Assembly: GCF_028285565.1 (NCBI RefSeq) | Contig: NZ_JANQOY010000033.1 | Span: forward strand, 1 to 64,000 | Direction: 5' to 3' | Origin: Acaryochloris sp. IP29b_bin.148 | Lineage (GTDB): Bacteria; Cyanobacteriota; Cyanobacteriia; Thermosynechococcales; Thermosynechococcaceae | Length of the DNA stretch: 64,000 nucleotides | Shown: piece by piece, positions 1-64,000 of the stretch | Position numbering within the stretch: the stretch's first letter is position 1 | How the letters are laid out: each line of letters opens with the position of its first letter | The notes under the pieces: generated by a model | What the model saw: only the letters and a program-made list of their open reading frames with translations | Databases searched by the model: none | Told to the model about the DNA's origin: nothing | Made by a program: the position numbers and the translations under genes

Positions 1-177
1 ACATCTTGAGAAAGGGAATCGCTACCGCAGGGCATGTGGGAAGCGGGCTACTGGATAGTCAAAACGCTTCTGGAGATGAGGCCGCTACTGTGTTGAACCC
101 GAGTTCAACACAGCAAGTCACGTCGCAGAAAGAAGAATCTCCTGCTATACCCGTAGGGGTAGCGGGATGAGTGTCAA
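1..177 (+). mobile_element. 3' end of an IS200/IS605-family element: C-terminus of tnpB (partial, codons 3-170) and right-end hairpin
   Basis: Frame 3 reads ILRKGIATAGHVGSGLLDSQNASGDEAATVLNPSSTQQVTSQKEESPAIPVGVAG* (stop 168-170), resembling TnpB C-termini (ILxKGxxTxGHxG...QESPAI). It is followed by the GCTATACCCGTAGGGGTAGC hairpin and a ...GTGTCAA end. Confidence 0.6.
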
Positions 178-337
178 AACCCATGATTCCGCTTGCTATG
201 CTTAGCGTTGGTCATATCAAGCTGCTGAGGTCAGTGCCGATAATGGTCTAAACTAAGATTTGCTATCGTGAATGGTTTAATGCAGAATAAGACCGACTCA
301 CACAGCTAATGAGCAGAGAATTGATTGGTCCAGCATT

Positions 338-2035
338 ATGGTGATCCGACAGTATCTGATGGCGACGGGTTTAGGGATTGTTCTGCTAGGAAGTGCGGGC
401 GAAACGGCCCTGGGACAGCCTGCTGAAACCCCAACGGCAAAGGTTGAACTGAATCGAGACACTGATTTGTTAAATCTGCCCGTTCAATCGGAAGCCGTTA
501 AGATTGATCTGAATCAGCCCATTACCCTTCAGCAGGCCTATGAGCTGGCGCTGCGCAACAATCTGAATCTGCAAGTCTCGGAGCTACAGCTGCAGCAAAA
601 TCAAGCTGTGCTGCAACAGGCAAAAGCAGCCAATTGGCCAACGGTTAGCGTGCAATCTGCCCTCACCCGCACGGATTCAGCTAGCTTTTTCGTCAACCAA
701 GACCCCATTGCCGTTGACGCTCAGTCCCAACTGCAGGTCCAGCAGCGAACCTTGGAGAACTTGCAGACCCAGCAGGCCCAATCACAACAGCAGCTGGCGA
801 TCCAAATTCAGCAGTTGCAGGTGCGACTTCAGCAAGATCAAAACCAAATTCAACAACAAATTTTCGACCAGCAAATTCAGCAGTTACAGCTCCGCGCCAA
901 TACCAGTGCCTTACCGATTACGATTTCTAACGTCACGCCCTTCCAGCCCTTATCGGCCATTTCTCAGGGCCAGGGAAATTTGGGCGGCATTTCCAACCTA
1001 ATTAATGGTACGGTGTCTGCCACCTACAACATCTATACCTCAGGACTTCGTTCCGGCCAAATTGAATCGGCTAAAGCTCAGGTCAAAATCTCTGAGTTGG
1101 AAATCAAGCGCCAGCTGGAGCAGTTGCGCTTAGATGTTGCCAACGATTATTACAACCTCCAACAAACCTCGGCACTCATCTCTGTAGCCAATGATGCGGT
1201 GCGCAATGCTGAGGCCAGCCTCGATGTTGCCAAAGCGAGAGAGCAGGCTGGTCTTGGGACAAAGTTTGATGTACTCCAGTCAGAAGTGCAGCTTGCGGAT
1301 ACGGTTCAAAATGCCACGCAGGCCAAAAATTTATTGGAGATTGCCCAACGGCAGTTGGCCCAACGCCTCAATATTAAGGAAACGGTTAACCTAGCTGCTG
1401 CAGATCAGGTAGATCTGGCTGGGGGTTGGCTACTGACGATGGAGGAAAGTATTGTCTTAGCCCTCCAAAATCGGGTTGAACTGGCACAAATTCTCAATCA
1501 ACGTCAATTAGCTGAGCAGCAACGTCGAGTGGCACTGGCTGCTAATAAACCTCAGCTGCAAGCCTTTGCCAACATGGAAGTGGCGGATGAGCTAGATGAT
1601 AATGTTTCCGGTGCCTTTGGCTATACCCTTGGCGTGCAAGTTTCGATCAACTTCTTTGATGGTAAGGCCGCTAAATCGAGGGCAGCGCAGCAAGAAGAGA
1701 ATATTGCGATCGCAGAGACACAATTTGCTGATACTAAAAACCTACTGCGGTTTGAGGTAGAACAAGCCTACGCCAACTTACAATCCAATTTACGCAACAT
1801 CAACACGGCGCAAAGCAGCGTAGAACTCGCCAAAGAAAGCTTGGCCTTAGCCCGGTTGCGATTCGGGGCAGGCATTGGCACTCAACTCGATATCACCAGT
1901 GCTGAGACCTCCTTAACCCAATCCAGAGGGAATCTAATTGCTGCCATCTTGGACTATAACCGCGCACTAGTAGCACTCCAACGGGCCACCAGCTATGCAC
2001 AACCGATTAGTGGTGTAACGCCTCCGGGAGGCTAG
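338..2035 (+). CDS. TolC family outer membrane efflux protein
   Basis: 565 aa; signal-like N-terminus, repeated outer membrane efflux protein architecture (ITLQQAYELALRNNLNL..., LARLRFGAGIGTQLDITSAETSL). Confidence 0.88.
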   Translation: MVIRQYLMATGLGIVLLGSAGETALGQPAETPTAKVELNRDTDLLNLPVQSEAVKIDLNQPITLQQAYELALRNNLNLQVSELQLQQNQAVLQQAKAANWPTVSVQSALTRTDSASFFVNQDPIAVDAQSQLQVQQRTLENLQTQQAQSQQQLAIQIQQLQVRLQQDQNQIQQQIFDQQIQQLQLRANTSALPITISNVTPFQPLSAISQGQGNLGGISNLINGTVSATYNIYTSGLRSGQIESAKAQVKISELEIKRQLEQLRLDVANDYYNLQQTSALISVANDAVRNAEASLDVAKAREQAGLGTKFDVLQSEVQLADTVQNATQAKNLLEIAQRQLAQRLNIKETVNLAAADQVDLAGGWLLTMEESIVLALQNRVELAQILNQRQLAEQQRRVALAANKPQLQAFANMEVADELDDNVSGAFGYTLGVQVSINFFDGKAAKSRAAQQEENIAIAETQFADTKNLLRFEVEQAYANLQSNLRNINTAQSSVELAKESLALARLRFGAGIGTQLDITSAETSLTQSRGNLIAAILDYNRALVALQRATSYAQPISGVTPPGG

Positions 2036-2036
2036 G

Positions 2037-3491
2037 GTGCGTGTTTTAATTTGGTTTCGCAATGACTTGCGGCTCCATGACCATGCCCCACTGCATCAGG
2101 CGGCGCGTTCCAAGGCTGATATTATTCCTTGCTACTGCTTTGATCCGCGTCAGTTTGGTCGAACGCCCTTTGACTTTCCCAAAACGGGACTGTTTCGAGC
2201 CCAGTTTTTGTTGGAGAGTGTGGCGGACTTGCGTCAATCTTTGCAAGCCAAGCAGAGCGATCTAATTCTGCGTCAGGGGCATCCTGAGGCGGTATTGCCA
2301 GAGCTAGCGCAAGCCTTGAAGGTGGATGCGGTGTATTTCAACCGAGAAGTCACCGCTGAGGAGATAAACGTTGAGAATCGTTTGCGCACTGCTTTAGCTG
2401 ATCTAGGTATTGAATGCTTGCGGTTTTGGAGCAGTACCCTCTATCACCCGGAACAACTGCCTTTCCCGATCCGAGAGCTGCCAGAAGTATTCACGAATTT
2501 TCGCAAGCAGGTGGAGAAATCTGCAAAGCCCAAAGCTCCTTTTCCAACACCCCAAACTTTATCAGCTTTACCAGATATTGATCCGGGTGAGTTGCCTCAA
2601 CTGGAAGACTGGGGATTATCAGCTCCTGAGCTTGACCCCAGAGCGATGATTCGATTCTCTGGGGGAGAAACGGCAGCATTGGCACGATTGCAAGACTATA
2701 TTTGGGAGCAGGATTGCCTTAAGCAGTATAAGGAAACCCGTAACGGCATGCTGCAGCCGAATGATTCCACGAAGTTTTCGCCTTGGTTAGCGTTGGGCTG
2801 TGTATCGCCGCGCTATATTCACCAGCAGGTGAAGACCTATGAACAGGAGCGGGTTAAAAATAATTCCACGTACTGGCTGATTTTTGAGCTGATTTGGCGC
2901 GATTATTTTCGGTTTATTTGTGCCAAGCATGGCAAGCGAGTCTTTCGGTTATCAGGGTTGCAGGGGTTGACATTACCCTGGCAGGACAACCGCGAAACCT
3001 TTGAGAAATGGCAAAGGGGCCAAACGGGATTTCCGCTGATTGATGCCAATATGCGGGAGTTGGCAGCGACGGGGTTTATGTCGAATCGGGGACGGCAGAA
3101 TGTGGCCAGCTTTTTAACCAAGAATTTGGGCCTGAATTGGCAGATGGGGGCAGAATGGTTTGAATCCTGTCTGATTGATTACGATGTTTGCAGTAATTGG
3201 GGCAATTGGAATTATGCGGCGGGGGTGGGAAATGATGCCCGTGGTTTCCGGTTTTTCAATATTGTCAAACAGGCAAAGGATTATGACCCCCAAGGAGATT
3301 ATGTGCGTCATTGGTTACCGGAGTTACAGGCTATACCAGGGGGACAGGTGCAGACGCCTTGGCAATTAACGGCGTTGGAGCAGGAGATGTTTGGGGTAAC
3401 AGTGGGCAAGGATTATCCAGAGCCGATGGTGGATTTGTGGCAGTCGGCGAAGGTGAATGAGCAGATTTATAACCGAGTGGTAAATCGGTAG
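2037..3491 (+). CDS. DASH-type cryptochrome / deoxyribodipyrimidine photolyase family
   Basis: 484 aa, GTG start; VLIWFRNDLRLHDH, GCVSPRYIH, ELIWRDYFRF, TGFPLIDANMRELAATGFMSNRGRQNVASFL, WGNWNYAAGVGNDARGFRFFNIVKQAKDYDPQGDYVRHWLPEL. Confidence 0.92.
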   Translation: MRVLIWFRNDLRLHDHAPLHQAARSKADIIPCYCFDPRQFGRTPFDFPKTGLFRAQFLLESVADLRQSLQAKQSDLILRQGHPEAVLPELAQALKVDAVYFNREVTAEEINVENRLRTALADLGIECLRFWSSTLYHPEQLPFPIRELPEVFTNFRKQVEKSAKPKAPFPTPQTLSALPDIDPGELPQLEDWGLSAPELDPRAMIRFSGGETAALARLQDYIWEQDCLKQYKETRNGMLQPNDSTKFSPWLALGCVSPRYIHQQVKTYEQERVKNNSTYWLIFELIWRDYFRFICAKHGKRVFRLSGLQGLTLPWQDNRETFEKWQRGQTGFPLIDANMRELAATGFMSNRGRQNVASFLTKNLGLNWQMGAEWFESCLIDYDVCSNWGNWNYAAGVGNDARGFRFFNIVKQAKDYDPQGDYVRHWLPELQAIPGGQVQTPWQLTALEQEMFGVTVGKDYPEPMVDLWQSAKVNEQIYNRVVNR

Positions 3492-3502
3492 ACGTAATCA
3501 TC

Positions 3503-3826
3503 ATGGCACTAACCAGAGATTTTAAAGAAACGATTTATGCCCGAGTACAATCGGAGCCTGAGTTTGCAACTGCTTTACTGGATGGGGCTGCATACTTGCT
3601 GCTCAATGGTGAACCAGAAACGGCTCGATTGATACTTAGGGATTTGGTTAATGCAACGGTTGGTTTTGAATAACTTGCCATTGCAGCCAAGAAGCCTAGC
3701 AAGAGCCTTCATCGCATGCTCTCTGCAAAAAGGAATCCAACAATGGATAGCTTAAATACAATATTCACGGTTCTACGGCAGACATTAAATGTAGATATTC
3801 AAGTTCATGCAATGCCTTGTTCTTGA
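3503..3826 (+). pseudogene. Antitoxin-like (addiction-module antidote/HTH) gene interrupted by in-frame TAA
   Basis: Single frame of 108 codons: MALTRDFKETIYARVQSEPEFATALLDGAAYLLLNGEPETARLILRDLVNATVGFE*LAIAAKKPSKSLHRMLSAKRNPTMDSLNTIFTVLRQTLNVDIQVHAMPCS*. TAA at 3671-3673; the same frame continues with a family-like C-terminal half. Confidence 0.65.
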
Positions 3827-3917
3827 ATCCATCTCGTTATGAGTACTATTCAAGGAATTTAACCACTCCTATGTGGATGAGGTTTGGGAGGCAGATGCCG
3901 AGTGACCCAAGACTTAC

Positions 3918-5501
3918 TTACAACTTTGCGAGTATTTTCTGTTTTACGGCTTGATACTTTTGCTTTAACAGCTTTTTACTATCTACCAATGTTCCTGTGG
4001 CCGTAGTTTGCTTGGCTGTTGATAAACAGTTTTGCAACAATTGACATTGACGCTGAGGAATTTTTATCGTGACAACATTGACGGGCTGACTGGGATTCGA
4101 TGAGTCAAACAACATCAATAAATAATATCCCCGCTCACTCAACAGTTTGGTGATATGTTGCCCACCGGCATCCTTTAAATCAATATAGCAAGGGAGCCAC
4201 CGCGGACCTTTTTGGTGATCAAACAAAGTCGTAATCCATAAAATGGTGGGATGGGGCGTAAAGGTACAGAGAAAATGGCTATGGCGGCTGCTGAGCGATC
4301 GCTCCTCAATTTCTTGTTTGTTTAACATCACCCATAAGCCAACGGCTTCTTGATCTGGTGATGAGATAGTTTGGGCAAAGACGATGTTGGCAATCGGTTT
4401 ATTCTTAGGCCAGGATGCCCGCCATGCGAGATCTTCTATTGACCAAAAGACGACTTGGGTTTGTTCGGCCATCGTCAGATTGGCCCGTTGAGCATGCTGT
4501 TGAGGTGTAATGTTTGTTAAATCAATGGATCCAGCATTGCTGCCTACAGGCGAGTTAGTATTTGCCTGAACATCGCTCTTTAAGGACTTGATAATTTCTG
4601 TGGCTGACTGGGGTCTTTGCTCAGGGTCTTTAGCCAAGCAACTCATGATTAAGTCTTCTAAGGCCGAGGGAATGTTGAGTGTCGGATCCACTTCCCGCAA
4701 GCGCTGAGGAGATAAATGTTGATGGGCTTCTGCCCAACTTTCAATCGTGTTGGTTTCAGCCATAATGGGAAAATACCCTGTCAAGGCTTCAAACATGGTA
4801 ATTCCCAAACTGTAGATATCAGAACGTGCATCAACCATAGCTCCCGAAAATTGTTCAGGGGAACCATAGGCAACGGTGCCGATAAAGGAATGCGATCGCA
4901 TCTCCTGGGCTTGGCTACTCAAAAAGTCTGCAATCCCAAAATCGAGGAGTTTGGCCAATTCACCCAAGCTGGCATCCTTGATCAAGAAAATATTACTAGG
5001 TTTGATATCTCGATGAATCACTTGGTGCAACTCGCCCTCTATCTGGATGCCTTGATGGGCGCATTGCAGACCTGCACAGACTTGAGTGATCAGATGAATA
5101 AAGCGCGTTAAGGGAATTTGTCCAGCTTCAATCAGATCATCCAGGGTTTGCCCCTGCATAAACTCCATCACATAGAAGGGAATTTGCTCTTCATGCAAGC
5201 CATAATCTAATACGCGCACAATATTCAAGCTTTGATGGCCTAAAAGTGCGCCAATTCGGGCTTCTCGAGCAAATCGAGAGGCAATCGCCTCATTCTGAAG
5301 GGTATGGGTGAGGAATTTAACGGCGACAGTGACATCCCCTAATAATCGATCTTTGGCTCGATAAACACTGCCCATGGCACCGCTACCCACCAACTCAACA
5401 AGTTCATAGCGATCGATTAAAAGTTGGCCAACCTGAATACCAGATTGATGTTTCTGCTTAGACGACTGATTAAACTTAAAGTACTTATTGAGCAGCTTCA
5501 C
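3918..5501 (-). CDS. Serine/threonine protein kinase
   Basis: Glycine loop GSGAMGSVYRA, VIHRDIKPSNIFLI, LLDFGIAD, GSPEQFSG, SDIYSLGITMFE. Confidence 0.92.
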   Translation of the reverse strand: MKLLNKYFKFNQSSKQKHQSGIQVGQLLIDRYELVELVGSGAMGSVYRAKDRLLGDVTVAVKFLTHTLQNEAIASRFAREARIGALLGHQSLNIVRVLDYGLHEEQIPFYVMEFMQGQTLDDLIEAGQIPLTRFIHLITQVCAGLQCAHQGIQIEGELHQVIHRDIKPSNIFLIKDASLGELAKLLDFGIADFLSSQAQEMRSHSFIGTVAYGSPEQFSGAMVDARSDIYSLGITMFEALTGYFPIMAETNTIESWAEAHQHLSPQRLREVDPTLNIPSALEDLIMSCLAKDPEQRPQSATEIIKSLKSDVQANTNSPVGSNAGSIDLTNITPQQHAQRANLTMAEQTQVVFWSIEDLAWRASWPKNKPIANIVFAQTISSPDQEAVGLWVMLNKQEIEERSLSSRHSHFLCTFTPHPTILWITTLFDHQKGPRWLPCYIDLKDAGGQHITKLLSERGYYLLMLFDSSNPSQPVNVVTIKIPQRQCQLLQNCLSTAKQTTATGTLVDSKKLLKQKYQAVKQKILAKL

Positions 5502-5660
5502 TGACGGCTTATCCCCGTTTGGGCGAAAAAACTGGTTCGCTTTATTCTTAGTTTGCCCCGGCTATAGCCAAGACCTCACAAGCCAAGGGATTCGGGGATC
5601 ACTACTCTCAATGGGTTTGCTAGCTTACTGGGCTCAGTATTTTTACGAATGCCAATTCCA

Positions 5661-5694
5661 AAAAAGGCTGAGAAGAAACCTTCCCAGCCTTTTT
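5661..5694 (-). terminator. Rho-independent-like terminator downstream of the DUF4912 gene
   Basis: 10-bp perfect arms AAAAAGGCTG (5661-5670) / CAGCCTTTTT (5685-5694), 30 bp beyond the stop of the minus-strand gene. Confidence 0.65.
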
Positions 5695-5723
5695 AAAATA
5701 GTGACTATGCTGAAATTAGCGCG

Positions 5724-6959
5724 TTAGACGAGCCATTCCTGCACCGCCTCTTCTTTTGTATTGGTGCGGCGTTCAGGCGTTTCCCGTGTAAATTTCATAT
5801 GAATTGAACGATTTTGCTCGCCATCGGCAGCCACAGCCATAATTGGATAATCAATCAAGCCATCCTGGAATGACATTTGGAACCGGAAGGTACCATCAGA
5901 GTTGAGTTGAATCGGCTGGCCACCAATGGTTACCGTCGCATCGGGTTCCGTGGCGCCATAGACAATCAGCTCAGCATCCGCCACAAGCCAGAACTGGCGG
6001 GGACGGATAGGGGGAGCAGAGGCCGAGAAACCGACGCCAGACATGTTGATCCCAGAAGCAGTGGGAATGGCCCAGAGACCCACCCCAGAAGGAAATACAT
6101 AGGAACTCAAAGCCGATTCATGCACAGGAGCTTGCTGCATGGAACCATAGAGGGAACCGGCAACGCGCAGTGCTTCGACGCCTTCAGCCATACCGAAGAC
6201 TTGATCATAAATGCTATTTTCGGGAGCAGCAGCGACCGGCTTCTTCTCTGGAGGAACCAGGGTCATCAACTGTTTACCCCGCAAGTCCATCTCCCAATCC
6301 ACCGTCATAAATTGATCTTCAACCCAATCGGAGGGGTAGGTGGGGGGCACATGCACAGGGACAGAGCGGGCCAAGACCAGCCAGCGCCCATCCGCACAGC
6401 GATAGCCAATTTCAATAATGTAATCGCGATCGCTCACAGGTAACGGTAAGTACCATTCTCTGGCCATTTCATCACAGGGATATTCCTGGACGCTATGGGG
6501 CACTTGATAGGCCAAATCAATATCCGTCGCATCATACAGACGCAGCGCTAGTTGTTGACCGCCCTGATTGCGCAACATCACCTTATGGTCATTCGGGATA
6601 TCCCAATAGGTATATGCCCACTGTGGATCGCGAGGCATCAGCACAATCCGGGTCTCGCCATACCCTTCGGGTAAGTCGTTAATATCGGCATCAACAGAGG
6701 CTAAGGCGACGGTATCTTCTTGACCCACTTCAAATTTGGCAGCTTCTACTCGTTCTTGAGCTGTGACCGTATCCGCAAAGTTGGGACTGCTTTGGTGATT
6801 CATGGTTGAAGGCACCGAGGCATTTTGTTGAGCCACTCGAATGGATTCTAAGAGCTGATCTTTACGCATACGGCTATAGCGCGATACACCATAGCGGCTG
6901 GCAACACGACGGAGCTGTCGCAAGGTCATTTGTTCTAAAGGCAATTGATCGGGAGACAT
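5724..6959 (-). CDS. DUF4912 domain-containing protein with Rho N-terminal-like motif
   Basis: N-terminal LEQMTLRQLRRVASRYGVSRYSRMRKDQLLESI, then RIVLMPRDPQWAYTYWDIPNDHK and LALRLYDATDI typical of DUF4912. Confidence 0.8.
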   Translation of the reverse strand: MSPDQLPLEQMTLRQLRRVASRYGVSRYSRMRKDQLLESIRVAQQNASVPSTMNHQSSPNFADTVTAQERVEAAKFEVGQEDTVALASVDADINDLPEGYGETRIVLMPRDPQWAYTYWDIPNDHKVMLRNQGGQQLALRLYDATDIDLAYQVPHSVQEYPCDEMAREWYLPLPVSDRDYIIEIGYRCADGRWLVLARSVPVHVPPTYPSDWVEDQFMTVDWEMDLRGKQLMTLVPPEKKPVAAAPENSIYDQVFGMAEGVEALRVAGSLYGSMQQAPVHESALSSYVFPSGVGLWAIPTASGINMSGVGFSASAPPIRPRQFWLVADAELIVYGATEPDATVTIGGQPIQLNSDGTFRFQMSFQDGLIDYPIMAVAADGEQNRSIHMKFTRETPERRTNTKEEAVQEWLV

Positions 6960-7134
6960 ATCAGTAAAGACCTCGAAGGACTACGAATGAGCTGTGAGCA
7001 TCCTTCCAAAGTTAGCCTTGAGTAAATATAACTACTTGGGGATCGCTTTGTTAACAAATATGTACGATGTTTTTAGATTCGTCAAGATCCAAAACCACCT
7101 AAAAATCTAGCTTTAACGCAAAGTAAGTATATTT

Positions 7135-7174
7135 GGGGATCTTTGAGTCATGAATTCATGACTCAAAGATCCCC
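7135..7174. repeat. Perfect 40-bp palindrome
   Basis: GGGGATCTTTGAGTCATGAA|TTCATGACTCAAAGATCCCC; the halves are exact reverse complements with no loop. Confidence 0.95.
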
Positions 7175-7394
7175 GCAGGGGATCATAGCTAACTCAAGCA
7201 GGTTATCTGTACCTGATGCTTGTACCTGCTATCGTTCGACCCAAAACTTCAACGCCGAGATCAGCCCAACCGCTTGCCTATCGCCTTCGGCATATAAGAA
7301 GGCGATATTTTGCCCGCTTGAGCAAGATGACGCACACATCTGCCTTTCATCTAGCGATCCCTCTCGCCCTTGTAGATCAGATTCAGGCTGTGCC

Positions 7395-7916
7395 CTACAG
7401 CGTAAAGGCTGACTCGATGTAGTCCAACAACCTCAGTTGGTAACCCCTTATCTGGAGAGGACAATTTAGATGAATTGGGGTAGAAGCTAGGACGTCAGTG
7501 ATATCGGGAGGGGTAACTGGTTCAGTTCCTCTGATTTTGTTGCATTGCACCAATGCAACATCAAACTGACAGGACAGCTCGTACAAATGGGGATGCTGGC
7601 TCAAAAATAGCTGAGCGGTTTTCCAAAGTTTTTGCTGCTTTTGCGGTGTGATGGCTAAGCGACCATCTGCATCCCAGTTTCGAGATTGGCGCGTTTTGAC
7701 TTCCACAAAAGCCAAGCGATCTATATAGGCTGGTGTCTGAGTGCGAGAGTTAGGGGACCGGGCAATAATATCAATTTCACCCCATCGACAATGCCACCTG
7801 TGAGCCAGAATTTGCCATTGCTGCTGCTTCAGCCATTGGCACACTAGCTGCTCACCCCATTGTCCAGTTTGGGCTGTATGCGACGGCTTTTGAGGGCGAG
7901 ATTGAGGAGATGTCAT
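7395..7916 (-). CDS. YraN/UPF0102 family endonuclease-fold protein
   Basis: GQWGEQLVCQWLKQQQWQILAHRWHCRWGEIDIIAR...LAFVEVKTRQSRNWDADGRLAITPQKQQKLWKTAQ. Confidence 0.88.
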   Translation of the reverse strand: MTSPQSRPQKPSHTAQTGQWGEQLVCQWLKQQQWQILAHRWHCRWGEIDIIARSPNSRTQTPAYIDRLAFVEVKTRQSRNWDADGRLAITPQKQQKLWKTAQLFLSQHPHLYELSCQFDVALVQCNKIRGTEPVTPPDITDVLASTPIHLNCPLQIRGYQLRLLDYIESAFTL

Positions 7917-8021
7917 AGGTTCGTCGAGAAAGCAGGCGAGAGTCCGATAGGATCAAAGATAGGCGATTCGCTGCATCATCCCTGATGGTGTCCTTAACAT
8001 TTTGATTGACATATCCTACTT

Positions 8022-8549
8022 ATGAAAATGACTCGTTTTAAGGTATCTCTCGGATTGACGAAACTCAAACGACTAGGCTTGACCTGCCTATTTGCAGGTC
8101 TCTTGGTCAGCTTGAGTCTAAGTTCATGGCTGCCAACGGCCTGGGCAGATGTATATAACAAGGAGATACTGTTGAATGTCGATTTCTCTAATCGCGATTT
8201 AACCGATTCTAGCTTTACCAAGGCCGATCTGCGGGGCAGCGATTTTAGCCATAGTGACTTACGCGGTGTGAGTTTTTTTGCCGCGAATCTAGAGGATGTC
8301 AATTTAGAAGGAGCGAACCTCAGCGTTGCCACCCTCGATAGTGCCCGATTTGCCCGAGCGAATTTGACGAATGCCAATTTAGAGGGAGCATTTGCCTTTA
8401 ATGCTGAATTTCGGAAAGCCATTATTGATGGTGCCGATTTTACGGATGTTGATTTGCGTGATGACACGATGGAAACGCTATGTGCTGCTGCCCAAGGCAC
8501 CAATCCAGTGACGGGGCGTAATACTCGGGATACGTTGTACTGTGACTAA
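8022..8549 (+). CDS. Pentapeptide repeat protein with N-terminal signal sequence
   Basis: A(D/N)LxG pentapeptides: [59 protein letters not shown]. Confidence 0.9.
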
Positions 8550-8573
8550 GGTCGGGCAAAACCGTATAGTCTG

Positions 8574-10232
8574 TTGTTTTCAGGACCAAGAGGCCATATT
8601 GTGAAGAAATTTGCACGGTTGTGGCGATGGCAACGCTTATGCCGCCGATGGGTGGGGCTGTTTTGTGTCGTTGTCTTATTGGTGCTGAGCTGCAGTCCAC
8701 GCCCGTCTAATGTGTCTTCTAACCCAGATCGTCGGATTGCCATGGGCAGCACGGCGAAAATTCGCACGATTGATCCAGCCGATGCCTACGAACTCTTCCC
8801 AGCTACCTTGCTCTACAACCTGGGAGAAACGCTATATACCTATGATTTAGAGACCACAACGCTCACCCCTCAACTCGCTACTGCCCTACCGGACGTCAGT
8901 AAGGATGGCTTGACCTATACCATTCCGCTGCGGCAAGGTGTCACCTTTCATGATGGCACCCCCTTCAACGCGGCAGCCATGACCTTTTCCTTGCAGCGTT
9001 TTATCCAAAATGGGGGACAACCCTCTTTTTTGCTGGCTGAGCCCATCGCTGATGTCGTTGCATCTGGGGACTACGAACTGACGATTACCCTCAAACAGCC
9101 CTTTGCCGCCTTACCTGCCCTGCTCACTTTTTTTGGGGCTTGTGCGGTGTCGCCCCAAGCCTACACGATTGGCCCTGGCGAATTTGAACCCAAAAGCTTT
9201 GTGGGCACCGGTCCTTACAAATTGGTGAACTATGGCAGTGATGTGATTCGCCTGGATGCCTTTGAGCAGTATTGGGGCGAGCAACCTGCCAATTCAGGCG
9301 TCAATTTGCAATTGTTTTCCAATGCAACCAACCTTTTCAATCAGTTTCGGGCAGGCGATATTGATGTGGGCTATCAGGGGTTGGAAACCGACCAAATTCA
9401 ACGTTTGCAAACGGAGGCCTCCTCGACAGGATGGCAGGTGATTGAGGCCCAAGGCAATGCCGTCACCCATATGGTCTTGAATGTTAACCAGAAGCCCTTA
9501 GATCAAGAGGCTGTTCGGCAGGCCATTGCTTTGCTAGTGGATCGCCCCTTAATCAAGGAACGGGTATTTCAGGGACAAGCAGAACCGCTGTATAGCTTAA
9601 TCCCGAGTACCTTTGCTGAAGCTCGGCCTGTCTTGCAAGATCGATATGGTGACGGGGATCCGGCTCAAGCGCGTCAGTTATTAACGGCAGCGGGATACTC
9701 GGCTCAGCAACCCTTAACCCTTCATTTGTGGTATCCCTCGAATTATGCCGCTCGACGGTCAATGGCCCAATTACTAAAAGCAGTATTAGAACAGCGATCG
9801 CAAGGTATTATCCAGCTCAAGCTCAGCAGTGTCGAGTCTACGGTGGGCAATAGTAGCTTAAATAAAGGCATTTACCCGTCCTACTTGGTTAACTGGTATC
9901 CAGACTTTTTTGATGCGGATACCTATGTTCAGCCGTTTTTATCTTGCGATCGCGGATCGGAACAGACGGGCTGTGAAGAAGGAGGGAGCCGTTCCCTGGG
10001 GTCGTTCTATTACAATCGCGAGATGAATCAGCTGATTGAGCAGCAACGCCAAACCCAAGATTCTCAGGAACGCCAAACATTCTTGACTCAGATTCAGGAG
10101 AAGTTAGCCACCGATCTTCCTTATATTCCGCTGATCCAGAGAAAAGAGTATGTCTTTAGTGGTAAAGGGATTGAAGGCGTCCAAATCACCAAGACTCAGC
10201 AATTTCCACTCTGGACCATTCGCAAGTCATAA
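8574..10232 (+). CDS. ABC transporter substrate-binding protein (family 5, peptide/nickel type), lipoprotein-like
   Basis: LSCSPRPSN lipobox-like N-terminus; GLTYTIPLRQGVTFHDGTPFNAAAMTFSLQRF, FVGTGPYKL. A GTG at 8601 may be the true start. Confidence 0.85.
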   Translation: MFSGPRGHIVKKFARLWRWQRLCRRWVGLFCVVVLLVLSCSPRPSNVSSNPDRRIAMGSTAKIRTIDPADAYELFPATLLYNLGETLYTYDLETTTLTPQLATALPDVSKDGLTYTIPLRQGVTFHDGTPFNAAAMTFSLQRFIQNGGQPSFLLAEPIADVVASGDYELTITLKQPFAALPALLTFFGACAVSPQAYTIGPGEFEPKSFVGTGPYKLVNYGSDVIRLDAFEQYWGEQPANSGVNLQLFSNATNLFNQFRAGDIDVGYQGLETDQIQRLQTEASSTGWQVIEAQGNAVTHMVLNVNQKPLDQEAVRQAIALLVDRPLIKERVFQGQAEPLYSLIPSTFAEARPVLQDRYGDGDPAQARQLLTAAGYSAQQPLTLHLWYPSNYAARRSMAQLLKAVLEQRSQGIIQLKLSSVESTVGNSSLNKGIYPSYLVNWYPDFFDADTYVQPFLSCDRGSEQTGCEEGGSRSLGSFYYNREMNQLIEQQRQTQDSQERQTFLTQIQEKLATDLPYIPLIQRKEYVFSGKGIEGVQITKTQQFPLWTIRKS

Positions 10233-10466
10233 CGTAGGGCGCGCCACGCCAGTGAGTTTCGAGAGGGGACTCATAGGGGCTAGACAATGGACAATCTCAC
10301 CCTCGCCAGCGCCTCTCATTCTTGTTTGAGTGGACTTAAGTCCATCTAGCTCACTCTAGGTGCTCGTTCCGCAGCCCTGCATCAGTCTAGGCTCATGAAT
10401 AGGCATGATAGCGTTAAAAAGAATTGCCATTTACATAGAGTATGAGAATCACCTTCGCCTGCGGGC

Positions 10467-13400
10467 ATGCTAGAAGGCAATATCGATAGGGGGGATATGC
10501 AGCATTCACACCAACCTCACATCACTCCTTGCAGTGGATATGAACTCTTGGAAATCCTCTATGAGGGGGAGTATACGCTGGTCTATAGAGCCCGGCGCAG
10601 TGAAGATCGCGCGTCCGTTATCGTTAAAACCTCCCAACCCCAGGTGCCTTTAAGATTTCCAGATCACCTGGCCTTTCGCAAGCAATTCACCATCGGTCGT
10701 CATCTTAACCATCCTGGAATTATCCAGCTGTTCAGTCTAGACCCCTATCAGCAAACCTATGCCTTGATTATGGAGGATGTGCAGGGTATAGCTCTGTCTG
10801 AATTTTTGCAGTCTACTGTTGCCCTCCAAGATGGGTTGAAGATTGCCCTGCAATTGGCCGACGTTCTCCACTATCTGGGCCAACAGCGCATCCTGCACAA
10901 GGACATCAAACCCGCTAATATTCTCATCCATCCTCAGACCCTTCAGATCAAGCTGATTGACTTTGGCATGGCGTCACTGCTCCCCAAGGAAACCCAGGAG
11001 CTTAAGAATCCCAATGCCCTAGAAGGCACGTTGGCTTATATGTCCCCAGAACAAACGGGACGGATGAATCGGGGGATTGATTTTCGCAGTGACTTTTATA
11101 GCTTGGGAGTCACACTATTTGAGCTGTTGTCAGGGCAATTACCCTTTCAAGCCGATGAACCGATGGGGTGGCTCCATTGCCATATTGCTCAAGTGCCTCC
11201 TTCTTTAACGGAATTTGGGGTGCCCGAAGCTGTTGCGAATATCGTGGCTAAGCTGCTGGCCAAAAATGCGGAAGATCGCTACCAGAGCGCGTTGGGATTA
11301 AAGCATGACTTAGAACAGTGCCTGACTCAGTTAACGGAGCAGGGAGAGATTGCCCCCTTTGGGTTGGGACAACGGGATGTGTGCGATCGCATCTTGATAC
11401 CGGAAAAACTCTATGGTCGTGAGTCAGAAATCCAAATCCTGCTAGACGCGTTTGACCGGGTGTCTCAGGGTAGCTCAGAGTTAATGTTGGTGGCAGGTTT
11501 TTCTGGCATAGGCAAAACGGCAGTCATCAATGAAGTCCACAAGCCCATTACTCAAAGAAAGGGCTATTTCATCCAGGGCAAGTTTGACCAATTCAATCGA
11601 AATATTCCGTTCTCCGCCTTTGTGCAAGCCTTTCGTAGCCTAATGGCGCAGCTATTAGGGGAGTCAGATGCTCAACTATCGAGTTGGCAGGCCAACATCC
11701 TAGCGGCTGTGGGTGACAGTGGCCAGGTGCTAATTGAGGTCATTCCTGAGTTAGAACGGATTATTGGTCAGCAGCCTGCCGTACCGGAACTATCTGGAAC
11801 CGCAGCCCAGAATCGATTCAATCTGCTGTTGGGCAAGTTTATTCAAGTCTTTGCGACTCCTGAACATCCCCTGGTGATCTTTCTGGATGATTTGCAGTGG
11901 GCAGATTCTGCCTCTTTGAATTTATTCAAACTGCTGACGGATCAGGCCAATTCAGGACACCTATTATTACTGGGGGCCTATCGGGATAATGAGGTTTATC
12001 CTGCCCATCCATTGATGCTGGCCCTACGAGAGGTGGAACAGCAGCATATTCTTAGCCTCAAACCGCTGGCGTTACCGGACATTAATCAGCTGGTGGCAGA
12101 TACGCTGATGTGTGAGTTGGAGATGGCAACACCACTGACTGAATTAGTGTACCCAAAAACCCAGGGAAATCCCTTCTTTACCACCCAATTTCTGCAAGAA
12201 CTGCATCAAGACCAGCTCATTGTCTTGAATCATGACGCTGGCTATTGGCAATGCGATGTACCCCAATTACAGCAGGCAAGCCTGACGGCCGATGTTGTGG
12301 ACTTGATGGTACAGCGGTTGCGGAAATTGCCAGAACCGACTCAGGAGGTGTTGAAGCTGGCAGCCTGTATGGGCAACTCCTTTGATTTAGCCACCTTAGG
12401 GATGGTGTATGAACAGCCGCAAGTGCAGGTTGCCACAGATTTATGGCAAGCTCTGCAAGATGGCTTTATTCTGCCCCACAGTGAAACCTATAAACTCTTT
12501 CACAACCGCCATACCGATGTTGAGATGGGTCCTCCCCATGACATCACCATTCGCTATCATTTCTTGCATGATCGGGTTCAACAGGCGGCCTATGCTCTGA
12601 TTCCAGAGTCGGAGAAGGGAGGCTATCACTTAAAGATCGGTCAACGCTTACTGAAGGGCAGTGCTGAGCTGGACTCAGATCAAAGTATTTTCAATGTTGT
12701 CAATAGCCTCAATCACGGCATTGATTTAATTGAGGACCTGTCTCAGCGACAGCAACTGGCTCAGCTCAATTTAGAGGCAGGGCAGAAAGCAAAAGCTGCG
12801 ATTGCTTATCCAGAGTCAGCTTCATATCTAGAGACAGGAATCCAGCTACTCAACGAGCAGAGATGGCAGACTCAATACGATCTCACCCTGACTCTTTATT
12901 CTGAGTTAGTGGATGTGCATTTTTTAAGGGGGGAGTTTGAAGCCGTTGAAGCGATTAGCGCCAGGGCCTTAGAGCAGATTCAGACGATTATGGATGCCCT
13001 GCCCTTCTACCTGGCTCAAATTGCCAGCGATCAGGCCCAAGGGAAAATGTTGGCAGGTCTAGAGTTGGGGTTGCAAGTTCTAGATCAACTCGGGATTCAT
13101 CTGTCCACAGAGATTGATGACGAGATGATCCAAAAGAAATTGAGTCAAATCCTCACTCAATTTATGGCTAAGACGATCGACGATTTTGTGGCTCTCCCCC
13201 AAAGTCATGATCTGCAGTTGTTAAGGACTCAGGATTTATTAACCCTGATGGTGGGTTATGCCTATAAATCCAAGCCAGAACTCCTACCGCTGATTATTTG
13301 TGAGCAAATCGAACTGTTGCTGCAACAGGGCAATATTCCAGCATCGGCTTCTATCTATGCCCTGTTTGGCATGTTGTTATGTGGCTTACAAGAGTTTGAG

Positions 13401-16400
13401 TCTGGCTACTTTGCGGGTGAAGTGGCGCTGGCTGTCATGGAGGCTTTTCCAGCGAAGCAATTTGAAATGAGGGTCAGGAATCTCATTTATTCCTTTATCA
13501 TGCCCTGGAAAAGTTCGCTCAAAACTTGCATCCCTGAGTTAAAAAAAGGCTTCGCCATCGGCATTGAAACTGGAGACATCGAATATACCACCTATGGAAT
13601 TAACCACTATTGTATGTTTCTATATTTTGCAGGTGTTGACTTAGAAACCGTCTCACAAGAGTTTTATACCTATAGCAACGTTTTAGAAAATTACCGACAG
13701 GAAAGGATCTTATCAGCCGTTCAACCGTTTCATCAACTGGTTTTAAACCTAATTGCACCTAGCGAAAAACCTTGGGAACTTGAGGGTGATATTTTTCAAG
13801 AATCTACGGTTTTGCCCTATTGGCAAGAAAACTGTCTTGATTTGTTTCTTGCTTCTCTATTTATTAATAAGCTTATTTTAAGTTATTTATTTAACAATCC
13901 AGCTTTAGGATTCGAAATTGCCGAAATTACCAACCAATATGCTGGCAGTATGGCCCGGGCATTTCAGCTCTCCTATTTATTTCTTTATCGGGCACTTTCA
14001 GGCTTAGCCATCTACAATCAGGTGTTACCCGATATTCAGGATGTTTACCTCTCTCAAATCGATCAAGATTTAAAGGCTTTGGAGCAATTTGCCCACCATG
14101 CTCCCATGAATTTTCAACATCAGGTCGATTTGATTCGAGCTGAACGATATCGTGTTTTTGATCAGAAATTAGAGGCCATAGAGCATTATGATTGTGCCGT
14201 TGCCGGAGCAAAAGAGAATGGTTATATCCAAGAAGAGGCCTTAGCGAATGAACTCGCAGGTAAGTTTTATCTGGAGTGGGGTAAAGAGAAAATTGCTTCA
14301 ACCTACATGCAAGAGGCTTACCACTGCTATGCCCGCTGGGGCGCTAAGGCTAAAACCGAAGATCTTGAGCAGCGCTACCCAACGTTACTTCAGCCAATCC
14401 TCCAACCCGCTTTCCAATGCTTCAACCCACTGGATACCCTAGCCAACGTTGCCAACCCTAACCTCTCTATTTACTCTGCCACTGCCACTCATTCGACTCA
14501 GACTAACGTCAATACAGTCTTCGATTTTTCTGCCCTCCTCAAAAGTGCCCAAGCCCTTTCAGAAAGACTGCATCTGGATGAGTTGCTAGAGCAGCTTGCC
14601 CTGATGATGCTACAAAACTCGGATGCCGATCGCTTGGCTCTTCTACTCCCTGATGCTGATAACACTTGGCAGATGAAGGTCTCTGCAACCCCTAAGACGA
14701 CCACACTATCTTCAGTTCCACTCGTGGATTGTCTCGATCTCCCCCGACAGCTCATTCAGTTTGTTAAAAACACCCAAGAAGCGTTAGCGGTGGACGCTCT
14801 CAACACGAATGTGCCGATTATTGATGATTACTTGCAGGAGCATCAGCCTCGGAGTGTGCTGTGTTTACCGATTCTGCACCAAGGCCACCTCACGGGTTTG
14901 CTGTATTTGCAAAATCAATCTGCCGCAGGGGTATTTACGCGCGATCGCATCACCATTCTCAATTTCCTCTGTACCCAAGCAGCGATTTCCTTAGAGAACG
15001 CTTATCTGTTTGCGGAACACCAGCGGATAGAAACGAAACTCGCCCATAACAACGTGATCCTCCAAGCCCAACAGGAGTCGTCCCTAGATGGCATGCTGGT
15101 GATCAATGCCGATCGTCAGGTCAGTGCTTATAACCAGCGATTTATTTCACTTTGGAAGATCCCCGACACTATTCTAGCCACCCAGGATGACCGACAACTA
15201 CTGGGGTTCGTCTTAGATCAGCTCGTTAATCCCATGGAGTTTTTGGACAAGGTTGAATACCTTTATGACCATCCAGAAGAACGCAGCTTTGACGAAATTG
15301 CCCTCAAGGATCAGCGCTTTTTAGAACGCTACTCTTCACCCGTCACCTTACCCTCGGGTGAGTACAATAGCCGCATCTGGTATTTTCGAGATATTAGCGA
15401 TCGTAAACGTCTGGAAAGAGAACAGGCTCAACTGTACGAATCACTGGCGCTGAAATCTTCTGCTATCGAAGCATCCGATGCAGGGATGGCGGTTTTGCAT
15501 GAGGGCAAATATATTTACCTCAACTACAGCCATCTAACTCTGTTGGGTTATGAGCAGCAAGAGCTACTCGGTGAAAGTTGGGAAAAACTCTATGATGCAG
15601 CAGAGATTGAGAGGTTTAAACAAGATATTTTTCCTCTACTGGCTCAGCAGGGGCGCTGGCTCGGAGAAGCAACCGCTCGACGAAAAGATGGCAGCACCTT
15701 TCCGCAAGAGATTAGCCTGTGTGCTTTAGAGGATAGCACGCTGATTTGCATTTGCCGGGATATTAGCGATCGCAAACGGGCCGAAAAAGCCCTGCAGTTT
15801 ACCCAATATTCTGTCGATAATGCTGCAGATTGTATTTTGTGGATCCAGCCTGACGGTGGCATTGCCTATGCGAATCAGGCTGCCACTCTGATGCATGGCT
15901 ATACCAGCGATGAGCTGATGCTGATGTCGGTCTTTGACCTCAATCCTACCCTTACACCAGAGGGATGGTTCTGGCACTGGCAAGAACTTCGTGAACGCCA
16001 CAGTTTTAGTGTGGAGTCTCAGCATCAAACCCAAGATGGGAGCTTGTTCCCCGTAGAGGTCGTCGTTAATTACTTAGAATTTGAAGGGGACGAGTATAAC
16101 TTTGTCCGTGTTCGAGATATTAGCGATCGTAAGGCTGCTGAACAGGAATTAATCCTCAAACAAAATCACCTAGAAGCGCTGCTCAACAATATTCCTCATA
16201 TTGCCTGGATTAAGAATGCTGACAATCAGTTTATTGCGGCGAATAAGCCCTTGGCTCAAATGCTCAATATTGGCTCAGCAGACATAATGGGCAAAACCGA
16301 CTTCGACTTTTTCCCTGCCGAGACTGCCCAGAGGTTCCGAGACGATGACTTACAAGTCTTATCGTCTGGTGTCCGTAAAGTGCTAGAAGAGAGAATCCAG

Positions 16401-18431
16401 AGAGGAGATGGGAGTTGGGGATGGCTAGAAACGACGAAAACCCCCTTTCATGATGAGCAAGGACAGTGGGCGGGGACGGTTGGGATTGCCGCAGACATCA
16501 CCGATCGCAAAGCTGCCGCCCAGGAACTCTATGAATCCAAGCAGTTATTGCAATTAGTACTGGATACCATCCCTCAACTCGTATTTTGGAAGGATCGACA
16601 GTCCGTGTATTTGGGATGTAACCAAGCCTTTGCGAAAGTTGCGGGTTTAGACCATCCCGATCAAATTATTGGCAAACGAGATACCGATTTACCTTGGAAA
16701 CCAGAAGAAACGGAGTTCTTCCTAGAGTGTGATCAAAGGATTATGGCTAGTGGAAAAGCAGAGCTAGGGATTATAGAATCCCAATTCACAGCCGAGAGTA
16801 AGGAAACCTGGATAGAAACCAATAAATCTCCCCTCAAAGATTCAGAAGGCAACGTGATTGGTATCCTAGGCACCGTTCAAGACATTACCCAGCTTAAAGA
16901 AGCGGAACAAACCCTTAAAAACATCAATGAAGCGCTGGAAGAACGGGTTTCCGAACGAACTGCCGCATTGGAGCAGACGAATCGTGCTTTAACAGCGGCT
17001 AAAGAGATCGCAGATAGTGCCAATCAAGCCAAGAGCGAGTTTTTGGCCAATATGAGCCATGAACTCCGAACCCCCCTCAATGGCATTCTGGGCTATGCTC
17101 AAATCCTCAATCGCTCTAACCAAATTGCGGCTAAAGATAAGCGAGGGCTGGAGGTGATTCATCAGTGTGGGTCACATTTATTAACCCTGATTAACGACAT
17201 CCTCGATTTATCCAAAATTGAAGCTCGCAAGTTAGAACTCAGCCCTCAACCAACGGATTTACGGACGTTGGTGACCTCAGTGGTGGATATGTTTCGCCTC
17301 AAAGCGGCCCAAAAAGGGATTGAACTGCTGCGCCAACTGGATGATCCTCTCCCCCAAGAGGTGGAGATTGACGAAAAGCGGTTCCGGCAAGTTTTAATTA
17401 ATTTGGTAGGGAATGCCCTCAAGTTTACAGAACAAGGCAGTGTCACGTTCCAAGTAGATCAGCTTGAGTTAGCGGCAGGTCGATCAACTCTCCGATTTGC
17501 CGTCATGGATACGGGGATAGGTATTGCCACGGATCAGTTGTCTCGGTTATTTAAGGCGTTTGAACAGGTCGGTGATCCACAGCATCATACCGAAGGCACC
17601 GGGTTGGGCTTAGCTATTAGCCAACGGATTGTTCAACTGATGGGTGGAGAAATCCAGGTATCCAGCCAGCTCGGTGTTGGCAGTGTATTTTCCTTTTGTG
17701 TGACGGTGCCACTGGCTCAAGATGAGGCTAAAACCGTGACTAAACCGGTTTCTCAACCCATCGTTGATTATGTAGGAGATCGCCGCACGCTCTTAATTAT
17801 TGATGATCGCTGGGAAAATCGAGCGGTTATTCAAAACTTGTTGGCCCACCTGGATCTAAAACTCGTGGAAGCATCAAATGGCGAGGAGGGCCTAGAAAAA
17901 CTGCCGATCTGTCAACCCGATGCAATCATCCTAGATCTAGCGATGCCTGTAATGGATGGTTTCGACTTTCTTCAACACCTGCGCCATCAGCCAGCCTTCA
18001 CCGCTTTTCAAGAGACGCCAGTGATTGTTTCTTCGGCTTCTGTGGGATACTCCGAACAGCAACTGGCTTTAGAACAGGGGGGGGATGCCTTTCTTGCCAA
18101 ACCTGTTGATGCCCAGGCGTTATTCCAGGTACTGGCTCAACAATTAAAGCTGAATTGGATCTATGGAGACTTGCCCGGAAAACTAGAGTCGTTCCCTACT
18201 GTCGCAGAAATTGTTGTGCCCTCACTGTCAGTTCTGCAAACTCTGCTCGCCTTTGCTCAGATGGATAATATCAGTGATCTAAGGGCACACTTAGATCACT
18301 TAGTGAAAGAGGATGAACAGTATCTTTCCTTTGTTGACCCTATGCTGCAGTTGGCCAAACAGTATCAAACAGAAGAGATAGAAACGTTACTCCAGGAGTA
18401 TATTGCCCAGGAGAAATCCAATGGAGAGTAG
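10467..18431 (+). CDS. Giant hybrid sensor: Ser/Thr kinase - AAA/predicted ATPase - GAF - multiple PAS - histidine kinase - receiver
   Basis: 2654 aa; ILHKDIKPANILI/LIDFGMAS kinase, GFSGIGKTAVINEV P-loop, VIFLDDLQWAD Walker B, repeated PAS ending in ISDRK/ITDRK, SEFLANMSHELRTPLNGILG HisKA, GLGLAISQRIVQLMGG HATPase, ILDLAMPVMDG receiver. Confidence 0.92.
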   Translation: MLEGNIDRGDMQHSHQPHITPCSGYELLEILYEGEYTLVYRARRSEDRASVIVKTSQPQVPLRFPDHLAFRKQFTIGRHLNHPGIIQLFSLDPYQQTYALIMEDVQGIALSEFLQSTVALQDGLKIALQLADVLHYLGQQRILHKDIKPANILIHPQTLQIKLIDFGMASLLPKETQELKNPNALEGTLAYMSPEQTGRMNRGIDFRSDFYSLGVTLFELLSGQLPFQADEPMGWLHCHIAQVPPSLTEFGVPEAVANIVAKLLAKNAEDRYQSALGLKHDLEQCLTQLTEQGEIAPFGLGQRDVCDRILIPEKLYGRESEIQILLDAFDRVSQGSSELMLVAGFSGIGKTAVINEVHKPITQRKGYFIQGKFDQFNRNIPFSAFVQAFRSLMAQLLGESDAQLSSWQANILAAVGDSGQVLIEVIPELERIIGQQPAVPELSGTAAQNRFNLLLGKFIQVFATPEHPLVIFLDDLQWADSASLNLFKLLTDQANSGHLLLLGAYRDNEVYPAHPLMLALREVEQQHILSLKPLALPDINQLVADTLMCELEMATPLTELVYPKTQGNPFFTTQFLQELHQDQLIVLNHDAGYWQCDVPQLQQASLTADVVDLMVQRLRKLPEPTQEVLKLAACMGNSFDLATLGMVYEQPQVQVATDLWQALQDGFILPHSETYKLFHNRHTDVEMGPPHDITIRYHFLHDRVQQAAYALIPESEKGGYHLKIGQRLLKGSAELDSDQSIFNVVNSLNHGIDLIEDLSQRQQLAQLNLEAGQKAKAAIAYPESASYLETGIQLLNEQRWQTQYDLTLTLYSELVDVHFLRGEFEAVEAISARALEQIQTIMDALPFYLAQIASDQAQGKMLAGLELGLQVLDQLGIHLSTEIDDEMIQKKLSQILTQFMAKTIDDFVALPQSHDLQLLRTQDLLTLMVGYAYKSKPELLPLIICEQIELLLQQGNIPASASIYALFGMLLCGLQEFESGYFAGEVALAVMEAFPAKQFEMRVRNLIYSFIMPWKSSLKTCIPELKKGFAIGIETGDIEYTTYGINHYCMFLYFAGVDLETVSQEFYTYSNVLENYRQERILSAVQPFHQLVLNLIAPSEKPWELEGDIFQESTVLPYWQENCLDLFLASLFINKLILSYLFNNPALGFEIAEITNQYAGSMARAFQLSYLFLYRALSGLAIYNQVLPDIQDVYLSQIDQDLKALEQFAHHAPMNFQHQVDLIRAERYRVFDQKLEAIEHYDCAVAGAKENGYIQEEALANELAGKFYLEWGKEKIASTYMQEAYHCYARWGAKAKTEDLEQRYPTLLQPILQPAFQCFNPLDTLANVANPNLSIYSATATHSTQTNVNTVFDFSALLKSAQALSERLHLDELLEQLALMMLQNSDADRLALLLPDADNTWQMKVSATPKTTTLSSVPLVDCLDLPRQLIQFVKNTQEALAVDALNTNVPIIDDYLQEHQPRSVLCLPILHQGHLTGLLYLQNQSAAGVFTRDRITILNFLCTQAAISLENAYLFAEHQRIETKLAHNNVILQAQQESSLDGMLVINADRQVSAYNQRFISLWKIPDTILATQDDRQLLGFVLDQLVNPMEFLDKVEYLYDHPEERSFDEIALKDQRFLERYSSPVTLPSGEYNSRIWYFRDISDRKRLEREQAQLYESLALKSSAIEASDAGMAVLHEGKYIYLNYSHLTLLGYEQQELLGESWEKLYDAAEIERFKQDIFPLLAQQGRWLGEATARRKDGSTFPQEISLCALEDSTLICICRDISDRKRAEKALQFTQYSVDNAADCILWIQPDGGIAYANQAATLMHGYTSDELMLMSVFDLNPTLTPEGWFWHWQELRERHSFSVESQHQTQDGSLFPVEVVVNYLEFEGDEYNFVRVRDISDRKAAEQELILKQNHLEALLNNIPHIAWIKNADNQFIAANKPLAQMLNIGSADIMGKTDFDFFPAETAQRFRDDDLQVLSSGVRKVLEERIQRGDGSWGWLETTKTPFHDEQGQWAGTVGIAADITDRKAAAQELYESKQLLQLVLDTIPQLVFWKDRQSVYLGCNQAFAKVAGLDHPDQIIGKRDTDLPWKPEETEFFLECDQRIMASGKAELGIIESQFTAESKETWIETNKSPLKDSEGNVIGILGTVQDITQLKEAEQTLKNINEALEERVSERTAALEQTNRALTAAKEIADSANQAKSEFLANMSHELRTPLNGILGYAQILNRSNQIAAKDKRGLEVIHQCGSHLLTLINDILDLSKIEARKLELSPQPTDLRTLVTSVVDMFRLKAAQKGIELLRQLDDPLPQEVEIDEKRFRQVLINLVGNALKFTEQGSVTFQVDQLELAAGRSTLRFAVMDTGIGIATDQLSRLFKAFEQVGDPQHHTEGTGLGLAISQRIVQLMGGEIQVSSQLGVGSVFSFCVTVPLAQDEAKTVTKPVSQPIVDYVGDRRTLLIIDDRWENRAVIQNLLAHLDLKLVEASNGEEGLEKLPICQPDAIILDLAMPVMDGFDFLQHLRHQPAFTAFQETPVIVSSASVGYSEQQLALEQGGDAFLAKPVDAQALFQVLAQQLKLNWIYGDLPGKLESFPTVAEIVVPSLSVLQTLLAFAQMDNISDLRAHLDHLVKEDEQYLSFVDPMLQLAKQYQTEEIETLLQEYIAQEKSNGE

Positions 18432-20688
18432 TGTCGAAATTATGGTGGTGGATGATACTCCCGCCAATTTAGAGGTTATTTCTGAAACCTTATCGTCTGC
18501 AGGCTATCGGGTTGCTGCTGCCATCAGTGGGGAACGGGCACTCAAGCGTCTCAAAACCCATCCACCAGCGCTGATTCTGTTAGATATTCAAATGCCGGGT
18601 CTAGATGGGTTTGAGACCTGTCGACAAATCAAAGCAAATCCTGAATCCAACCATATTCCGATTATTTTTATCACAGCTCGTTCTGATACCGAGAGCATTC
18701 TCCACGGATTTGAAGTGGGGGCTGTGGATTACATCAGCAAGCCTTTTCAAGAAGCGGAACTGCTAGCTCGGGTGAACACCCATTTGCAACTGCGCCATGT
18801 CAATCAGCTCTATGCGTTGGAACGAGAGAAGGCAGAACAGTTAGAACAACTGAATCAGCAGCTGTCTCTGACTCAATTTTCCGTCGATCATTCGGTTGAT
18901 GGCATATTGTGGATCACCCCAAATATGAGCTTTGCCTATGCCAACGACTCCATGTGTGAAATGCTGGGCTATTCCAGGGCAGAACTGTTGCAGCTCTCAG
19001 TATCCGCCTTAAAGTCCAGCTTTAACGACTCGGAATGGCAGATCTTTCAAGCGCAAGTTAAAGAACAGCAACGGTTGCGGTTGGAAGCGCAGATACTGAC
19101 GAAGGATGGGCAAGAGCTGCCCGTGGATGTGTCTCTCAATTATCTGCAATTTTCTGATGGTGAGTATTATGTGGCCCATTGTCGCGATATTCGCGATCGC
19201 AAATTAGCAGAAGAAAAGCTACAGCAGAGTAATGAAAGACTGCGTATAACGAATCAAGACCTGATTCGGGCCACCCAATTTAAAGATGAATTTCTGGCCA
19301 GTATGAGCCATGAGCTGCGCACCCCCCTCAATGCTGTGCTTGGATTCAGCCAGTTGATGCAGCGAGATCAGTCGATGTCTGCTGACAACCATGAAATGCT
19401 ACAGATTATCAACCGGAATGGTGAACATCTCCTGGCCTTAATCAACGACATTTTAGAAATGTCAAAAATTGAAGCTGGGAAAATCGTTCTCAAGCCCACC
19501 ACCGTTGATTTCCCTAAGTTTTTAGATGATCTTCACAACCTTTTCAAAGGCAAGGCTGAGGCCAAGCATTTGGAACTCACGGTTCTCTATCCGCCTGAGA
19601 TGCCCCGCTATATCCAGGTTGACGTTGTCAAGCTGCGGCAGATCCTACTTAACCTGATGGGGAATGCTCTAAAATTTACCCAGCAGGGCCAAATCAGCCT
19701 CCACACTAAGATTTTGGATACAGCCCCAGACTTGTCGCCAACGGCAGTCCACTTGCAATTTATGATCAGTGACACTGGCACAGGGATTAAACCCGGCGAG
19801 TTGGAAAGCATTTTCCATCCTTTTATTCAGTCTGAAGACGGCAAGCATGCTCACCAAGGCACCGGGTTAGGTCTGCCCATTAGCTGCAAGTTTGCCCAGT
19901 TGATGGGGGGCAATATCCAAGTCCAGAGTATTTGGGGGAAAGGGAGCACTTTTTATTGCGATATTTTGGTAGAAGCCTCCGCAAATGATGCTCAGGCTGA
20001 AGACAGTTCATCCCAGCATTATCAGACCATGCAAGGGTTCTCAGACTCGCAGACCTCCTATCGTCTGCTGGTGGTAGATGATAATGTAGACAATCGGGCG
20101 TTGCTAACGCACATGCTTTCCATTCCGAGTTTCGAAGTCCGTACTGCTGTTAGCGGTTCTCAGGCAGTAGACATCAACGAAAGTTGGCACCCCCATTTGA
20201 TCTGTATGGATATTAGTATGCCGGAGATGAGTGGTTTAGAAGCGACTCGCCGGATCAGGCGTTCCAACTCTACCCCTAAGATCATTGCCATTACCGCTAA
20301 TGCCTTTGCGGATGATCGTCAAGCCGCCCTAGCCGCAGGGTGCGATGATTTTATTGCCAAACCCTTCACAGAAGTCACCATTTTTAAGCGAATTGCCAAA
20401 CTCCTAGATCTGGAATTTACGACAGAGTCTGCCCTCTCCATACCCACCCAGGACCATTGGGATCCGTCCAATTTACAAGAGGCTCAGATTCAATCCGACT
20501 TCAGTGCCATGCCAACGGCATGGCAAGAGCATGTACAACAGTCTATTCGCACCCTCGACGAGCAGTCTCTCCGAACCTTACTGAAGGATGTCCCGGCTGA
20601 GCACCATGCGATGGTTGATGCCATTTCAAGGCTTCTCAAGGATTATCGCTATGACATTTTAATGAGTCTTTTGAAGATGGAGTCTTAG
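18421..20688 (+). CDS. Hybrid histidine kinase (REC-PAS-HisKA-HATPase-REC)
   Basis: ATG at 18421 (MESSVEIMVVDDTPANLEVI) overlaps the upstream stop by 11 nt; ILLDIQMPGLDGFE, DEFLASMSHELRTPLNAVLG, ICMDISMPEMSGLEATR. Confidence 0.9.
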   Translation: MESSVEIMVVDDTPANLEVISETLSSAGYRVAAAISGERALKRLKTHPPALILLDIQMPGLDGFETCRQIKANPESNHIPIIFITARSDTESILHGFEVGAVDYISKPFQEAELLARVNTHLQLRHVNQLYALEREKAEQLEQLNQQLSLTQFSVDHSVDGILWITPNMSFAYANDSMCEMLGYSRAELLQLSVSALKSSFNDSEWQIFQAQVKEQQRLRLEAQILTKDGQELPVDVSLNYLQFSDGEYYVAHCRDIRDRKLAEEKLQQSNERLRITNQDLIRATQFKDEFLASMSHELRTPLNAVLGFSQLMQRDQSMSADNHEMLQIINRNGEHLLALINDILEMSKIEAGKIVLKPTTVDFPKFLDDLHNLFKGKAEAKHLELTVLYPPEMPRYIQVDVVKLRQILLNLMGNALKFTQQGQISLHTKILDTAPDLSPTAVHLQFMISDTGTGIKPGELESIFHPFIQSEDGKHAHQGTGLGLPISCKFAQLMGGNIQVQSIWGKGSTFYCDILVEASANDAQAEDSSSQHYQTMQGFSDSQTSYRLLVVDDNVDNRALLTHMLSIPSFEVRTAVSGSQAVDINESWHPHLICMDISMPEMSGLEATRRIRRSNSTPKIIAITANAFADDRQAALAAGCDDFIAKPFTEVTIFKRIAKLLDLEFTTESALSIPTQDHWDPSNLQEAQIQSDFSAMPTAWQEHVQQSIRTLDEQSLRTLLKDVPAEHHAMVDAISRLLKDYRYDILMSLLKMES

Positions 20689-20917
20689 TCTACCCCTGAT
20701 TGCTCTGAATGCTGATGGCAGGGGTCTACAATCTCTCTCCCGTCATTCTCTTCTACCTTTGTTGGCGAGACGACTATTCAATTTGAGCAAGGCGACGGGA
20801 ACAAGCATAAACTACAAATAGCAGCTTATTAGCCCTGTTCACTCGTTGCTAGCCCGGCCAACATTATTGCTGAACGGTCCATCACCTGTCGTTTTTGCTC
20901 GTTAGATCCATCCCTTT

Positions 20918-22093
20918 ATGCAAATCTACTTAGACTACAGCGCAACGACTCCCTGTTATCCACAGGTGATTTCAGCAATGGCTGCGGTGTGGCAAGAGCA
21001 GTGGGGCAATCCATCAAGTTTGCATGAGTGGGGTCAACGCGCAGCCACTGTGCTCGAAGAGGCACGCATGCAAGTCGCTGACTTAATCCATGCCTCTTCT
21101 GAGTCTATTATCTTTACCTCGGGTGGCACAGAGGCCAATAATTTGGCGATCATGGGCATCGCTAGAACCGTTGCTCAACCGCAGCATTTGATTATCTCTA
21201 GTGTTGAGCATGCTGCCATTGCCGAGCCTGCCAGGTTATTAGAACAGCAGGGATGGCAAGTAACCCGTTTACCTGTGGATGGGCACGGTCGGGTCGCTCC
21301 AGCGACCTTACAGGATGCACTGCAAGAGAATACCGTTTTAGTGTCTATCATTTATGGGCAAAGCGAAGTCGGAACCCTCCAACCCATTCAGGCCCTGGGG
21401 CAAATTGCTCGCGATCAAGGGGTGCTGTTCCATACTGATGCTGTCCAAGTCGTCGGCCGACTCCCCATAGATGTGCAGGCTTTACCGGTTGATTTAGTCT
21501 CGCTTTCTAGTCATAAGCTCTATGGTCCTCAAGGCGCAGGGGCCTTGTATGTGCGGTCAGGAACGCCACTGGTTCCCTTGCTTGCGGGCGGTGGACAAGA
21601 ACAAGGATGGCGTTCGGGCACACCTGCTGTCCCCACCTTAGCGGGGTTTGGTTTAGCTGCTGAATTAATGGCTGAGCAGATGACGGCAGAACAAGAACGG
21701 CTGCTGCAATTACGCGATCGCATGTTGTCCCAACTGGCAACATCCCCCTATCTAATTCCCACAGGAGATTTTAACCATCGCCTCCCCCACCATCTCAGTT
21801 TTTGTTTGCCTCCTCATGCGCCAGCTCATATCACTGGCAAAACCTTAGTACGGCACATGAATCAAGCGGGAATTGCCATCAGCGCTGGCTCTGCTTGTCA
21901 CAGTGGCACATTAGAGCCCAGCCGCATCCTCAAGGCCATGGGATACTCCGATCAGCAAGCCTTGACGGGTATTCGCCTAACGCTAGGAAAACACACCACC
22001 TCAGCAGATATTGACTGGACCACAACAGTGCTGCACCAGCTGTTAACTAGACTGTTGGCTCCAACGACTATGTCAGCTGCTGTCCCTCACTAA
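20918..22093 (+). CDS. Cysteine desulfurase family protein (NifS/IscS-like)
   Basis: MQIYLDYSATTPCYPQVISAM, SSVEHAAIAEPAR, SSHKLYGPQGAGALYVR, SAGSACHSG. Confidence 0.93.
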   Translation: MQIYLDYSATTPCYPQVISAMAAVWQEQWGNPSSLHEWGQRAATVLEEARMQVADLIHASSESIIFTSGGTEANNLAIMGIARTVAQPQHLIISSVEHAAIAEPARLLEQQGWQVTRLPVDGHGRVAPATLQDALQENTVLVSIIYGQSEVGTLQPIQALGQIARDQGVLFHTDAVQVVGRLPIDVQALPVDLVSLSSHKLYGPQGAGALYVRSGTPLVPLLAGGGQEQGWRSGTPAVPTLAGFGLAAELMAEQMTAEQERLLQLRDRMLSQLATSPYLIPTGDFNHRLPHHLSFCLPPHAPAHITGKTLVRHMNQAGIAISAGSACHSGTLEPSRILKAMGYSDQQALTGIRLTLGKHTTSADIDWTTTVLHQLLTRLLAPTTMSAAVPH

Positions 22094-22099
22094 ACCGTC

Positions 22100-22252
22100 T
22101 TAAGGCGCAACACCCACAGGTCGGCTAGTTTGAATTAACTGCATCGCATTGAGCTGAGCATGGGCCAAAAAGGCTAAGCTCACCATTGCAGCTAGATATA
22201 AACCAATCGCTAAACTCGTTTTAGAACAAATCCGAGAGGTAAAAGAATTCAT
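22100..22252 (-). CDS. Small predicted membrane/secreted protein, 50 aa
   Basis: Reverse-strand reading MNSFTSRICSKTSLAIGLYLAAMVSLAFLAHAQLNAMQLIQTSRPVGVAP*; one hydrophobic segment. Below the size cut-off of the ORF track. Confidence 0.4.
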   Translation of the reverse strand: MNSFTSRICSKTSLAIGLYLAAMVSLAFLAHAQLNAMQLIQTSRPVGVAP

Positions 22253-22388
22253 ATTAGGCTTGAGAATATGTGGGAGTGATGATGTCTATGATCAGCATGC
22301 CAAGGCTCAGGCACTTTGGACACCCTTTGCGATTTATCGTTATAAAAGCAGCCTGATTTTGTAAATAAAGATAACGTTATCTCGTGGA

Positions 22389-22949
22389 TCAATCGTTAAT
22401 AGAAGTTGGATGCGAGTCGTTCAACATCAAGGCTTGGTGCAGTTGCGCAATGTCTGATCGTAGGGTGTTTTGTCGGCAACGTTGTGCATCGGGGTCAGGA
22501 ACAGATAAAACAGCTCTCAGGCCGTGGATATAAGCCGTTGGTAATCCCTGATTCATCGCTCCCACTACAACATAGGCTTTGTACCAATGAAAAGGGCTCA
22601 ACGCATTATCTTTGAGCAGAGCAATGTAGGTAAAGGCAGTGATATTGCCTTGCGGGGTCACAACCTTCAGGGGGTGGCGAGCATAGCCCACGCCTAAGCT
22701 TTCTGCACGATCCAAGGCCGGAAGTTCTGTGGGATCGAGCTGAAATATCGCGCCCCAGACGCTATCTTCAGAACATCCCGTTGCTTCTATATTGCCTTTT
22801 CCCGAGCCATCGAGCCCTATCTTATTAAATCGCAGCCGATACCCTAACAGTTGGCCTTGACTGATCACCGTAGCGGAGGGCACTCGCTGCTGTAGACGAG
22901 CACGATATAAATTAGACCCATAGGCGAAGTAATGGACTGAGCTAGCCAT
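22389..22949 (-). CDS. Gamma-glutamylcyclotransferase family protein
   Basis: HYFAYGSNLYRARLQQRVPSA, GYRLRFNKIGLDGSGKGNIEATG, VWGAIFQLDPTELPALDRAE. Confidence 0.85.
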   Translation of the reverse strand: MASSVHYFAYGSNLYRARLQQRVPSATVISQGQLLGYRLRFNKIGLDGSGKGNIEATGCSEDSVWGAIFQLDPTELPALDRAESLGVGYARHPLKVVTPQGNITAFTYIALLKDNALSPFHWYKAYVVVGAMNQGLPTAYIHGLRAVLSVPDPDAQRCRQNTLRSDIAQLHQALMLNDSHPTSIND

Positions 22950-22955
22950 AATCCG

Positions 22956-24503
22956 TCATGAATGGTCTACAAAGAATGGGCTATGCTGTGCTCGATAGAC
23001 TTGCTTATCTTGATACATCGCTTGATCTGCCCAGTGTAAGAGTTCTGGTAAACTCCTGCCGTTATGGGGATGACAGGCGATACCAATACTAGCCGTAATG
23101 TGGAGTGTATGGGCCTCAATGTCTAGCGTTTGTTGCAGTCGAACGGCAATCCGCTCACGTGTATTATGGGCAGCATCCTGATTGGCTTGAAAGAGTAAGG
23201 CCACAAATTCATCTCCACCCAGACGGACAACAATATCGCCCTGGCGCACACAGGTTTTGAGACACTTCGCAACGTGAATGAGAACAATATCGCCAATATG
23301 ATGACCGTAGGTATCATTAATGGGTTTGAAGTCATTCAAATCCACGTATAGCAATGCTACAGGCCAAAGTCCTTGGCCAGCACTACTGAGTGCCAGCTTG
23401 CCTGTAATTTCTAATTGTCGTCGATTACAAAGCCCAGTCAGACTGTCAAAGTAAGCAAACTGCTGCAGCTGCACCTGTTTTTGATGTTCTACCGTCACAT
23501 CACGAATAATGACAACAGATCCCACTGGACGGTAACCCGGACTTTGTAAGGCGCGAATCTTAACCTCCTTGAATAGGGGGTGAGAAGGGTGAGAGAGTTC
23601 AATGGTGTCTGTTATTTCTACAGGCAGAGGAGTGGTCAGCAGATGCTGATAGGCTGGAAAACCCACAGCAAAAGGTTGACCTAGAACATCACGATGTTGG
23701 CTTTCCCGGTAAGCACTGGGATTTAAATCGACAATATGATGTCTGGTATCTAGAAAAATGACCGCATCTTCGGTATTTAAAAACACTGTGCGATAGGAAA
23801 TCGGTGAGATCTCGAATAGTCTGCCACGGAACAGCCCCCTAATCATGATCACACTACTGAGTGCAAAGCTAATAGGTGTCAGATCTAAGCCATTGAGATG
23901 TACATCTGCCAGCAAGTACAACAAACTAGAGAAGAAGGGAATGATTGTGGCTGACAAAAGCACCAGGATTTGCTGCCGATAGATTTGAGAGCTAGCAAAA
24001 TAGGTATTGAGTAGGACCCCGACTCCCCCTAGCAACAACAAGTAGTTATAGGGCATCATCACGTAACTAAACCACCAGCCATGCTGAATCATTAGCTGTG
24101 GGGCAGGAGTCCTGCCCAATTTAACAGAGGTCCAAATGAGGCCATGCAAAGGATCAGTAAAGGCAAAAAGCAGGCTGAGGAGAGGCACAACCATCAGCCA
24201 TCGCATTTTCTGGTGAGAAAGACGAGCATCATGATGGGTGTACTGCAGGGTAAAGATAAACCAATAGGGCGCAAAAAAAGGAATGCCTAGATATTGCAGT
24301 TTTCCAAAAACGATGCGGGGAGTGGCTTGTATGCTCAGACATTCTAGAACCGAAAAAAAGCACCAGATACAGATGCTCACGATGCACCCAATAAAGGGTT
24401 TTGCGCCGGTAACGGATCGCTGTTGCCACATATAAATAGCAATACTGCCTGTCGCAATAGCTGAGATCGCAGGTAAAAGTGCTAGGAGGTAGTAAATCAG
24501 CAT
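22956..24503 (-). CDS. Diguanylate cyclase with N-terminal 7TM (histidine-kinase-type) region and PAS
   Basis: Multiple N-terminal TM segments; DSLTGLCNRRQLE, YVDLNDFKPINDTYGHHIGD, VVRLGGDEFVALLF with intact GGDEF. Confidence 0.9.
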   Translation of the reverse strand: MLIYYLLALLPAISAIATGSIAIYMWQQRSVTGAKPFIGCIVSICIWCFFSVLECLSIQATPRIVFGKLQYLGIPFFAPYWFIFTLQYTHHDARLSHQKMRWLMVVPLLSLLFAFTDPLHGLIWTSVKLGRTPAPQLMIQHGWWFSYVMMPYNYLLLLGGVGVLLNTYFASSQIYRQQILVLLSATIIPFFSSLLYLLADVHLNGLDLTPISFALSSVIMIRGLFRGRLFEISPISYRTVFLNTEDAVIFLDTRHHIVDLNPSAYRESQHRDVLGQPFAVGFPAYQHLLTTPLPVEITDTIELSHPSHPLFKEVKIRALQSPGYRPVGSVVIIRDVTVEHQKQVQLQQFAYFDSLTGLCNRRQLEITGKLALSSAGQGLWPVALLYVDLNDFKPINDTYGHHIGDIVLIHVAKCLKTCVRQGDIVVRLGGDEFVALLFQANQDAAHNTRERIAVRLQQTLDIEAHTLHITASIGIACHPHNGRSLPELLHWADQAMYQDKQVYRAQHSPFFVDHS

Positions 24504-24698
24504 GATCCATCATGAATTAGCACTATCGTAGCCTATTCGGTATATCCTGCCTGAGCTTGGCGTCTTCCTATGGTTTGATGATTATGCACACGTTGTGTTT
24601 CGAGGTAGAAGAAGACATGCTGCGAAGAAGGTGAGACGAGCTTGCAGAAAGATAGCCAAATTGTGTTAGCCTAAATTGTGCCGAACCCTCGGCCAAAT

Positions 24699-24769
24699 GC
24701 GGGTGTAGTTTAGTGGTAAAACCTTAGCCTTCCAAGCTAATGATGGGGGTTCGATTCCCCCCACCCGCT
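24699..24769 (+). tRNA. tRNA-Gly (anticodon UCC)
   Basis: GCGGGTG...CACCCGC acceptor stem, TTAGC-CTTCCAA-GCTAA anticodon arm, GGGGGTTCGATTCCCCC T arm. Confidence 0.95.
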
Positions 24770-24781
24770 TTATCAAGTAAT

Positions 24782-24839
24782 TCTGTACATTCCAGAATTA
24801 TTTGTCCGTTTCTGTACATTCCAGAATTATTTGTCCGTT
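24782..24839. repeat. 29-bp tandem duplication of the left transposon terminus
   Basis: TCTGTACATTCCAGAATTATTTGTCCGTT at 24782-24810 and again at 24811-24839. Confidence 0.95.
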
Positions 24840-25057
24840 TCCCAGAATTAGTGTCACAAAAACATAGAAATGTGACTGGTCGAAGTGGATGTATGCGAGA
24901 TCACTCGGCGAAGAATAAAACGCAGAACCCTTGCCCCTTAAAGCTTTCTCGATCTCTCAGACCCATCCAATCTCGATGCTAGTTTAATAATATTCCTAAC
25001 TTTAAGAAGACCAAATAGAATGTACTGGTTCGTTTTCCAGAATTAGTGTCGTGTAAC
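24840..25057. repeat. Left-end module copy 1 (subterminal region of the transposon)
   Basis: TCCCAGAATTAGTGTCAC...TCGGCGAAGAATAAAACGC...GATCTCTCAGACC...CCAATCTCGATGCTAGTT...GGTTCGTTTTCCAGAATTAGTGTCGTGTAAC; clearly homologous to 26638-26854. Confidence 0.9.
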
Positions 25058-25211
25058 ATTCATGAGGCTGGCGGCATGGCAGAGAAATCGAACCAAGTGT
25101 TGCACCGTAGGCAGAGTTACTGCCATCCGGCGGTCAAGCCGAACCGATTTGACTCCGAATACCACTCCTCCGAAAATCGGCGTGTGTTTAGTTTGTTGCA
25201 ATAAACCCGTA

Positions 25212-26480
25212 GTGTTTACATTTAATCCGAAACAGTTCCTGAGTCAACTTGGTAGCGTCACACTGCCAAGAGGCGCAGAGGAAGCCGTACTATGCGTCTT
25301 TAAGACCAGCCTTCAAAAGGAAGAAGGGGACTGTCTGCGTCCTTTTTGTGTTCTTACCGAGCGCAGTCACGATCAGAACAGCACAAAATGGATTGATCCA
25401 ATACGGGCTGAGACCGGTTTGCCAAAACTGAGCCAGCTTTCATGCTACGGAGTAAGAGCAATTCAGCTTGAAATGAGAGAGGACGAACTGACGATAGTTG
25501 GAATTACCGACGTCCCGCGAAGACAAATTCATGACAAGTTCATGGGGGTGATATGGGGTAGCTACCTAGAACTGGATGCAATGGGGATTGCAGATATTAG
25601 AGCTTGTCATGTGACACGGAAATCTATTCGTGAGACTGTCGAAACACCGATTGCGAGGTATCAGGGTGGTCGGTATTACACACGCAATTTTGAGGAAAAA
25701 ACAGAGAAGGTGTTTTCTCAGAATGGAGGGGAGGTTAATAGATTTCTCGTTGAGCTGGAACGTCTTCCAGGTCAGCCAGTTCCTACTTCTGCGGGGTGCT
25801 ATAACTACCCGTACTTCAGCGAGAATTTGCCGATCAGTATTTTCTCTGAAGATGTGTTTCATGGCCGACACGCCATGCATCAGGTATTTACTACAGCAGT
25901 AAGTCGATTGGCCAGGCGTGGTCGCGGAGGTGCAGCCATCGTTCTCGATGGTTCCGAGTCAATCGACAACGTAAAAACCATCAAGCCACCCGAATTGTTC
26001 GAGCATAGAGATCGAAACGGCACTGAGATGCCATGCACATCTGTCATTAACTGGACGGCATGGCAAGCCATTTGGCAGCACCTTGAGCAAGAGAGAAGAC
26101 CGATTGATCAGCTCCCACAAGAATCTAAGGATAGGAAAGATTATGTGAAATGGATCATTGAAAGACTCTCTTACCAACTAAATGAGTACGCAAGTATGCT
26201 GTGCGACATGATGATCCCTGATGGGGCTTTAGTTCTGGGAAAATTCCTCGAACCCGTAGCAATGGGAGTCAAACTGGAAGTTTCGGATGTTGGGGATTTG
26301 AGCCAAGAAGCGAATGACTATTTGGAAAAAAATATGAAGGGGATGCGTCATCGGTCAATGGCTTCCGCAATTAATTGTCTGCCGCGTTCACACGGTTTTG
26401 TCATCTCAAATGACGGACCAGTTACACTGTTTCGAGGAAGAGAGGTCGAGGGAAAAGCCGTTGAGGTTTTGAAGATGTAA
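25212..26480 (+). CDS. Putative diadenylate cyclase-like (DisA_N/DAC, DACNV-type) protein, transposon cargo
   Basis: ARRGRGGAAIVLDG, MIPDGALVLGKFLEPVAMGVKL (DGA motif), GMRHRSMASAINCLPRSHGFVISNDGPVTLFRGR (RHR motif). The ORF is open from 25062; GTG at 25212 (VFTFNPKQFLSQLG) is the preferred start. Confidence 0.72.
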   Translation: MFTFNPKQFLSQLGSVTLPRGAEEAVLCVFKTSLQKEEGDCLRPFCVLTERSHDQNSTKWIDPIRAETGLPKLSQLSCYGVRAIQLEMREDELTIVGITDVPRRQIHDKFMGVIWGSYLELDAMGIADIRACHVTRKSIRETVETPIARYQGGRYYTRNFEEKTEKVFSQNGGEVNRFLVELERLPGQPVPTSAGCYNYPYFSENLPISIFSEDVFHGRHAMHQVFTTAVSRLARRGRGGAAIVLDGSESIDNVKTIKPPELFEHRDRNGTEMPCTSVINWTAWQAIWQHLEQERRPIDQLPQESKDRKDYVKWIIERLSYQLNEYASMLCDMMIPDGALVLGKFLEPVAMGVKLEVSDVGDLSQEANDYLEKNMKGMRHRSMASAINCLPRSHGFVISNDGPVTLFRGREVEGKAVEVLKM

Positions 26481-26637
26481 ACATGCCCCCAACATCTGAC
26501 GTAGGTGGTGTTGGGCCACATAACTATGGTTATACGACTGCGAGGCTAAAGGAGCATTGTTTCTAACAAGCTGACCCATTAAACGACCGGCCTCATGCCC
26601 TGCAAGTGATTTGTCGTTTGCTAGGAGCAATGCACTT

Positions 26638-26854
26638 TTCCAGAATTAATGTCACAAAATTAGAAATGTGACTGGTGGCTAGGAGATGTCTAGTAGATCA
26701 TTCGGCGAAGAATAAAACGCGGAACCTTTTCCCCTCATAGCCTTCTGGATCTCTCAGACCTACCCAATCTCGATGCTAGTTAAATAATCTTCCTGACTCC
26801 AAGTGAATTAGATAGGATTTTGTGGTTCGTTTTCCAAAATTAGTATTGTGTAAC
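26638..26854. repeat. Left-end module copy 2 (internal)
   Basis: TTCCAGAATTAATGTCAC...TCGGCGAAGAATAAAACGC...GATCTCTCAGACC...CCAATCTCGATGCTAGTT...GGTTCGTTTTCCAAAATTAGTATTGTGTAAC, parallel to 24840-25057. Confidence 0.9.
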
Positions 26855-26938
26855 GTCTGAGGTAACCGATTGCAAACGGAAACCGCTCCATTCGTAACCG
26901 ACTGTTTTGAGTACTCCGGTTCACCGATTTGTTAGGCG
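26848..26938 (-). other. Candidate integron attC-like recombination site
   Basis: Minus strand: GCCTAAC (R'') AA ATCGGTGAACCG ... CGGTTACC TCAGAC GTTACAC. The arms GGTgAACCG / CGGTTACC pair with one extra base, as in attC sites. GCCTAA also supplies the ORF stop. Confidence 0.45.
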
Positions 26939-27432
26939 TCGGCGTTCCGATCATTGGCACGCTTGGCTTCCCCGGATACGTGCATCGAATCTACTGCGTT
27001 TGCGAGCACTTGTGCATAAGGACCGTTCAGTTCTTCGGCAACAAACCCCGACGCAAGGCACTGAAACGTGTAGTCCCACAGAAACGCGAAATAGTGCTTG
27101 ATTCTCTCCCAATACCTCGGATCATACTGATGATGGGCCGCGTTCGTTCTCTCTGCCTCTACCTTCCAAGGTGAGTTGTGAACAATACATAGCTGCCCCG
27201 GTGGGGCCTTTCCTGCCAGAGCTTGCGAGTCAAGTTCTGAGATATTGGGTGTCCCGTAGCAGACACTTTCAGGTTCTTGGAAACGCAGAACTACCCATCT
27301 ACCGGGGACCCTGGCAGGATAGACGAAAAACACAGCTAGGCCGTCCGATAAGGCGGTCCCTTCTGGTTGGCCATGGCCATATGCTATTGGCCACTCGATC
27401 GGTTCTACGGTCACTTGGTTGAAGTCGAACAC
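26932..27432 (-). CDS. Hypothetical protein, second cargo ORF of the transposon
   Basis: 166 aa, GTG start; MFDFNQVTVEPIEWPIAYGHGQPEGTALSDGLAVFFVYPARVPGRWVVLRFQEPES...; the stop lies in the GCCTAAC core. No family recognised. Confidence 0.55.
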   Translation of the reverse strand: MFDFNQVTVEPIEWPIAYGHGQPEGTALSDGLAVFFVYPARVPGRWVVLRFQEPESVCYGTPNISELDSQALAGKAPPGQLCIVHNSPWKVEAERTNAAHHQYDPRYWERIKHYFAFLWDYTFQCLASGFVAEELNGPYAQVLANAVDSMHVSGEAKRANDRNADA

Positions 27433-27996
27433 TTGTATATACGGTAGCCTGACTATAGTTATACGACTGACTGACGTATAAATCCTCTACATAGAATATT
27501 AGATTTCAAGTGTCGTGTAATGCTCTGATTTGGATAGAAAAGCGACACATTGGTAGTTATCACTTATCTATTAGCTCACTAGAAATATCCATCTCAAGAA
27601 CAACAGTGCCATCAATAAAATTTGTAGATTTGGCACTGAAGACAAGAAATGACACCTAATTCTGGAAAGTCCTATAAAGAATTGACATTTAATTATGAAA
27701 AGATAATCAGTTGAGAAAAAAACTAAATTTCTCCGAAGTCCTTATCTGATATATTCCTCAAAGATTTAAAGCTGTGACATTAATTCCAGAAAAGTGTCAT
27801 TTAATTCTGGAATGTACAAATTCTGGCTCGAATCTTTTGGTTTAACTTGTAAAGGACTGACTTTTCCCAGCCACATCATCAGTAAGGTCAAGGGTGTAGC
27901 GATATCATCCGTCTTAATGGATATGGCAGTCTGGGCTGCTACTGCGTAGCAAAGATTTACATCAGGGATAGCTGACTTCAGGTCTTCAAGATTGGC

Positions 27997-28689
27997 TTAC
28001 TCAGATTTTGTTTTATTTCTGTAAACAATATCGAAATAGCTTCCTACTTTTGCCCGGCTAGCAAACTTATCACGAGCGTATTCAGAGTATCCATTCTCCA
28101 TCATAAACGCGCTGATATCTGAGAGCTGACAGCAGCCTCCATAAGACTCAAAATCTGGCACTTCTAATTTGATAAATTCAAAATGCTTTAAAACAGGAAG
28201 ACTACCCTGTAAGACCAGCATCTCTGATCCTTGCGTGTCCATAATGAGCGCTTGGTAACGCGTTACATCTATTTGTTCTTTTTTGAGAAGTGAGTCCAAA
28301 GTGATGCTAGCGAGAGAAAGAGTAGTGGTGAACTCAATATTAGGCCAAATCTCTTTATGCCCTTTCAAATCTAGAATGGACGAGGATTGCCCATTATTAT
28401 TGGAGATAAAAAAGTCATATTTCTGATGGTCAACTTCTGTCACTAGATATTGAAATGCGCGCTGTTCTTTATAGCCGCTCAAGTTGGCTTGGAGTTGAGT
28501 AAAAACCTCAGGGATGGGCTCAATCCAAATAACATCTAAATCGTACTTTTTATAGAGATTCCGTTCTTGTCCAACATTAGCGCCAATATGAATCACCCCA
28601 GTAACCTGTTGTAGGAATTGGTTTGGGTCTTCTGCTAATGCTTTCCTAATGCGATATAAAAGTATTTTGCTTTTAGCAACAATCATCAT
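27997..28689 (-). CDS. FkbM family methyltransferase
   Basis: GVIHIGANVGQERNLYKKYDLDVIWIEPIPEVFTQL..., YQALIMDTQGSEMLVLQGS, FIKLEVPDFESYGGC. Confidence 0.85.
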   Translation of the reverse strand: MMIVAKSKILLYRIRKALAEDPNQFLQQVTGVIHIGANVGQERNLYKKYDLDVIWIEPIPEVFTQLQANLSGYKEQRAFQYLVTEVDHQKYDFFISNNNGQSSSILDLKGHKEIWPNIEFTTTLSLASITLDSLLKKEQIDVTRYQALIMDTQGSEMLVLQGSLPVLKHFEFIKLEVPDFESYGGCCQLSDISAFMMENGYSEYARDKFASRAKVGSYFDIVYRNKTKSE

Positions 28690-28986
28690 TCAATTTCTGC
28701 GTTTGCTGCAGCAAGGTACAACAATCACAACTGAATAAAACTGCTCCTAACGTATCACCAAGGTAATCGCTTGTCTATTCAATCTTAGGGGAGGGGTGAA
28801 TGAAAAAAAGCGCGTTTAGTTCAACGTGGAAGCCCCGCGCCATACTCTTTGATTTGGCGTCAGGAGATCGAGCGCATGACCGCAGGGAGTCATTCAAGGG
28901 GATGTATTACTCCCCTTGAAATTGGCTAGACTGCAAGTCTGTTCTGCATGACAGCTTTTTGAACTTAAATCTTCGTTCGTTCTTTC

Positions 28987-30030
28987 TTACCGCGAATGTT
29001 TGAGGAAAAAGTCAACGATCATGGCACTCGCATTGATATCCTTCGACACCCTACCTATCAATCTGGGGCTTAGATATTGCGCACCACCGGGCCAAGAGTG
29101 GCCTCCACCAATCACTTTGACGAGAGTGACCTCTGTCTGATCAGCACAGCCGGTATATTGCTCCATTTCAACCCTTGTCCCATCGTTAGGATCCGTATCA
29201 GGGAGTGATGTTCTCTTGGGTGTAGCCTGACAGTGATTGCGAAGGCGAAAATGCTCAATGGTATCGGTCGTTGAAAGGATTTCGCCTCGACTACGACCCA
29301 ACCGAAACAGACGAACATGCCCGCCCTGATAAGGCACAATTGGATCCTCCGTGCCGTTGATGAACATGGCGGAAATCGGTTGCTTAGGAGTCTGATGCTG
29401 TAGAGCGAGGGGAAGTTGGGCAGTGACAGGTGCGATCGCAGCAATTTTGTCCGATAAATCTAGCGCCAAGCGCACTGACATAAACCCACCATTAGAAATG
29501 CCAGTAACGTAGACCCGTCGAGCATCAACGCCATACTCCTCAATCATCTTGTCAATGACCTTGGACAAAAAGCCAACATCATCGTAGGATTTATTGCGCT
29601 TCAGATGCGGAGTCCGCCCGTCACTCCATTGGCGATTTATGCCATCGGGGAAAACCAAAATGACACCTCGCTGATTCGCAAGGGTCTTGAACTGGTCTTG
29701 AGAAAGCTTTTGATCAAACTGGCGGCCCGTTCCCCCTCCTCCATGCAGGGCCAATACCAATGGCAGCGACTTCTGTCGGTTAAACCCTTCCGGTAAGTAA
29801 ATATGATAGGTTCGCTGGATGCCTTCATGCCTAACCCGTTTCGTTAGGCTGTTTGCAGGATTGCTCTTTGAGTTTGGGGGCGTTACGGAACTGGCCTGGC
29901 AGCCAATACACAAGAGGATGGATGACGACACCATACAAACGCCAAGACCCACTGCCCCGACCGTCCGTCCAAATCCCTTCATATCAGCAACTCCTCTGCA
30001 CCTCTTGAATGGGGTGAGCCTCTCACCCAA
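28987..30030 (-). CDS. Alpha/beta hydrolase, PHB depolymerase/LpqC-like lipoprotein
   Basis: LPLVLALHGGGGTGRQFD, RVYVTGISNGGFMSVRLALDL, MFINGTEDPIVPYQGG, VIGGGHSWPGG. Confidence 0.85.
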   Translation of the reverse strand: MGERLTPFKRCRGVADMKGFGRTVGAVGLGVCMVSSSILLCIGCQASSVTPPNSKSNPANSLTKRVRHEGIQRTYHIYLPEGFNRQKSLPLVLALHGGGGTGRQFDQKLSQDQFKTLANQRGVILVFPDGINRQWSDGRTPHLKRNKSYDDVGFLSKVIDKMIEEYGVDARRVYVTGISNGGFMSVRLALDLSDKIAAIAPVTAQLPLALQHQTPKQPISAMFINGTEDPIVPYQGGHVRLFRLGRSRGEILSTTDTIEHFRLRNHCQATPKRTSLPDTDPNDGTRVEMEQYTGCADQTEVTLVKVIGGGHSWPGGAQYLSPRLIGRVSKDINASAMIVDFFLKHSR

Positions 30031-30148
30031 ATGAACTTCACCTAAGGCTTAGACTGGCTGAGCAGGAGTAAGGTTCAATCCGGCCAGACTTTATTGGATG
30101 TCAACCGGATCAGGCGTCCCTTGCAAGCGGCTCTCACGCCGGAAGCAG

Positions 30149-31936
30149 CTACTTTTTAGCCTCAGCTGTGGATTTGATCTGCAATTCTTTCAGCTGCTTC
30201 TGATCCACATTGGAAGGGGCTTGAGTGAGTAAGCAACGCGCCTGCTGGGTTTTGGGAAATGCAATGGTGTCTCGAATCGACTCTTCACCGCTGAGAAGCA
30301 TGGCCAAGCGATCAATACCATAGGCAATCCCGCCGTGGGGAGGGGCACCAAAGTTAAAGGCATTCAGCAAGAACCCGAATTTATCCTGGGCTTCCTCCTC
30401 TGATAAGCCAATGGCATCAAACACTCGCCGTTGCAAATCCGCTTGATAAATTCTCAGACTTCCACCGCCAATTTCCAGACCGTTATAGACCAGGTCATAG
30501 GCTTGAGCACGGGCTGTTTTGAGATCTGCTGCATCTTCAGGGTAAGGCGCTGTAAAGGGGTGGTGGAGCGCTTCTAGCCGCTTTTCATCGGCGTTCCACT
30601 CGAACATGGGGAACTCGGTAATCCACAGTAGATCGATTTGGTCAGGATCAATCAGATTCATCTCTGCACCCAACGCTAGACGCAACCTGGAGAGAGACGC
30701 ATTCACGATCTCCGTAGGACCTGCGCCAAACAGAAGTAGATGACCCGGCTTGGCTCCGGTCCGCTCTAAAAGTTCTGCCGTTTGCTCTGGAGAGAGGTTG
30801 TCTTTAATCGCCCCAATTGTATCGATGGCCCCATCGTCTTTGACCCGGATATAGGCCAGACCTTTGGCGCCACCGGCACTGGCTTCAGAAAATAAATCGC
30901 CACCCGGTTTAATGCGAACGTTAGAAATATTGGCATTGCCATCAGGGATGGGCAGAACTTTAACTTGTCCCCCTTTTTTAATCGCCCCCGAAAATACCTT
31001 GAAGCCTGAGTCTGCCAATAAGTCAGAGACATTCACTAACTCAAGTTCAAACCGGGTATCTGGGCGATCGGTGCCGTAGCGTTCCATCGCTTCGCTATAG
31101 GTCATCTGCGGGAAGGTCTTTGGTAAGTCAATATCTTTCAGGGTCTTGAAGACATGCCGCATTAAGTCTTCGTTGAGCTGGATGATTTCTGCCTGAGACA
31201 TAAAGCTCATTTCCATATCCAGCTGGGTAAATTCCGGCTGGCGGTCGGCGCGCAAATCCTCATCCCGGAAACAGCGGGCAATTTGGTAATAGCGGTCAAA
31301 CCCCGATACCATCAGCAATTGCTTAAAAATCTGGGGAGACTGCGGTAGTGCAAACCATTCTCCTGGATTGGCTCGACTGGGTACTAGATAGTCTCGTGCA
31401 CCTTCGGGAGTGGAGCGTGTTAGGACTGGGGTTTCAACATCCACAAAGCCTTGCTGATCTTCTAGGTAGCGACGGATAGATTGCATCAACCGATGCCGCA
31501 TCATAATGTTTTGGTGCATGCGATCGCGGCGCAAATCCAAATATCGATACTTAAGGCGTAGCTCTTCTTTGACCGATTCTTCATCAGCTGTCGAGACCTG
31601 AAAGGGCAACTGCTGATGCACGGCATTGAGCAGTTCAATCTGATCGGCATAGATCTCCACCTCACCCGTGGGTAGCCGAGGATTAAGAGAATCATCGGGG
31701 CGGCGACTTACCTTCCCCTGAATGCGCACCACATATTCATTGCGCAGGGCATCGGCTTGGGGATAGGCGTCAGGCGTGCGTTCTGGATCACTGACAATTT
31801 GGATAATCCCGGTGCGATCGCGCACGTCCAAAAAAATCACCCCCCCGTGATCGCGACGACGGTCTACCCAACCACAGAGGGTAACCCGTTCACCCACATG
31901 ATCATTTCGTAATTCACTGCAATAGTGGGTTCGCAT
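30149..31936 (-). CDS. aspS: Aspartyl-tRNA synthetase
   Basis: [43 protein letters not shown]..., [44 protein letters not shown]. The ORF track start at 31999 is probably too far upstream. Confidence 0.96.
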
Positions 31937-32305
31937 ATTGGATTGATCTCGCTCCCGCTTTAAACAACAAGGTTCTCCCCACCAACAGGGAGGTATCATT
32001 GCACCTTGGCAAACTCACCTATTATCGCAGCTATTCTCTATGGATGCAGCTCTAGACTGAAATCAGTGAATGAGGGTTATATCGGCTTGCTTTAGGACAA
32101 CTAGAATTATTACCGTCTAAGAGTTTGCCGGATTTATTCAGGTGGCATAGAGTGCAGAGCCCTTTTAAACGGTGAGCCGAGCCGTTAAAATCCACCAGGG
32201 TTAGACTTGACTACTATGGTCGTAATTCTAGAGTAGTGAAAGTTCATTAATTAGTCTTTTGGTAATGACATAACATTTCATTTACACAAGAGCCTTGAGA
32301 TTGAA

Positions 32306-32971
32306 GTGAGTGAAATAGAATTACAGGAATCTTGTACCCAAGCACAGCCACTGGTTGAGCTGCTTCGACGAGAACTGAACTGCCGAACGGTGCCAATTTT
32401 TATTGCCCTTGACGGGCGCAGTGGCTCTGGAAAGTCAACAATAGCCTCAATTGTGGCTGACGAATTGAATGCTGATTCTTCAGAAGAAGCGATTGTTACC
32501 GTGATCGAAGGCGATCAATTCTACGGTGGTGGTAGTGCATCAACATGGGATGCGATATCTATTGACCAAAAGATTGATCGGGTCATTGACTGGCAGCGTC
32601 AGCGCCTACTACTAAAGTCTTTGCGAAACCAAGGTACGGCTGTTTGGCAGTATTTCGATTGGGACAGTGATGACTGGGATGCAGACATCATTCCCCTGAA
32701 ACCTCAGCCGATACGATGTGTTGCAACACCAGTAGTACTCCTAGAAGGTGCGTATAGCGCTCGACCAGAACTGTCGGATTTACTCGATATTCGCGTCTTA
32801 CTCAATATCCCTACACAGGTGCGTCGCGCACGTCTCCTAAAGCGAGAGGGAGAGGCATATCGAGACGACTGGGAACGTCGCTGGGCAGCAGCTGAAGATT
32901 ATTATTTCGGCTCAATTACACCAGCCCATGAGTATGATCTTGTGCTAGGTCAAGCTGATGAACAGTCGTAA
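32306..32971 (+). CDS. Uridine kinase-like P-loop NTPase
   Basis: IFIALDGRSGSGKSTIASIVADEL, VIEGDQFYGGG, VVLLEGAYSARPELSDLLDIRVLL. Confidence 0.75.
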   Translation: MSEIELQESCTQAQPLVELLRRELNCRTVPIFIALDGRSGSGKSTIASIVADELNADSSEEAIVTVIEGDQFYGGGSASTWDAISIDQKIDRVIDWQRQRLLLKSLRNQGTAVWQYFDWDSDDWDADIIPLKPQPIRCVATPVVLLEGAYSARPELSDLLDIRVLLNIPTQVRRARLLKREGEAYRDDWERRWAAAEDYYFGSITPAHEYDLVLGQADEQS

Positions 32972-33108
32972 AACAGCTGTCTTGAGTTTCACAACGAACT
33001 GAGTTTCGGCAGCTTAAGATCTAAGCTCAAGCACCAACTTCTGTGTGGATTGGATGCAGAAGATTTAGGATCTAGAGTGAATAGCTGTATAACCTGTCAT
33101 TCACCCCT

Positions 33109-34989
33109 GTGACCGATTCTGCTTCCCCCTCGACCCTACTTAAAAATCGCGATCGCTTAGAAGCCAGGCTGCGAGAAATTCCCCCTGAGCCCGGTGTCTA
33201 CTTTATGCGCGATGCCAACGATGACATTCTCTACATCGGCAAGTCGAAAAAACTGAGAAACCGCGTGCGGTCCTACTTCCGCCAAATTCAAGACCATCCT
33301 CCTCGGATTGAACTGATGGTGCATCAGGTCGCCGATATTGAATTTATCGTCACGGATACCGAAGCCGAAGCGTTAGCGCTGGAAGCTAACCTGATCAAAC
33401 AGCACCAGCCCCACTTTAATGTGCTGCTCAAAGACGATAAAAAATACCCGTATCTTTGCGTCACCTGGTCGCAAACCTATCCTCGGATTTTTATTACTCG
33501 CAAGCGGCGTTTGGGGAATGCCCAAGACAAATATTACGGTCCCTATGTCGATGTTTGGCAGTTGCGACAGACCTTGCGCTTAGTCAAACGTCTTTTTCCC
33601 CTGCGCCAGCGACGAAAACCGCTCTTTAAGGACCGTCCTTGCCTCAACTATGAAATTGGTCGCTGCCCAGGCGTTTGCCAAGAACTGATTTCACCCGCCG
33701 CCTATCGGCACACCCTGCAAAAAGTGGTCATGATTTTTCAGGGCCGTACCAGCGAACTGATCCAGACCCTGTCACAGCAAATGGAAGCAGCCGCCGAAGC
33801 GCTCAATTTTGAACAAGCGGCCCGACTGCGCGACCAAATTAAAGGCTTGCAAGGGTTGGGCGCCGATCAAAAAGTGGCCTTGCCGGACGATACGATTTCG
33901 CGAGATGCCATTGCCCTCGCGGCGGACGATCAATGTGCCTGTGTCCAACTCTTCCAGATTCGATCAGGACGTTTAGTGGGCCGACTTGGGTTTATGGCTG
34001 ATGTTCAATCTGGATCGCTGGGGATGATTTTGCAGCATGTTCTTGAAGCCCATTATGGCAGTGCCGATCCCGTAGAACTGCCCACCGAAATCCTGGTCCA
34101 AACCGATCTTCCAGAAACAGATTTACTGACCAGCTATCTCAGTCAACGGAAGGGTCGCAAAGTCAGCATTGTCTGCCCACAGCGGCAGCTCAAAGCCGAA
34201 CTAGTTGAGATGGTAGGACGCAATGCCCAATATGAGCTGGCTCGGATGCAGAAGAGTCGCGATCGCAACATCCAAGCCCTCCAAGACCTGGCGACTTTGC
34301 TCGATCTACCTGACCTGCCTCACCGCCTTGAATGCTACGACATTTCTCATATTCAGGGATCTGACGCTGTCGCTTCTAGAGTCGTCTTCCTCGACGGTCT
34401 ACCCGCTAAACAACATTATCGGCGGTACAAAATTCGGAATCCCCACGTTCGCGCTGGTCATTCTGACGACTTTGCCAGCTTGGCAGAGGTGCTACATCGC
34501 CGCTTTCGCCAATATCAGGAGTCCCCCGATATCCCTCGGCAAGGAACGGCTGACTGGCCAGACTTAGTGGTCATCGATGGGGGCAAAGGGCAATTATCAG
34601 CGGTGATGACGTCTCTAACCAAATTAGAGGTGGCGGAAGACCTACAGGTGATCAGCCTAGCCAAGCAACGAGAAGAGATTTTCCAACCCGGTGCGAGTCA
34701 CCCCGTACCTACCGATGCGGAACAGCCCGGAGTTCAACTGCTTAGACGATTGCGCGATGAAGCCCATCGATTTGCCATTAGTTTTCATCGGCAAAAACGG
34801 CTCGATCGAATGAGGCGGTCTCGCCTCGACGATATTCCAGGCCTCGGGCACCACCGCCAAAAGGAATTGTTAGCCGCCTTTCGTTCAGTTGACTATATTC
34901 GGGAGGCCAGTCCAGAACAGCTGGAGAATGTTCCTACGATTGGCCCTCATCTGGCTCAGAAAATTTATGATTACTTCCATCCTGCCTAA
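33109..34989 (+). CDS. uvrC: Excinuclease ABC subunit C
   Basis: [83 protein letters not shown]-terminal HhH. Confidence 0.97.
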
Positions 34990-35422
34990 GGTGTGGTCAG
35001 TGATGATTTCAGCAAAAAAGCCTTGAGCAAGCGTTTGTAGAGAGAGAAAAACCTCAAACTTCTATCGACGATAAAGTGTCTATTTATTGAACACTTCTCT
35101 ACTACAGCTGAAAATGATATTTGTCTCGCAAGCGTGTTTTTAAAATGATTTCAAGGTGATCCCCGTCTACTCAGTATCTGACATCTCAACTTCTGATCAT
35201 CAGACAATTCTGTGCCTTTTAAGGGCTGGGGATCATTTGGGGATCAATTTAAAAAATCATTAAAATACCTACAAGTTTCAATTCAGCCAATGCTATAAAT
35301 GTAGGGGATCAAGCTTAGAAACTTTTTCACTTATATTTTAAATCGTAATTTCTTAATAATTTCTTTCTTTTTCTACCTCTGAATCACCATCTGTTTCCTC
35401 ATTTAAGATAAGGACTTTAATT

Positions 35423-35614
35423 ATGAGCCGCATAGAAAAAATCCGCTGCCCTAACTGTGGCAGTGAATATGGCGAGCGCCACTATATTGATAATCTGACC
35501 CGTACGCAATGCGTGGCCTGTGATTATTTGATGATTACAGATGCTACAACCGGCGAAGTTGTGGAAGCGTATGCACCAGGTCTATATATGAGCAGCTGCT
35601 CCTCTTCCTCCTAA
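35423..35614 (+). CDS. Small zinc-ribbon protein, 63 aa
   Basis: CPNCGSEYGERHYIDNLTRTQCVACDYLMITDATTGEVVEAYAPGLYMSS; CxxC...CxxC. Confidence 0.75.
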   Translation: MSRIEKIRCPNCGSEYGERHYIDNLTRTQCVACDYLMITDATTGEVVEAYAPGLYMSSCSSSS

Positions 35615-35618
35615 CAGA

Positions 35619-36542
35619 TTACGGTAGCTCTACCGATGTGGGTTTAGCAATATGGGGTAACCCCCAGCCTAATTTTTCGCGCAAAATTTTGAAAAATTCA
35701 GGCGAGCCTAAGCGGATAAAGCGGGCTGCATAGGGAGATTTGTGAATCCGAACGCGCTCGCCAGGCGAGATGTAGCACCCTGCATTGCCATCCACGGCCA
35801 GCACCAGCTGTTGTTGGTTAGCAGGGAAGATTCCTACCGGTTCCGTATCAGCAAAAACCAGCGCCCGCGAGGCCAAAGAGTGGGGGCAAATCGGGATCAG
35901 CTGCATAACCGGCACACCCGGCGCAATCACAGGTCCGCCAGCTGCTAAGGCGTAAGCTGTCGAGCCCGTTGGCGTGGAGACCAACAAGCCATCAGCCGCA
36001 ATATCCACCACGGCATGTTCGCCCACCTCAATTTCAAAATGGCACATGCCCGTTAAGGGCTCTTTATGCAGCAGCATCTCATTGAGAGAAAGCGCTTCCC
36101 AAAGCACTTTGTCGCCACTGACGACTTGGACGGTTAACGTTGCTCGTTCTTCAATAGAGAAGTCTTCTTCTAACAATAGATCAAAGACTTCGTTCAGTTG
36201 ATTGACATAGGTTTCAGTCAAAAAACCCATATGCCCCGTATTTACGGTCAGCATCGGGATATTGCAGGGGGCTAACTGCCGTCCTGCAGATAGCACGGTG
36301 CCATCCCCGCCTAACACAATGGCAAACTTAACGTCCTGATCGAATCCCGCAGGAACTAATTCGTCAATGGCAGAGAAACAGACGGGATGTCCCGGTCGGG
36401 AATAACCCAAAATACCGCCGACACCTGTGGCCATACTGACTTGCCAACCACAGGCTTGAAACTTTTCTTTGAGCTCTGTCGCTATTCGGCAAGCGAAGGG
36501 CTTGAGATCGTTATAGATGATGCCAGCTTTCGCCACGCTCAA
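35619..36542 (-). CDS. nadK: NAD(+) kinase
   Basis: [65 protein letters not shown]. Confidence 0.95.
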
Positions 36543-36556
36543 GATTCAACCTATCG

Positions 36557-37537
36557 TTATGAAGATGGAGTTTTGAAAGGGCTTCGTTTGCGAGATTGCT
36601 TTTGATTCTTTTCGTATTCCAGTTGTTTCAGTTTTTTGAGAATACGATCAAAATATTCTTGCATATAGGCTTCGAGTGTTGAAATGCTAGCTTCATCAAT
36701 CCCAAAGGTCTTGTAAGTCTCCGCCATAGGAACAGTGATAGGAGCTTGCGAGGTAATCACTTCGCTAAATGCTAAGCGATCCGCAATATTCCAACTCCAC
36801 TGAAAGAAACGAGCTATTTTTTCGCCACTTCTGAGTAAATTAATCGGCATACGGGTGATTTTTGCCGGTTGATTGGCTAGATTTTCGCACAGCTCCACAA
36901 TCTGATCGGGAGACCAGTCTTTGGGCCCCGCTAAATCATAGGTTTGGTTTTCTGTTTCAGGGTGAGAGAGGGCATTCACCGCAAATTTAGCAATATCCTG
37001 TGTATCCATGTAGGCCGAAGAGGTGGCCTCATTCATGACCCACACAGATTGATCTTCTAAAATCGGGATTGCATATTGGCCAATCAGCCCTTGAAAGAAA
37101 CCACAGGGCCTAAGGATGGTGTAGTTTAATCCTGATTCTTTAAGAAACAACTCAGTACAGTGCTTAATATCCATCAGCGGCACATTGGGATAATGCTCTG
37201 CCCCCAAGATGGAAAAGAAAATAAACCGCTGAATCCCTGCAGCTTTGGCAGCTTGAATCAGAGAAACTTTGCCGTCCCAGTCTACCTCCCGAATGCTAAT
37301 CGAATCCGTGGCTCGAACTGTGGCGGCATCAATCACAACGTTGCTACCTTCCATGGCCAACCTGAGCGTTTCAGGGTTCCGCAAGTCACCTTTGATCAAT
37401 GAGGCTCCCCATTCTCTCAGGAAGGTAGCTGCTCGTGGGGCACGCACTAAACAAGTGACCTCATGTCCCTCGTCTAAGGCGCGACGGACAATTTGCCTGC
37501 CTAGTGTTCCGGTGGCACCGACAATTAATAGATTCAT
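36557..37537 (-). CDS. NmrA/Ycf39-like atypical SDR protein
   Basis: MNLLIVGATGTLGRQIVRRALDEGHEVTCLVRAPRAATFLREWGASLIKGDLRNPETL; ILRPCGFFQGLIGQYAIPIL. Confidence 0.9.
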   Translation of the reverse strand: MNLLIVGATGTLGRQIVRRALDEGHEVTCLVRAPRAATFLREWGASLIKGDLRNPETLRLAMEGSNVVIDAATVRATDSISIREVDWDGKVSLIQAAKAAGIQRFIFFSILGAEHYPNVPLMDIKHCTELFLKESGLNYTILRPCGFFQGLIGQYAIPILEDQSVWVMNEATSSAYMDTQDIAKFAVNALSHPETENQTYDLAGPKDWSPDQIVELCENLANQPAKITRMPINLLRSGEKIARFFQWSWNIADRLAFSEVITSQAPITVPMAETYKTFGIDEASISTLEAYMQEYFDRILKKLKQLEYEKNQKQSRKRSPFKTPSS

Positions 37538-37631
37538 GAGGTCTTAAATACAAATCTTAACTTTTGTAATATTTTATCAGAAAGATGAGATCTTCATGGG
37601 CTGAATCGGCAGATCCTCATCTATTACGATC

Positions 37632-38609
37632 CTACAACTTAGGTAGGTTAGTTCGTGGGTTGAAGCGGCGGAGGTGGGCAAGTTGCTCATATAATTCTCG
37701 CTCGGCTGCACTGAGATCGGGGGGTGGCGTAATTTGAATCTTAACGACGAGATCGCTGGCTCCCCCTTTCGCCCGAGGCCAGCCTTTACCCCGTAATCGT
37801 AGCGCTTGTCCAGACTTGATGCCAGCCGGAATATTCATTCGGACAGTGCCCGTCAGCGTTGGCACATCGATCTGCCCCCCTAACACCGCTTCATCGGGCG
37901 TAATCGGCAGCTCACAGAGAATATTATCCTGATCAAATTTAAAGAAGGGATGGGCATCAAGCTTGATTTTAAGGTAGAGATCGCCGCGAGACTGCGTCAG
38001 GGGATTCATTTGTCCCTTCCCTTTTACTCGAATGCGGCTCTCGGGTTTGGTACCGGGTGGGATCCGCACTGTGATGGTTTCAGTCCCACCAATGGTGAGC
38101 CGCTTTTCTACTCCGTTTAATGCTTCGCTAAAGGTCAACCTGAGGTCTGCTTCGGAATCAGCAGAGAGGCCCGGTGAGTTGAAACCCGAAAAGTCTTGAA
38201 ATCCAAAACCAGGTGAGCTAGAGGTACTGGTTCGGTAGGAGTAGCTTCGTTCGGTTGAGGTGGATGCCCCTGACCCAAATCCGCCTGAGAATCGGCCTAA
38301 TAATTCATTGATAAAGTCATCAAAACTACCGTACTGCCCAAAGTCAAAATCAAAGCCGCTGGCTGAACCCCCAGCTTGGTTCCAATACTGACCAAACTGA
38401 TCGTATTTTCGACGTTTGTCTGGATCCGAGAGCACCTCATAGGCTTCATTAATTTCTTTGAATTTGGCTTCAGCCGCCTTATCCCCAGGATTCATATCTG
38501 GATGATATTTGCGAGCTAGTTTCCGAAACACCTGTTTGACTTCGGTTTCACTTGCGGATTTACTGACCCCCAGTATCTTGTAATAGTCTTTGAAATCCGT
38601 GGAAGGCAT
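37632..38609 (-). CDS. DnaJ-family (CbpA-like) chaperone
   Basis: DYYKILGVSKSASETEVKQVFRKLARKYHPDMNPGDKAAEAKFKEINEAYEVLSDPDKRRKYDQFG; C-terminal DnaJ_C. Confidence 0.93.
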   Translation of the reverse strand: MPSTDFKDYYKILGVSKSASETEVKQVFRKLARKYHPDMNPGDKAAEAKFKEINEAYEVLSDPDKRRKYDQFGQYWNQAGGSASGFDFDFGQYGSFDDFINELLGRFSGGFGSGASTSTERSYSYRTSTSSSPGFGFQDFSGFNSPGLSADSEADLRLTFSEALNGVEKRLTIGGTETITVRIPPGTKPESRIRVKGKGQMNPLTQSRGDLYLKIKLDAHPFFKFDQDNILCELPITPDEAVLGGQIDVPTLTGTVRMNIPAGIKSGQALRLRGKGWPRAKGGASDLVVKIQITPPPDLSAAERELYEQLAHLRRFNPRTNLPKL

Positions 38610-38994
38610 CGGTGATACTCCTCAAGGCAATAGTTAGAGTCGACAAATCAGGCAAGGCCATAGGCTGTGCTCTCATTCCTGACGGGCAATGGCCAGAAAT
38701 CATTGATATAGATCTCTGTTGAAGTCTAAGGTAGCCATCTCTAGCTCATCTTTAATATTGGCTTAACGTCAATATTGGCCTAACGTCTGCTCCCATCTTT
38801 CGATTCAAAGGCTGGCAGGAGGGGAGATTGGAAAAGAGCTTAACTTCACCCTAGCAAGATTCAGCGGGTCAGCGGTTCGGTTTTCACTAAAATCTGGCGT
38901 GATATATCCGTACTGCACCAGTACGGTTGAGGAGCGATGTCTTCCATAGACGTCTGCCCCATCACACGTATGGTTTTTTCATCTGATATGGGGA

Positions 38995-39891
38995 TTAGGC
39001 GAGGATACCGATGCCGAGCAGGATGCCACTGACAAAATGAAAGGCCACAGCAATAAACTTACAATTGCTGACGTAGCGCGGTTGATCATGAAACTTCAAG
39101 ACATGCTGGCATAAGTAGAAGGCCAACGGGAAGCTCGCTAAGGTCAACAGTGCACCGAGGGGAAAGAGGTGGAGGGCCGTAAATATCCCAATTAGGCCAA
39201 AGATACTGCCGCAAATCCACGGGAGGAGACGAGCCCCTCGTTCAGTGCCCAAGCGAACAATCGGTGAACGTTTGCCTGCAGCCAGATCATCCGCCACTTG
39301 ATGGAAGTGAGAACAGAGCAAAATAAGACTGGTGGTCAGCCCAACGATGATGGATGCGGCCCAACTATGGGCTGACCACGATTGGGTTTGACTATAGTAG
39401 GCAGCAGAGACAGCTAGGGGACCAAACGTAACAAAACAAATAATTTCTCCTAACCCTTGATACCCCAGGCGAAAGGGTGGTCCCTGATAGGTATAGCCCA
39501 GAAAACAGCTACATAAAATGAGTCCTAAAACCGTGACATCCTGTTGCCACCAAGCAATCGCTAAAATACCGAGACATCCCAAGCCGAGGAATAGATTGGC
39601 GAGCCAGAAAATTAAGGACTGATTTCCCGTCAAATTCACCAAAGAATGGGGTTTATTCACGTCAATTCCGGTATCAGCATCAAAGACGTCGTTGGTCAGA
39701 TTGAGCCAAGCAATAATCAAAATCGCCGCACTGAGGAATGTCCCAAAAATGACCCCATTGATAGACTGTTGATCCGACCATGCGATCGCAGATCCCACCC
39801 AGATCGGAATAATGGCCACACTATACATAGGCGGTTTCAGCGCAGCCAGCCACAATTTTGAGGGAGAAGCGGGCACAGACTTGGTCGTCAT
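38995..39891 (-). CDS. menA: 1,4-dihydroxy-2-naphthoate phytyltransferase (UbiA family)
   Basis: TNDVFDADTGIDVNKPHSLVNLTGN, GYTYQGPPFRLGYQGLGEIICFVTFGPLAVSAAYY; divergent from menF. Confidence 0.9.
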   Translation of the reverse strand: MTTKSVPASPSKLWLAALKPPMYSVAIIPIWVGSAIAWSDQQSINGVIFGTFLSAAILIIAWLNLTNDVFDADTGIDVNKPHSLVNLTGNQSLIFWLANLFLGLGCLGILAIAWWQQDVTVLGLILCSCFLGYTYQGPPFRLGYQGLGEIICFVTFGPLAVSAAYYSQTQSWSAHSWAASIIVGLTTSLILLCSHFHQVADDLAAGKRSPIVRLGTERGARLLPWICGSIFGLIGIFTALHLFPLGALLTLASFPLAFYLCQHVLKFHDQPRYVSNCKFIAVAFHFVSGILLGIGILA

Positions 39892-40115
39892 AAATTCAGG
39901 TTAAGAGGGACATTATTGTTTAGGGTACAGGATTGCCTCTTCCTAAGCATTTGTGACAAAGGGATAGATGAACCACACTGGATGCCCCTTTCAATGGTTA
40001 GATGGAATAAAGGTAAGAGTCCTGTGGTTGAGCGGTGGCGATGGCGCAAGACTTTGAACTTTAACATTGGAGGTAACCCGCACTCCCAGCGATCCACCTT
40101 GCTATCCTCGATTTC

Positions 40116-41531
40116 ATGACAGTCACTTCTTTTTCTGCCCATTTATTTCAGGACCGCAGGTCAATCCATGAGTTTCTCGCTTCCTGCCGTACCATTGCCA
40201 TTGATAAAGAGCATGCCCAGGTCGTCAGCCTGTCTCTGGAAATCCCCCAACTTGATGCCCTAGCTGTTCTCAGTCTCTTACAGCAGCCTGACCGTCCTTA
40301 TTTTTACTGGGAAAAGCAATCTCAAGGCACTGCGATCGCAGCCACCGAACCGCTGCTGCATTTACAGGTGGATGGGGCACAGCGCTTTACGCAAGCCCAG
40401 CATTTTATTTGCACCTCCTTAGTCGATACGGTATCGGCTGGCGCGCTACATTTGCCCTTTGCCGGGCCACATTTTTTCTGTAGCTTCACCTTTTTTGACC
40501 AGACCCATCGGGAAGCCCGTTTATTTCCTGGTGCTTCCGTGTTTTTACCTCGTTGGCAAATTGCCTGTGATCAAGACCAAGCGGTATTGGTCGCCAATGC
40601 CATCGTTGATGCAGAGACGCCTTTAGAGAAGCTAGCTCGAGAGATCTGGCAACGGTGGCAGCTGTTGCAGACCCCAAGACGCTGTCCGTCGCCGCGATCG
40701 CAACCGACGAACTTTGCCTATCCACTGTTGGCCAATTCTGACGCCTTTACGACGGCAGTGGCCGATACCTTAGAACATATCGAAGCCGAGAAACTGCAAA
40801 AGCTGGTGTTAGCTCATACCCTGGATGTCAAAACACCACAACCGCTGGATCTTTGTCATGCCTTAGGCACCCTCAGGGCGCGCTATCCAGAATGCTATGT
40901 GTTTGCCGTCAGCAACGGCCAAGGACAAAACTTTATCGGGGCCAGTCCTGAGCGGTTGATTGAATTGCGCGATCGCCACCTCGTCACCGATGCGCTGGCT
41001 GGATCTGCCCCCCGAGGTCATTCTCGCGCCGATGATGAAGCGCTCGGCCACCAGCTCCTCAACAGCAAAAAAGATGGGCACGAGCATCGGGTGGTCCTCG
41101 ACTTTATTCGCGATAGTCTCTGGGAGTTGGGCATTACCCCCCAAGTGGCCTCCCTGCCACATTTGCTGCAACTCCCCAATATTCAACATCTACGGACGTT
41201 GATTACAGCTGAGGTTCCCCAACATTTGCATCTGCTGGAAATTTTAGCGGCGCTACACCCTACACCCGCCGTCGCCGGGATGCCGCGAGAAATTGCCCAA
41301 GCCCAAATTCACCGCCATGAACCCTTTGAGCGCCATCTCTATGCCGCCCCGTTAGGATGGATTGATCATCAAGGCAATGGCGAATTTACAGTGGGTATCC
41401 GGTCCGCGCTAATCAATGGATTTCAAGCCCGGCTCTATGCTGGCGCTGGTATTGTGGCCGGGTCCGATCCACAACGAGAACTCGCCGAAATTCAGCTCAA
41501 GCTCCATACCCTGCTAGATGCGCTGATGTAG
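40116..41531 (+). CDS. menF: Isochorismate synthase
   Basis: LQKLVLAHTLDVKTPQPLD, FIGASPERLIELRDRHLVTDALAGSAPRG, LHPTPAVAGMPRE, GWIDHQGNGEFTVGIRSALI. Confidence 0.92.
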   Translation: MTVTSFSAHLFQDRRSIHEFLASCRTIAIDKEHAQVVSLSLEIPQLDALAVLSLLQQPDRPYFYWEKQSQGTAIAATEPLLHLQVDGAQRFTQAQHFICTSLVDTVSAGALHLPFAGPHFFCSFTFFDQTHREARLFPGASVFLPRWQIACDQDQAVLVANAIVDAETPLEKLAREIWQRWQLLQTPRRCPSPRSQPTNFAYPLLANSDAFTTAVADTLEHIEAEKLQKLVLAHTLDVKTPQPLDLCHALGTLRARYPECYVFAVSNGQGQNFIGASPERLIELRDRHLVTDALAGSAPRGHSRADDEALGHQLLNSKKDGHEHRVVLDFIRDSLWELGITPQVASLPHLLQLPNIQHLRTLITAEVPQHLHLLEILAALHPTPAVAGMPREIAQAQIHRHEPFERHLYAAPLGWIDHQGNGEFTVGIRSALINGFQARLYAGAGIVAGSDPQRELAEIQLKLHTLLDALM

Positions 41532-41537
41532 GTCGAG

Positions 41538-42086
41538 TTACGCTAAGCGCGTGCGCGCCATATAAAAGCCACAAATAGACTTGGCATCAATCGGTACCCC
41601 GTCCAGAATCGCGGCCTCCAATTCTTCTGAGGTCATCAACACCGTTTCAATATCTTCATCGTCATCCTGCGCCGGTGGGTGCTCCAATAACTCCAAATCC
41701 TGAGCCAAAAACGCATAGATAATTTCATCCGAATACCCCGGTGCTAAAGGAAACTCCCCCAGCTTTTGCCACTGATGGGCTCGATAGCCAGTCTCCTCCT
41801 CAATCTCTCGCCGAATCGTTACCGCCGGATCTTCATGCACTTCCACCGTTCCCGCCGGGAATTCCAACAGCCGTCCCTGCAAGGCAAAGCGATATTGCTT
41901 CACTAACACAAACTGCCCGTCTTGGGTTATTGGCACCGCCATTGCTCCACCGGGATGCCGCACACAGGACCAATCCCCCTCACTTCCATTTGGCAACCGC
42001 AGACGATTGGCCTCGAAGGTATATTTGCGACCATCGTAAAACATCAGTGGCTTGAGGATTTCAGGCGGTTCTTGGAATAAAGACAT
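41538..42086 (-). CDS. NUDIX hydrolase (ADP-ribose pyrophosphatase-like)
   Basis: LLEFPAGTVEVHEDPAVTIRREIEEETGYRAHQWQKLGEFPLAPGYSDE (Nudix box). Confidence 0.9.
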   Translation of the reverse strand: MSLFQEPPEILKPLMFYDGRKYTFEANRLRLPNGSEGDWSCVRHPGGAMAVPITQDGQFVLVKQYRFALQGRLLEFPAGTVEVHEDPAVTIRREIEEETGYRAHQWQKLGEFPLAPGYSDEIIYAFLAQDLELLEHPPAQDDDEDIETVLMTSEELEAAILDGVPIDAKSICGFYMARTRLA

Positions 42087-42172
42087 AGGTTGAAAGTTAA
42101 GTGTGGCGGTCAGAGTTTAAAGCTAAACAAGAGCGAATGGGTGCCTTGTGACCCTCCACAGAATGACGCTAG

Positions 42173-42679
42173 CTAATCAGACAGTTGCTGAACTCCTGTA
42201 TAGTCTACAGCTTTGGCAAGCTCGGCAATGGTTTGTTCCTGAACGGGGTGCACCCAGCCTGGACAAATTTCCGCCAAAGGAGCCAACACAAAGGCGCGTT
42301 CGTGCAGAAAGGGATGTGGCACCGTCAGGGTTGGCGTTTGAATCACCCGGTCTCCATACAGCAAGAGATCTAAGTCTAAGGTGCGGGGTCCCCAACGTTG
42401 GCGCCGCACGCGTCCAAACTGGGCTTCAATCTGCAGGAGCTTCTCCAGCAAGGGCTGCGGTGAGTAGGTCGTCAACAAACTGACACAGCCATTGAGGTAA
42501 TCCGGTTGAGGGGGGCCAACGGCTGCGGTTTGAAACCAGTGAGATTGGGCCTGGACGGTGATCTTGGGATCTTGGCTGAGTTGGTCAATCGTAGCCACTA
42601 AAATGGCCCGAGAGTCTCCTAGATTGCTACCGAGTGCGATCGCAACAGGATGCTCGGATTTTGGGTCTGTTGGCACCAT
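42173..42679 (-). CDS. folK: 2-amino-4-hydroxy-6-hydroxymethyldihydropteridine diphosphokinase
   Basis: AIALGSNLGDSRAILVATIDQL, FGRVRRQRWGPRTLDLDLLLYGD, LTVPHPFLHERAFVLAPLAEI. Confidence 0.95.
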   Translation of the reverse strand: MVPTDPKSEHPVAIALGSNLGDSRAILVATIDQLSQDPKITVQAQSHWFQTAAVGPPQPDYLNGCVSLLTTYSPQPLLEKLLQIEAQFGRVRRQRWGPRTLDLDLLLYGDRVIQTPTLTVPHPFLHERAFVLAPLAEICPGWVHPVQEQTIAELAKAVDYTGVQQLSD

Positions 42680-42935
42680 ATTGATTCTGGCTAAATATCG
42701 GATTGTATCGCTGACGATGCGCCCAGAAAATAATGCTTTGTCTTGAAGACCTCACTGATCCTGATCATGCATCGTCACGGGGAGGCTAGGATATACATGG
42801 TTCCTGGAAGCTGTTATGCTAGACACTCTAGAAGTTTCTAGCTTTGCCACTTAGTTTTCTGGTGATTTTCTAGAGCGTTCTAGACCCTTTTTTTATTTAT
42901 TAATAGCCTCCCTACTGAGTTCGACTCAATTATCC

Positions 42936-43787
42936 GTGGAGTTACAACACATTTTTAAATCTTCTAATCCCATTATTGGCGTTGTTCACCTCCTGCCACT
43001 CCCCACCTCCCCTCGTTGGGGTGGAAGCCTCAAGGCTGTCATTGCCCGGGCTGAGCAGGAATCAGCAGCGCTTGCTGCTGGAGGGGTGGATGGCCTGATT
43101 ATTGAAAATTTCTTTGATGCTCCGTTTACCAAAGAGAACGTCGATCCAGCCGTCGTCAGTGCGATGAGTCTCGTCGTGCAGCGGGTCAAAAATCTTGTAC
43201 CGTTGCCCATTGGCATTAACGTGCTACGTAATGATGCCTGTAGCGCTATGGCGATTGCATCCTGTGTGGAAGCCCAATTTATTCGGGTCAATGTGCTGAC
43301 AGGCGTTATGGCCACGGACCAAGGTCTGATTGAAGGCGAAGCCCATCGGCTGCTGCGCTATCGCCGCGAACTCGGCAGTGACGTTAAAATTTTCGCCGAT
43401 GTGCTCGTTAAGCATGCTCGTCCCTTAGGCGTACCGAACTTAACCACAACGGTACGAGAGACCATTGAGCGAGGCTTAGCCGATGGCATTATTATCTCGG
43501 GGTGGGAAACAGGCAGTCCCCCCAATTTAGGCGACCTAGAGCTAGCCGTGGATGCCGCTAAAGATGTTCCTGTCCTGATTGGCAGCGGTGCCACTTGGGA
43601 AAATATTCCCAACCTGATTCAAGTGGCTGATGGAGCCATTGTCTCCAGTTCTCTCAAGCGGCATGGTCAGGTGGAACAGCCGATTGATCCCATTCGAGTC
43701 AGTCGATTTGTGGAAGCCATGCGGCGAAGCTTAACCAATCAAGATCCAGCGAAAGCGAAGTCATCGGTTATGCTCAGTTCTGATTGA
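42936..43787 (+). CDS. btpA: BtpA/SgcQ family photosystem I biogenesis protein
   Basis: GVVHLLPLPTSPRWGGSLKAVIARAEQESAALAAGGVDGLIIENFFDAPFTKENVDPA...; GTG start. Confidence 0.92.
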   Translation: MELQHIFKSSNPIIGVVHLLPLPTSPRWGGSLKAVIARAEQESAALAAGGVDGLIIENFFDAPFTKENVDPAVVSAMSLVVQRVKNLVPLPIGINVLRNDACSAMAIASCVEAQFIRVNVLTGVMATDQGLIEGEAHRLLRYRRELGSDVKIFADVLVKHARPLGVPNLTTTVRETIERGLADGIIISGWETGSPPNLGDLELAVDAAKDVPVLIGSGATWENIPNLIQVADGAIVSSSLKRHGQVEQPIDPIRVSRFVEAMRRSLTNQDPAKAKSSVMLSSD

Positions 43788-43788
43788 C

Positions 43789-44055
43789 GTCCTCTCCCCC
43801 CAACCCTAACGGGTATGGTTGGAGATTCCCCGGATCACTCCAAAGGTTTCCTCGCGGCTTCAGTCCGGGGTGGAAAATTGCCTCGGGCAGATTTATCTGC
43901 CGTGAAATATTCACGATAAAATAGCAACGTGAAAACGTTCAAGTTTAAAGAGGCAGGATCTCTGTCTCTGGGAGTAGGCGATGTTAGACCGTCTCAGACG
44001 GCAGTTGCTGCTTGAGTCCCGAATCCCCCCACTGAAGATGGGGGGAGTGGATCAA
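43789..44055 (+). mobile_element. Solo/MITE-like IS200/IS605-family relic with omegaRNA-like right end, no intact tnpB
   Basis: Begins after TTGAC (43784-43788). Left imperfect hairpin CTCCCCCCCAACC...GGTTGGAG. Right part reads NVKTFKFKEAGSLSLGVGDVRPSQTAVAA*, then hairpin GAATCCCCCCACTGAAGATGGGGGG (arms 44025-44030/44040-44045) and terminal GGATCAA. Confidence 0.55.
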
Positions 44056-44083
44056 TACGCTCAATTGTCCTGTCCAATTCCTC

Positions 44084-46366
44084 TTGACAATAGATTTAGA
44101 GCAAAAAATCGCTAATTTACGAGCATCGCTGCGGCCCGGTCAGCGTGAATTAGCTGATTGGCAAGCCGGTCCCTTAGCGGTTTCTGCTGTGCCAGGAGCC
44201 GGGAAATCCTACGGGATGGCTGTGGCTGCAGCCTTGACCTTAGCCCGTCAGCAACTAAATCGCGCCCAGCAGCTTGTGATTGTGACCTTTACCCGCTCGG
44301 CAGCCACTCACCTGAAGCAGCAGGTTCGTCAGCATTTACGCGAGTTGCAACTGCCCATGAGTGGCTTTACAGTCCAGACCTTACATGGATTGGCCCTCAA
44401 CATCGCCTCGCGCCATCCTCAACTGTCGGGCATTCATTTAGAACAGGTCACCCTGATTACCCCGAACCGCCACCATCGTCTGTTGCGGCAATGTGTTGAG
44501 CAATGGGTGGCGGATCACCCTCAGCTGTATCAAGCCTTACTGGTTCAAGGAGCCTTTGATGGTGAAGAAACAGAACGTTTACGCCGACAGTCTGTGTTGA
44601 GATCTGATTGTTTGCCAGAGTTGGCTGCGATCGCCATTCGCGAAGCCAAAAGTTCAGGTCTCAGTCCCCAACAGCTCTATGCCCTCGCCGAACAGAGGCC
44701 AGACGAGATCCCCGTGCTGGAGATTGCCGCTGGACTCTACGAGCGATATCAGCGATTGCTCCACTCCCAGCAACTGATTGACTACGACGATATGATTTTG
44801 GCTGCCCTCCAGGTCTTGGATAATCCGAGTGCGCGCCAAATCTGGCAAACGCAAGTCTTTGCCGTCTTTGAAGATGAAGCGCAGGACTCCACCCCCTTGC
44901 AGTCTCGCTTGCTCAATCTATTGGCAAAGGACCTCTCCACAGCTGCTCCCAATCTCGTGCGTGTCGGTGATCCCAACCAGGCTATCAACTCCACGTTTAC
45001 CCCTGCGGATCCGATTTTCTTTCGCCAGTTTTGTCGACATAGTCAGGGGCAGCATCGGCTAGCCACGATGAATCAAGCCGGGCGTAGCTCCGCCGTGATT
45101 ATTGAGGCCGCCAACTTTATGTTGGACTGGATTAATCAGTCCCAACTGGCAGGGCAAGAACAGCCTTTTCAGCCACAGGCCATTCAATCCGTTGCCCATA
45201 ATGATCCCCAAGCCAATGCCAATCCAGCGCCCCAAGGGCAAGGGTTAGAAATTCTAACGCCTGAGGATGTTTACCAAACCGCCGACTTAATCGGGCAGCG
45301 GGTCTGTCAGTTGCTAACCGATCATCCCGAGGCCAATGCTGCTGTTTTGGTGAGAGAAAACAAACAAGGTAGCTTTCTCGCCGAACGCTTTAATCATCCC
45401 GATCAAACGGTTAGTCTAGCGGCCCACGGCATTGACATCCTCGATGTGGGGGGCGGTAGCCGCCAAACGCAAGTTCCCTTACAAATGCTGACGGTCTTAC
45501 AGTTTTTGGCGCGTCCCCATTCTCCTGACACCCTCAAAGCCGCTCTGCAAATCTTTGTGGATCGACAACTGATTCCCGCCCAAGACGTGCATCCCTTGGC
45601 CAGTCAGCCGGAGACGTTTCTTTATCCTGGACCTCTCGATTCACCTCAACCGGATAAAGTCCAGGAGGCCCGTCGCTTTTGCTGTAAATTATTGCGATCG
45701 CGCTGGGAATTGCCCCACTATCGGCTGATTTCATTTTTGGCGCTGGCCATGAAGTACAATCCTGCCGAGCTAGCCACGGCGGATAAATTGGCAGCCCGCC
45801 TCGCGCAACAAGCTGCCGGTGCGCCGTCGATGACCACCACCTTACCGATTTTGCAAGAACTGATCAGTGCTGAACGGTTTGATCCCGTTGAGGTGGACGA
45901 GGTGGAATCCCAATATCTACGTCCCCGGCAACTGACGATTATAACGATGCATAAAGCCAAGGGCTTGGACTGGGATTTTGTGTTTCTACCGTTTTTACAT
46001 GCCCGGATTATTCCTGGAGAGTTGCGGGTTCCGGCTGCTAGCCAATTTCTCGGTCCCTTTAGTTTGGCAGAGGTGGCCCGCGCCCAGATTCGAGCTAGTG
46101 TGCATAACCACTCGCCCTTACCGAATATCGAAACGGCTTGGCAGCGGGCCAGCGATCTCAAAAGTGCAGAGGAATTTCGCCTGCTCTACGTCGCTATGAC
46201 TCGTGCCAAGCGGTTGTTATGGATGTCTGCCGCTCAGCAGGCCCCCTATAACTGGAACTGGTTTGATTGGCAGCGCCAAACCAAGCTAGAGGGGCAACGT
46301 CCCTGCCCCATCCTCGACCCTTTACAAGCTCAATTTCCTCAATCTGTTCGACGAGTTGAATCGTGA
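44084..46366 (+). CDS. UvrD/Rep-type ATP-dependent helicase
   Basis: AVSAVPGAGKSYGMAVAAALTL, VFAVFEDEAQDSTPLQSRLLNLL, VRVGDPNQAINSTFT, LTIITMHKAKGLDWDFVFLP, FRLLYVAMTRAKRLLW; TTG start uncertain. Confidence 0.9.
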   Translation: MTIDLEQKIANLRASLRPGQRELADWQAGPLAVSAVPGAGKSYGMAVAAALTLARQQLNRAQQLVIVTFTRSAATHLKQQVRQHLRELQLPMSGFTVQTLHGLALNIASRHPQLSGIHLEQVTLITPNRHHRLLRQCVEQWVADHPQLYQALLVQGAFDGEETERLRRQSVLRSDCLPELAAIAIREAKSSGLSPQQLYALAEQRPDEIPVLEIAAGLYERYQRLLHSQQLIDYDDMILAALQVLDNPSARQIWQTQVFAVFEDEAQDSTPLQSRLLNLLAKDLSTAAPNLVRVGDPNQAINSTFTPADPIFFRQFCRHSQGQHRLATMNQAGRSSAVIIEAANFMLDWINQSQLAGQEQPFQPQAIQSVAHNDPQANANPAPQGQGLEILTPEDVYQTADLIGQRVCQLLTDHPEANAAVLVRENKQGSFLAERFNHPDQTVSLAAHGIDILDVGGGSRQTQVPLQMLTVLQFLARPHSPDTLKAALQIFVDRQLIPAQDVHPLASQPETFLYPGPLDSPQPDKVQEARRFCCKLLRSRWELPHYRLISFLALAMKYNPAELATADKLAARLAQQAAGAPSMTTTLPILQELISAERFDPVEVDEVESQYLRPRQLTIITMHKAKGLDWDFVFLPFLHARIIPGELRVPAASQFLGPFSLAEVARAQIRASVHNHSPLPNIETAWQRASDLKSAEEFRLLYVAMTRAKRLLWMSAAQQAPYNWNWFDWQRQTKLEGQRPCPILDPLQAQFPQSVRRVES

Positions 46367-46725
46367 ACCGATCTAAAAAATTGCTTAGGAAAATCATCCT
46401 GTTCGAAAACGCCCTGTACTGTGGATAGTATTGAGCGATGCGATCGCAAATCGCTCCGTCAAGTTTGCACAGGCACTTTATTCTCTACAGCCCTCTCAAT
46501 CCATCGGTTAGTAGTTCTCTCCCCCTTGAATCAGCATGGGTTGAGGATATGGCATTGATCGGGGTGGATCCGCCCATCATCAAGCTGACAGCACCAACAC
46601 CCAGGTTCCACTCTCACCCTTAACGCCATCCCATCCGTCGCAACGGGTCACGATCCAGATCTGACCGCGCTGCCTACGATTCATATTCAAAGGAGATCCT
46701 GGCAACTCTGTTTACTGTCCCTTAG

Positions 46726-47778
<1,053 letters not shown>

Positions 47779-47804
47779 GGGCTGAGCCATATCTCCAAAC
47801 TCAA

Positions 47805-47840
47805 TCTCACGCTCTTAATCTTAAGGTTAGGAGCGTGAGA
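47805..47840. terminator. Hairpin between convergent gap and GST genes
   Basis: TCTCACGCTC (47805-47814) / GAGCGTGAGA (47831-47840), 10-bp perfect arms. Confidence 0.55.
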
Positions 47841-47841
47841 C

Positions 47842-48528
47842 TTATGGGGCCGAGTTGAGCAGGATGTCTGCTCGCTGGCGTCGTCGTTTGCGCCATATTC
47901 TGGCCAAGGCCCGAATACTGCGGAGAAATCGATCCTTTTCAGCCACGGATAACTGGGTTTGCTGCCAAGCATCTCTGGCCGTTAGTCGATCCAGCCAAGT
48001 TTGCAAAGGAGGATGATCGACTAGATCAATCCCTAACTCACACGCGACTGGTACAAAAACCCCCGCCACAATATCAGCCAAACTCAGCTGTTGGCCGCCA
48101 AAATAAGGGGCGTGTCCGAGTCGCTCTTCAAATACAGTCAAGGCAGTGGCTGCCCGATGTCTGGCATAGGTTTGCTGATCCGGTTTTTGCATCAGTAGCT
48201 CACCAATCGCAGGCATCAGTTCATTGATAGACACCATCTGCACCATACGCACCTTCGCCAGCGCCTGGACATCGCTAGGCAGGAGTGGTGGCTGCGGATA
48301 TTGCTTTTCCAAATAATCCAAAATGGCTTGCGATTCCGTCACGCAAAATCCATTGTCCACTAAGACTGGAATGCGGCAAAAGGGATTGAGGGCTCTGAAT
48401 TCAGGGGTAAATTGTCCCCCCTTTTCCATACTGACGGGGACAAGCTCAAACTCGAGTCCCTTCTCCAGTAGCGTGATCCAAACAGGACGACTAAAGAGAG
48501 AGGGTTTAGCAAAATAGAACAAAATCAT
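47842..48528 (-). CDS. Glutathione S-transferase family protein
   Basis: LFSRPVWITLLEKGLEFELVPVSM, NPFCRIPVLVDNGFCVTESQAILDYLEKQYP, LSLADIVAGVFV. Confidence 0.88.
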   Translation of the reverse strand: MILFYFAKPSLFSRPVWITLLEKGLEFELVPVSMEKGGQFTPEFRALNPFCRIPVLVDNGFCVTESQAILDYLEKQYPQPPLLPSDVQALAKVRMVQMVSINELMPAIGELLMQKPDQQTYARHRAATALTVFEERLGHAPYFGGQQLSLADIVAGVFVPVACELGIDLVDHPPLQTWLDRLTARDAWQQTQLSVAEKDRFLRSIRALARIWRKRRRQRADILLNSAP

Positions 48529-48655
48529 AGCTATTAAGCACGAACGATCGTTCTAAATATAAAGCCTTGTCGCCCCTGCTTCAACCCCAAGCGGTCAAAA
48601 ATTGACTAAAAGGGAGAAGTCTCAGGCATTCAGCGTTGGCTGACAGGATTTCGCG

Positions 48656-50338
48656 TTATTCCACCTTCAGGTCACCGCGCAGCAGTTGCTGAGTGGTTGA
48701 TTCTCCTAGCTGATCCAGTCGACGGTTTAGCAACCACCTTAGACTTACGAGCAGATTAAAGTGGAGCCCAGCCATCAGCAGGGCACTGGTGACGGCAGTC
48801 TCCTCTAGGGCAGCGAGGGCAAAGGGCGTCAGTAAGATCAAGCTGCCACCCGCTTGTCCGGGAATAATTCCAAAAATAATAAGGATAAAGGCTGGCAAAA
48901 GGGTAGGGCCTAGCAAAGTTGCGGTTACCCATAGGTTGCGGTTGGAGATGGGCCGTAACAACATCACCTGATTGAATAGGGTGAATATCACAATCAAGGT
49001 GGAATTGAATAGCAGTCCGGCCATGCCGACCCCAGAGTCACCTGAGGGTAAGGACAGCATCCAAACCATAATCAGCAGACCAGCGATGCCTAGATTAATT
49101 GCGATCGCAATCCAAGTTGGGCTGTTATTGGCCCACACTAAATCATGGAAACGCTGTGCTTTGCCCTGAGCCGATGGATAATTTCCGCGAAATCGAGCCC
49201 AATCCTCTAGATCCTGATGGTGGGGAAGTAACAAGACAATCATCAGCAGGAACCACAAGAAATGAGTCAAGATAACGGCCATCATCAAACTGGTTGAAAG
49301 GATGTTCTTTGAATTAACTGAAAATCCTAAGAGGCAGACAAAGAAGCAAGCGGTGGCCCCATAGCTTTGTTTTTTACTGAGCAGCGACACGGTTGGATTA
49401 CGGAAGCGCCGTTGTAGAGGTTGCCATAACCACCATGTCCAGAGCCCAAAATGGGTCAGTGCAAAGAACCCTAATCCCACGCCACTTCTGCCGATGGGGA
49501 CTAAAAACCACTGCCAGTCCGATAACCGATAGGACTCAAAAGGGAGGTTCACGCCCGTCAGATTAGGAGCAATATCCTGATAAATAAAGGGGAAAATCGC
49601 TGAAGGCGATAGCGTATATAGCCAGTCAATAGAACTGTGGGTTAAAGCGTTTCGAGTAAGAAACAGCAGGAGTAATACAAGACCTGCACTCCATAACCAG
49701 GCTTGAAAGCCATTTAGCCAGTTGCTGGCAAGTCCTAGCAATAAAGCCAGACTGTAGTAGAAACAACAGCTAGCCAATAGCAGAACATCAAAGCCTACTA
49801 TTCTGATCACCGGAATTTCGGCGGCTAGCCCCGCCATATAGTGGAGTGGCAACGTGAGAAGGACAGCCAAGTAAAGTAGGAAGGGAGTGCCCAACATTTT
49901 ACCCACCAAGATGGTGCGGGCTGTTTGCGGACTAAGGCTAATAAACGTTAGGGTTCCTTGGCGATCTTCTTTTGAGAGATCGCTGATCAGCAAAAAGGTG
50001 CCGCCCACGATCAGGCCAAACATCAAGAAAATGCAGCTCCAAGAAAAGACTTGCAACCACCATCCTTGCCAATTCACCAGCAGATATTGTTCTCGGCTGA
50101 CTTGGAAACAGTCCAGCCCCGTTTTCCGGTACTCCGCAGTCGCACAATTCCCCCACCGATAATCTAAGGTTCGATATTGCCAGAATAGAAACAGTCCTTG
50201 AGCAACCAAAGATAAAAATACTGTCAGTAAAACACTGCGTACTTTCAAGCGACCTTGGATCTCCCGCATCAATTGCGGATTCCAGTCACCCAGGGTTTCT
50301 ATCCCTCTATTTACGAGGGAAAATTGAGCCTTGCCCAT
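48656..50338 (-). CDS. ABC transporter permease (multi-TM)
   Basis: Many TM segments; GTFLLISDLSKEDRQGTLTFISLSPQTARTILVGKMLGTP; adjacent ABC ATPase. Confidence 0.8.
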   Translation of the reverse strand: MGKAQFSLVNRGIETLGDWNPQLMREIQGRLKVRSVLLTVFLSLVAQGLFLFWQYRTLDYRWGNCATAEYRKTGLDCFQVSREQYLLVNWQGWWLQVFSWSCIFLMFGLIVGGTFLLISDLSKEDRQGTLTFISLSPQTARTILVGKMLGTPFLLYLAVLLTLPLHYMAGLAAEIPVIRIVGFDVLLLASCCFYYSLALLLGLASNWLNGFQAWLWSAGLVLLLLFLTRNALTHSSIDWLYTLSPSAIFPFIYQDIAPNLTGVNLPFESYRLSDWQWFLVPIGRSGVGLGFFALTHFGLWTWWLWQPLQRRFRNPTVSLLSKKQSYGATACFFVCLLGFSVNSKNILSTSLMMAVILTHFLWFLLMIVLLLPHHQDLEDWARFRGNYPSAQGKAQRFHDLVWANNSPTWIAIAINLGIAGLLIMVWMLSLPSGDSGVGMAGLLFNSTLIVIFTLFNQVMLLRPISNRNLWVTATLLGPTLLPAFILIIFGIIPGQAGGSLILLTPFALAALEETAVTSALLMAGLHFNLLVSLRWLLNRRLDQLGESTTQQLLRGDLKVE

Positions 50339-51340
50339 TTATGACACCTGCTTATGGTCTAGTTTGTCGAGAAAGATGGTTTCTAAATCTTCTTGAATGC
50401 ACTGAAAATGATAGATGGGAAGATCGGCTGCCAGGAGCGATCTCAATAATGCAGCGGCATCCGCTTGATTCCCTTGAAAGTGAGCTTTGATCTGTTGGGT
50501 CGCTGGATCTAAGCGCCAACGCTCTATCTGAGGGCATTGCTCCAACAGTTGTTCCACGGGCTGCCAGTCCCCCAGGGTGGCAATCTGAATTTGCTGCTGG
50601 CTTAAGGCTTGGTAAAGCTGCTGAAGTGAAGTCTTTTCCACCAGATAGCCCAATTCCATAATCCCCACCGAGGTGCAAAGTTCGGCGAGGTCGCTGAGGA
50701 TATGGGAGGAAATAACGATAGTCATGCCCGCTTCTCGCAGCACATTAATCAATTCCCGAAACTGAACCCTGGCTAACGGATCTAAGCCGGAGACGGGTTC
50801 ATCCAACAACAGTAAAACTGGTTCATGGATAATCGTCCGAGCCAGGCCCAGTCGCTGCTTCATACCTCGCGATAGATTGGCGACGGAACTTCGCCGCTTA
50901 TGGGTCAACTGCACCAACTCCAAAACATCGAACAGGCGTTGACGACGGTGAGGCTGACGTAACTCATACAAACGGGCAAAGTAATTGAGATATTCCCACA
51001 CCGTCAGATCTTCGTAGAGGGGAAAATCATCGGGGAGATAACCAATCAGGCGCTTAAGATAGGCATTGGTTTGATTGCGCTCTAACAACTGGCCTCGAAT
51101 ATAGATATTGCCAAGGGTAGGCTGTTCTGCCGTCGCTAACATCCGAATCAGGGTGGTTTTACCCGCCCCGTTGGGACCAATCAGCCCAAAGACTTCTCCT
51201 GAGCCAATCTCTAAATCTAAGTCGTTGACCGCAACGTGACGACCAAATCGCTTCGTCAATCCCTGGGTGCGTACTGCTATTTCAGAGGACATTATTGATC
51301 TCAAACCATTCCGTAGGGTGATTTTAATCATCCTGAGCAA
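50339..51340 (-). CDS. ABC transporter ATP-binding protein
   Basis: GLIGPNGAGKTTLIRMLATA Walker A, NLSRGMKQRLGLARTIIHEPVLLLLDEPVSGLDP. Confidence 0.95.
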   Translation of the reverse strand: MLRMIKITLRNGLRSIMSSEIAVRTQGLTKRFGRHVAVNDLDLEIGSGEVFGLIGPNGAGKTTLIRMLATAEQPTLGNIYIRGQLLERNQTNAYLKRLIGYLPDDFPLYEDLTVWEYLNYFARLYELRQPHRRQRLFDVLELVQLTHKRRSSVANLSRGMKQRLGLARTIIHEPVLLLLDEPVSGLDPLARVQFRELINVLREAGMTIVISSHILSDLAELCTSVGIMELGYLVEKTSLQQLYQALSQQQIQIATLGDWQPVEQLLEQCPQIERWRLDPATQQIKAHFQGNQADAAALLRSLLAADLPIYHFQCIQEDLETIFLDKLDHKQVS

Positions 51341-51440
51341 AATAATTTGTGATCTAGGTACATCAGCAGTGTGAGGGGGAGCCGAAGCAATCTATATTCA
51401 TGGCTTAAGGAGGATTGCGTAGATTGATTGCAGACAATAC

Positions 51441-52976
51441 CTACCAATCCCCCTCATAGCTCGGGTACTGTTCAGGGGATTCCCCATGCACCTCCAAGAT
51501 TTCACCCATAGGTGCTTGTTTTTTCTTCTTTTTAGTTCGAGTGCTCTGAATTTGGTTGAGATCTGGCTCGATGGTTTCCAGTCGAACTTCAAAAGTCCAA
51601 CAATCTCCAAAATCAAAAAGATATTCCATTACGCTGCCTTCTGACAGGGGTAGGCTGCCAATTTTGACTTCATCCGTGTGGATGGTTTCTCCGGCAGAGA
51701 AGAAGCCACCTTCAGCATAGGGGTGCAGTACTTCCACTTTTCGCCCCATTGCGTTGGTATAGGTGAAGGAATCCAGGTGATCGGAGTCAAACTCAACGGA
51801 GGAAAGAATATAGGCACTGAGATCCTCTAAAGTAGCCTCTCCAGATATAGCGATCCGTCGCCATATTTTCCCTAAACTGACCTTAAAGATATGGCGATCG
51901 GGTCGGAAGTCTGAACTAGGCAAGACCAACGTTTTTTGCCATTTGGAGAAATGGGGTTGCAAGGCATCCTGTAATTCACCATAGGGGACGGATGGATCCA
52001 CCTCAGAAGGCCATGACATGTCGTGTTCTTGAAAGGCATTTTTGACCAAATTTAAAAGTGGCGTTCCCAAGGGTAGTGCTTCAAAACTTTTAATCCGCCA
52101 TCCTTTGCCAGCCTCCGGTTTACCAGTTGTGATTTTCAGTAAGCCGAACATCTCCATTAACGCTAAATTATGGACGCCAGGATAGTAGCTGAAAAAATCC
52201 CGAACCGTTCTTTTCGGATTAAAGGTATGCTTTTTCTTCTCAACAATCTTGTGCCAGCTTTGTAGACAGCGATTACCCTCTGTAAGGAATCCCATTCGCT
52301 CTTCACCGATCATTTCTCCATGGCTGCGGATTAGCCAAGCTTCTAGCAGCGTGCAGTAACGTTCTGTGGGATTGAGTTGCTGCCATTGGTCATAAACTGG
52401 CGAATTTAGCGCTAGAAATTGTTTTTTCCCTTTTGCTACTACTTTGACAATGCCCGTTGCCCTCAGCAACAGATACAGTCCATGAATCGGTGGATAGGAT
52501 TTTTGAGCTGGACGCTTTAGATCAATATTGATGGGGTTACTTAATTGTTGATTCAGTTCAGCCAAGTCTTTCATCGCAATGTGCTGTCTTTTACCACTGA
52601 CCGCTTGCCCGTCTGGGCCAATAAAATCTAGCAGCGTTTGGAAGTCTTGGAGGAGGGAGCCTGGTTGAGTCTCACTAATAGTGAGGGTTTTGAGTAGCGT
52701 CATCTCTTGCTCTGACAAGGAGACGTCTTCATCTAAGGACGCGGACATTAAATCGGTCCTGAGGGAGCGTAGAACATCTCCTGGCCCCTCCTTGGCGGTT
52801 GGAGCAGTGGCGTCTAGGAGGTCAGCCATCTGATCGGCCGCATCCATGATTTTGTTGAGCAACTCTTCTGGATTGATCTGGGTGCCAACTTCTGGTAGTT
52901 CAACCCCCATCAAATCAAGAAACTGCTGGATATCTGGGGGAGGAGCTGTCATCGGCACAGTCGGGACAGCGGGCAT
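51441..52976 (-). CDS. Plasmid pRiA4b ORF-3-like domain protein
   Basis: C-terminal FKVSLGKIWRRIAISGEATLEDLSAYILSSVEFDSDHLDSFTY..., MEYLFDFGDCWTFEVRLETIEPD typical of the family. Confidence 0.78.
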   Translation of the reverse strand: MPAVPTVPMTAPPPDIQQFLDLMGVELPEVGTQINPEELLNKIMDAADQMADLLDATAPTAKEGPGDVLRSLRTDLMSASLDEDVSLSEQEMTLLKTLTISETQPGSLLQDFQTLLDFIGPDGQAVSGKRQHIAMKDLAELNQQLSNPINIDLKRPAQKSYPPIHGLYLLLRATGIVKVVAKGKKQFLALNSPVYDQWQQLNPTERYCTLLEAWLIRSHGEMIGEERMGFLTEGNRCLQSWHKIVEKKKHTFNPKRTVRDFFSYYPGVHNLALMEMFGLLKITTGKPEAGKGWRIKSFEALPLGTPLLNLVKNAFQEHDMSWPSEVDPSVPYGELQDALQPHFSKWQKTLVLPSSDFRPDRHIFKVSLGKIWRRIAISGEATLEDLSAYILSSVEFDSDHLDSFTYTNAMGRKVEVLHPYAEGGFFSAGETIHTDEVKIGSLPLSEGSVMEYLFDFGDCWTFEVRLETIEPDLNQIQSTRTKKKKKQAPMGEILEVHGESPEQYPSYEGDW

Positions 52977-52995
52977 CAGGGGATTATTTTGAGGA

Positions 52996-53526
52996 TCAGC
53001 GAATGCGCTGATTATATTCGGCTTGGAAGGCTTCTATATCGGCTTGGCTGGTCATATCAAAGCCCGCCTGCATCCCCTGCAACATAAAGTTCTTGGCAAT
53101 GCCGCCTCGGGATGCATCAAACATCCAGTCGGCAAATTTGTCTTGGATAGAGGCGAGATATTTTGCGATCGCACCCCCACTCCGCAATTTATACTCCTGT
53201 TTCAGAAACGTCCAAAAGGCTACTAACTCAGGAATCGCATCCTCTACTTCACTTCGATCTCGTAGAGTGAGCTTGCGAGGCAGAATATCCTCCATCACAA
53301 TTTGGACATCCCTCTTGGTCATCTTTGGCAGCGTAAATTCACCGTAGTGATAGGCCATTTCGATAAACGTACCGATCCAAAAGCCTCCCTCTGGGTATTG
53401 GGTGGCATGGGTATTCCCAATCTCTGTGCCTAAGAACTCATTGATCACATCAATGATGTAGTCCTCCAATAATGGCTCGACCTCGTCATAATCCAGGCCG
53501 TCGAGCTGGCGAATATCAAACGTCAT
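52996..53526 (-). CDS. Hypothetical protein, probably co-transcribed with the pRiA4b ORF-3-like gene
   Basis: 176 aa; 19-bp gap to the downstream gene on the same strand; no family recognised. Confidence 0.7.
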   Translation of the reverse strand: MTFDIRQLDGLDYDEVEPLLEDYIIDVINEFLGTEIGNTHATQYPEGGFWIGTFIEMAYHYGEFTLPKMTKRDVQIVMEDILPRKLTLRDRSEVEDAIPELVAFWTFLKQEYKLRSGGAIAKYLASIQDKFADWMFDASRGGIAKNFMLQGMQAGFDMTSQADIEAFQAEYNQRIR

Positions 53527-53643
53527 GATCTAGGTCCTCAGAGCAGATATCTAGAGAGTACTGACATGGCTATTTGTCTTCAAGCGGTTGGCGTCAGATC
53601 AGGCATCCCAGACGCGATACAGTGAGTTGGTCACAGTTAGGAT

Positions 53644-54081
53644 CTAGCGTTCAGACTGATGTTTTAATTTTCGCCGTAATCTCTGTTCTTGTATGGCGTT
53701 CGCCTTGAGGGCTAATGCGAGTCCTACTAAGAGATAGGCAAAAATAATACCCTTGGCAACCGCCACCAAGGATGAATTAAAGACACCTGGATCGGGAGTA
53801 TTTGTCCTAAACTTATCCAGTTGACTGAGAAAGCTCAGTGCGAGCGCTCCTGCGGCAAACGCCCAGGCTGCCACTAAATAGGCAATGGCGTTGGCTTTCT
53901 GGCGAAGGACCCAATAGACAGCCAGTAGCAGAACACCGCCAAGGATATAGTCGTCAAACCAATTAAAAAAGCGAGAAATATCCAAAATATGGTTTGAGCG
54001 CCGAACGGCCTCGGCAAGGGGGAGGAAAATTCCCATAACGACCGCCATCTTGACTGATAGGTTGAGAGGCTGATTATCCAT
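53644..54081 (-). CDS. Hypothetical membrane protein
   Basis: 145 aa, four hydrophobic segments; close upstream shc gene on the same strand. Confidence 0.7.
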   Translation of the reverse strand: MDNQPLNLSVKMAVVMGIFLPLAEAVRRSNHILDISRFFNWFDDYILGGVLLLAVYWVLRQKANAIAYLVAAWAFAAGALALSFLSQLDKFRTNTPDPGVFNSSLVAVAKGIIFAYLLVGLALALKANAIQEQRLRRKLKHQSER

Positions 54082-54092
54082 CCGTTCTGGTT

Positions 54093-56102
54093 CTACGACT
54101 GATTATTGGGGAAGAGCCTCTGATAGCGACTCAGAGCCGTCAGGGGAAAATGCTGCTGATACAGATGGTATTTCAAATAGAAATGCCCAGGAAACCCGGT
54201 ACCTGTAAAGTAATCTTCATCCCAAGTTCCATCAATGGTTTGCGTCTGAGTGAGATACTCTACCCCTCGCTCAATTGCAGTCTGAGCATAGGTCCCCGTT
54301 GCCTCCCCTGCCGACAACAACCCCATCAGTGCCCAAGCCGTTTGGGATGCGGTACTTGGACCTTGGCCTTTGAGATTAGGGTGATCATAGCTGGTGCAGG
54401 TTTCTCCCCATCCCCCATCTGAGTTTTGGCAACTCACTAGCCAAGCGGCGGCTTGTTGAAGCTGAGGTTGGAACCCGTTGGGGTCGATTAAGGCTAAGGC
54501 GGCCACTACACCGCTAGTGCCATAGATATAATTCACACCCCAACGCCCAAACCAGCACCCCTCTGGCTCTTGTTCTGATCGCAAATACTGGAGTGCCCGG
54601 TCAACGCTATGCTGGCCCGTGGATTTATGGCAGCGTCCAATCATTTCTAAAACGCGGGCGGTGACATCCGCTGTATTGGGGTCAATCATGGCTTTAAGGT
54701 CACCGTAGGGGAGATTGTTGAGCCAGTCTTGATCATTATTAATATCAAAGGCAGCCCAGCCGCCGGGGCGGCATTGCATCGTCGCGATCCAATTGACGGC
54801 TCTGGAAATTGCCGCCGCCTTTGCCTGCTCATCGGGGAGCTGAATTTCATTTAAGGCCATCACCACCACTGCGGTATCATCCACATCGGGATAGAAGCGA
54901 TTATCAAACTCAAAGGCCCAGCCCCCCGGTTCCCCGCCCGGATTTTTGACGGACCAGTCTCCATAGTCGAGAATCTGGTGGTCTAAGAGCCATTCTCCTG
55001 CCTTCACCAAGGCCGGATGATCCGGTGCCAGTCCAGATTCCGCTAAGGCTCGAACCACTAGCGCCGTATCCCATACCGGAGAAATACAGGGTTGAATCCA
55101 GTATTGGTCGTCTGTTTCCAGGGCAAAGCCGTCAACGGCGGCTAGTCCCCGCTCGATAATGGGGTCGTGGACATCGTATTCCAAGGCTTTCAGGCCCAGT
55201 AAAGAATTGAGCATGGCTGGAATAATGCCGCCCCAGTCTCCTGTGGCCTCTTGCCGTTCTAGGATCCAGCGTTCGGCAGCTTGGATTCCCTCTTCACGAA
55301 ACGGGACAAGGTTCATGGTCTCGGCAAATTTGAACAAACCATCGAGATGGATAAAGGCATCGGTCCAATCGTTTTGCAAAGGGAGATCAAACTGAGCCCG
55401 CTCTCGACCTTCCAAGAACAGCTCATCCAGATTAAATCCCGGTTCTACAGCATAGACCGGCTCTCGATCCATGACGATCAGTAAGGGCACCGTACTGCCT
55501 CTGGCCCAACTCGACATTTCGTAAATGGTGAAGGGGAATTGTTCGGGCAGCAACATCACCCAGGGCGGTAACGAGGGAATACCGCGCCATTCATAACAGC
55601 CAATTAAGGCCAGATGCAATTTTGTAAAGATGCGGGTTCGGCTAATGCCCCCCTGTTCCAAAATAAAGGCTCTGGCCCGCTCCATGGCCGGATCGGTGGT
55701 CGAGACCCCCAATAGCTTCAGGGCCATATAGGCTTCCACCGAGACGCTGATTTCGCCACCATCGCCAAAATAGAGTTCCCAACCGCCGTGGTCGCGCTGT
55801 TGCGATCGCAAATACGTTTCCACCTTTGCCAACGGCCGACTGCGATCGCTGCCCCAAATCTTATGGAGCAAGACCACTTCCGAGGTGATCGACACATTCG
55901 ATTCCAACTCTGCCCACCAGTAGCCTTGGTCCTTTTGCTGGGTGAGAAGATAGCGTTGCGACGCTGCGATCGCAGCATCTACGGTTTTTGGGTTTACTCT
56001 GTCTTGAACTTGCATCGTCCCTGATTTCTTTGAGCCTGCCGTCACAACATCAACCCTAGCGTAAAAGCCGCGCCCTGGTTGGATAGCTGGACGATACCAC
56101 AA
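54093..56102 (-). CDS. shc: Squalene-hopene cyclase
   Basis: QW repeats (DGGWGETCTSYDHP, GYWWAELESN), FDNRFYPDVDDTAVVVMAL (DVDDTA), GTWDEDYFTGTGFPGHFYLKYHLY. MQVQDRVNP is the more likely start. Confidence 0.95.
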   Translation of the reverse strand: MWYRPAIQPGRGFYARVDVVTAGSKKSGTMQVQDRVNPKTVDAAIAASQRYLLTQQKDQGYWWAELESNVSITSEVVLLHKIWGSDRSRPLAKVETYLRSQQRDHGGWELYFGDGGEISVSVEAYMALKLLGVSTTDPAMERARAFILEQGGISRTRIFTKLHLALIGCYEWRGIPSLPPWVMLLPEQFPFTIYEMSSWARGSTVPLLIVMDREPVYAVEPGFNLDELFLEGRERAQFDLPLQNDWTDAFIHLDGLFKFAETMNLVPFREEGIQAAERWILERQEATGDWGGIIPAMLNSLLGLKALEYDVHDPIIERGLAAVDGFALETDDQYWIQPCISPVWDTALVVRALAESGLAPDHPALVKAGEWLLDHQILDYGDWSVKNPGGEPGGWAFEFDNRFYPDVDDTAVVVMALNEIQLPDEQAKAAAISRAVNWIATMQCRPGGWAAFDINNDQDWLNNLPYGDLKAMIDPNTADVTARVLEMIGRCHKSTGQHSVDRALQYLRSEQEPEGCWFGRWGVNYIYGTSGVVAALALIDPNGFQPQLQQAAAWLVSCQNSDGGWGETCTSYDHPNLKGQGPSTASQTAWALMGLLSAGEATGTYAQTAIERGVEYLTQTQTIDGTWDEDYFTGTGFPGHFYLKYHLYQQHFPLTALSRYQRLFPNNQS

Positions 56103-56325
56103 GTCACCCGGATAGATCTAAGCAGGAACGCCAGGATGCAATTCTTGGTTTGGCGTTCTGACGTCTGTTATGGTGTGTTCCTAAGTGAGGTTAAAAGGCT
56201 AGCCATAAAGCATAACTACCCCCAACGGTAGACCGGTTGGATTCTGTCTAACCTTTTGAGTCTCCGAGCAACACCCTAGGTTTAGAGGGATCTGTCTCTA
56301 TTGATGCACTGTAGAGGTCCCAGAG

Positions 56326-56871
56326 ATGAGCAATTCACCCTATTCTTCTAGTTCAGATCCAGCGTTCAATCAACCGTCTGGAAAATCATCGACTGCTGTT
56401 CAGTCTGTCGACTTAGACCGAACCGTTCAGACTATCGGCATGGAACAGACCCGACTCGACCAAGAGCTGCAACAATTGCGAGGTCGCACTGCGGCACTGA
56501 TCGGCCTGCTCGTAGGGCTGATGCTTTTAGTGGTAGGCGGATTTACCTGGCTCACCCTTGAATTACAAAATATCAGTCAGGACGAGCAGCAAGATGCCAG
56601 TAATGTGGATGCCGCCCTGGCCAATCGCGTAGAGCAACTAGAAGAACAAATCACCGATCTGAGTCAGGCGGTTCCGGGAAATTTAACAGATACACTGCGC
56701 TCCAACCAAACCACATTGGCACGGATTCAAACGCAACTACAGCAACTGACCACTCAGATCAAGGCCTTGGAGCAATCGCCCAGCCTTGTCCAACCTCAAC
56801 CTAATATTCCCCTGCCCAACGCTGCCCCTGCCAGCCCACCCGTCCCAGACCCCTCACAGCCCAACCCGTAA
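56326..56871 (+). CDS. Hypothetical protein with one TM and coiled coil
   Basis: TAALIGLLVGLMLLVVGGFTWL TM segment, then NRVEQLEEQITDLSQ.../LARIQTQLQQLTTQIKALEQ. Confidence 0.7.
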   Translation: MSNSPYSSSSDPAFNQPSGKSSTAVQSVDLDRTVQTIGMEQTRLDQELQQLRGRTAALIGLLVGLMLLVVGGFTWLTLELQNISQDEQQDASNVDAALANRVEQLEEQITDLSQAVPGNLTDTLRSNQTTLARIQTQLQQLTTQIKALEQSPSLVQPQPNIPLPNAAPASPPVPDPSQPNP

Positions 56872-57061
56872 TGAGCCGTATTGGGTCTTCTTATGAAGGG
56901 CATGGCATTGGCTGGAACTGATGCCATGCCCTCGCGTCCGTGTTGGTCAATCAAGATCAGGGATTAAGCACTGAATACTCTTTTTCAGGATGATTCAGTC
57001 AAAATACGGAGTCTGCTTCTACTGCCAATTTGTATGATGGGCATAGATATAGTGCCTTTTC

Positions 57062-59716
57062 ATGAAGTGTGAGATTCAACGGGCTTCAGCCCCAGACTGT
57101 AAAAAGATTCCGGCTGCGGAAGCAATGTCGCTTGGATGCGGAGACGGAATTGAATTTTACAAAACCATTATTCGTACCCTCCCTGATCTTATTTGGTTAA
57201 AAGATTCGGATGGTGTGTATCTGGCCTGTAATCATCGTTTCGAAGAGTTTCTCGGAGCCTCTGAACCAGAAATAGTGGGTAAGACTGATGACGATTTTGT
57301 GAATGCTAGGTTGGCCGATGGTTCACAAGCACGCGACCAGGATGTCATTCTGAAACGGTCCCCCGCCATTACAGAAGAATGGGCAACCTTTGCACAGGAT
57401 GGGCACCATGAACTTTTGGAAATTAGCCGACTTCCCGTGCAGGACGAGGATGGGGAACTGATCGGCATACTTGGCATTGGGCGCAATATTACGGCTCGCA
57501 GAGCATCAGAGGAAAAACTGCAAAAAAGTGAGGAACGGTTTTCTCTGGCGATGCGTGGAGCCAATGATGGGCTGTGGGACTGGAATCTGGAGACCCATGA
57601 AGTCTACTATTCACCCCGCTGGAAAAGCATGCTGGGTTATAACGATGATGAACTCACCCATGATCTCAGCACTTGGGAGAACCTGGTGCATCCCGATGAT
57701 AAAGGCAGGGTCTTGAAACTGGTTCAAGATTATTTAGTCGGCAAAGCTGATGCTTTTGATGTTGAAATGCGGATGCAGCATAAAGCAGGGCATGACGTGT
57801 TTGTGCTCTCGCGTGCATTTCTGGTCCATCGAGCGTCGGATGGTAAGGCTATTCGCCTAGTGGGTACTCATGTTGATATTACAACCCGCAAAAAAGCAGA
57901 CGCCTTTAATGACAAGAATGCCAAAATTTTGGAGATGATCGCTACCGGAAAACCCGCTGCTGAAATTTATGGTGAAATTGCTTTAATGTATGAAGCCCGC
58001 CATCCTGGCCTGCGATGTTCCATGCTGGAGTTGCAAGATGGACAATTGATGCATGGCGGGGCTCCTAGTCTACCCAAGGCATACTGCGATGCAGTTCATG
58101 GCCTCAAAAATGGCCCGAATGTCGGCTCCTGTGGCACCTCGACTTATACCGGCAAGCGGGTTTTAGTTGAGAATATTGCCACCGATCCTAAATGGGCCAA
58201 GATTAAGCATGTGGCACTGCCTCACGGCATGCGGTGCTGTTGGTCTGAACCGATTAAAAATTCGTCGGGCCAAGTGCTAGGGGCCTTTGGCATGTATTAC
58301 AACTACCCTGCCTTGCCCAATGCAGCGGAGTCCAACGATCTGACATCTGCGGCTAGATTGGCGGGGATTGTCATGGAGCGGGACCAAGCGCAAAAGCGGA
58401 TTCGAGAATTGGCCTTTACTGATGAACTCACAGGGCTTGCCAGTCGAGCCCACTTCTATCAGGTTCTGGAAGCCTCAATCACACGGTCTAAACGATATAC
58501 CTCTCGTTTGGGACTTCTCTATATCGATTTAGATAACTTTAAAGGCGTCAATGACAGCCTCGGGCATGATGCCGGTGATTTGTTGCTAAAAGAAATTGCC
58601 CAGCGGTTGCAAGGGGTCGCTCGTGACACTGATTTTGTGGCCCGTCTGAGTGGGGATGAATTTTGTATTCTGGTCAATGATGTCCCTGACGACTATGTTG
58701 CCACCCATGTGGCTCAACGGTGCCTGGAAGTGGTATCAACCCCCATCGAACTATTGGCCCGGAAATTTACGCCGGCTTGCAGTATTGGAATTGCCCACTA
58801 TCCCGATGACGGACAAGATCTGGCCAGCCTGATCAAAGCAGCGGATACGTCACTGTATGCCGCCAAAGAACGGGGAAAAAATCGACTGGCGTTCTATAAA
58901 CCTGAGCTGACCCAAGCTGCGGAGTACCGGTTTCGGGTGGAACAACATCTCAGGGAAGCGGTCGAGAAACAGCAGTTGTCTCTGGTGTATCAACCCCAAG
59001 TTCAGATACGAACGGGCAGCATTATCGGTGTTGAGGCACTCGCACGCTGGCATCACCCCCAATTAGGTTCAGTTCCACCCACGGAATTTATCGCCACCGC
59101 TGAACGAATCGGTATGATTAAACCCCTGACGGAGTGGGTGTTGACAACCGCCTGTAATCAAGCGGTTGCCTGGAAACAGGCTGGTTTGCCTGCCCTGCGC
59201 ATGGCGGTGAATATTTCTCCAGTTCATTTCCTCGATAAGGATTTTGTGTCCTTGATTCAACGAGTGATTGATGAGACCGGCATGGTGCCATCAGAACTAG
59301 AGCTGGAAGTGACTGAGAGTGTTGTGCAAACCGATCAAGAAAATCTCTCCATTTTTCAAGCTTTGAAAGATCTCGGTGTTTTACTAGCCATTGATGATTT
59401 TGGCACAGGATATTCATCCTTTGCGTCTCTTAAACATCTTGCGGTTGATTGTCTGAAAATTGATAAATACTTTATCGATGATATGCTGACCGACGATAAA
59501 TCCAAGACGCTGATTGGTGCCATGATCGAAATGGGCCACAATCTAGAGCATGAAATTATTGCCGAAGGGGTTGAAACCACCGAGCAAAATCATATGCTCA
59601 AAGAATTAGGATGCGAGACAGTACAAGGATATCTGTTAAGCAAGCCCGTTAGCGCCCAGACAATCGCCAAGCTACTGACAGGCAATGGTTTGGATAAACA
59701 GGAAAAGGTTGCCTGA
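57062..59716 (+). CDS. PAS-PAS-GAF-GGDEF-EAL signalling protein
   Basis: DELTGLASRAHFYQ, DLDNFKGVNDSLGHDAGD, VARLSGDEFCILV, VEALARWHHPQLG, DDFGTGYSSFASLK. Confidence 0.93.
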   Translation: MKCEIQRASAPDCKKIPAAEAMSLGCGDGIEFYKTIIRTLPDLIWLKDSDGVYLACNHRFEEFLGASEPEIVGKTDDDFVNARLADGSQARDQDVILKRSPAITEEWATFAQDGHHELLEISRLPVQDEDGELIGILGIGRNITARRASEEKLQKSEERFSLAMRGANDGLWDWNLETHEVYYSPRWKSMLGYNDDELTHDLSTWENLVHPDDKGRVLKLVQDYLVGKADAFDVEMRMQHKAGHDVFVLSRAFLVHRASDGKAIRLVGTHVDITTRKKADAFNDKNAKILEMIATGKPAAEIYGEIALMYEARHPGLRCSMLELQDGQLMHGGAPSLPKAYCDAVHGLKNGPNVGSCGTSTYTGKRVLVENIATDPKWAKIKHVALPHGMRCCWSEPIKNSSGQVLGAFGMYYNYPALPNAAESNDLTSAARLAGIVMERDQAQKRIRELAFTDELTGLASRAHFYQVLEASITRSKRYTSRLGLLYIDLDNFKGVNDSLGHDAGDLLLKEIAQRLQGVARDTDFVARLSGDEFCILVNDVPDDYVATHVAQRCLEVVSTPIELLARKFTPACSIGIAHYPDDGQDLASLIKAADTSLYAAKERGKNRLAFYKPELTQAAEYRFRVEQHLREAVEKQQLSLVYQPQVQIRTGSIIGVEALARWHHPQLGSVPPTEFIATAERIGMIKPLTEWVLTTACNQAVAWKQAGLPALRMAVNISPVHFLDKDFVSLIQRVIDETGMVPSELELEVTESVVQTDQENLSIFQALKDLGVLLAIDDFGTGYSSFASLKHLAVDCLKIDKYFIDDMLTDDKSKTLIGAMIEMGHNLEHEIIAEGVETTEQNHMLKELGCETVQGYLLSKPVSAQTIAKLLTGNGLDKQEKVA

Positions 59717-59845
59717 GGAAAGATGAGCACAGCAGCAATGGTCGGAAGAATAGAAGTTGAGGTAAGTCGCTACGCTTGCCTCACATGCTGTGGGAAAACT
59801 GAATCAAGCTTTGTATCGTCACTCAAGAGGCTGAGCTAGCTAAAT

Positions 59846-60793
59846 ATGTCGAAGTATTTGCGTAACCCCACTCAACGGTTGATCAGCAGTGGAGTGATGG
59901 GAACCTTGACTGGAGCGATGCTGTTCGCTTGGCCCAGTTATGCCAACTTTAAACCCCCTGGTGATTTGGAAAAACCAGGGAATCGTCGAGGATTAGCCAC
60001 TCGATTGTTTGAACGTCGACCTGGTCCCCTCAATGAAAGTACCCCTCGGCGAGGGCCTGCGAGAGTGACCCCCGTCCCGCTACCGAGTCCAGAAGCTCCC
60101 CCACTTTGGGATTTGCCCTCCGACCCTACCCCATCCTCTCCGCAGAAACCCTGTGTGGCTGGCAGGAACCCCACTTTGACCACGTTGGTTCCCAACAGCA
60201 ATATCGGTTTGACGGCATCCGCTGCTCCGACCTTCTATTGGTACACCCCCACGAACAGCTATAAGCTTGTGCAGTTCAGCTTGTTCAAAATGGATCCGGT
60301 TGGCAACCCCCTCACCCAGGTCTATACTTCTACCCTGCAAGTCTCTGGCAAAGCTGGGTTGTCGAGTGTTACGGTGCTTGCCCAAGAGACAACCCTCACC
60401 TTAGAACCTGGAACCGATTATCGTTGGCAAGTGGGTCTGTATTGTTCTCCCAACCAGCAACAGGGCATCGTGGCTAATGGGTGGATTCGCTTTGTCCCGC
60501 CTCCTTCTAAGTTGGTGAAGAAACTAGTGAAGGCAGACGCTCGCCAAACAGCAGATCTGTATGCGGAAGCGGGGTATTGGTATGACGCTGTCCACGCATT
60601 TGCGATCGCACAGCCTACCCAACCCCAAGAGGCCAACCTAACCCAAGCCTGGCAAGCTTTATTGACATCGGACGCCGTTCAATTGCCTGAGATTGCAGCG
60701 TGTCTATCAGACAGTAAAGAGCCTAATACAGCGTCGAGTAAACCGGGGAATCGCTCATCCAGTTCTGCTCGCCGCAGCGAATTGAGATGTTGA
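59846..60793 (+). CDS. DUF928 domain-containing protein
   Basis: Signal peptide; TLVPNSNIGLTASAAPTFYWYTP, LEPGTDYRWQVGLYCSPNQQQGIVANGWI, ADLYAEAGYWYDAV. Confidence 0.85.
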   Translation: MSKYLRNPTQRLISSGVMGTLTGAMLFAWPSYANFKPPGDLEKPGNRRGLATRLFERRPGPLNESTPRRGPARVTPVPLPSPEAPPLWDLPSDPTPSSPQKPCVAGRNPTLTTLVPNSNIGLTASAAPTFYWYTPTNSYKLVQFSLFKMDPVGNPLTQVYTSTLQVSGKAGLSSVTVLAQETTLTLEPGTDYRWQVGLYCSPNQQQGIVANGWIRFVPPPSKLVKKLVKADARQTADLYAEAGYWYDAVHAFAIAQPTQPQEANLTQAWQALLTSDAVQLPEIAACLSDSKEPNTASSKPGNRSSSSARRSELRC

Positions 60794-61011
60794 GTGCCTT
60801 CTTTGCGGGAATAAATCACCCCTGACTCCCGCAACACCTTGAAGTGGTGAGACAAGGTGGACTTGGCAATCTCACAATCAAAGGCATTACAAGTCAACTC
60901 ACCCGACGTTGCTAACTGACGAACAATGTCTAACCGGACTGGGTCTCCTAAGGCATATAACACAGCTGCCAAGGAGATTTGCTGCGGTTCTGGGTGAAAC
61001 AAGATTTTCAT
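60679..61011 (-). CDS. ArsR-family transcriptional regulator
   Basis: LYALGDPVRLDIVRQLATSGELTCNAFDCEIAKSTLSHHFKVLRESGVIYSRKEGTQHLNSLR. Confidence 0.9.
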   Translation of the reverse strand: MKILFHPEPQQISLAAVLYALGDPVRLDIVRQLATSGELTCNAFDCEIAKSTLSHHFKVLRESGVIYSRKEGTQHLNSLRRAELDERFPGLLDAVLGSLLSDRHAAISGN

Positions 61012-61045
61012 AGTTGCATTATGCCATGGGATGATCTATATTCTA

Positions 61046-61076
61046 ATTGTTCGAGGCTTTCGAATAAAAGAACAAT
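61046..61076. promoter_or_regulatory. Candidate ArsR operator between divergent arsR-like and trx genes
   Basis: ATTGTTC (61046-61052) / GAACAAT (61070-61076) inverted repeat enclosing TTCGA-GGCTT-TCGAA. Confidence 0.55.
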
Positions 61077-61091
61077 ATAGGAGGGCAATCG

Positions 61092-61415
61092 ATGTCTTCT
61101 ACAACCGCTATCAATGACACCACCTTTGCCACAGAGGTACTTGAGAGTCAGCAGCCTGTTCTCGTCGATTTTTGGGCACCTTGGTGTGGACCTTGCCGAA
61201 TGGTCGGTCCAATGGTCGAAGACCTGGCCTCAGACTATAAGGATCAGGTCAAAGTCGTTAAGTTCAACGTGGATGAAGGTAGCGATATTGCCAGTCAGTA
61301 CGGCATTCGCAGCATTCCCACATTAATCGTATTTAAGGAAGGTCAACCCGTTGAAACCCTAGTGGGTGCTTCCCCGAAATCAACCTTGGTTGAAGCCTTA
61401 GACAAACATCTGTAA
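61092..61415 (+). CDS. trxA: Thioredoxin
   Basis: [47 protein letters not shown]. Confidence 0.95.
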
Positions 61416-61438
61416 GGCTACTTACTTTGCATTCCTGA

Positions 61439-61466
61439 CGTTAAGGCGTAGCGCGCCGCCTTAACG
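61439..61466 (+). terminator. Hairpin downstream of trx
   Basis: CGTTAAGGCG (61439-61448) / CGCCTTAACG (61457-61466), 8-nt loop. Confidence 0.5.
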
Positions 61467-61532
61467 ATTCTATTGTCCTGCTAAGCAAGCCACTTCAGCT
61501 CTTTCATCCCCAATACATCGGGAGAGTTCTAC

Positions 61533-62633
61533 ATGTCTATTTCATTCTTGTTCGAACCCATTCGTCTGGGTGCCATTGACCTGCGCAATCGAATGGTGAT
61601 GGCCCCATTAACCCGAGGTCGATCGGGTCCCGATCGAATCCCCAATGCCCTAATGGCAAAATACTATCGACAGCGAGCTAGTGCAGGCTTGATTATTACT
61701 GAAGCGACCCAAGTTTCAGAGCAAGCTGCTGGCTGGGCCGAAACCCCTGGTATCTATTCACAGGAGCAAATTCAGGCGTGGCAGCAAGTGACAGATGCCG
61801 TCCATCAGCAGGGTGGCAAAATTGTCCTCCAAATTTGGCATACGGGACGGGCCTCTCATCCTGATTTCCAGCTGAATGGGGCACGACCGATTTCTGCATC
61901 AGCGATTAAACCCGCCGGTGAAGTTCATACTCCTCAAGGCAAGAAACCTTTTGTGACCCCAAGGGCTGTGAGTCTAGAAGAGATTCCGGGGCTTGTTCAA
62001 GACTTTGCTCAAGCTACTCGTAATGCTCGACAAGCAGGATTCGATGGCGTTGAAATCCATGCAGCTAACGGATACTTAATTGATCAGTTTCTGAGAGATG
62101 GAACCAACCAACGGCAAGATGCCTATGGGGGCACGATTGAGAATCGCGCTCGGTTTTTACTGGAGGTGACGGCGGCGGCGGTGAATGCTTGGAGTGCGGA
62201 TCATATCGGCGTCCGATTATCTCCCACTAATGCCTTTAATGACATGAGAGATAGCAATCCGATCTCAACCTTTACCTATGCCGCCCAAGCATTGAATTCC
62301 TTCAACCTGGCCTATCTCCATCTCCTCGAAGCCTTGCCAGGACATATGCTGGCGGTCGAGGGCGAGCGAGTGAGTCCCTACATTCGCAAGATTTTCCAAG
62401 GCCCTCTGATGATCAATGGGGGCTATGATGCGGTGAGTGGGGCAGCTGCGATCGCAAATCAAGACGCCGATCTAGTCGCCTATGGCATCCCATTTATTGC
62501 CAACCCAGATTTACCGGAACGCTTTGCCCAACAAGCTCCCTTAAATAAACCAGACCCATCCACGTTCTATACCCGTGGGGCAAAAGGTTACACCGATTAT
62601 CCGGCTCTTAGCCCGCTCCCCACGGTAGCTTAG
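61533..62633 (+). CDS. Old yellow enzyme family alkene reductase
   Basis: LFEPIRLGAIDLRNRMVMAPLTRGRS, GGKIVLQIWHTGRASHPDF, FDGVEIHAANGYLIDQFLRDGTNQRQDAYGGTIENRARFLLEV. Confidence 0.95.
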   Translation: MSISFLFEPIRLGAIDLRNRMVMAPLTRGRSGPDRIPNALMAKYYRQRASAGLIITEATQVSEQAAGWAETPGIYSQEQIQAWQQVTDAVHQQGGKIVLQIWHTGRASHPDFQLNGARPISASAIKPAGEVHTPQGKKPFVTPRAVSLEEIPGLVQDFAQATRNARQAGFDGVEIHAANGYLIDQFLRDGTNQRQDAYGGTIENRARFLLEVTAAAVNAWSADHIGVRLSPTNAFNDMRDSNPISTFTYAAQALNSFNLAYLHLLEALPGHMLAVEGERVSPYIRKIFQGPLMINGGYDAVSGAAAIANQDADLVAYGIPFIANPDLPERFAQQAPLNKPDPSTFYTRGAKGYTDYPALSPLPTVA

Positions 62634-63300
62634 CGTGCCATCACTTCCATTGCTATCAAATTTGAAGACTATGGAGATGGAAGTTGTCTGGACACCTAAC
62701 GTACCGTGCGGCATCAGCCTTACTGGATTATGGGATGCAGGCCGTCTTGCGATCACCCTAGTAGATGAGATAAGACGGCTGCATCCAGCGGGAATAGGAC
62801 CACCCTTTGCAATCCTCGATCTGAATCGACATTAGGCGTTGACATCAAACTTTGTCTTGTATAACTGTCATCCACACGACCGTTACCCATCGTCTCTTCG
62901 TCGTCATTGGTGATGATATGGCTAATCAGGAGCGATGTCGGCATGCTGAGCAAAACTAAGCTTGCCATCCAATTTACACCTATAAATTTTGAGAATTTTA
63001 GGTATAAATTACGATAAAGAGCAGTTTTCGAGATGCGCTCTGTATACAAAGACTTCAGCTATATTCCACGTTGGGAAAAGGGGGGTAGGTCGATGCCCAG
63101 CCAGTTTCACCCTTTTTGAATGCAAACGGAAAATACTAAAAAATGGTTTCATCCTCAATATCTTAGCGAAATTGAATACTCCAAAAACATCATTTTATAT
63201 AATTTTTGTATTCTAAATTACACGTCTTGTAGGCACCCATTAAATTGGAATTTTATGTATAAAAATTATGATAGATGAACCCTCCATTTGAACTATACTA

Positions 63301-63391
63301 TTTCCGTAGTATAATCCTCTGAAGTGCAATGCAATCTATTGACTTTTTCCGTAGTATAATCCTCTGAAGTGCAATGCAATCTATTGACTTT
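63301..63391. repeat. 45-bp tandem duplication spanning the start region of the CBM2 ORF
   Basis: TTTCCGTAGTATAATCCTCTGAAGTGCAATGCAATCTATTGACTT at 63301 and again at 63346 (period 45). Confidence 0.95.
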
Positions 63392-64000
63392 GAGCTTGAA
63401 AACCAGTGGAGCGAAAGATTTCAGGCCTCTATATCTATTGTCAATAATGGCAAAAAAACGCTAGATGGCTGGATACTAGAATTTGAAGCTCCTTTCGAAA
63501 TTACTCAGATCTGGAATGCAGAGATTCTGAATAAAGAAGGCAATCGCTACACTATTCAATATGCAGACTGGAATAAAAATTTAGCTCCCGGACAAACGCT
63601 GACGTTTGGCTTTTTAGGGAAATCTGATACGGAGTCCGTCAGTCAACCGCGAGATTTTTAATCTCAACGGTGAAACCCCCACTCTGCCCAGTCCAGCACC
63701 CCAACCCGTGCCTGAAATTGAAATCGGTAACGTCACGGTCTCTGAAGCCGATGATCAGGCTGTGTTTGAAGTGACGCTTACGGATGCGAGTGACCAGCGC
63801 GTTACCGTTCAATACTCAACCGCCAATGGCACTGCTCTGTCGGGCTCTGACTATGAGGCTCAGTCTGGTCGCGCCATCTTTGAGCCGGGTCAAACCTCTA
63901 CATTGATTCGGATCAACCTCCTAGAAGATACGGCAGACGAATCCAATGAAAATTTCTCGCTCGAATTATCGCAACCCGCTAATGCTGACCTAGCCAACAC
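63374..64000 (+). pseudogene. CBM2-like plus Calx-beta domain protein with frameshift (3' end beyond window)
   Basis: Frame 1: MQSIDFELENQWSERFQASISIVNNGKKTLDGWILEF...TFGFLGKSDTESVSQPRDF*. After the T5 run (63656-63660) a +1 frame continues NLNGETPTLPSPAPQPVPEIEIGNVTVSEADDQAVFEVTLTD...STANGTALSGSDYEAQSG (Calx-beta). Confidence 0.65.

Follow-up and report, generated by a model that had tools for sequence, protein, structure and literature searches.

Proteins that combine a diadenylate cyclase (DAC) domain with an N-terminal DACNV domain carry one of the DACNx names, which were reportedly coined by Galperin in 2023 (All DACs in a row). A limited literature search found neither a paper on DACNV nor one joining a diadenylate cyclase with Tn7-like elements, and a single paper in which diadenylate cyclase and Cap15 occur together. 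Links between DACs and CBASS are credited to Galperin 2023 in PMC13092281. The experimental tie of DACs to phage defence is recent only and comes from DS-2 (DefensePredictor; PMC13092281), a CBASS in which the DAC and its catalytic residues are needed for defence. In Panoptes, as described in PMC12657218 and PMC12657230, 2′,3′-c-di-AMP holds a Cap15-family effector off. As to the transposons, PMC9938897 gives a common plan for type V-K CASTs, with the left end behind a tRNA, an anchor spacer of ~17 nt, the PAM GTN and 46–82 nt between the PAM and the left end, and defence cargo is described as frequent in Tn7-like and V-K elements (PMC8649781 and PMC9938897).

The window, which is the whole 64,000-nt stretch of Acaryochloris DNA analysed here, carries a DAC-like gene within a 3,035-bp unit (24784–27818; Table 1) that begins 14 bp after tRNA-Gly(TCC) and is flanked by a 5-bp AATTC duplication. 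Inward-facing TGTACATTCCAGAATTA tips are found at 24784 and 27818, with AATTC outside each, and CAGAATTAnTGTC-like sites, which we infer to be TnsB binding sites, are repeated in both ends (in the left end further CAGAATTAnTGTC sites lie near 24842 and 25037). In the congener G001 the V-K CAST has an anchor spacer that matches, over 17 nt, the tRNA stretch AAACCTTAGCCTTCCAA, which follows a PAM-like GTA at 24716–24718, and the distance from the GTA to the left end is 65 nt in the window and 53 nt in G001. V-K CASTs (cas12k, tniQ, tnsC) occupy the same tRNA-Gly in two of six congeneric genomes, with orthologous flanks (79% identity over 284 and 93% over 132 bases). The one in G001 has a TniB-type tnsC, a V-K TniQ and a CRISPR array in which the repeat is matched five times, as well as a spacer that stands apart and is 17/17 identical to the tRNA; the one in G004 has a V-K Cas12k and TnsB, encoded on separate contigs that both contain the first 29 residues of tnsC. 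The right end of the window element is 76% identical over ~240 bp to the right ends in G004 and G001, the G004 contig with the homologous right end also bears an orthologous aspS, and left ends related to that of the window are present in four of the six other genomes of the genus. Among the ORFs of the element itself we found no transposase, cas12k, tnsB, tnsC or tniQ, and no repeat-like sequence of a CRISPR array; Cas12k and TnsC had no match in the genome assembly of the window either (87% complete). Judged by its sequence, the unit is a cargo-only type V-K CAST derivative, a derivative and not a CAST since it has neither the core genes nor an array. The first-pass annotation, which had seen transposon cargo next to a tRNA, is thereby both upheld and sharpened, as the tRNA is a CAST attachment site.

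Table 1. Features of the element and of related loci (positions refer to the window unless a contig handle is given)
Feature	Position	Strand	Basis or remark
tRNA-Gly(TCC), attachment target	24699..24769	+	ARAGORN
Target-site duplication AATTC, left copy	24779..24783	.	Sequence
Left end, TGTACATTCCAGAATTATTTGTC tip, sub-terminal region	24784..25057	+	Sequence
Divergent DACNV-like diadenylate cyclase ORF (predicted)	25212..26480	+	422 aa from GTG; DAC domain ~residues 211-411
Second, internal left-end copy without TGTACA tip	26636..26854	+	81% identity to first copy
166-aa ORF, function unassigned	26932..27432	-	85% identical protein beside homologous right end, congener G001
Right end, inverted CCAGAATTAnnTGTC-type sites, TGTACA tip	27642..27818	-	76% identical right ends G004:C44, G001:C32
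Target-site duplication AATTC, right copy	27819..27823	.	Sequence
DAC-Cap15 locus, G469	L085:4991-8029		One strand, order Cap15, CD-NTase, DAC
DAC-Cap15 locus, G555	L110:1921-4103		DAC and Cap15 convergent; no CD-NTase found on 9.2-kb contig
DAC-Cap15 locus, G602	L111:169-2315		DAC and Cap15 convergent; no CD-NTase found; contig ends 168 bp before Cap15
Separate DAC-like family, member	L063:1207-2451		
Separate DAC-like family, member	L064:718-2007		
Separate DAC-like family, member	L065:784-2004		
Separate DAC-like family, member	L066:700-2016		
Separate DAC-like family, member	L067:1186-2418		
Separate DAC-like family, member	L068:1156-2499		

Several observations concern the CASTs of the congeners and the surroundings of the element. 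The cas12k of G001 (L033, G001:C102) reads as two ORFs (2525–3889 and 3965–4582), so this CAST may be inactive, and an open 701-codon cas12k frame is present in L041 of G004. Upstream of a V-K tnsB, on the same G004 contig, lie Type I restriction-modification genes (L050:1116–5518, G004:C117), which are defence cargo typical of CASTs. Directly beside the right end of the window element there is a gene for an FkbM-type methyltransferase (27997–28689).

The cargo ORF in the form first noted is real and its reading frame is open. The start codon is uncertain, as the same frame read from an ATG at 25062 gives a protein of 472 residues (25062..26480, +); the GTG is likely to be right because the starts of the relatives align near it. 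The motifs read as previously quoted, with an RGRGGAAIVLD strand, MIPDGALVLGKFLEPVAMGVKL containing D337 and GMRHRSMASAINCLPRSHGFVISNDGPVTLF containing the RHR motif at 379–381, and the GG of the first strand (239–240), D337, G338 and R379-H380-R381 are invariant in a six-row alignment. The aspartate of the DGA motif is presumably the residue altered in the Thermotoga DisA D75N structure (4yxm). A profile built from six DACNV-DAC sequences, the window protein not among them, gives 48.3 bits for residues 211–422 (47.7 bits for the whole protein and 1.8 for residues 1–210), the best of 2000 shuffled controls reaching 4.1 bits, and hhalign matches the protein to DACNV-DAC with 97.1% probability over residues 215–409. 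Since the full-length AF2 model, for which three sequences were used, was of low quality (mean pLDDT 43), the fold search was done with a model of the C-terminal domain only (residues 216–422, likewise from three sequences), which is of moderate quality (pLDDT 67, pTM 0.66). Among the best 50 of its 208 Foldseek matches at E≤10 all were DACs, and VIA-align returned 40 rows at Z 10.4–11.9, the best unrelated chain having 6.9. The titles of these top 40 name CdaA, DacM, DacA, CdaM, DisA or diadenylate cyclase, with two exceptions: 2fb5 is a membrane protein from structural genomics, and 3c1y is a DNA damage sensor that we take to be DisA.

Family models were silent on the window protein: at E≤1 it matched nothing in Pfam, DAC (PF02457) and DACNV (PF21751) included, and nothing in PADLOC, and NCBIfam had no match for it at E≤5. 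PF02457 stays below its cut-off in all six DACNV relatives scanned too, and so this model appears to be insensitive for the group. A phmmer search of the PDB sequences with the window protein gave a single match (E 1.5), which was unrelated and was set aside; a six-row profile including the window protein gave 15 matches at E≤1 (best E 0.018), seven of them named diadenylate cyclase or DisA, one being 2fb5 (here titled 'hypothetical membrane protein') and seven unrelated. It is very likely that the window protein is, structurally, a DAC. The DGA and RHR motifs in DAC order, from which the domain had been proposed in the first place, thus stand at the level of fold and motif, and the predicted structure has the DAC fold, the lack of which had been named beforehand as the outcome that would count against the proposal. 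Cyclase activity, predicted from the motifs and the domain model, is also probable.

The N-terminal half had been likened to DACNV-type sensor regions, and here the picture is less sharp. An N-terminal profile gives 11.5 bits for residues 1–150, the best of 5000 shuffles reaching 10.0, and in a second test of this kind the N-terminal part also came first narrowly (6.7 bits, best of 2000 shuffles 4.8). A 16-sequence profile gives 65.9 bits over residues 26–410, collinear with DACNV from residue 26, with residues 26–140 aligned to DACNV in the proper order. The nearest relatives in the tree, L061 and L081, have Pfam DACNV over its cut-off (34.8 and 75.4 bits). Against this, hhalign of the N-terminus with DACNV gives 1.8% only and Pfam DACNV is silent on the window protein itself. 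The narrow lead over shuffles and the collinearity stand in favour of the likeness, and together the data are suggestive only of a very divergent DACNV domain.

The first lead to relatives was a plasmid protein of Hymenobacter with a DACNV annotation (E 0.07), and a search of 386 cyanobacterial genomes with the window protein gave, apart from itself, a single relative (E 4.4e-4); in both, Pfam DACNV exceeds its cut-off and Pfam DAC is matched below threshold. Genome contigs scanned with the window protein alone gave no relative and those scanned with an alignment gave two, and none was found in two scans of viral contigs or in phage records. When 388 genomes of the class were searched with a profile, 29 had a match; only the ten at ≥59 bits, the genome of the window included, were counted as DACNV-type, the other 19 (19 to 34 bits) being left out. 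In a FastTree phylogeny (191 columns, 17 sequences; deep nodes weak) the window protein clusters with L061 (support 0.887) and L081 (0.904), near which we saw no defence gene, and not with the Cap15-linked L059 and L060. A weak DAC match elsewhere in the genome of the window (C202, 12.8 bits) was dropped, as it has an internal stop and adjoins an unrelated P-loop-like ORF. On the Hymenobacter monticola plasmid (L003:1–3366) the DACNV gene has, 68 bp upstream, a gene encoding a patatin-like phospholipase of ~750 aa; we make no claim for it as a CapV-type partner, since at that length it does not look like CapV and the patatin is missing from this place in a second Hymenobacter plasmid. The searches also uncovered a separate cyanobacterial family of DAC-like proteins (407–448 aa; Table 1), in which DGA is kept, GTRHTS replaces GTRHRS and is followed by SSDGPVTVFSDG or similar, and the tail is cysteine-rich; it is possibly an altered or inactive cyclase.

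What would a DAC do on such a unit? One clue comes from Cap15 (PF18153), a CBASS effector present in nine of the 388 genomes. A DACNV-type DAC adjoins Cap15 in three of the nine cyanobacterial Cap15 loci, two of these three without a detectable CD-NTase, and the Cap15 neighbours match PF18153 far over its cut-off. The three shared genomes correspond to a hypergeometric P of ~0.001, kinship ignored and on the assumption, from equal numbers and handles, that the same 388 genomes lay behind the DAC and the Cap15 searches. The other six Cap15 loci have no DACNV-type DAC; a CD-NTase is found near Cap15 in G036, G384 and G542 and none in the stretch read in G449, G464 and G539 (the G539 contig ends ~480 bp upstream). 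The Cap15 neighbours support a putative link to defence at the level of the family, which does not yet extend to the window gene. The first-pass annotation had proposed a survey of the genomic neighbours for effectors, and no effector, nuclease or CD-NTase was recognised within the 3-kb element, which thus does not show the CD-NTase and effector beside the gene by which a CBASS is defined; Cap15 is likewise missing from the genome assembly of the window (87% complete). The earlier phrase 'defence or signalling cargo' is plausible for the family, on the strength of the three Cap15 loci, but the element itself has no effector to go with it.

Our preferred reading, to which we give a probability of about 0.6, is that the gene is a DAC carried as cargo of a CAST derivative and making c-di-AMP for a defence or stress response with effectors encoded elsewhere. 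Cas12k/TnsB machinery, of the kind not found in the assembly, would have placed the element behind the tRNA, either by mobilisation in trans or with later loss of the core genes. The main cargo would be the divergent DACNV-like DAC, whose C-terminal domain would form a dimer and make c-di-AMP from two ATP molecules, and whose N-terminal DACNV-like region may gate the cyclase by sensing. The signal would most likely act as an accessory to effectors in trans, in a defence or stress response under nucleotide control. This last step, the weakest of the chain, is proposed because DACNV relatives are found beside Cap15, and by this analogy a defence role for the window gene itself is a tentative suggestion, somewhat short of an even chance.

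The gene may instead be signalling cargo without any defence role, which would feed the host pool of c-di-AMP (osmotic, potassium and carbon regulation) beside the enzyme of the host. The host genome encodes a canonical CdaA-type DAC (L011) over the Pfam cut-off, so that c-di-AMP receptors are to be expected, and most of the DACNV-type DACs found have other neighbours (an ABC transporter, a fatty-acid desaturase) and none linked to defence. However, that the gene sits on a mobile CAST-type element and that some relatives adjoin Cap15 speaks for a role in conflict, and we consider this alternative rather unlikely.

We judge similarly the chance that the gene is an orphan remnant, left when a DAC-effector module or a whole CAST lost its partner, with the DAC under no selection. 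The element is composite: besides the internal left end, a 29-bp unit at the left tip is duplicated exactly in tandem (24781–24809 and 24810–24838), which creates two TGTACA starts. An 891-bp match at 85% identity links its right half, the 166-aa gene included, to G001:C32, whose left cargo is not the same and consists of an R2K ATP-grasp protein and a further ORF, and so the elements of the genus exchange modules. The idea that the 166-aa ORF is a conserved partner of the DAC was rejected, as its close homologue in G001 accompanies other cargo and no relative of the DAC was found in G001. The DAC is a single-copy gene on a long branch of the tree, has no orthologue in the six congeners and may be decaying. 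It has nevertheless kept an open frame of 422 residues with all the catalytic motifs. Finally, a DAC-shaped protein acting as a nucleotide-binding receptor or regulator and not as a cyclase is improbable: the domain is only ~16–24% identical to its relatives, the DGA–RHR spacing is 42 residues as against 31 in host CdaA and SNDG stands where CdaA has SEE, but D337 and R379-H380-R381 are kept and, since SxD occupies the SEE position in the DACNV relatives too, the lack of the glutamate characterises the group rather than the window protein alone.

A bolder extension of the preferred cargo-DAC reading, which we regard as a long shot, is a cyanobacterial DAC-Cap15 module without CD-NTase, the cyclase half of which would be spread as RNA-targeted cargo by V-K CAST derivatives, the window element included, and would work with effectors in trans. 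In such a module the nucleotide made by a DACNV-type DAC would control a Cap15-family membrane effector, either by switching it on upon infection or by a Panoptes-like hold that lasts until a phage sponge removes the nucleotide.

In comparison with known systems, the window protein shares with the structures of DisA and CdaA the common DAC fold and the catalytic DGA and RHR motifs, whereas the accessory domains differ, SEE is absent and the spacing is longer than in host CdaA. It resembles the DACNV-DAC proteins (PF21751 and PF02457), such as those of Hymenobacter monticola (WP_243520307) and Cyanobacteria bacterium RYN_339, in length, domain order and the DGA, GxRHR and SxDG motifs, and differs from them in matching neither Pfam model, in a barely recognisable N-terminus and in a domain identity of ~20%. 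The element resembles a V-K CAST in its tRNA-Gly site, PAM-like GTA, spacing within the range, TGTACA tips, repeated sites and homologous right ends, and departs from it in having two left ends and neither core genes nor an array, which suggests that V-K CAST ends may move or leave small cargo-only units in nature. A CAST-borne DAC with a defence or signalling role is plausible, if unproven. DS-2 can be likened to it by the description in its source, in that a DAC there belongs to a defence system based on cyclic dinucleotides, although the DS-2 DAC adjoins phospholipase and cGAS genes, both absent from the window element. Panoptes (OptS/mCpol and OptE/2TMbeta), again as its sources describe it, employs the Cas10-related mCpol and not a DAC, and the window element has no effector; the analogy is with the DAC-Cap15 pairs of the relatives, where a putative nucleotide maker also lies beside a Cap15-family effector. 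Given the precedents of DS-2 and Panoptes, activation and restraint are both testable in these pairs, which, together with a partnerless DAC on a derivative of an RNA-targeted transposon, offer two-gene loci for asking whether Cap15 effectors are driven or held back by DACs.
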